The position numbers were made by a program, and so were the translations under genes. Of a stretch of DNA of 20,177 nt, positions 1 to 20,177 are shown one piece after another (position 1 is the stretch's first letter; every line of letters starts with the position of its first letter). A model generated the notes under the pieces. The model was not told where the DNA came from, made no database searches, and was given only the letters and a program-made list of their open reading frames with translations. This stretch comes from a virus, in IMG/VR virus record IMGVR_UViG_3300047562_002015, positions 1-20,177 of that record; one strand, given 5' to 3'.

Positions 1-306
1 ATGCCCAATAACTCTCGTGCAGAACCAATGGTAATGCCAGTTTTACTTCACTGTACTACTGAAAATGGATTGTTTATCGAAGAATCACAAACGCAGTACG
101 GGGAAATACCTTTTTTTCAAGGTCGTGGGGCAATTCAAGGTATAAACGGCAACTGGTCTCAGACTTATGTCGTTTCTACGGTAAATCCTGAAACTTCAAC
201 ATACAGTATAATTATCATCGATCCAATAAGTGGAGCAGAATGTTTTTTAATAGTCGGCGCTGGTTTCAGACCAGCCGGTACTGTTGAAACAAATCAAAGT
301 GAGTAA
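1..306 (+). CDS. Unrecognised small protein, probably 5'-truncated by window edge
   Basis: The frame is open from the first base of the window to a TAA at 304-306 (101 codons). The ATG at position 1 may be internal, since nothing upstream can be seen. The product has a Y-G-E motif (about residue 33), two Trp/Gly-containing beta-like stretches, a conserved-looking Cys (residue 81) and a G-A-G-F-R-P end. Pattern-wise (Y-G-E, then N-P-x-T, then a Cys before a Gly-rich end) it recalls small exported proteins of alphaproteobacteria and their phages that normally begin with a signal peptide; such a peptide would lie outside the window. That resemblance is from memory of the pattern and is weak. The next gene starts 4 bases after the stop, so the two are likely cotranscribed. 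No function is assigned. Confidence 0.6.
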   Translation: MPNNSRAEPMVMPVLLHCTTENGLFIEESQTQYGEIPFFQGRGAIQGINGNWSQTYVVSTVNPETSTYSIIIIDPISGAECFLIVGAGFRPAGTVETNQSE

Positions 307-310
307 TGGA

Positions 311-1927
311 ATGAATTATGAAAAAGAGTTGACAAAATCGATGCTGAATGATGTACATGCAGCATCTAAAACGATTTACCCAGACACGCCAATACCCATC
401 GAAGAATTTCAAGAAGAAGTAAAGAATTTAGACTTCTACGAACATGGTGCGCCTAGAGGTTCTGGGTGGTCTGCTGTTACTGTTTACGGTATTGGCGAAG
501 AGAAGACCGACCATCCATCGAAGTATGGTATAGAAAACCCAGAAAATTGCTGGTGTCTTGAAACAAAAGCTCCCAAAATTACAGAATATTTCAGAAGCGG
601 CAAGTTTTTCAAAAACATGCGGTTCAAAAGAATACGCATAATGCGTTTAGACCCAAAGGGACTTATCAGGTCGCACTCAGATAATATGAAGAATAGTTTA
701 TCCAATGCGATCAACATCGAACTTGGACCCACACCACCCGAATGGGTAATGTTGTCTAAGACTTATAGAAGCAGTATTAACCTTTGGCCAGGCAGAACAT
801 ATTTGTTTAACAATCACTTCTATCATACGGTTTTTAACCCTAGTGATAATTATAGATATCAAATTATTGTCCATTCAGAAAATGTAGATGAACTTGCAAG
901 CGACTTTATTAGATCGGGAGACGATTTTATCCGTGGAGTGTGGACTGACAATGAAGAAAGAGACCACTTTGCACTGTGGAGCGCGAGTGGTAAAAGTAAG
1001 GGGTCTGGGTTAAAATCTATTCCTTACGTGAGAGAAACTTTAGAAGAACTCCAAACAATCAGTAACAATACAGGTAAATCAGGGTTATTTTTTAATGGAA
1101 AACTAAAAACCAATATTTGGATTAAGAATATGGATGGCGGTAAATACAAGAACTCTCTATATGAAAAGTTCTTAGAATGGAAAAAGGAAAACCGACCATC
1201 TTTTTTTGCAGAAGATTTTGTTTTTTACAACCCCGAAAAAAGAAATCACGATTGCTTTTTGGGAAAATACGAAAAAATAAAACATATAGATGTTCTTGAT
1301 GAAACTCTGATGTATTGGATTTACTCGACTGATGCAATTGCAGATTACGAATCTCCCCATCATAAAAATAGAGATTTTGATTTGGTCATCTCTCCAGCTA
1401 CGGGGACATATCATGAATATCTTATGAGCGCATTCAACTGTCATAATGCTCTCGCATTTGATAATTGCGAAAAAAATCTTAAGATTTTTAAGAATATACG
1501 TGAGTACTTTAAAGAAGAAGATATGGTAGCATGGGAAAAATTTGAGAAATACACAAAGAGGTGTTGTGATAGTTTAGACCACTTTTACAAAAAAGAAGTA
1601 GCCGGTATTAACACCATTGTCAAATACATGCAATACGTTTCACCTTTAGAGTTCAACCATCAAATTAAAAAGGGCAATTACGAATATATACTACTAGACC
1701 TTGTTAAAAATCCTGAAATTCTTTTGCCTTATGTGGAGAACAAAAGAGTTGTCATTAATACGAGTAATATATTTTCATACCTTTTAGTCGTTCAAAATAT
1801 GCCATGGTCTGAAATTATGGCAGGTTGGGATGGTCTAATGTCTGTTTTGCACAAATCCAAGTATACCTACTTTATAGGAGAAGACCCATATAAAGTGAAT
1901 AAAAGGTTTTGGATCTACGGCGAATAA
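311..1927 (+). CDS. 2-oxoglutarate/Fe(II) oxygenase (Asp/Asn-hydroxylase-like) fused to an unknown C-terminal domain
   Basis: The 538-residue product (from ATG 311) has a double-stranded beta-helix oxygenase signature in its N-terminal part: H122-x-D124 inside R-S-H-S-D, a distal H172 in an N-N-H-F-Y-H-T context, and R182 ten residues later as the likely 2-oxoglutarate ligand. This is the arrangement of the aspartyl/asparaginyl beta-hydroxylase group, which uses Fe(II), O2 and 2-oxoglutarate to hydroxylate a substrate. Residues from about 200 to 538 are a second region I cannot name. It has a hydrophobic D-L-V-I-S-P-A-T-G strand-loop and a later V-V-I-N-T-S-N-I-F-S-Y strand, reminiscent of a Rossmann-like fold. 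A TTG at 284 would add nine residues, but the ATG sits just after the previous stop, with a GAG-containing purine stretch upstream, and is preferred. The substrate is unknown; neighbouring sugar and methyl transferases suggest modification of a glycan or polymer. Confidence 0.75.
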   Translation: MNYEKELTKSMLNDVHAASKTIYPDTPIPIEEFQEEVKNLDFYEHGAPRGSGWSAVTVYGIGEEKTDHPSKYGIENPENCWCLETKAPKITEYFRSGKFFKNMRFKRIRIMRLDPKGLIRSHSDNMKNSLSNAINIELGPTPPEWVMLSKTYRSSINLWPGRTYLFNNHFYHTVFNPSDNYRYQIIVHSENVDELASDFIRSGDDFIRGVWTDNEERDHFALWSASGKSKGSGLKSIPYVRETLEELQTISNNTGKSGLFFNGKLKTNIWIKNMDGGKYKNSLYEKFLEWKKENRPSFFAEDFVFYNPEKRNHDCFLGKYEKIKHIDVLDETLMYWIYSTDAIADYESPHHKNRDFDLVISPATGTYHEYLMSAFNCHNALAFDNCEKNLKIFKNIREYFKEEDMVAWEKFEKYTKRCCDSLDHFYKKEVAGINTIVKYMQYVSPLEFNHQIKKGNYEYILLDLVKNPEILLPYVENKRVVINTSNIFSYLLVVQNMPWSEIMAGWDGLMSVLHKSKYTYFIGEDPYKVNKRFWIYGE

Positions 1928-1961
1928 ATAATAGAGTAAAAACATCGACGGAGAATAAATT

Positions 1962-2525
1962 ATGGGAATGATACGTGACCGTGGCCACGATGGTGGAAAC
2001 ACTTGGCGTTGGTTGACAATTGAAAAGTTCGTCAGGAAAAACGGATGGACTAAAGGAGCAGAACTGGGTGTTTGGCAAGGACAAACCTTTACGCACCTTG
2101 TTCGTACTTGCAAAAACCTTACTCTGATTGGTGTCGACCTCTACGCACCACAGCCAGAGAATAACGGTCCTGAAAAATGGACTGCAGGAGAAAATGGTCA
2201 TCCTTGGGACCATGAGACGTACTACAATCGTATGAAACAATTTTGTGCACAGTACCCAGACCGTGCATTCATACATAAAAATTATACTACTGAAGTTGCA
2301 AACCAGATAGAAGACGAAAGTTTAGATTTTGTCTTTATTGACGCCGACCATGGGTATGAAGGTTGTTCACGTGATATTGATGCGTGGGCCCCGAAAGTTC
2401 GTAAAGGCGGATATGTCATGGGTCATGACATTCATTTCGAGACCGTATTAAGAGCAGTTACAGAAAGATACGGTGATAACTATAACGTAGAAGACGATTT
2501 TGTTTGGTGGGTAGAAAAACAATGA
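1962..2525 (+). CDS. Class I SAM-dependent methyltransferase
   Basis: A 187-residue protein with the class I methyltransferase layout. Motif I is G-A-E-L-G-V-W-Q-G (residues 32-40), which binds S-adenosylmethionine. An acidic D59 follows strand 2 in I-G-V-D-L, and F-I-D-A-D-H (125-130) and G-H-D (154-156) come later. The D-A-D-H plus late G-H-D pattern is typical of the Methyltransf_24-type group, often found among polysaccharide or small-molecule O-methyltransferases. A GGAG at 1950-1953 stands eight bases before the ATG, so the start is well supported. It overlaps the following glycosyltransferase gene by four bases (ATGA), implying translational coupling. The methyl acceptor is unknown; context suggests a sugar or sugar-linked group. 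No substrate-recognition domain is apparent beyond the core fold. Confidence 0.88.
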   Translation: MGMIRDRGHDGGNTWRWLTIEKFVRKNGWTKGAELGVWQGQTFTHLVRTCKNLTLIGVDLYAPQPENNGPEKWTAGENGHPWDHETYYNRMKQFCAQYPDRAFIHKNYTTEVANQIEDESLDFVFIDADHGYEGCSRDIDAWAPKVRKGGYVMGHDIHFETVLRAVTERYGDNYNVEDDFVWWVEKQ

Positions 2526-3172
2526 ACATAGAAAAGAAAATTACACAAATCTGGATTGGTCCTAATCCCGCCCCTGTGAAGTGGATGGACACTTGGCGAG
2601 ATAAACATCCAGATTGGACTTATGAAGTCTTTACAGATGACATGTTGCGCAATCGTAAGTGGATGAACCAACATCTAATCGAACATTATTATAACACAAA
2701 GAAGTACGCTGGTGTTTCAGACCTAATTCGTTACGAACTTCTATTGGAACGTGGTGGATTTTGGCCAGAGGCAGATATGGAATGTCTAGAGAACACAGAC
2801 GAACTCTTCACTGCGCCTGCATACGTTGCATACACTTGTTATGAAAACGAAACATATAGACCCAACTTCGTACAACCAATTATGGCTTGCAACCCAGGCA
2901 ACTTGTTTGTTCGTATGTTGGTTGAAACTTTGCATCAACTTCGCGCAGATCAGTTACATCCAGAACCTTTCAGGTCGACGGGAAATGAGTTCTTAAGTAG
3001 ACTAATCCCAAATAATCTAGACAAGTTGAAGATTTGGCCTTCTCATTTCTTCATTCCTCAATTCTATGTCCGTGAAGCAAAACGGTACGATGGGGACGAT
3101 AAGGTCTACGCAAATCATCATTGGGGTTCAACAGGGATGCCTTGGACAACGCAATATAGCGCCGCTGTATAA
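2522..3172 (+). CDS. GT32-like glycosyltransferase with sugar-binding DxD motif altered to ExD
   Basis: A 216-residue protein. It opens with an I-T-Q-I-W-I-G strand, the usual start of the Gly_transf_sug/OCH1-like (GT32) fold. It continues with A-G-V-S-D-L-I-R-Y-E-L-L (63-74), the conserved helix before the metal site, and G-G-F-W-P-E-A-D-M-E (78-87) where family members usually have G-G-x-Y-x-D-x-D. The first Asp of the metal-binding DxD is thus Glu (E83-A-D85). Family enzymes transfer a sugar from a nucleotide-sugar donor to a glycan. The ATG at 2522 overlaps the methyltransferase stop as ATGA; a TTG at 2504 in frame is less likely. It is followed after one base by a sulfotransferase-like gene. 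Whether the Glu substitution preserves catalysis is not known from sequence; Glu can in principle bind the metal. Confidence 0.82.
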   Translation: MNIEKKITQIWIGPNPAPVKWMDTWRDKHPDWTYEVFTDDMLRNRKWMNQHLIEHYYNTKKYAGVSDLIRYELLLERGGFWPEADMECLENTDELFTAPAYVAYTCYENETYRPNFVQPIMACNPGNLFVRMLVETLHQLRADQLHPEPFRSTGNEFLSRLIPNNLDKLKIWPSHFFIPQFYVREAKRYDGDDKVYANHHWGSTGMPWTTQYSAAV

Positions 3173-3173
3173 G

Positions 3174-3923
3174 ATGTTTATCTCTCCAAAATACAAATTT
3201 ATCTTTTTAAGAGTTCCGAAGACTGCATCAACCAGTCTTTCGGAATTCTTTATTCGTAACATCGATGATCCTGATGCCATTTACACCGAAGTGGATGATG
3301 CAAAAATACAAGGAACTCTTTCTGAAGAAAAACTTGTTGAAATAAGAGGTGTTCACGAAAACTTCCACCCATTTAAACATTTGCATTTAAACTTGCGGCA
3401 GATTGTCGAATATGGTATAGTGACTGAACAACAAGTGAGGGACTATTATTGTTTTGCAGTCTTGAGAGACCCTATTGAAAGACAAAAGAGTTTCTACTAC
3501 TTTTTCAAGAGATGGGACAAGGACCTCAAAAGCAAACCTTATAGCCTTGAAGAATACAAGTACATGGCACCTCAGGGCTGGTTTGACGCAGACAAAGCAA
3601 CAGGAGAAGATAACTCTAAACTCCTGCAATCAGATTTTTTAAAGTTTGATAATCAAACTCACGGCGAATACTGGTTATACGAAAATCTCACAGAACATTT
3701 AACAGATTTTATGTCAAAGATTAATGTTCCAATTACCCACAAATTAAACAATCATAAATCTCAATACAGAGTTGACAAAATTGACGCATCCAAACAAATA
3801 AGTTTTGACTACGATTCTATTTTGAGAATAAAAGATTATTTCCAAAAAGATTTGAACCTCTACACAGTAATAAAGAGAAAATATCATGCAGACCATCAAA
3901 GCCTACATTCTTACAATAGATAA
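3174..3923 (+). CDS. Sulfotransferase-like protein (PAPS-dependent, carbohydrate type)
   Basis: A 249-residue protein with both PAPS-binding signatures of the membrane/carbohydrate sulfotransferase families. The 5'-phosphosulfate loop is R-V-P-K-T-A-S-T-S-L (residues 13-22). The 3'-phosphate segment is V-L-R-D-P-I-E-R-Q-K-S-F (96-107), with the R-D-P and downstream Ser typical of the family. Such enzymes move sulfate from 3'-phosphoadenylylsulfate to a hydroxyl or amino group, usually on a sugar. The frame is open from 3066, but the upstream part overlaps the GT32-like gene and looks like read-out of another frame. The ATG at 3174, one base after that gene's stop, begins at the strand leading into the P-loop-like motif. 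No clear Shine-Dalgarno precedes it, so translation may depend on coupling. It overlaps the next gene by 38 bases. Confidence 0.82.
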   Translation: MFISPKYKFIFLRVPKTASTSLSEFFIRNIDDPDAIYTEVDDAKIQGTLSEEKLVEIRGVHENFHPFKHLHLNLRQIVEYGIVTEQQVRDYYCFAVLRDPIERQKSFYYFFKRWDKDLKSKPYSLEEYKYMAPQGWFDADKATGEDNSKLLQSDFLKFDNQTHGEYWLYENLTEHLTDFMSKINVPITHKLNNHKSQYRVDKIDASKQISFDYDSILRIKDYFQKDLNLYTVIKRKYHADHQSLHSYNR

Positions 3924-4611
3924 ACCAATTTCAAGGGAGTACGCCCAAACTTGTGCCGATTCGTGTGACAGAGCAGGCATAAATTGGGAATACTTTGAGG
4001 GTTGGTGTGATATCCCAGGCGTTCTTGCATGGGCTAGGTCAGGTATCAATTTGACTATCAACGAAGGCAAACCAATCACTTTGCCGCCTGCTGACTATCC
4101 ATTCGAACCAAATCCTAATTTGCACGCTGGGGAGAAAGCGGAGTGTTGTACAGTTGGTCATGCGGCAATATGGAAGAAGATTGCTGAAGGTGATGAAGAC
4201 GTAGGTATTGTTTTGGAACACGATGCGTTGATGTTAACAGAGATTGACATTGACATACCAGAAAATCGTATTGTAGTATTGGGGTACAAACTACCGCACC
4301 CAGAAAGATATGATCACGTTACTGCTGGTCCACCTGTAAGATTTGTTGACATTTTGGGACACGAAGGTGCACACGCATATGCAATGACAAAGAAGACTGC
4401 CCAGTTCCTTATTCACGAAATTGAGACAACTGGGAGACTAGGATGCGTGGACAATGCTTACTTCATCCTAAACCAGAGACGAACAAAAGTTCCTCTTTGT
4501 ATCGCAGACCCAACTCCCGCAATTGGTTGGTTAAGAGAATCTACCATATGGAATGGTTCTGCGTATAGAAATTATGAGTTCATTGATTCATTTAAACAAA
4601 ATTATAAATAA
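3886..4611 (+). CDS. GT25-like (LOS biosynthesis type) glycosyltransferase
   Basis: A 241-residue protein. Its N-terminus, K-A-Y-I-L-T-I, is the first beta strand of the GT25 fold. The segment E-C-C-T-V-G-H-A-A-I-W (residues 86-96) matches the family's C-x-x-S-H-x-x-x-W-type signature, and V-L-E-H-D-A (109-114) takes the place of the family's E-D-D nucleotide-sugar/metal motif. A later G-A-H-A-Y-A-M-T (161-168) matches the usual G-x-x-A-Y strand. Family enzymes add galactose or similar sugars to lipooligosaccharide or collagen-type acceptors. The ATG lies inside the 3' end of the sulfotransferase gene, after a purine-rich AAAGAGAAA. The final Tyr-Lys-stop codons form a perfect TATAAATA, so the end of the gene doubles as a late promoter for what follows. 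Confidence 0.83.
   Translation: MQTIKAYILTIDKPISREYAQTCADSCDRAGINWEYFEGWCDIPGVLAWARSGINLTINEGKPITLPPADYPFEPNPNLHAGEKAECCTVGHAAIWKKIAEGDEDVGIVLEHDALMLTEIDIDIPENRIVVLGYKLPHPERYDHVTAGPPVRFVDILGHEGAHAYAMTKKTAQFLIHEIETTGRLGCVDNAYFILNQRRTKVPLCIADPTPAIGWLRESTIWNGSAYRNYEFIDSFKQNYK
4603..4610 (+). promoter_or_regulatory. T4-type late promoter core TATAAATA
   Basis: A perfect match to the T4 late promoter core (TATAAATA), recognised in T4 by gp55 sigma factor with gp33 and the gp45 clamp. It lies 28 bases before the ATG at 4638 and overlaps the last two codons and stop of the GT25-like gene. It would drive the multidomain head-protein cassette late in infection. Confidence 0.72.
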
Positions 4612-4637
4612 ACAATAAAAACTAACTGTAGAGAACA

Positions 4638-7600
4638 ATGATGTTAGATCTCAGAGAAACAGATAAAAAAGAGAGCAAGTCCAAGAAAAGGGGCAAGATC
4701 GGCTTTAAGGAGTTCGATCCCTCTAAGTATATCGAACTAGAACCTACGCTCAAAGAAGCGAAGAGTGACACAGTGGTGTTTTCATTCGGAAGAATGAACC
4801 CAGTGACTATTGGTCACGAAAAACTTGTCAACAAAGTTAAAGCGCTTGCGAAGTCTAAGAATGCGGACGCTCGCATATATTTGTCTCACACACAAAACAA
4901 CTCTAAAGACCCTCTGAGTTACAGAGATAAAATTCGTTTTGCAAAAAAGGCATTTGGAAATGTCATTATTCAATCTAACGCAAAACAAGTTTTCCAAGTT
5001 GCTGCAGAACTTGAACAGGCTGGTTATAAGAACATAATCATGGTAGTCGGTTCTGATCGCATCAAAGAATTCCAAACAATTCTCGACAAATACAACGGCA
5101 AAGATTATAACTTCAATTCAATCAGTGTTGTTTCTGCAGGTGAACGCGACCCGAATGCAAAGGGCGTTGAAGGTATGTCTGGTACCAAACTTCGTGGGAT
5201 TGCGAAGGCAGGAGACTTTGAGATTTTCAAACAAGCAGCTGCGTCTGGACTTTCTGACAAAGACAAAATGGACATGATGAAATTAGTTCAAAAGAACTTG
5301 AAAGAGTCAGAAGAAATCTCAGAAGCGCCACTAACAAGAGCACAACGTTTAAAGCGTTCTCGACTATTTCGCAGAATTAAACACAAGATCAAAAAGGGTC
5401 GTGAAAGAGCGAGTAGAAGACGTGCATCGATGGAAGTGATTCGAAATCGTGCAAACAAACAAGCAAGACTTTTCTTCAAACAGAGATTAGCCAAAGGGTT
5501 GGATTATAAGGAACTACCTTATGGTCAAAGACAGGCAATCGATACTCGTCTAGCAAAAATATCCCCTGCAAGAATTAAAGCAATCGCTAAGAGACTTATT
5601 CCTAAAGTCAAAAAGAGAGAAATGGATCGTGTCAAGGCTCGTACCATGCCTTCTGAGGGTGTGGCACAAGACAAACAAATCAAGGATATGCCTGGCACAC
5701 AACCAAAAAAGTACTATAGCGGTCTTGACAAGAAAGAAAAAGAATCACGTGCAAGACAGTTCGCTCGTCAGTCAAAGATGAGTGATGATGATCCTCGTGC
5801 TTACAAACCTGCGCCTGGCGACGAAGATGCCAAAACCAAACCTTCTAAACACACAAAGAAGTTTAGTCAGATGTTTGGCGAGTCACTTCAAGAAGCGTCT
5901 CAAGCAGACACCAGATTTCGTAAGAGACCGCACATGGCACTCGAAAAGAACGGGACAGTAAAATTTGACCGTCGCTTTAAAATGTATCGTTCAAAAAACC
6001 AGATCAATGAAGGTTATGATGATCCTGCAGAGGATTTAGCAAATCTCATGTTAGACATGGATGCCTTTATAATGTCAGAAGATTTTGACGTTCTAATGGA
6101 GTCCGATCCAACGGAAGCACTCAAGAATAAGGCTGAAAAATCTGGTATATCGTACGGTATACTTAAGAAAGTTTTTGATCGTGGTGTAGCTGCGTGGAGA
6201 ACAGGTCACAGGCCTGGAACAACCCCAACACAGTGGGGTCTTGCTCGCGTAAACTCTTTTGCTACAAAAGGCAAGGGCACTTGGGGTAAAGCGGACAAAG
6301 ACCTTGCGGATAAAGTTCGCAAGGAAGAATTCGATTCTATCGAAGAGAACAAACTTCTCCATTCCAAAGAATACAAACATGCTGCAGACACCCTACAAAA
6401 AGTTTGGGACCGCAAAAAAGACGATGCAAAACACAGCATAGAATATTACGCAGCTCAAATTGCAAGACAGTATGACAACGTGAATGCTCGTGAATTGGCA
6501 AAAATGGTCAATGAAGAAGTGTCTCAGAAACAAATTGACGACTTAGAAAAGTTTGCAGATCGTATTCTTGCAAAGTTTGACGTTGACGTTGAATTCACAA
6601 AACACTTCGTTGACAGAATGAATGACAAAAGAAACTCACCAGAAATTAAAGTGGTAGAGTTGCAAAAGTTGTTCAAAAAAATCCAAAAGAACAAGGCTCA
6701 AAATATTAAAGGGAACGTTGGTATTGAAGCAGTTCTTAAGGACCTCTCTTCAGACCTCAATTTGCCTGTAGTTATTAAACGTAGAGGCGATGAAATTGAA
6801 TTGGTCAATAAAACAATTATGAGAAAATCCGATTTCAAAACATCAAACAAGGTAATTAAATACGAGGACACCATGAAAAGGTTCAGCGATCTTTATTCTG
6901 AAGAAAAAATCTTAACAACGGACGGAAGAATGAAATCCTTCAAAGAAAAACTCAAGAAGTTGGGTTATAAGAAAATAGAAGAACGTAAATCTTCAACTGG
7001 TTACGAATTGTACCACAAGGATTTTTCTTCAGCGATGAAACACGCATACGAATATGCGAAGAAGAAGTACAACATCGAAGTGGACCCAGAAGAAATCGAC
7101 AATAAGGTTGCATCTGGACCTCGTAAACCTTCTGCTGGTAAGACAAACTCATACCGTCTTCTAGACAAAGATGGCAAACGTGCAATCCAAGTTCAAGTTT
7201 ATAACATGGACAACAAGGGTTATGAGTTGAACATGTACAAAGAAGACGTGAACGTTTCTGAAAACAAGAAAATGTCTCTTCAAAAGAAACTTGATCAGGT
7301 GTCTGAACCTTCAAAAAAAGGCAAAGAAGGCGTTACCTTGAAGAAAGCACCATGGGAAAAGAAAGAAGGGTTTGATCTTGGTCTAGAACTTATAGAGGGT
7401 ATCAACGATCCAGGCATCTTCAAGGCGGTTTTCCTTGCGGGCGGACCAGGCTCTGGTAAATCTTTCATGGTTGGTAGAACTGCGTTGACTTCTCTTGGTC
7501 TAAAATTGATCAACAGTGACCCTGCATTCGAAGCGCAATTGAAGAAAGTTGGATTGAAACCAACACCAGATGATATCTTCACTCCTAAGGGTCAGGCTGC

Positions 7601-8315
7601 GCGTGACAAGGCAAAGGGGTTGGTCGCGAAACAACAGAAACTTGCACTAGATGGTCGTCTTGGACTTGTGATTGATGGCACAGGTAAGGATTACGACAAG
7701 ATCGAAAAACAAGCAAAAGACCTTAAAGCACTGGGGTATGATGTGGCAATGATCTTTGTCAACACCAATCTAGAAACTGCAATCTCTCGTGATGCGGCAC
7801 GTGAAAGAACACTGGGCGCAAAAGAAGTCACGAAGATGTGGCAACAGGTTCAAGACAACATTGGTAAATTCCAGTCTTTCTTTGGTAGCAACATGATCAT
7901 CGTAGACAACTCTGAAGGCGCAAACTGGCAGAAGGGTTCTACTGATGCATACAAGAAGATGTCTAAATGGGTCTCACAACCGCCCTCTTCCCCAATGGCA
8001 AAGAAGTGGATTGCATCCGTAAAGGCACAACGTGGCATTACTGAGTCCGATCTGGCGACGATTGTTAACGGTATCTTGGAGAGCAAAGACCAAGAAGGTT
8101 TCAGAAAACTGAGTGACATTTTCAAAAGAGAAATTAAAATGGTTGGGGAAGGTGTTGTTGTGAAAAAAAACAACCCACCAGAATTTGGTAAAACAGAAAC
8201 TACTAAGTTATTTAAAAGCATGACACCTGGCCAAAAGAACGAAAACACTTCTCCGAAATTTGCTAGACGAATCAAAGAAAGTGTAACCCGCAATAATAGA
8301 AGAAAAAAAGGTTAG
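4638..8315 (+). CDS. 1225-residue multidomain putative internal head protein: nucleotidyltransferase, basic region, GHRPG domain, P-loop kinase
   Basis: Modules, in order. (1) Residues 44-200 are a nucleotidyltransferase of the HxGH superfamily, with G-R-M-N-P-V-T-I-G-H (51-60), G-S-D-R (138-141) and S-G-T-K-L-R (181-186), like NMN/pantetheine-phosphate adenylyltransferases. (2) Residues 232-340 are strongly basic and helical. (3) Residues 500-545 carry G-H-R-P-G (523-527) and Q-W-G-L-A-R-V (532-538), seen in many phage and giant-virus proteins (DUF5824-like, from memory). (4) Residues 630-745 are a basic domain around H-F-V-D-R-M-N-D-K-R-N (656-666). (5) Residues 928-1115 are a P-loop kinase of zeta-toxin/AAA_33 type: Walker A G-G-P-G-S-G-K-S (935-942), N-S-D (959-961), V-I-D-G-T-G (1011-1016). 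Motifs (L/I)-x-E followed by Ala, Gly or Ser occur at 227, 417, 456, 486, 918, 1134, 1146 and 1212, often between modules, matching the T4 prohead-protease rule. ATG 4638 follows a GAGA; a second ATG at 4641 is possible. Packaging and cleavage are inferred. Confidence 0.8.
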   Translation: MMLDLRETDKKESKSKKRGKIGFKEFDPSKYIELEPTLKEAKSDTVVFSFGRMNPVTIGHEKLVNKVKALAKSKNADARIYLSHTQNNSKDPLSYRDKIRFAKKAFGNVIIQSNAKQVFQVAAELEQAGYKNIIMVVGSDRIKEFQTILDKYNGKDYNFNSISVVSAGERDPNAKGVEGMSGTKLRGIAKAGDFEIFKQAAASGLSDKDKMDMMKLVQKNLKESEEISEAPLTRAQRLKRSRLFRRIKHKIKKGRERASRRRASMEVIRNRANKQARLFFKQRLAKGLDYKELPYGQRQAIDTRLAKISPARIKAIAKRLIPKVKKREMDRVKARTMPSEGVAQDKQIKDMPGTQPKKYYSGLDKKEKESRARQFARQSKMSDDDPRAYKPAPGDEDAKTKPSKHTKKFSQMFGESLQEASQADTRFRKRPHMALEKNGTVKFDRRFKMYRSKNQINEGYDDPAEDLANLMLDMDAFIMSEDFDVLMESDPTEALKNKAEKSGISYGILKKVFDRGVAAWRTGHRPGTTPTQWGLARVNSFATKGKGTWGKADKDLADKVRKEEFDSIEENKLLHSKEYKHAADTLQKVWDRKKDDAKHSIEYYAAQIARQYDNVNARELAKMVNEEVSQKQIDDLEKFADRILAKFDVDVEFTKHFVDRMNDKRNSPEIKVVELQKLFKKIQKNKAQNIKGNVGIEAVLKDLSSDLNLPVVIKRRGDEIELVNKTIMRKSDFKTSNKVIKYEDTMKRFSDLYSEEKILTTDGRMKSFKEKLKKLGYKKIEERKSSTGYELYHKDFSSAMKHAYEYAKKKYNIEVDPEEIDNKVASGPRKPSAGKTNSYRLLDKDGKRAIQVQVYNMDNKGYELNMYKEDVNVSENKKMSLQKKLDQVSEPSKKGKEGVTLKKAPWEKKEGFDLGLELIEGINDPGIFKAVFLAGGPGSGKSFMVGRTALTSLGLKLINSDPAFEAQLKKVGLKPTPDDIFTPKGQAARDKAKGLVAKQQKLALDGRLGLVIDGTGKDYDKIEKQAKDLKALGYDVAMIFVNTNLETAISRDAARERTLGAKEVTKMWQQVQDNIGKFQSFFGSNMIIVDNSEGANWQKGSTDAYKKMSKWVSQPPSSPMAKKWIASVKAQRGITESDLATIVNGILESKDQEGFRKLSDIFKREIKMVGEGVVVKKNNPPEFGKTETTKLFKSMTPGQKNENTSPKFARRIKESVTRNNRRKKG

Positions 8316-8320
8316 GGTAA

Positions 8321-8755
8321 ATGTACGAATACAGATGTAAAATACTTCGTATAGTCGACGGAGATACCGTTGATGTGGATATTGACTTAGGATTTGGTGT
8401 CTGGTTGCATAGAGAACGTGTACGTATCATGGGTATCGACACTCCTGAGTCTAGAACGAAGGATGAGGAAGAAAAGAAATTTGGTTTGGCTGCAAAAGAA
8501 TGGGTAAAGGATCAAATGCCTATTGGTAGTCATCAAATTCTTAAAACAGAAATTGATACGTCTGGTGAAGATAAGAAGGGAAAGTTTGGACGCATTCTGG
8601 GCGACTTCCTTCTAGAAGATGGTGAAGTAAGACTTACAGAAAAGATGGCAGCTGCAGGACACTGCGTTCCCTATTTTGGTGGGTCTAAAGAAGAGATACA
8701 AGCACTTCACATGAAAAACAGGGAAAGACTGTTGATTGAAGGCATAGTAAAGTGA
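8321..8755 (+). CDS. Staphylococcal-nuclease-like (thermonuclease family) endonuclease
   Basis: A 144-residue protein with the SNase fold motifs. V-D-G-D-T-V-D (residues 12-18) provides the first Asp ligands. R-V-R-I-M-G-I-D-T-P-E (33-43) holds the catalytic Arg, the calcium-binding Asp and the general-base Glu, and G-K-F-G-R-I-L-G (87-94) holds the second catalytic Arg. All residues needed for Ca2+-dependent DNA/RNA phosphodiester cleavage appear present, so it is likely active. The length fits a single minimal SNase domain, and no signal peptide is visible, so it would act in the cytoplasm or in the virion. The start is an ATG five bases after the preceding stop, with an AAAGG-TTAGGG purine stretch upstream. 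Near the C-terminus is L-I-E-G (138-141), another protease-type motif. The next gene starts at an overlapping GTGA. Confidence 0.9.
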   Translation: MYEYRCKILRIVDGDTVDVDIDLGFGVWLHRERVRIMGIDTPESRTKDEEEKKFGLAAKEWVKDQMPIGSHQILKTEIDTSGEDKKGKFGRILGDFLLEDGEVRLTEKMAAAGHCVPYFGGSKEEIQALHMKNRERLLIEGIVK

Positions 8756-8784
8756 AAAGGTTTAAACAACATATTCACGAATCC
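8752..8784 (+). other. Candidate capsid-targeting peptide with prohead-protease site
   Basis: Codons 1-11 encode a Met-Lys start, an aromatic at position 4, Ile at 8 and Glu at 10 followed by a small residue. That is the same spacing as the ten-residue targeting peptide of T4 internal proteins IPI-IPIII (established). The resemblance is seen directly; function is inferred. Confidence 0.55.
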
Positions 8785-9126
8785 AGATTTGGTTTGTTTG
8801 AGGGGGTAACAGTCCCCCTTGAACAGCCTATGATTGAAGCAGAGGAACAAGAACTAGACTCGCCCAAAAGAAATTCTGGAGACGGCAAGAAGTATGTTGT
8901 TTATGTAAAAGACCCCGACACTGGGAATGTCAAAAAAATTACATTTGGTGATGAGAAGGGCGGGTTAACGTCTAAGATTAATGACAGAGAAGCTGCAAAG
9001 AATTTCGCAGACCGTCATAATTGTGATACGAAATCTGATAAGATGACGCCTGGATATTGGTCATGTCGTCTTCCGAAATATGCAAAAGGGTTAGGACTTA
9101 AAGGTGGCGGAGATTACTTTTGGTAA
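8752..9126 (+). CDS. Putative internal head protein with T4-like capsid-targeting N-terminus and Cys/His small domain
   Basis: A 124-residue product starting at GTG 8752, which overlaps the nuclease stop (GTGA). The first ten residues, M-K-R-F-K-Q-H-I-H-E followed by Ser, parallel the T4 internal-protein capsid-targeting peptide M-K-T-Y-Q-E-F-I-A-E, which is removed by the prohead protease after Glu. L-F-E-G (15-18) and M-I-E-A (27-30) offer further similar sites. Residues 46-110 form a compact domain with K-Y-V-V-Y-V-K-D-P-D-T-G, F-G-D, R-H-N-C (88-91) and Y-W-S-C (102-105). This resembles a small domain I recall from phage and giant-virus proteins (possibly DUF5872-like), perhaps metal-binding. 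The C-terminal end is Gly-rich and finishes in F-W. Packaging in the head is inferred from the N-terminus; the role of the folded domain is unknown. Confidence 0.78.
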   Translation: MKRFKQHIHESRFGLFEGVTVPLEQPMIEAEEQELDSPKRNSGDGKKYVVYVKDPDTGNVKKITFGDEKGGLTSKINDREAAKNFADRHNCDTKSDKMTPGYWSCRLPKYAKGLGLKGGGDYFW

Positions 9127-9382
9127 ACCTTATACTGATGAACTGGGCGATATCGACGTGTCCAGAAAGTTCGATGTTTCTTCTGATGGTTACGTATGGC
9201 ACAGAGATGCACATGATCGTGTCATAACAGTTGTAGAAGGTAACGGTTGGCAGTTTCAGGTGGAGGGATGTTTACCATTCCTTTTAAAAAGAGGGTTAAC
9301 TTTTAAAATAGAAAGTGGCGTTTATCATCGGTTGATTAAAGGCGTTGATGACCTACATATTAAAATAGTCGAAAATAAATAA
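9104..9382 (+). CDS. Small cupin-fold protein
   Basis: A 92-residue protein that fits a single cupin barrel. W-H-R-D-A-H-D-R-V (residues 32-40) and V-V-E-G-N-G-W (43-49) together resemble cupin motif 1 (His-x-His-type ligands, Glu, then Gly). G-V-Y-H-R-L-I-K-G (72-80) resembles motif 2, with H75 as the third His. Cupins bind metal and act as enzymes, sugar epimerases or sensors; the substrate cannot be read here. The start is taken as GTG 9104, with AGGA at 9093-9096 seven bases upstream, giving a 23-base overlap with the preceding gene. A downstream start is possible but would remove the first strand. The gene ends in an AT-rich run that contains two AATAAATA sequences before the 671-residue protein gene. 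Confidence 0.75.
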   Translation: MAEITFGKPYTDELGDIDVSRKFDVSSDGYVWHRDAHDRVITVVEGNGWQFQVEGCLPFLLKRGLTFKIESGVYHRLIKGVDDLHIKIVENK

Positions 9383-9421
9383 ATAAAAACAGGTCAAATC
9401 CAAATTTTTAAGGAAAGTAAA

Positions 9422-11437
9422 ATGAATTTCAGAGACAAAATCAACAGTCTTTTCAGCGGATTAACTTTTGATGCGCTCGAAACGATAGAAGAGAAGAAGA
9501 ACACATCCTATAAAGAAGGTTCTTTGGACAAGGTAAATCCTGATGCTTTGAAGAAAAACTTCAAAGACCGCAAAGACAAAGACATTGACAACGATGGCGA
9601 TGTAGACGACTCTGATGAATATTTGCACAATCGTCGCAAGGCGATCAAAAAGGCAATTGCTAAAGAATCCTTAGATGAAGAATCGAAAACAATTGCATCA
9701 ATGAGAAAAATTGTTGCTGACAAACAAGCGATGAAGGTTGACGGTGTCATGGTTGACATGTTCACTGCCTCAGCAGTCACTCAAATTTACGACAAGGTGA
9801 ATGATGCAAACAAGGCAAAGTTGGATGGTATGAAAGCCTCCCAACTTGCAAACATCGCATATAAGATGATGAAGAAAGAAGAAGTCGAAATTGATGAAGC
9901 GGCACCAAAGTTAAAGGGCGATTACATTAAAACCCAACGCGAAAAAGATCGTGCTCATGACGCAGCGATGGGTCGTACTGCAACTGGTCGTAAGAAACCG
10001 CAGCGTGCAATGACTTCTACCCAACGTTCTTTGGCGTCCATGCGTAAAGAAGACCTTGACGAAAACAAAATGACAGGCAACTATGCCAGAGTCATGTATG
10101 ATTATCGTGAAGACTATTATAACATCACGGTATACAAGAATGGTAAGGAAGTAGCCTCAGATGACGGATACTTTGGTGCAAACGAGACAGGCAACCCTCT
10201 TATCAAGAAGTTTACTGATATTGTCAAAAAGGCTGGGCTGAAACCAGAAGGTTTACCAATCGTAGACGAAGACGGCAAGAAGGGCGTGTTCAAAGGAAAT
10301 ACATTCAAGTGGAACACAAAAGAAGAAGTTGAACTGGATGAGGCAAAATCTAAAGAAGAAAAGATTGCCGATTTAGAGAAAATGCTGAAGGGTATCAGTG
10401 GAAACACATCTTCAGTGAAAATGAAAAAATATGCTATCCAGAAAAAAATCAACGATCTAAAAAATGAAGAAGTCGAACTAGACGAAAACATGTCACGTGT
10501 TGCAAAAGAACTTGAAGACTATGCACGTAAGAATGGTGGCATTGACAAGATGGACTTCATGAAAGCGGCAATGATGATGAAGAAAGGTCAGACCAACCAA
10601 CTGAAAAAGTTCGTTGATGATCTGGACACAGAACCACGTGAGAAGATTCTATCTCTAATGCAGAAAGATGAAGCTATACTTACTGGTAAAGACAACGATC
10701 ACCTTGAAAAAAAGTTAGACAAGGTAAGAAATCGTACTCAAAAAGCTATGAATCAAAAAACAAAGTCAACGATGGAAGAAGTTGAACTAGAAGAAAAAGT
10801 CGATGTCAAAGGAATTCAAAAAGCGGTTGACGATGGTAAGTCCATCGACGTTATCATGACCATGTTCGCTAACAAGCGCACAACCAATACTGATGAAATC
10901 CGCAAGGTCGTAAAAGACTACATGTGGAAGAAACGCATGAAGAAAGAAGAACTTGACGAAGCCAAGAACTATGAAATCAAAGACGGCAAGGTTCATATAT
11001 CGAAGGCAAACTTCCGTAAGGTTCACAAAGACTATAAGAACGCAACAAAGGGACAAGAACGTATGATGGCGCTTGACCCTAAAACTGGTGCAACGACTTC
11101 GTTCCCAGTTGTTTTCACTGAGTCTGATGGATTTGAAAATTCATTCCGTCAAAAGTTTGTTGAAAGTCTTCAAAATCGTTTAGTAGAAAAATATGCAGAA
11201 GAAAATGGTATTGATATCAATTCTTTGACTGAAGAAGAATTGGACGAAGTTATTGGTGCTATTGTTCGTGGTGTTAAAAAGGTCGCTAACAGGTTGTCTA
11301 CTTCAGGTCGTGCAGATGCGGCAGAAAAAAGAGCAGCTGCAGCAGAGAAGAAAAACAGAGACAGAGAACGTATCCAAAAGGCGCAACAAAGGTTAAGAGA
11401 CGCTCAAAAAGCTGCTCAAGACCGCGCTAACGCATAA
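9422..11437 (+). CDS. 671-residue repeat-punctuated putative internal head/structural polyprotein
   Basis: I do not recognise an enzymatic domain. The protein is highly charged and mostly helical. Near the N-terminus D54-I-D-N-D-G-D-V-D-D-S-D65 is a perfect EF-hand-type loop. Eight acidic punctuation motifs, mostly (K)E-E-V-E-(L/I)-D-E, end at residues 86, 159, 214, 307, 355, 458, 513 and 609 and divide it into segments of roughly 48 to 103 residues that do not resemble each other. (L/I)-D-E followed by Ala occurs at 157-160, 305-308 and 511-514, fitting the T4 prohead-protease rule. The last 60 residues form an Ala/Arg/Lys/Gln-rich helix, like core or DNA-binding tails. The start has an excellent AGGAAAG at 9411-9417. 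Similar multi-motif proteins occur in marine T4-like phages (from memory, usually unannotated). In-capsid cleavage into small proteins is an inference. Confidence 0.72.
   Translation: MNFRDKINSLFSGLTFDALETIEEKKNTSYKEGSLDKVNPDALKKNFKDRKDKDIDNDGDVDDSDEYLHNRRKAIKKAIAKESLDEESKTIASMRKIVADKQAMKVDGVMVDMFTASAVTQIYDKVNDANKAKLDGMKASQLANIAYKMMKKEEVEIDEAAPKLKGDYIKTQREKDRAHDAAMGRTATGRKKPQRAMTSTQRSLASMRKEDLDENKMTGNYARVMYDYREDYYNITVYKNGKEVASDDGYFGANETGNPLIKKFTDIVKKAGLKPEGLPIVDEDGKKGVFKGNTFKWNTKEEVELDEAKSKEEKIADLEKMLKGISGNTSSVKMKKYAIQKKINDLKNEEVELDENMSRVAKELEDYARKNGGIDKMDFMKAAMMMKKGQTNQLKKFVDDLDTEPREKILSLMQKDEAILTGKDNDHLEKKLDKVRNRTQKAMNQKTKSTMEEVELEEKVDVKGIQKAVDDGKSIDVIMTMFANKRTTNTDEIRKVVKDYMWKKRMKKEELDEAKNYEIKDGKVHISKANFRKVHKDYKNATKGQERMMALDPKTGATTSFPVVFTESDGFENSFRQKFVESLQNRLVEKYAEENGIDINSLTEEELDEVIGAIVRGVKKVANRLSTSGRADAAEKRAAAAEKKNRDRERIQKAQQRLRDAQKAAQDRANA
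9581..9616 (+). other. EF-hand-like calcium-binding loop in the 671-residue protein
   Basis: Codons 54-65 give Asp at loop positions 1, 3, 5 and 12, Gly at 6 and Val at 8, matching the canonical EF-hand or dockerin-type calcium loop. Such loops in virion proteins can stabilise assembly. Calcium binding itself is not shown. Confidence 0.65.
9671..11248 (+). repeat. Eight dispersed (E)E-x-(L/I)-(D/E)-E protein-coding motifs
   Basis: Motif ends fall at residues 86, 159, 214, 307, 355, 458, 513 and 609, with spacings 73, 55, 93, 48, 103, 55 and 96. The four best DNA copies begin AAGAAGT(T/C)GAA but differ at third positions, so the conservation is at the protein level and not a recent DNA duplication. 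Likely protease sites or linkers. Confidence 0.7.
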
Positions 11438-11440
11438 ATA
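11433..11440 (+). promoter_or_regulatory. Possible late promoter core CATAAATA
   Basis: This differs from TATAAATA at one base and is followed by CT, like the perfect copy at 13183. It overlaps the stop codon of the 671-residue protein and lies 32 bases before the ATG at 11473, similar to the spacing of the perfect copies. A T-to-C change at position 1 may weaken it. Confidence 0.45.
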
Positions 11441-11472
11441 CTTTCACAAACCCAAAACTAAGGAGAACAAAA

Positions 11473-11793
11473 ATGGCACTTTGGGGAAAAACTGACACAT
11501 TAGCGGATGTTCCAAAATGGTTGGAAGATGATGCTAACAATACAAACAAGTCACATGATCGTGATCTTGCAGTATTTGTGGACACCGAAGAAGCTGGAGA
11601 GACATCCAACCGTGCAAAGGGTCTTAAGACCCCAGGCTGGAACCTATACCACACATATACTGATGGTTTAGGTAACACTCGTCACAAGGCTGAATCGCTC
11701 GTAGTAATGAAAGTGGCTGCAGCAGATGCAGGTGACGATGGTGTAACTGGCAACACAGATATTGAAGATACTATCGTAGCTGACCCGAGCTAA
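11473..11793 (+). CDS. Conserved small structural-type phage protein
   Basis: A 106-residue acidic protein beginning M-A-L-W-G-K-T-D, with W-L-E-D-D-A-N-N-T-N-K (residues 16-26), L-K-T-P-G-W-N-L-Y-H-T-Y (51-62) and R-H-K-A-E-S-L-V-V-M-K-V (70-81). I recall this set of motifs from unannotated proteins located among head and neck genes of marine T4-like phages, so a virion role is likely but not shown. A strong AAGGAG Shine-Dalgarno at 11459-11464 and a nearby late-promoter-like sequence suggest abundant late expression, which fits a structural or decoration protein. There is no membrane segment and no enzyme motif. The last 25 residues are Asp/Gly/Thr-rich and probably flexible. It ends with tandem in-frame stops (TAA, TAG). 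Confidence 0.75.
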   Translation: MALWGKTDTLADVPKWLEDDANNTNKSHDRDLAVFVDTEEAGETSNRAKGLKTPGWNLYHTYTDGLGNTRHKAESLVVMKVAAADAGDDGVTGNTDIEDTIVADPS

Positions 11794-11810
11794 TAGTTAA
11801 GTAATTCGAT

Positions 11811-12185
11811 ATGAGATTGACAGAACCAACCTTTCTAATGTATGCAATGAAAAACTATGACAATCCTCATTGTTCAGATATAACTGAATTTGAGGAAGAC
11901 ATGAAGAGATTCCAATACTTGCGGAAACTCTTTGGTCGTTATAGGCAAGAAGGAGACTTGAAAGAAAGGTTGATTCTGAATCATATGATAATAATTTATA
12001 ACGTTTTCGGGCCAAATGCAACGAATATGTTGTTTATGAAACTACCCGAATACCATGAATATTTAAAACCATTTGTAGAGTATTTGAATTTTATGCCTCA
12101 GGTAGTTATGTATGATGATATAACTATCAATAAAGACAGTGTGGTATCAGACCCGCGCATAATTCAAGTACTTAAGGAAATTTAG
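11811..12185 (+). CDS. Conserved T4-like phage protein of unknown function
   Basis: A 124-residue helical protein starting M-R-L-T-E-P-T-F-L-M-Y-A-M, with R-Y-R-Q-E-G-D-L-K-E-R-L-I-L-N-H (residues 43-58) and Y-N-V-F-G-P-N-A-T (63-71). These motifs are familiar from a small protein encoded just before capsid assembly genes in T4-like marine phages (from memory; function undescribed). No transmembrane segment or catalytic motif is evident. The Shine-Dalgarno is poor, and the ATG lies 17 bases after the preceding gene. Its TAG abuts the ATG of the next gene with no spacing, so the pair is probably cotranslated and perhaps acts together. Context suggests late expression and a role in head or neck assembly, but this is only guilt by position. 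Confidence 0.8.
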   Translation: MRLTEPTFLMYAMKNYDNPHCSDITEFEEDMKRFQYLRKLFGRYRQEGDLKERLILNHMIIIYNVFGPNATNMLFMKLPEYHEYLKPFVEYLNFMPQVVMYDDITINKDSVVSDPRIIQVLKEI

Positions 12186-12566
12186 ATGGTCGTAGATCTA
12201 TTCCTAGTTTATTCCTTCATTAGAAAACTAGTCACACCGTTTGATCAGTGGGAAGCGTATAAACTTGGCATCATTGATGAGAAGGGAAACATTCTTATCA
12301 AACGCAAAGATTTTTTAAAGAAGTCTCAGCGTGATGCGTTTGGGATTTTTGATCTTATGATTTTAAACATTAAAAAACTTCTAGCCAAGGTTCCTGGCGG
12401 ACAGACAAGATTGGCGTCGTATGCAGCTGCATTGTTTTTGATCAAAGAATGGCAACATTTTTCTGAAAATTCGCTCTTGACAGAAGATGTTGATGATGAT
12501 ATAATACGGCTGTCAGTTATGAAATTTAATGATGAGTATTTGAAGCCCCTTCTAGAAGGAGAATAG
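12186..12566 (+). CDS. Conserved T4-like phage protein of unknown function, helical
   Basis: A 126-residue protein with L-V-Y-S-F-I-R-K-L-V-T-P-F (residues 7-19), K-L-G-I-I-D-E-K-G (26-34), L-L-A-K-V-P-G-G (65-72) and R-L-A-S-Y-A-A-A-L (75-83). The combination is one I associate with short conserved proteins of T4-like phages encoded beside the previous gene. No known function is claimed. AAGGAAA at 12175-12181, inside the end of the upstream gene, is a good Shine-Dalgarno for the ATG at 12186. The hydrophobic stretch around residues 77-86 is short and amphipathic, so a soluble protein is more likely than a membrane one. It ends in an AGAAGGAGAATAG that also carries the ribosome site for the next small gene. 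Confidence 0.8.
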   Translation: MVVDLFLVYSFIRKLVTPFDQWEAYKLGIIDEKGNILIKRKDFLKKSQRDAFGIFDLMILNIKKLLAKVPGGQTRLASYAAALFLIKEWQHFSENSLLTEDVDDDIIRLSVMKFNDEYLKPLLEGE

Positions 12567-12569
12567 ATT

Positions 12570-12770
12570 ATGCCAATTGGTATGTTGTTCATCGCCAGAT
12601 GGTTTGGTGGTGGTGCACCTCACGCAATTAATGAGTATTATGGTAGAGGATTTCCAATTCCATTTAGTGGACAGATTGCATTTTCGGATTTTGATGCATA
12701 CTTTCGCCGTAGAGGTATTACACCAAGAGAAGCGTCAACAGTAATGTTTTCAACCACAGTAGATGTATAG
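12570..12770 (+). CDS. 66-residue protein with a tail-fibre-like motif
   Basis: A short but well-supported gene: AGAAGGAG at 12555-12562 sits at good spacing before the ATG, and it fits exactly between two genes (3 and 8 bases from its neighbours). The sequence includes N-E-Y-Y-G-R-G (residues 21-27) and P-F-S-G-Q-I-A-F-S-D-F (31-41). The latter resembles the P-x-S-G-x-I-S-(F/L)-S-D-F motif common in phage tail-fibre and other virion structural proteins. Here it stands alone. The N-terminal I-G-M-L-F-I-A-R-W-F is hydrophobic but too short for a clear membrane helix. It could be a mini virion protein or adaptor. The function is unknown; the resemblance is from remembered motif patterns. Confidence 0.65.
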   Translation: MPIGMLFIARWFGGGAPHAINEYYGRGFPIPFSGQIAFSDFDAYFRRRGITPREASTVMFSTTVDV

Positions 12771-12778
12771 AGATTAAA

Positions 12779-13207
12779 ATGGCTAAAGGTATCATATTTA
12801 AAAAACCAGAAAATGCAAAAGAGTTAGCAAACCCTGAAGTTCTCATTCAGGGTTATGGTCGTATGAACCTTGACACTTTAAAAAAGAAAATAACAAAAGA
12901 CCACATCGATGCTGCAAAATATCTCAAAGCAGACAACTTCGACAGTTATCAATACGCAATGAATAGTATTGCAGAATTTGTGCAAGCGGTTCTTGATGTA
13001 GAAGCAGAACTGGATACCCCTCGTTACAAGAGAATGAAAAGAAGGCTTGGAGAAGAACCTGTCAACAACGTTGGTGGTGGTAAAATTGCGGGTTTAGGTG
13101 TTGGACCGCAGGGTGAGCCTGGATTAACTCGTGCACAGCAACGTAGATATAAGAGACGTAATCAGAAAGATTTGCGTAATTTTATAAATACTATAACAAA
13201 ACCGTAA
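12779..13207 (+). CDS. Basic small protein next to gp67, possible prohead core component
   Basis: A 142-residue protein with an alpha-helical N-terminal two thirds (a Lys-rich start, then an acidic helix around residues 60-80) and a basic Gly-rich tail. L-T-R-A-Q-Q-R-R-Y-K-R-R-N (116-128) echoes L-T-R-A-Q-R-L-K-R-S-R in the 1225-residue protein (232-242), suggesting a shared nucleic-acid- or core-binding element. Position immediately before the gp67-like gene, plus a length near that of T4 gp68, makes a core/scaffold role plausible. I cannot confirm gp68 homology, and in T4 gene 68 follows 67. The start ATG at 12779 has only a weak AGAG upstream. A perfect late promoter lies inside its 3' end. 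Confidence 0.72.
   Translation: MAKGIIFKKPENAKELANPEVLIQGYGRMNLDTLKKKITKDHIDAAKYLKADNFDSYQYAMNSIAEFVQAVLDVEAELDTPRYKRMKRRLGEEPVNNVGGGKIAGLGVGPQGEPGLTRAQQRRYKRRNQKDLRNFINTITKP
13183..13190 (+). promoter_or_regulatory. T4-type late promoter core TATAAATA
   Basis: A perfect TATAAATA within the 3' coding end of the preceding gene, 32 bases upstream of the gp67-like ATG at 13223. It is the same core as at 4603 and would give strong late expression of gp67 and the spanins up to the terminator at 14238. Confidence 0.72.
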
Positions 13208-13222
13208 TTTAGGAGAATAAAA

Positions 13223-13495
13223 ATGTCCGTAGAAAAAATCATCGCAGCTGCATTGGCAAACAACCCTATGCAAATGAAAAAAGAATTCGAAGAAGAAATG
13301 AGTGTTCGTGTAGAAGCTGCTCTAGAGCAGAAGTATCGTTCTATGCTTGAAGCAAAAGACGAAGATGAAGACGAAGACGAAGAAGATGATGAAGACGAAG
13401 AAGATGAGGATGATGAAGACGAGGATGAAGATGAAGAAGACGATGAGGACGAAGTCGCATTCGAACAGAAAAAACCTCGCGCTTCTAAGAAATAA
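13223..13495 (+). CDS. 67: Prohead core protein gp67 homologue
   Basis: A 90-residue protein in two parts. The N-terminal helical region (residues 1-45) has M-S-V-E-K-I-I-A-A-A and K-K-E-F-E-E-E-M-S-V-R-V. Residues 46-77 are 32 consecutive Asp/Glu, and the tail ends K-K-P-R-A-S-K-K. T4 gp67 (80 residues) has the same plan: an L-I-E-A-type helical start and a long acidic C-terminal run. It is a minor prohead core protein needed for correct head shape and is degraded by the gp21 protease. AGGAG at 13211-13215 and the late promoter upstream fit a late structural gene. In T4 it is followed by 68, 21, 22 and 23; here the next genes are spanins, so the order is rearranged. The basic C-terminal octapeptide is a local feature. 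Confidence 0.82.
   Translation: MSVEKIIAAALANNPMQMKKEFEEEMSVRVEAALEQKYRSMLEAKDEDEDEDEEDDEDEEDEDDEDEDEDEEDDEDEVAFEQKKPRASKK
13358..13453 (+). repeat. GAA/GAT low-complexity tract encoding 32 acidic residues
   Basis: An imperfect GAA/GAC/GAT/GAG codon run within gene 67. Such tracts can vary in length by slippage between related phages. It also produces a spurious hydrophobic frame on the opposite strand. Confidence 0.9.
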
Positions 13496-13515
13496 GGTTG
13501 ATATAGTGTACACTG

Positions 13516-14016
13516 ATGCTTGCTTCAATTAAAATTGCTGCAGTTGTTGTTGTACTCGCTACTGGCGGGGTGGGATACCTTTACGTAACAAAACTTCAGA
13601 GCGATCTAGAAACTGCTCGGGCTAATGTTGCGAGAATGGAAGTCGCCGTACAAACTGCAGAAGCAAGTATCAGGGTACTACAAGAAGATCAAGCAAAGAT
13701 AACTGAACTTAATCAACAATTATCTGCTGACCTCCAACGTGCAGAAGCGTATGGGGATGATCTTCGTTCAAAACTCCAAAGACATAATTTAACTGCTTTG
13801 GCTCTAAAGGAGCCAGGTCAACTTGAAGGGAGAATGAATGGTGCGACTGCAAGACTATGGCGTGAGTTGGAACAAGATACTGGTGGTAGCGGCGACGCTC
13901 CCCTTCCTAGCTGGTTGCAGTCTCGTGCGGCCGGAGCCGGAGATACAAGTGGTGACGGAGATACAGAGGACGACAATCCCGACAGTAGCCAGACCGAAAC
14001 CGATCAATCTAACTGA
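13516..14016 (+). CDS. Inner-membrane spanin (Rz-like)
   Basis: A 166-residue protein with one N-terminal membrane segment (about residues 5-24: I-K-I-A-A-V-V-V-V-L-A-T-G-G-V-G-Y-L), a long coiled-coil/helical region (27-90, rich in Leu, Gln, Glu, Ala) and a disordered Gly/Ser/Asp-rich tail. This is the usual plan of Rz-type i-spanins, which sit in the inner membrane and with an outer-membrane lipoprotein fuse the two membranes at lysis. The identification is strengthened by the lipoprotein gene nested in another frame inside its 3' end. The ATG at 13516 lacks a close Shine-Dalgarno (AAGG is about 20 bases away). A perfect palindrome AGTGTACACT (13505-13514) directly precedes the start. No T4-style separate pseT.2/pseT.3 arrangement is seen. 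Confidence 0.85.
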   Translation: MLASIKIAAVVVVLATGGVGYLYVTKLQSDLETARANVARMEVAVQTAEASIRVLQEDQAKITELNQQLSADLQRAEAYGDDLRSKLQRHNLTALALKEPGQLEGRMNGATARLWRELEQDTGGSGDAPLPSWLQSRAAGAGDTSGDGDTEDDNPDSSQTETDQSN

Positions 14017-14224
14017 TACACGTCTCTATGTTGTAAACGAAGAAAACCTTGAAGAATTCCTTGAGGAATTTGAGGCGGTTAATGGAAACCGTGCATTTGT
14101 TGCGTTTTCAGTAAAAGACTATGAAAACCTCGCTCTAAATATTGCAGAGCTTCGTAGATATATAAATCAACAAGGGGAAATAATAGTATACTATGAAACA
14201 GCGGTAACCCCTACGGCTGAATAA
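13838..14224 (+). CDS. Outer-membrane lipoprotein spanin (Rz1-like), overlapping i-spanin in +1 frame
   Basis: A 128-residue protein starting at an ATG inside the i-spanin gene, with GGGAG (13828-13832) at ideal spacing. It has a signal peptide (residues 11-26) ending in a lipobox L-A-G-C with C27, so it is predicted to be processed by signal peptidase II. Ser at +2 predicts export to the outer membrane. The mature part starts with a Pro/Thr-rich segment and includes N-L-T-D-T-R-L-Y-V-V-N-E. At 128 residues it is longer than the classic short Rz1 (about 60), and its distal two thirds lies beyond the i-spanin stop. It shares 179 bases with the i-spanin. Together with the i-spanin it forms the complex that disrupts the outer membrane. 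An intrinsic terminator follows 13 bases after the stop. Confidence 0.88.
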   Translation: MVRLQDYGVSWNKILVVAATLPFLAGCSLVRPEPEIQVVTEIQRTTIPTVARPKPINLTDTRLYVVNEENLEEFLEEFEAVNGNRAFVAFSVKDYENLALNIAELRRYINQQGEIIVYYETAVTPTAE

Positions 14225-14237
14225 ATAATGAAAAAAG

Positions 14238-14264
14238 AAACCCCTATTTGAGGGGTTTAATTTT
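14238..14264 (+). terminator. Rho-independent terminator after the spanin genes
   Basis: A 7-bp perfect stem AAACCCC / GGGGTTT (14238-14244 with 14252-14258) and 7-base loop, followed by AATTTT. It closes the late head/lysis block and lies just before the Shine-Dalgarno of the next gene. Confidence 0.85.
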
Positions 14265-14278
14265 CAAGGGGAAACACT

Positions 14279-14776
14279 GTGTCAGACGAACTTAACGATT
14301 TAAAAATCGACATTGCTCTGATAAAAAAAGATATCAGACAAATCGAAAGATTCTTTAATAAAATAGATGATATCGTTGAAACAGTCAAGGATATCATTCG
14401 TGATGCAGCTGTTCAAGAACAACTCAACAAATCTATCGAAGAAAAACTCTCTTTCTTGGAAAGAAAGATAGAGGAACATACCCGAATCGATGTTGAAGCC
14501 AGAATGGCTTTGAAAGAAGATATCGATGAAACTCGTGACGAGTTCACAAGAGAACTGAAAGAGACTACCAAGACAATTTCCAAAACGGATGATCGTACAG
14601 ACGAAATTCTTGACAAAATGGACAAAATGATGGATCGATTTGATGAAAAAGTCGATAAAATCAATGATCGTGTTGCAGAATTGGAAAAAATGCGTTGGTG
14701 GGCGATGGGTGCGGTTGCAGTCATCATCTTCTTGATCACCTTAGGTTCTTTCGATCTTATGCAATTTTTAGGTTGA
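14279..14776 (+). CDS. Coiled-coil protein with C-terminal membrane anchor
   Basis: A 165-residue protein starting at GTG 14279 with AAGGGG (14266-14271) upstream. Residues 1-137 are a charged, heptad-like coiled coil (repeated I/L/M with K, E and D). Residues 139-158 (R-W-W-A-M-G-A-V-A-V-I-I-F-L-I-T-L-G) form one membrane helix near the C-terminus. This topology (cytoplasmic coiled coil, C-terminal anchor) resembles XhlA-type phage haemolysin/lysis accessory proteins, though it is about twice their length. A place directly after the spanins is consistent with a lysis or membrane-tethering role, but the terminator between them argues for separate transcription. No lytic or pore motif is visible. 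The stop codon overlaps a -35-like TTGACA for the next operon. Confidence 0.78.
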   Translation: MSDELNDLKIDIALIKKDIRQIERFFNKIDDIVETVKDIIRDAAVQEQLNKSIEEKLSFLERKIEEHTRIDVEARMALKEDIDETRDEFTRELKETTKTISKTDDRTDEILDKMDKMMDRFDEKVDKINDRVAELEKMRWWAMGAVAVIIFLITLGSFDLMQFLG

Positions 14777-14801
14777 CAACCCTTCAGAAATGGTGTAGAC
14801 T
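14773..14801 (+). promoter_or_regulatory. Sigma70-like promoter before the primase/nrd operon
   Basis: Perfect -35 TTGACA (14773-14778), a 17-base spacer and -10 TAGACT (14796-14801, four of six). The predicted start near 14808 would give a leader of about 27 bases to the primase ATG. It suggests early or middle expression by host polymerase. Confidence 0.6.
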
Positions 14802-14825
14802 CATTTACATCATATTCGGAGGGTT
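14778..14825 (+). promoter_or_regulatory. Long-loop stem covering the primase Shine-Dalgarno
   Basis: AACCCTTC (14778-14785) can pair over 8 bp (one G-U) with GGAGGGTT (14818-14825), which contains the ribosome site. The loop is 32 bases. Only transcripts reading through from upstream would contain both arms; those starting at the promoter would not. Confidence 0.45.
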
Positions 14826-14834
14826 TTTTACATT

Positions 14835-15842
14835 ATGGTTGACTTTACAGACTTACACTATGCCCAGATACTTTCTGGTCGGCTAGAGAACTTCAAAGTT
14901 CGGTCTACCAACCCATACAAGATAAATTTTCGTTGTCCACTCTGTGGCGATTCTAAGAAGTCACGTGTTAAGTCTCGTGGTTGGTTGATAGAAAAAGACA
15001 ACACCTTTTTCTATTACTGCCACAACTGTGGTGAAAGTCAAACATTTTCCTTTTTCTTGAAGACTATTGATTCGCTAGCCTACAATGATTGGGTGTCAGA
15101 TAAGTTTCTGAAAGGTGAAAAGAAGGGGTCGACTAATTTTTTCAATGAGACTGAAAAAAAACTTTCTGTGTTGAAAAACAACCCCCTAAAAACCATAAAA
15201 AAGGTAAGTCAATTATCTCACAATCATGCTATCAAGAGATATATAGATAAGAGAAAGATTCCTCCGCATCAACATTACAGGCTTTATTACACCAAAACAT
15301 TCAAGTCTTGGATCAACGGAATAATTCCCGATAAATTTGCAAATGCCGACAAGGATGATCCTCGTCTAGTCATTCCATTTTTTGATAAAGACAAAAAAGT
15401 ATTTGGAGTTTCTGCACGTGGATTCGATCCTAATGGTATTCGTTATTTGACGATAATGTTCGAAGATCGTCCTAAAGTATTTGGTCTTGATACAGTAGAC
15501 TTTAATCATAAGTATTATGTCGTAGAAGGCGCAATAGACAGTTTATTCCTTTCCAATGCGGTGGCCATGGTCGGCGCAGACGGAAATGTTGACGCTTTAG
15601 AAAATCTTGATAATGCAATTTTTGTGTTTGATGCTGAACCTCGTAATAAAGAGATTCATAAGAGGATGGAAAAGGTCATCCAAAGAGGACATAATATTTG
15701 TATATGGCCTGATAACGTGCCAGGCAAAGACATAAATGAGATGTATTTGAATGGTATGAGAAACTTTGAAGAGATTATATCTCAGAACACATATAAAGGT
15801 TTGGAAGCAAACCTGAAATTACAAAGGTGGAGAAAAACATGA
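14835..15842 (+). CDS. 61: DNA primase, gp61-like
   Basis: A 335-residue protein, close to T4 gp61 (342). The N-terminal zinc ribbon has C-P-L-C (C34, C37) and C-H-N-C (C62, C65). The central TOPRIM catalytic domain has Y-V-V-E-G-A-I-D (residues 228-235, catalytic E231) and F-V-F-D-A-E (263-268, metal-binding D266 and E268). It would make short RNA primers for lagging-strand synthesis with the phage replicative helicase, which is not in this window. G-K-D-I-N-E near the C-terminus fits the TOPRIM-primase tail. The start ATG at 14835 has GGAGGG about 11 bases upstream. The stop overlaps the thyX start as ATGA. No frameshift or missing metal ligand is seen. Confidence 0.9.
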   Translation: MVDFTDLHYAQILSGRLENFKVRSTNPYKINFRCPLCGDSKKSRVKSRGWLIEKDNTFFYYCHNCGESQTFSFFLKTIDSLAYNDWVSDKFLKGEKKGSTNFFNETEKKLSVLKNNPLKTIKKVSQLSHNHAIKRYIDKRKIPPHQHYRLYYTKTFKSWINGIIPDKFANADKDDPRLVIPFFDKDKKVFGVSARGFDPNGIRYLTIMFEDRPKVFGLDTVDFNHKYYVVEGAIDSLFLSNAVAMVGADGNVDALENLDNAIFVFDAEPRNKEIHKRMEKVIQRGHNICIWPDNVPGKDINEMYLNGMRNFEEIISQNTYKGLEANLKLQRWRKT

Positions 15843-16528
15843 AAGCACGACTGATTAGTTACAGTCAACCCGATAATATTATCGGACTAGATGATGTACA
15901 AGACCTCATTGCATATTGCGCAAGGGTATCAAACCCATCTGGACAGATGAACACGGAAACATCTACAAAACTTCTAAATTACCTCTCAGAACATAAACAT
16001 TGGTCGCCATTCGAAATGGTTTCAGCTTGTATCGAAGTTGAAACGACACGTGACATTGCACGTCAAATGTTGCGGCATCGTTCTTTTTCGTTTCAAGAGT
16101 TTTCTCAGCGTTATGCAGACCCCGTAAAGGAACTAGAGTTTGTCAAACGTGAATGTCGACTACAAGACACCAAGAACAGACAAAACTCAATTGACATTAC
16201 CAGTGATCCTTCTCTGGTAGAAAACCAACAATACCAAGATTTAATTGTGGAATGGAACCGCAGACAAACTGGTATTATCGAACTCGTCAAAAAACATTAT
16301 AATTGGGCAATAGAAAATGGTATTGCCAAAGAACAAGCACGTGCAATTCTCCCTGAAGGATTGACCGTGTCTAGATTGTATGTGAATGGAACAATTCGTT
16401 CGTGGATTCATTATATTGAACTGCGTTCTGGTAATGGTACACAAAAAGAACATATTGAACTAGCAAGGGCATGTGGAGAAGCTATCACAAAGATCTTCCC
16501 TCTGGCAAAAGAATATATTAATAATTAA
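15839..16528 (+). CDS. thyX: Flavin-dependent thymidylate synthase ThyX
   Basis: A 229-residue protein with the ThyX signature R-H-R-S-F-S-F-Q-E-F-S-Q-R-Y (residues 79-92), preceded by the usual H-W-S-P-F-E segment (54-59), both for FAD/dUMP binding. It converts dUMP to dTMP using methylene-tetrahydrofolate and NAD(P)H-reduced FAD, supplying dTMP for phage DNA. Later R-A-I-L-P and N-G-T-I-R-S-W-I-H-Y match the C-terminal part of the family, so it looks complete. T4 itself uses the unrelated ThyA-type Td, so this is a lineage difference shared with many marine phages. The ATG at 15839 overlaps the primase stop (ATGA) and has GGTGGAG just upstream; the GTG at 15827 is the Shine-Dalgarno itself, hence rejected. 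Confidence 0.95.
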   Translation: MKARLISYSQPDNIIGLDDVQDLIAYCARVSNPSGQMNTETSTKLLNYLSEHKHWSPFEMVSACIEVETTRDIARQMLRHRSFSFQEFSQRYADPVKELEFVKRECRLQDTKNRQNSIDITSDPSLVENQQYQDLIVEWNRRQTGIIELVKKHYNWAIENGIAKEQARAILPEGLTVSRLYVNGTIRSWIHYIELRSGNGTQKEHIELARACGEAITKIFPLAKEYINN

Positions 16529-16543
16529 GCTAAGGAACAATAT

Positions 16544-18841
16544 ATGACACAAGTAACTAAGAGAAATGGTTCAAAAGAATCATTGGACATTGAAAAACTT
16601 CACAAAGTCGTCTTTTACGCATGTGAAGGAATTACGGGAGTTTCTGCAAGTGAAGTAGAAATCAAAAGTCAAATCCAGTTTTACAACGGGATTACTACTA
16701 AGGAAATTCAAGAGACGCTTATCAAAGCAGCTGCAGACCTTATTAGTGAAGAAACTCCAAACTACCAATACGTTGGTGGTCGTTTGATCAACTACGCACT
16801 TCGTAAGGAAGTGTATGGACAATACCAGCCTTGGGATGTTAAGAAGTTGGTCAAACTTAATGTAGACCGTGGTTTCTATGATCCAGAGTTACTTGAAAAA
16901 TACACTGAAGAAGAATGGGACAAGATCAATAATTTTATTAAACATGACCGTGACGAGAATCTAACTTACGTTGCAATGGAACAATTGCGTGGCAAGTACC
17001 TAGTACAAAACCGTGTGACTGGTGACATCTTTGAAACGCCACAAATGTGTTATATTCTGATTGCAGCCACGTTGTTTCAGAACTATCCACAAGATACACG
17101 TTTACAATGGATTAAGGAATACTACGATGCAATTTCTCTTCATGATATTTCCCTTCCTACTCCTGTTATGGCTGGCGTTAGAACTCCTCAGAGACAATTT
17201 TCATCGTGCGTACTTATTGAGTCTGGTGATTCTCTTGACAGTATTAATGCAACCTCTTCTAGCATCGTTAAGTATGTAAGTCAGAAAGCAGGTATTGGTA
17301 TTGGTGGTGGAAACATTCGTGCGATTGGGTCACCGATTCGTAAAGGGGATGCTTTCCACACTGGTGTTATTCCTTTTTACAAACTGTTTCAAGCGAGCAC
17401 AAAGTCTTGTTCTCAAGGTGGTGTCCGTGGTGGGGCTGCGACTATCTATTTCCCCATCTGGCATTACGAAGTAGAAGACCTTGTTGTTCTCAAAAACAAC
17501 AAGGGCACAGAAGACAACCGTGTTCGTCATATGGACTACGGCGTGCAGTTCAACAAGTTGATGTATGAACGACTTATTACGGGTGGAGATATCACTCTTT
17601 TCTCGCCCAGTGACGTGCCTGGACTTTATGAAGCTTTCTTTGCGGACCAAGAAGAATTCAAGCGTCTCTATGAAACCGCAGAACGCAATACACGACTACG
17701 TAAGAAAACGATTAAGGCGATTGAACTCTTTTCTATGTTCATGGAAGAACGCAAGAACACTGGTCGTATCTACCTACAGAACGTAGACAACGCAAACGAT
17801 CATGGTTCTTTCATTCCAGAACTCGCACCTATCAGACAATCAAATCTTTGTGCAGAAATCGACTTGCCAACCAAACCATTAAATGATATAAATGACCCAG
17901 AAGGTGAGATATCACTATGTACGTTGTCTGCGATTAACTGGGGTAATGTTCGTACTCCAGCAGACTTTGAACGTACATGCGCCCTGGCGGTTCGTGGCCT
18001 TGATGCCTTGTTGTCCTATCAGGACTACCCCATCCTCGCTGCACGTCTCTCTACAGAGAAACGTAGACCCCTTGGCATTGGTATTATCAACTTTGCATAT
18101 TGGATGGCAAAGAACGATTTGTCTTACCAAGACATTACACCAGAAGGTCTTAAACTCGTTGATGAGTACGCAGAAGCCTGGTCTTACTACTTGATCAAAG
18201 CATCTGCTGATCTTGCAATTGAGTTTGGCACGATTTCTGGGGTTATGGAAACTAAGTATGGTCATGGAATTACTCCTAACCAAACATATAAGAAAGATGT
18301 TGACGAACTTGTTCCTCACGTAGAACGTATGGATTGGGAAGGTTTGCGCGAACAACTGCGACAAACTGGCATCCGCAATTCGACATTGATGGCTCTCATG
18401 CCAAGTGAAACGTCTGCACAAGTTGCGAATGCGACAAATGGGGTTGAACCACCTCGTTCTTTGATTTCAGTCAAACAGTCAAAACATGGTGTTCTTAAAC
18501 AAGTTGTGCCTGAGTTCAAGCGTCTGAAGAATAAATATGATTTACTTTGGTCCCAAAGGTCTCCAGTCGGATACCTCAAAATAATGTCAGTTCTTCAGAA
18601 GTATATTGACCAAGGAATTAGTATCAATACAAGTTACAATCCAAGATTCTATGAAGACGAAAAGATTCCTATGAGTGAAATGTTACAACACATGTTGATG
18701 TTTTACAAATATGGAGGCAAACAACTTTACTACTTCAATACCTATGATGGACAGGGTGAAGTTGACGTTAATAAATTGATGGAAGACCTACCTCAAACAG
18801 AACTAAGTGATGATGAAGCTTGCGAAAGCTGCACAATTTAA
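16544..18841 (+). CDS. nrdA: Ribonucleoside-diphosphate reductase alpha subunit, class Ia
   Basis: A 765-residue NrdA (T4 NrdA is 754). The N-terminal ATP-cone-like part begins V-T-K-R-N-G-S. The catalytic residues are C222 (in F-S-S-C-V-L), N434, C436 and E438 (N-L-C-A-E-I) and C459 (S-L-C-T-L-S-A-I-N-W). The tyrosine pair of the radical path is in Q-L-Y-Y-F-N-T, and the redox C-terminus ends C-E-S-C-T-I (C760, C763). It reduces ribonucleoside diphosphates to deoxy forms together with NrdB, re-reduced by glutaredoxin. All key residues are present and no intron or intein interrupts the gene. AAGGA (16532-16536) precedes the ATG. It lies in an operon with thyX, nrdB and a glutaredoxin gene, a consistent deoxynucleotide-supply set. 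Confidence 0.97.
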   Translation: MTQVTKRNGSKESLDIEKLHKVVFYACEGITGVSASEVEIKSQIQFYNGITTKEIQETLIKAAADLISEETPNYQYVGGRLINYALRKEVYGQYQPWDVKKLVKLNVDRGFYDPELLEKYTEEEWDKINNFIKHDRDENLTYVAMEQLRGKYLVQNRVTGDIFETPQMCYILIAATLFQNYPQDTRLQWIKEYYDAISLHDISLPTPVMAGVRTPQRQFSSCVLIESGDSLDSINATSSSIVKYVSQKAGIGIGGGNIRAIGSPIRKGDAFHTGVIPFYKLFQASTKSCSQGGVRGGAATIYFPIWHYEVEDLVVLKNNKGTEDNRVRHMDYGVQFNKLMYERLITGGDITLFSPSDVPGLYEAFFADQEEFKRLYETAERNTRLRKKTIKAIELFSMFMEERKNTGRIYLQNVDNANDHGSFIPELAPIRQSNLCAEIDLPTKPLNDINDPEGEISLCTLSAINWGNVRTPADFERTCALAVRGLDALLSYQDYPILAARLSTEKRRPLGIGIINFAYWMAKNDLSYQDITPEGLKLVDEYAEAWSYYLIKASADLAIEFGTISGVMETKYGHGITPNQTYKKDVDELVPHVERMDWEGLREQLRQTGIRNSTLMALMPSETSAQVANATNGVEPPRSLISVKQSKHGVLKQVVPEFKRLKNKYDLLWSQRSPVGYLKIMSVLQKYIDQGISINTSYNPRFYEDEKIPMSEMLQHMLMFYKYGGKQLYYFNTYDGQGEVDVNKLMEDLPQTELSDDEACESCTI

Positions 18842-18862
18842 TTTATTTTAGAAGGAAAGAAA

Positions 18863-19990
18863 ATGAGCGTTTTTGACGTAGAGAATCGTGTTGACCATAC
18901 TACTGTAAAGATGTTTTTGGACCCATCTGGCGGCCCAACGATTCAACGGTATGACCAACTAAAATATAAATCCTTTGACAAGTTGACAGATAGCCAACTT
19001 GGTTTCTTCTGGCGTCCAGAAGAAGTTGATATCTATCAAGACGCAAAAGATTTTAAATCACTTACTGCACATGAACAACACATCTTTACTTCTAATTTGA
19101 AAAGACAAATCCTTTTGGATTCTGTACAAGGTCGTGCGCCTGTAGAGGCGTTCAATCCTATTGTCAGCCTTCCAGAAATTGAGAATTGGGTCCAGACTTG
19201 GACATTCTCTGAAACAATTCACTCGCGTTCTTACACACATATCATTCGCAATGTCTATAGTAATCCTTCTAAAGTCTTCGATGAAATGATGGACATTGAA
19301 GAGATTGTAGATTGTGCGGGTGATATCTCAAAGTACTATGATGATCTAATTAACATGAGTGCGTGGTACAATCTTCTTGGTGAAGGTACCCACACGGTCA
19401 ACGGCGAAGAAGTTGTTGTTGATCTATACGAATTGAAAAGATTGTTGTGGCTCACTCTAATGAGTGTCAACATTCTAGAAGGTGTTCGTTTTTATGTTTC
19501 GTTTGCCTGTTCGTGGGCATTCGCAGAACTGAAAAAGATGGAAGGCAATGCCAAGATCATTAAATTGATCGCTCGTGATGAGAACCTTCACCTTGCATCT
19601 ACTCAGTTGATGTTGCGTACATTGAAAAAAGATGATCCAATTTTTGAAAAAATTGCAGAAGAAACAAAAGATGAGTGCATCAAAATGTTTGTTGATGCAG
19701 TCAATCAAGAGAAAGCTTGGGCAGACTATTTGTTTAAAGATGGTTCTATGATTGGTCTAAACGCCCAACTACTAAGTGAGTATATTGAGTATATCTGTAC
19801 TAGACGCATGAAAAACGTGGACCTTGAATCTCCTTATAATGTTAAAAACAATCCTCTTCCTTGGACACAGAAGTGGATATCAGGTGCAGAAGTCCAAGTC
19901 GCCCCACAAGAAACAGAGATTACATCATACGTTTCTGGTGGAACCAAACAAGACGTATCAACAGACACATTTAAGGGATTCAGCCTATGA
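18863..19990 (+). CDS. nrdB: Ribonucleoside-diphosphate reductase beta subunit, class Ia
   Basis: A 375-residue NrdB, close to the E. coli and T4 proteins in length. The di-iron and radical residues are visible: D86 (L-L-D-S-V-Q-G-R-A-P), E117 and H120 (F-S-E-T-I-H-S-R-S-Y), the radical Tyr Y124, a further Glu in L-E-G-V-R-F, and E plus H in A-R-D-E-N-L-H-L. It houses the diferric-tyrosyl radical cofactor that starts catalysis in NrdA. The C-terminal peptide binding NrdA ends F-K-G-F-S-L. AGAAGGAAAG upstream is a strong ribosome site. No intron is present, unlike T4 nrdB. The stop overlaps the next ATG (ATGA), coupling it to the glutaredoxin gene. Confidence 0.97.
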   Translation: MSVFDVENRVDHTTVKMFLDPSGGPTIQRYDQLKYKSFDKLTDSQLGFFWRPEEVDIYQDAKDFKSLTAHEQHIFTSNLKRQILLDSVQGRAPVEAFNPIVSLPEIENWVQTWTFSETIHSRSYTHIIRNVYSNPSKVFDEMMDIEEIVDCAGDISKYYDDLINMSAWYNLLGEGTHTVNGEEVVVDLYELKRLLWLTLMSVNILEGVRFYVSFACSWAFAELKKMEGNAKIIKLIARDENLHLASTQLMLRTLKKDDPIFEKIAEETKDECIKMFVDAVNQEKAWADYLFKDGSMIGLNAQLLSEYIEYICTRRMKNVDLESPYNVKNNPLPWTQKWISGAEVQVAPQETEITSYVSGGTKQDVSTDTFKGFSL

Positions 19991-20177
19991 ATATAGAAAT
20001 CTGGGGGAAGGAAAGTTGCCCCTATTGCACAAAAGCAAAAATTCTTGCAGAGACCATGGGTCTCGATTTTATATACAAAGAACTTGGTAAAGACTTTGAC
20101 CGCGAAGAAATTTTAGAAAGGTTCCCTGGCGCTCGTACGTTTCCACAAATTATTGTAGATGGCAATGCAGTGGGTGG
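19987..20177 (+). CDS. Glutaredoxin (partial, cut by window end)
   Basis: The frame starts at ATG 19987, overlapping the nrdB stop, and is open to the end of the window (63 codons visible). The product has the dithiol active site C-P-Y-C (C11, C14) after a beta strand I-E-I-W, T-F-P-Q-I (residues 51-55) with the cis-Pro that helps bind glutathione or the partner disulfide, and V-D-G-N-A-V-G-G, the usual glutathione-binding end. It would reduce the NrdA C-terminal cysteines, completing the ribonucleotide reductase system in one operon. Only the last part of the domain (roughly 15-20 residues) is missing from view. T4 NrdC plays this role with a different active-site sequence. Confidence 0.93.
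   Translation, partial: MNIEIWGKESCPYCTKAKILAETMGLDFIYKELGKDFDREEILERFPGARTFPQIIVDGNAVG

Follow-up and report, generated by a model that had tools for sequence, protein, structure and literature searches.

The chain and its neighbours

The window, a viral DNA fragment of 20,177 nucleotides, carries on its forward strand an open reading frame for a chain of 1225 amino acids made of several modules (Table 1). The T4-type late promoter motif ahead of it is also present at −32 to −40 in five orthologues (L002, L005, L007, L010, and L018), which suggests that the chain is expressed late.

The first module matches PHROG 3041/395 over residues 22–328 (E 1e-93) and, below threshold, Pfam CTP_transf_like. 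Foldseek matched its model to PPAT/NaMNAT structures (E 1e-3, probability 1.0). Members of the NMNAT/PPAT family have a Rossmann-like fold with the motifs (H/T)xGH and (I/M)SxTxxR, which are found here as T57IGH60 and MSGTKLR (180–186); residues G59, H60, S181, and R186 are invariant. The original prediction, made from the letters of the window, had named an HxGH-type nucleotidyltransferase; the enzyme class stands and the motif is TxGH. Its GHRPG-type domain is DUF5824 of Pfam (residues 496–555), its unnamed domain was recovered at 628–741, and its zeta-toxin-like P-loop kinase matches PF06414 Zeta_toxin (E 2e-11, 43.9 bits against a cut-off of 22.3; zeta toxin/AAA_33 match at about 930–1140) and has the Walker A motif AGGPGSGKS. 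The best Foldseek match of the kinase model was polynucleotide kinase 4gp6 (E 6e-6), and zeta toxin 1gvn was also matched (E 1e-5). Cellular relatives of the kinase were limited to one distant contig. The chain thus has the several unrelated catalytic domains in one phage protein that define polyvalent proteins. No peptidase domain was found in it by Pfam or PHROGs, a sequence search of solved structures gave no match, and Megablast against phage records found no near relative.

Downstream, the product of 8752–9126 begins with a canonical capsid-targeting peptide, and in phage Melnitz the nucleotidyltransferase protein carries this module as a C-terminal fusion. The product of 9422–11437 is a second bead-string protein that, in relatives, has modules in common with the chain.

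Table 1. Positions of the chain, its modules, its (L/I)xE sites and neighbouring features in the window (^, putative cut)
Feature	Position	Strand	Residues	Remarks
T4-type late promoter motif TATAAATA	4603..4610	+		35 bp upstream of chain start codon
Chain	4638..8315	+	1–1225	
Site LKE^A	4749..4760	+	38–41	predicted cut, end of N-terminal propeptide, just before nucleotidyltransferase; low-confidence segment 30–41
Nucleotidyltransferase module	4758..5324	+	41–229	NMNAT/PPAT-like; TxGH and SGTxxR motifs
Site LKE^S	5298..5309	+	221–224	inside predicted helix
Site ISE^A	5316..5327	+	227–230	predicted cut, nucleotidyltransferase end/basic module start; confidence break 229–231
Very basic helical module	5325..5651	+	230–338	net charge +31, 35% K/R; helices 234–336
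Small conserved module	5664..5882	+	343–415	recurs among relatives in varying orders
Site LQE^A	5886..5897	+	417–420	in linker; position not conserved
Site INE^G	6003..6014	+	456–459	in linker; position not conserved
Site LME^S	6093..6104	+	486–489	just before DUF5824; low-confidence segment 473–487
DUF5824 module (GHRPG)	6114..6305	+	493–556	PF19141, E 1.7e-14, match 496–555
Unnamed module	6513..6869	+	626–744	phrog_23027, E 3e-50, match 628–741; other orders in relatives
Predicted disordered linker	7296..7397	+	887–920	pLDDT < 50; ends exactly at predicted cut 920/921
Site LIE^G	7389..7400	+	918–921	predicted cut, kinase start
P-loop kinase module	7398..8045	+	921–1136	zeta-toxin/polynucleotide-kinase-like
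Site ITE^S	8037..8048	+	1134–1137	predicted cut, kinase end; between helices
Site ILE^S	8073..8084	+	1146–1149	weakly conserved
Site IKE^S	8271..8282	+	1212–1215	predicted C-terminal cut
Neighbour with capsid-targeting N-terminus	8752..9126	+		MKRFKQHIHE^S (canonical)
ATAAATAAATA	9375..9385			upstream of 9422..11437
Second bead-string protein	9422..11437	+	671 aa	repeated EEVELDE-type [LI]xE sites

Frequency and specificity of the sites

T4 gp21 protease cuts after L/I-X-E (PMC9026906). The chain contains ten [LI]-x-E-[AGS] sites against 2.1 ± 1.4 expected from 5000 shuffles (P = 0.0004). The original prediction had reported that (L/I)-x-E-(A/G/S) recurs at eight positions and had proposed a count against shuffled sequences; all eight positions are exact, and two further sites (38–41 and 221–224) had been missed. 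Without the restriction at P1′, [LI]xE was not significantly enriched in the chain (14 against 10.2 in shuffles, P = 0.12). None of 17 other residues put in place of the Glu at P1 gave a comparable excess in the chain and its relatives, and no enrichment was found for the spacings [LI]E, [LI]xxE, and [LI]xxxE or for the reversed motif. Leu and Ile ranked top in the scan of P3 residues. The scans of P1, P3, P1′, and spacing recover the specificity of gp21 unprompted, with Glu at P1 and Leu or Ile at P3.

Placement and conservation among relatives

The modules of the chain (the nucleotidyltransferase, the very basic domain, DUF5824, two unnamed domains, and the kinase) are shared across about 80 related marine phage loci, where they stand alone or are fused in about 20 different arrangements. 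Sites at these loci are concentrated in the linkers upstream of modules (50 against 10.3 expected) and downstream of them (28 against 8.4), and are rarer than expected inside modules (7 against 14.3). Among the roughly 20 multi-module layouts, the strict site occurs at 52 of 92 module junctions as compared with 18.6 in shuffled linkers. DUF5824 has a strict site within 45 amino acids upstream in 10 of 21 distinct modules (2.1 in shuffles). The junctions of the 626–744 module had no enrichment among relatives, and the strict site is absent from the fused protein of HTVC008M.

Individual positions are also conserved. At site 38, all 15 distinct relatives retain [LIMF]xE, down to 36% identity; at 227, [LIVMF]xE is found in 13 of 24, including all close ones; at 918, Glu-Gly is kept in all distinct kinase relatives; at 1134, [IM]xE occurs in 13 of 13; and at 1212, IxE occurs in 5 of 5. 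Sites 38, 918, 1134, and 1212 are retained in essentially all relatives, whether the module comes first in the reading frame or is internal, and the module edges thus keep the motif while the order of modules is reshuffled. From the original list, 417, 456, 486, and 1146 are not conserved in position and are for that reason weaker candidates than 38, 227, 918, 1134, and 1212.

In AlphaFold2 models, low-confidence linkers contain or border sites 38, 456, 486, and 918, breaks are seen at 227 and 417, and 1134 falls between helices. The motifs are therefore mainly between folds, the placement that the original prediction had proposed to check, with the exception of 221, 1146, and 1212, which are within predicted helices. 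A cut at 920/921 had been proposed to free the kinase, and the disordered linker (model residues 288–321, offset 599) ends exactly there. The cut at 229/230, proposed to free the nucleotidyltransferase, coincides with a confidence break and with the motif kept in all close relatives.

Head protease, targeting peptides, and virion proteins

Of 15 related records, 7 encode gp21 (Peptidase_S77), among them the two complete genomes, HTVC008M and Melnitz. The nearest relatives (L002, L003, L004, and L013) are, like the window, fragments, and lack gp21 and gp23. At the position cut in T4, gp23 of the related records reads FLSE^A, FLSE^S, FLGE^I, and ALNE^V, so that, judged from sequence, gp23 of the relatives is cut at LxE.

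Capsid-targeting-type N-termini occur in 31 of 541 related genes as compared with 13 of 3213 interior Met positions (P = 3e-17). Their layout is identical to that of T4 internal proteins (MKTYQEFIAE^A). Free nucleotidyltransferases begin MKGFKDYIVE^A and MKKFSAFLNE^A, free DUF5824 begins MITFKKYLEE, and the free-standing basic domain of phage C48C1 begins MLSFKQFVSE. The N-terminus of the chain itself (MMLDLRETDKKES...) lacks the canonical MKxFxxF(L/I)xE and has only a divergent FKEF...YIE at about residues 23–33, followed by LKE^A.

Mass spectrometry of S-CREM2 virions detected a homologue of the nucleotidyltransferase, a cytidylyltransferase that begins MKNFSSFLTE^A. The SAM hydrolase, the APH kinase, and others in this virion bear the same targeting peptide, which is found in 4 of 51 virion and 1 of 164 non-virion proteins (P = 0.012, with few proteins). 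A strict site within the first 45 amino acids was equally frequent in virion and other S-CREM2 proteins; the marker is therefore the full targeting peptide and not the bare site.

Interpretation and alternatives

We consider it quite likely that a marine T4-like myovirus expresses the chain late and packages it in the head as a cargo polyprotein, whose modules are freed by a gp21-type protease, ejected, and act on the host. The best reading appears to be polyvalent head cargo on which the prohead protease acts in trans. The earlier suggestion that the chain may be packaged and processed into separate effectors gains support, at the level of sequence, from the frequency, specificity, and placement of the sites, their conservation at module edges, gp21 and gp23 of the relatives, the homologue in virions, and the late promoter motif. 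All computational tests with the power to refute it came out in its favour.

The chain could also be packaged and lose only its N-terminal propeptide (at 40/41) and perhaps a C-terminal tail, the rest entering the host as one polyvalent protein in which the other sites are leftovers of module shuffling. Such limited trimming has precedents in SPN3US, where 13 of 14 head-protease cargo cuts remove N-terminal propeptides (PMC10052503), and in T4 Alt, which is shortened at both termini (PMC9026906). A module copied from a free-standing gene would, moreover, carry its targeting peptide along, for example EAFESYLEE^G in L017. However, what survives at the internal sites is the part needed for processing (L/I at P3 and Glu at P1), and the residues for targeting are usually not retained. 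Conservation extends to both kinase flanks, of which the downstream one is no start peptide, and site enrichment is likewise found downstream of modules. We regard trimming alone as rather unlikely.

It is improbable that the chain stays unpackaged as an ordinary multi-enzyme protein inside the cell, with Leu-x-Glu-Ala reflecting helix ends or linker composition. The residue-by-residue and spacing controls, the conservation at module edges, the late promoter, and the homologue detected in virions argue against it, although the linkers are Glu-rich, relaxed [LIVMF]xE at junctions is little above shuffled linkers (88 against 76.6 of 92), and genes of the same loci without a match to the chain have a mild, 1.5-fold motif excess. 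The whole proteome of HTVC008M, which serves as a control, has no excess (77 against 72). T4 core proteins are cut to small peptides by gp21 and exit the head (PMC9958956), and the modules might by analogy be structural or scaffolding parts of head assembly (like T4 gp22, gp67, and gp68), with sites whose cutting would break the chain down and clear it from the head. Against this, two of the modules are enzymes whose active-site motifs are intact, the sites avoid folds, and the homologous nucleotidyltransferase stays in mature virions, which makes a scaffold role highly improbable.

As a cargo polyprotein, the chain would be made late from the T4-type promoter and would enter the prohead core with other internal proteins that bear capsid-targeting peptides. 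On completion of the prohead, the gp21-type protease would cut the linkers after (L/I)xE, strip the N-terminal propeptide (about residues 1–40), and release at least the nucleotidyltransferase (41–229) and the kinase (921–1136). The released modules would then be ejected alongside the DNA, to act on the host as infection begins. NAD is a plausible target of the NMNAT-like enzyme, nucleic-acid ends or nucleotide sugars may be those of the polynucleotide-kinase/zeta-like kinase, and the +31 basic module may bind DNA like T4 internal proteins.

For marine T4-like phages in general, we lean toward the view that the head-maturation protease acts as a polyprotein processor, with one late gene for a string of early-acting enzymes, open to reshuffling, that are co-packaged and freed inside the capsid in a fixed ratio of effectors per virion. 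If true, one gene could load the virus particle with a kit of separate host-modifying tools, and tailed phages would use for their head cargo a strategy familiar from the polyproteins of eukaryotic RNA viruses, here with a capsid protease that works in trans. This would also help explain the unexpected enzymes in cyanophage virions (nucleotidyltransferases, kinases, and SAM hydrolase). The sequence code would be readable, with MKxFxxF(L/I)xE at starts and (L/I)xE^(A/G/S) between modules, and would predict packaged takeover proteins of abundant ocean viruses, about whose first steps in infection little is known.

Comparison with known systems

Among the literature found on the prohead protease in connection with polyproteins or cargo, only the paper on polyvalent proteins was relevant (Iyer et al., 2017, PMC5512222). 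According to that paper, injected phage and plasmid proteins combine 2–15 unrelated effector domains, are thought to be cut into units and, in some cases, have zeta-like kinases. The cutter proposed there is a built-in zincin metallopeptidase, common though not universal, whereas the chain has no recognised peptidase and bears sites for a head protease acting in trans. Neither DUF5824 nor cyanophage turned up in term searches of the same paper. The Dar proteins of phage P1 (DarA, DarB, and DdrB; PMC9024508) are also head-packaged host-takeover proteins, with a capsid-targeting N-terminus in DarB and processing of DarA, but the proteins and the protease are different, and multi-site release of separate enzymes was not found in the part of that source available.

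Cytidylyltransferase/NMNAT-like virion proteins are known from cyanophages S-CREM2, S-SCSM1, S-CBWM1, and S-SZBM1, with homology tested for the S-CREM2 protein and NMNAT-like proteins reported for the others. Unlike the chain, these have a single module, and the available part of their literature makes no link to capsid targeting or a gp21 site. IPI–III and Alt of T4 are packaged in the core, cut by gp21 after L/I-x-E, and in many cases ejected with the DNA. Each is, however, a single protein from which one end peptide can be removed (two from Alt), whereas the chain has several enzymes with sites between them. In giant phages phiKZ and SPN3US, a gp21-type protease (gp175/gp245) cuts many internal head proteins after a short xxE motif, but there the motif is S/A-x-E or A-x-E and it is mainly N-terminal propeptides that are removed.

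Predicted cleavage sites in the chain

The ORF at 4638-8315 encodes a product of 1225 residues. The original prediction placed eight [LI]xE[AGS] sites in this chain and proposed that it may be packaged and cut into separate effectors inside the head. All eight positions were exact, and two more sites were found. The chain holds 10 such sites vs 2.1 in shuffled sequences (P=0.0004), a 4.8-fold excess, and across 64 non-redundant proteins matching the chain the excess is 2.6-fold. As controls against post-hoc choice of motif, Glu was swapped for 17 other residues, P3 and P1' were scanned, and the spacing was altered. The scan returned Glu at P1, mainly Leu or Ile at P3, and Ala, Gly or Ser (plus Glu or Asn in relatives) at P1', and neighbouring spacings were flat or depleted in the chain and matching proteins. 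This is the specificity of the T4 prohead protease gp21, established as L/I-X-E (PMC9026906). Genes of the same loci without a match to the chain have a 1.5-fold excess, perhaps because other candidate cargo genes are present there; the whole proteome of the complete relative HTVC008M has none.

Features of the chain, its neighbours and related proteins
Feature	Position	Description
Chain ORF	4638-8315 (+)	
Sites predicted originally	residues 227-230, 417-420, 456-459, 486-489, 918-921, 1134-1137, 1146-1149, 1212-1215	
Additional sites	residues 38-41, 221-224	
Nucleotidyltransferase		phrog_3041/395; PPAT/NaMNAT fold
Basic module	residues 230-338	all-helical, charge +31
DUF5824	residues 496-555	
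Module 626	residues 626-744	phrog_23027
Kinase	residues 921-1136	Pfam zeta toxin/AAA_33; polynucleotide kinase and zeta toxin fold
Low-confidence segments (AlphaFold2)	residues 1-26, 30-41, 229-231, 338-358, 420-461, 473-487, 726-787, 871-882, 887-920	short breaks within 420-461
Second bead-string protein	9422-11437	671 aa
Acidic protein	13223-13495	90 aa, long Asp/Glu run
ATAAATA motifs (+)	1924, 4604, 9375, 9379, 11434, 13184, 14221	28-52 bp ahead of ORF starts
Atu_ph07 kinase protein	L109 2257-4593	start MKWNDLNE^A
phiM12 homologue	L110 3935-5743	LNPATVEHEE
DUF6267 protein	L065 3902-5131	KWDGAP

Module shuffling and predicted structure

Among 80 related viral loci, the modules either stand alone or form about 20 multi-module layouts, some shortened by contig ends. 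The window chain reads nucleotidyltransferase-basic-343-DUF5824-626-kinase (numbered modules are named by first residue), locus L045 reads 626-nucleotidyltransferase-343-DUF5824, L033 reads kinase-basic, and L004 and L006 divide the modules between two ORFs. The sites track module edges through this shuffling. In distinct relatives, [LIMF]xE occurs at the nucleotidyltransferase start (15/15), Glu-Gly ahead of the kinase (all) and [IM]xE at the kinase end (13/13), and the C-terminal site is kept (5/5). Non-redundant upstream linkers hold 50 sites vs 10.3 expected from linker composition, downstream linkers 28 vs 8.4, and module interiors 7 vs 14.3 (six of the seven within one poorly defined region). 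Most sites fall between folds, with interiors depleted and linkers enriched. A strict site is present at 52 of 92 junctions vs 18.6 in shuffled linkers. We fixed the limits of the module cores by where the alignments stopped, which makes the precise counts partly a matter of choice. In the jumbo phage Atu_ph07, the kinase is retained between VTE^G and LTE^L, downstream of an unrelated N-terminal domain, which, judged from its sequence alone, looks like an ADP-ribosyltransferase.

The TxGH and SGTxxR residues of the nucleotidyltransferase are invariant across the alignment. The phiM12 homologue has lost TxGH (LNPATVEHEE), so its nucleotidyltransferase is probably inactive, even though the chain is retained. 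AlphaFold2 models were built with 20-21 alignment rows. The predicted cut at 920/921, said to fall just before the first kinase strand, agrees with the model, in which a low-confidence segment ends exactly there and the strand starts at 929. Regions 626-744 and 756-880 were poorly resolved because the second model was modest in quality (mean pLDDT 64.5).

Predicted late expression and head targeting

The T4 late-promoter sequence, TATAAATA, lies 35 bp upstream of the chain gene and is conserved in orthologues. It precedes 16 of 63 chain-matching proteins; for comparison, the figure is 40/438 among the remaining proteins and 1.6% in random windows. In the window, ATAAATA is absent from the minus strand and from just ahead of the primase, thyX, nrdA and nrdB starts, and its distribution appears to mark out the late genes. 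The acidic protein also has TATAAATA ahead of its start and weakly resembles the prohead core family phrog_1064 (E 0.014).

Both complete relatives encode gp21, as do five further contigs. At the T4 cut position, placed by comparison with T4 gp23, the gp23 of relatives shows LxE, reading FLSE^A, FLSE^S, FLGE^I or ALNE^V. In the T4 record, internal proteins start with MKTYQEFIAE^A; residues 4 and 7 serve targeting and 8 and 10 processing (PMC9026906). This layout occurs at 31/541 related gene starts vs 13/3213 interior methionines (P=3e-17). Carriers include free-standing nucleotidyltransferases, window gene 8752-9126 and the DUF6267 protein with its ligase-type motif. Phage C48C1 encodes the basic domain and DUF5824 as separate ORFs, each with a capsid-targeting peptide, and Melnitz joins the 8752-9126 module downstream of DUF5824. 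The DUF6267 protein and its orthologues, with their capsid-targeting start, often lie upstream of the toolbox gene, and could form a candidate nucleic-acid repair pair with the polynucleotide-kinase-like module.

The virion proteome of cyanophage S-CREM2 has been measured (PMC10665884). Its cytidylyltransferase, SAM hydrolase, APH kinase and a small neighbour start with the T4-type peptide; anchored at the start, the peptide occurs in 4/51 virion proteins vs 1/164 others (P=0.012). Virion ORFs 6, 12, 13 and 14 (SAM hydrolase, 'Cas9'-annotated nuclease, small protein, APH kinase) carry it, in ORF12 about 15 residues inside the protein, and may be in the virion because of it. NMNAT-like proteins have been reported from virions of three other cyanomyoviruses.

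Interpretation

The chain is best read as a putative polyvalent cargo protein that would be made late, packaged into the head and cut there by the prohead protease acting in trans; it would then be ejected, and its enzymes would act on their targets. The main rival is that the packaged chain is trimmed at its ends only, the rest staying joined. The cargo reading has real weaknesses: the chain N-terminus has no canonical targeting peptide, the HTVC008M fusion protein has no strict site, and sites are not enriched at junctions of the 626-744 module. The proposed packaging resembles that of T4 internal proteins, but here several enzymes share one chain. Polyvalent proteins (PMC5512222) also combine activities; unlike them, the chain has no recognised peptidase domain. 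The literature searched, in its accessible parts, gave no account of several enzymes freed from one chain by a head protease.

In the second bead-string protein, small domains are separated by several EEVELDE-type [LI]xE sites; the protein also contains a calcium-loop-like stretch, DIDNDGDVDDSD. In locus L007, one of its modules adjoins the kinase on the upstream side.
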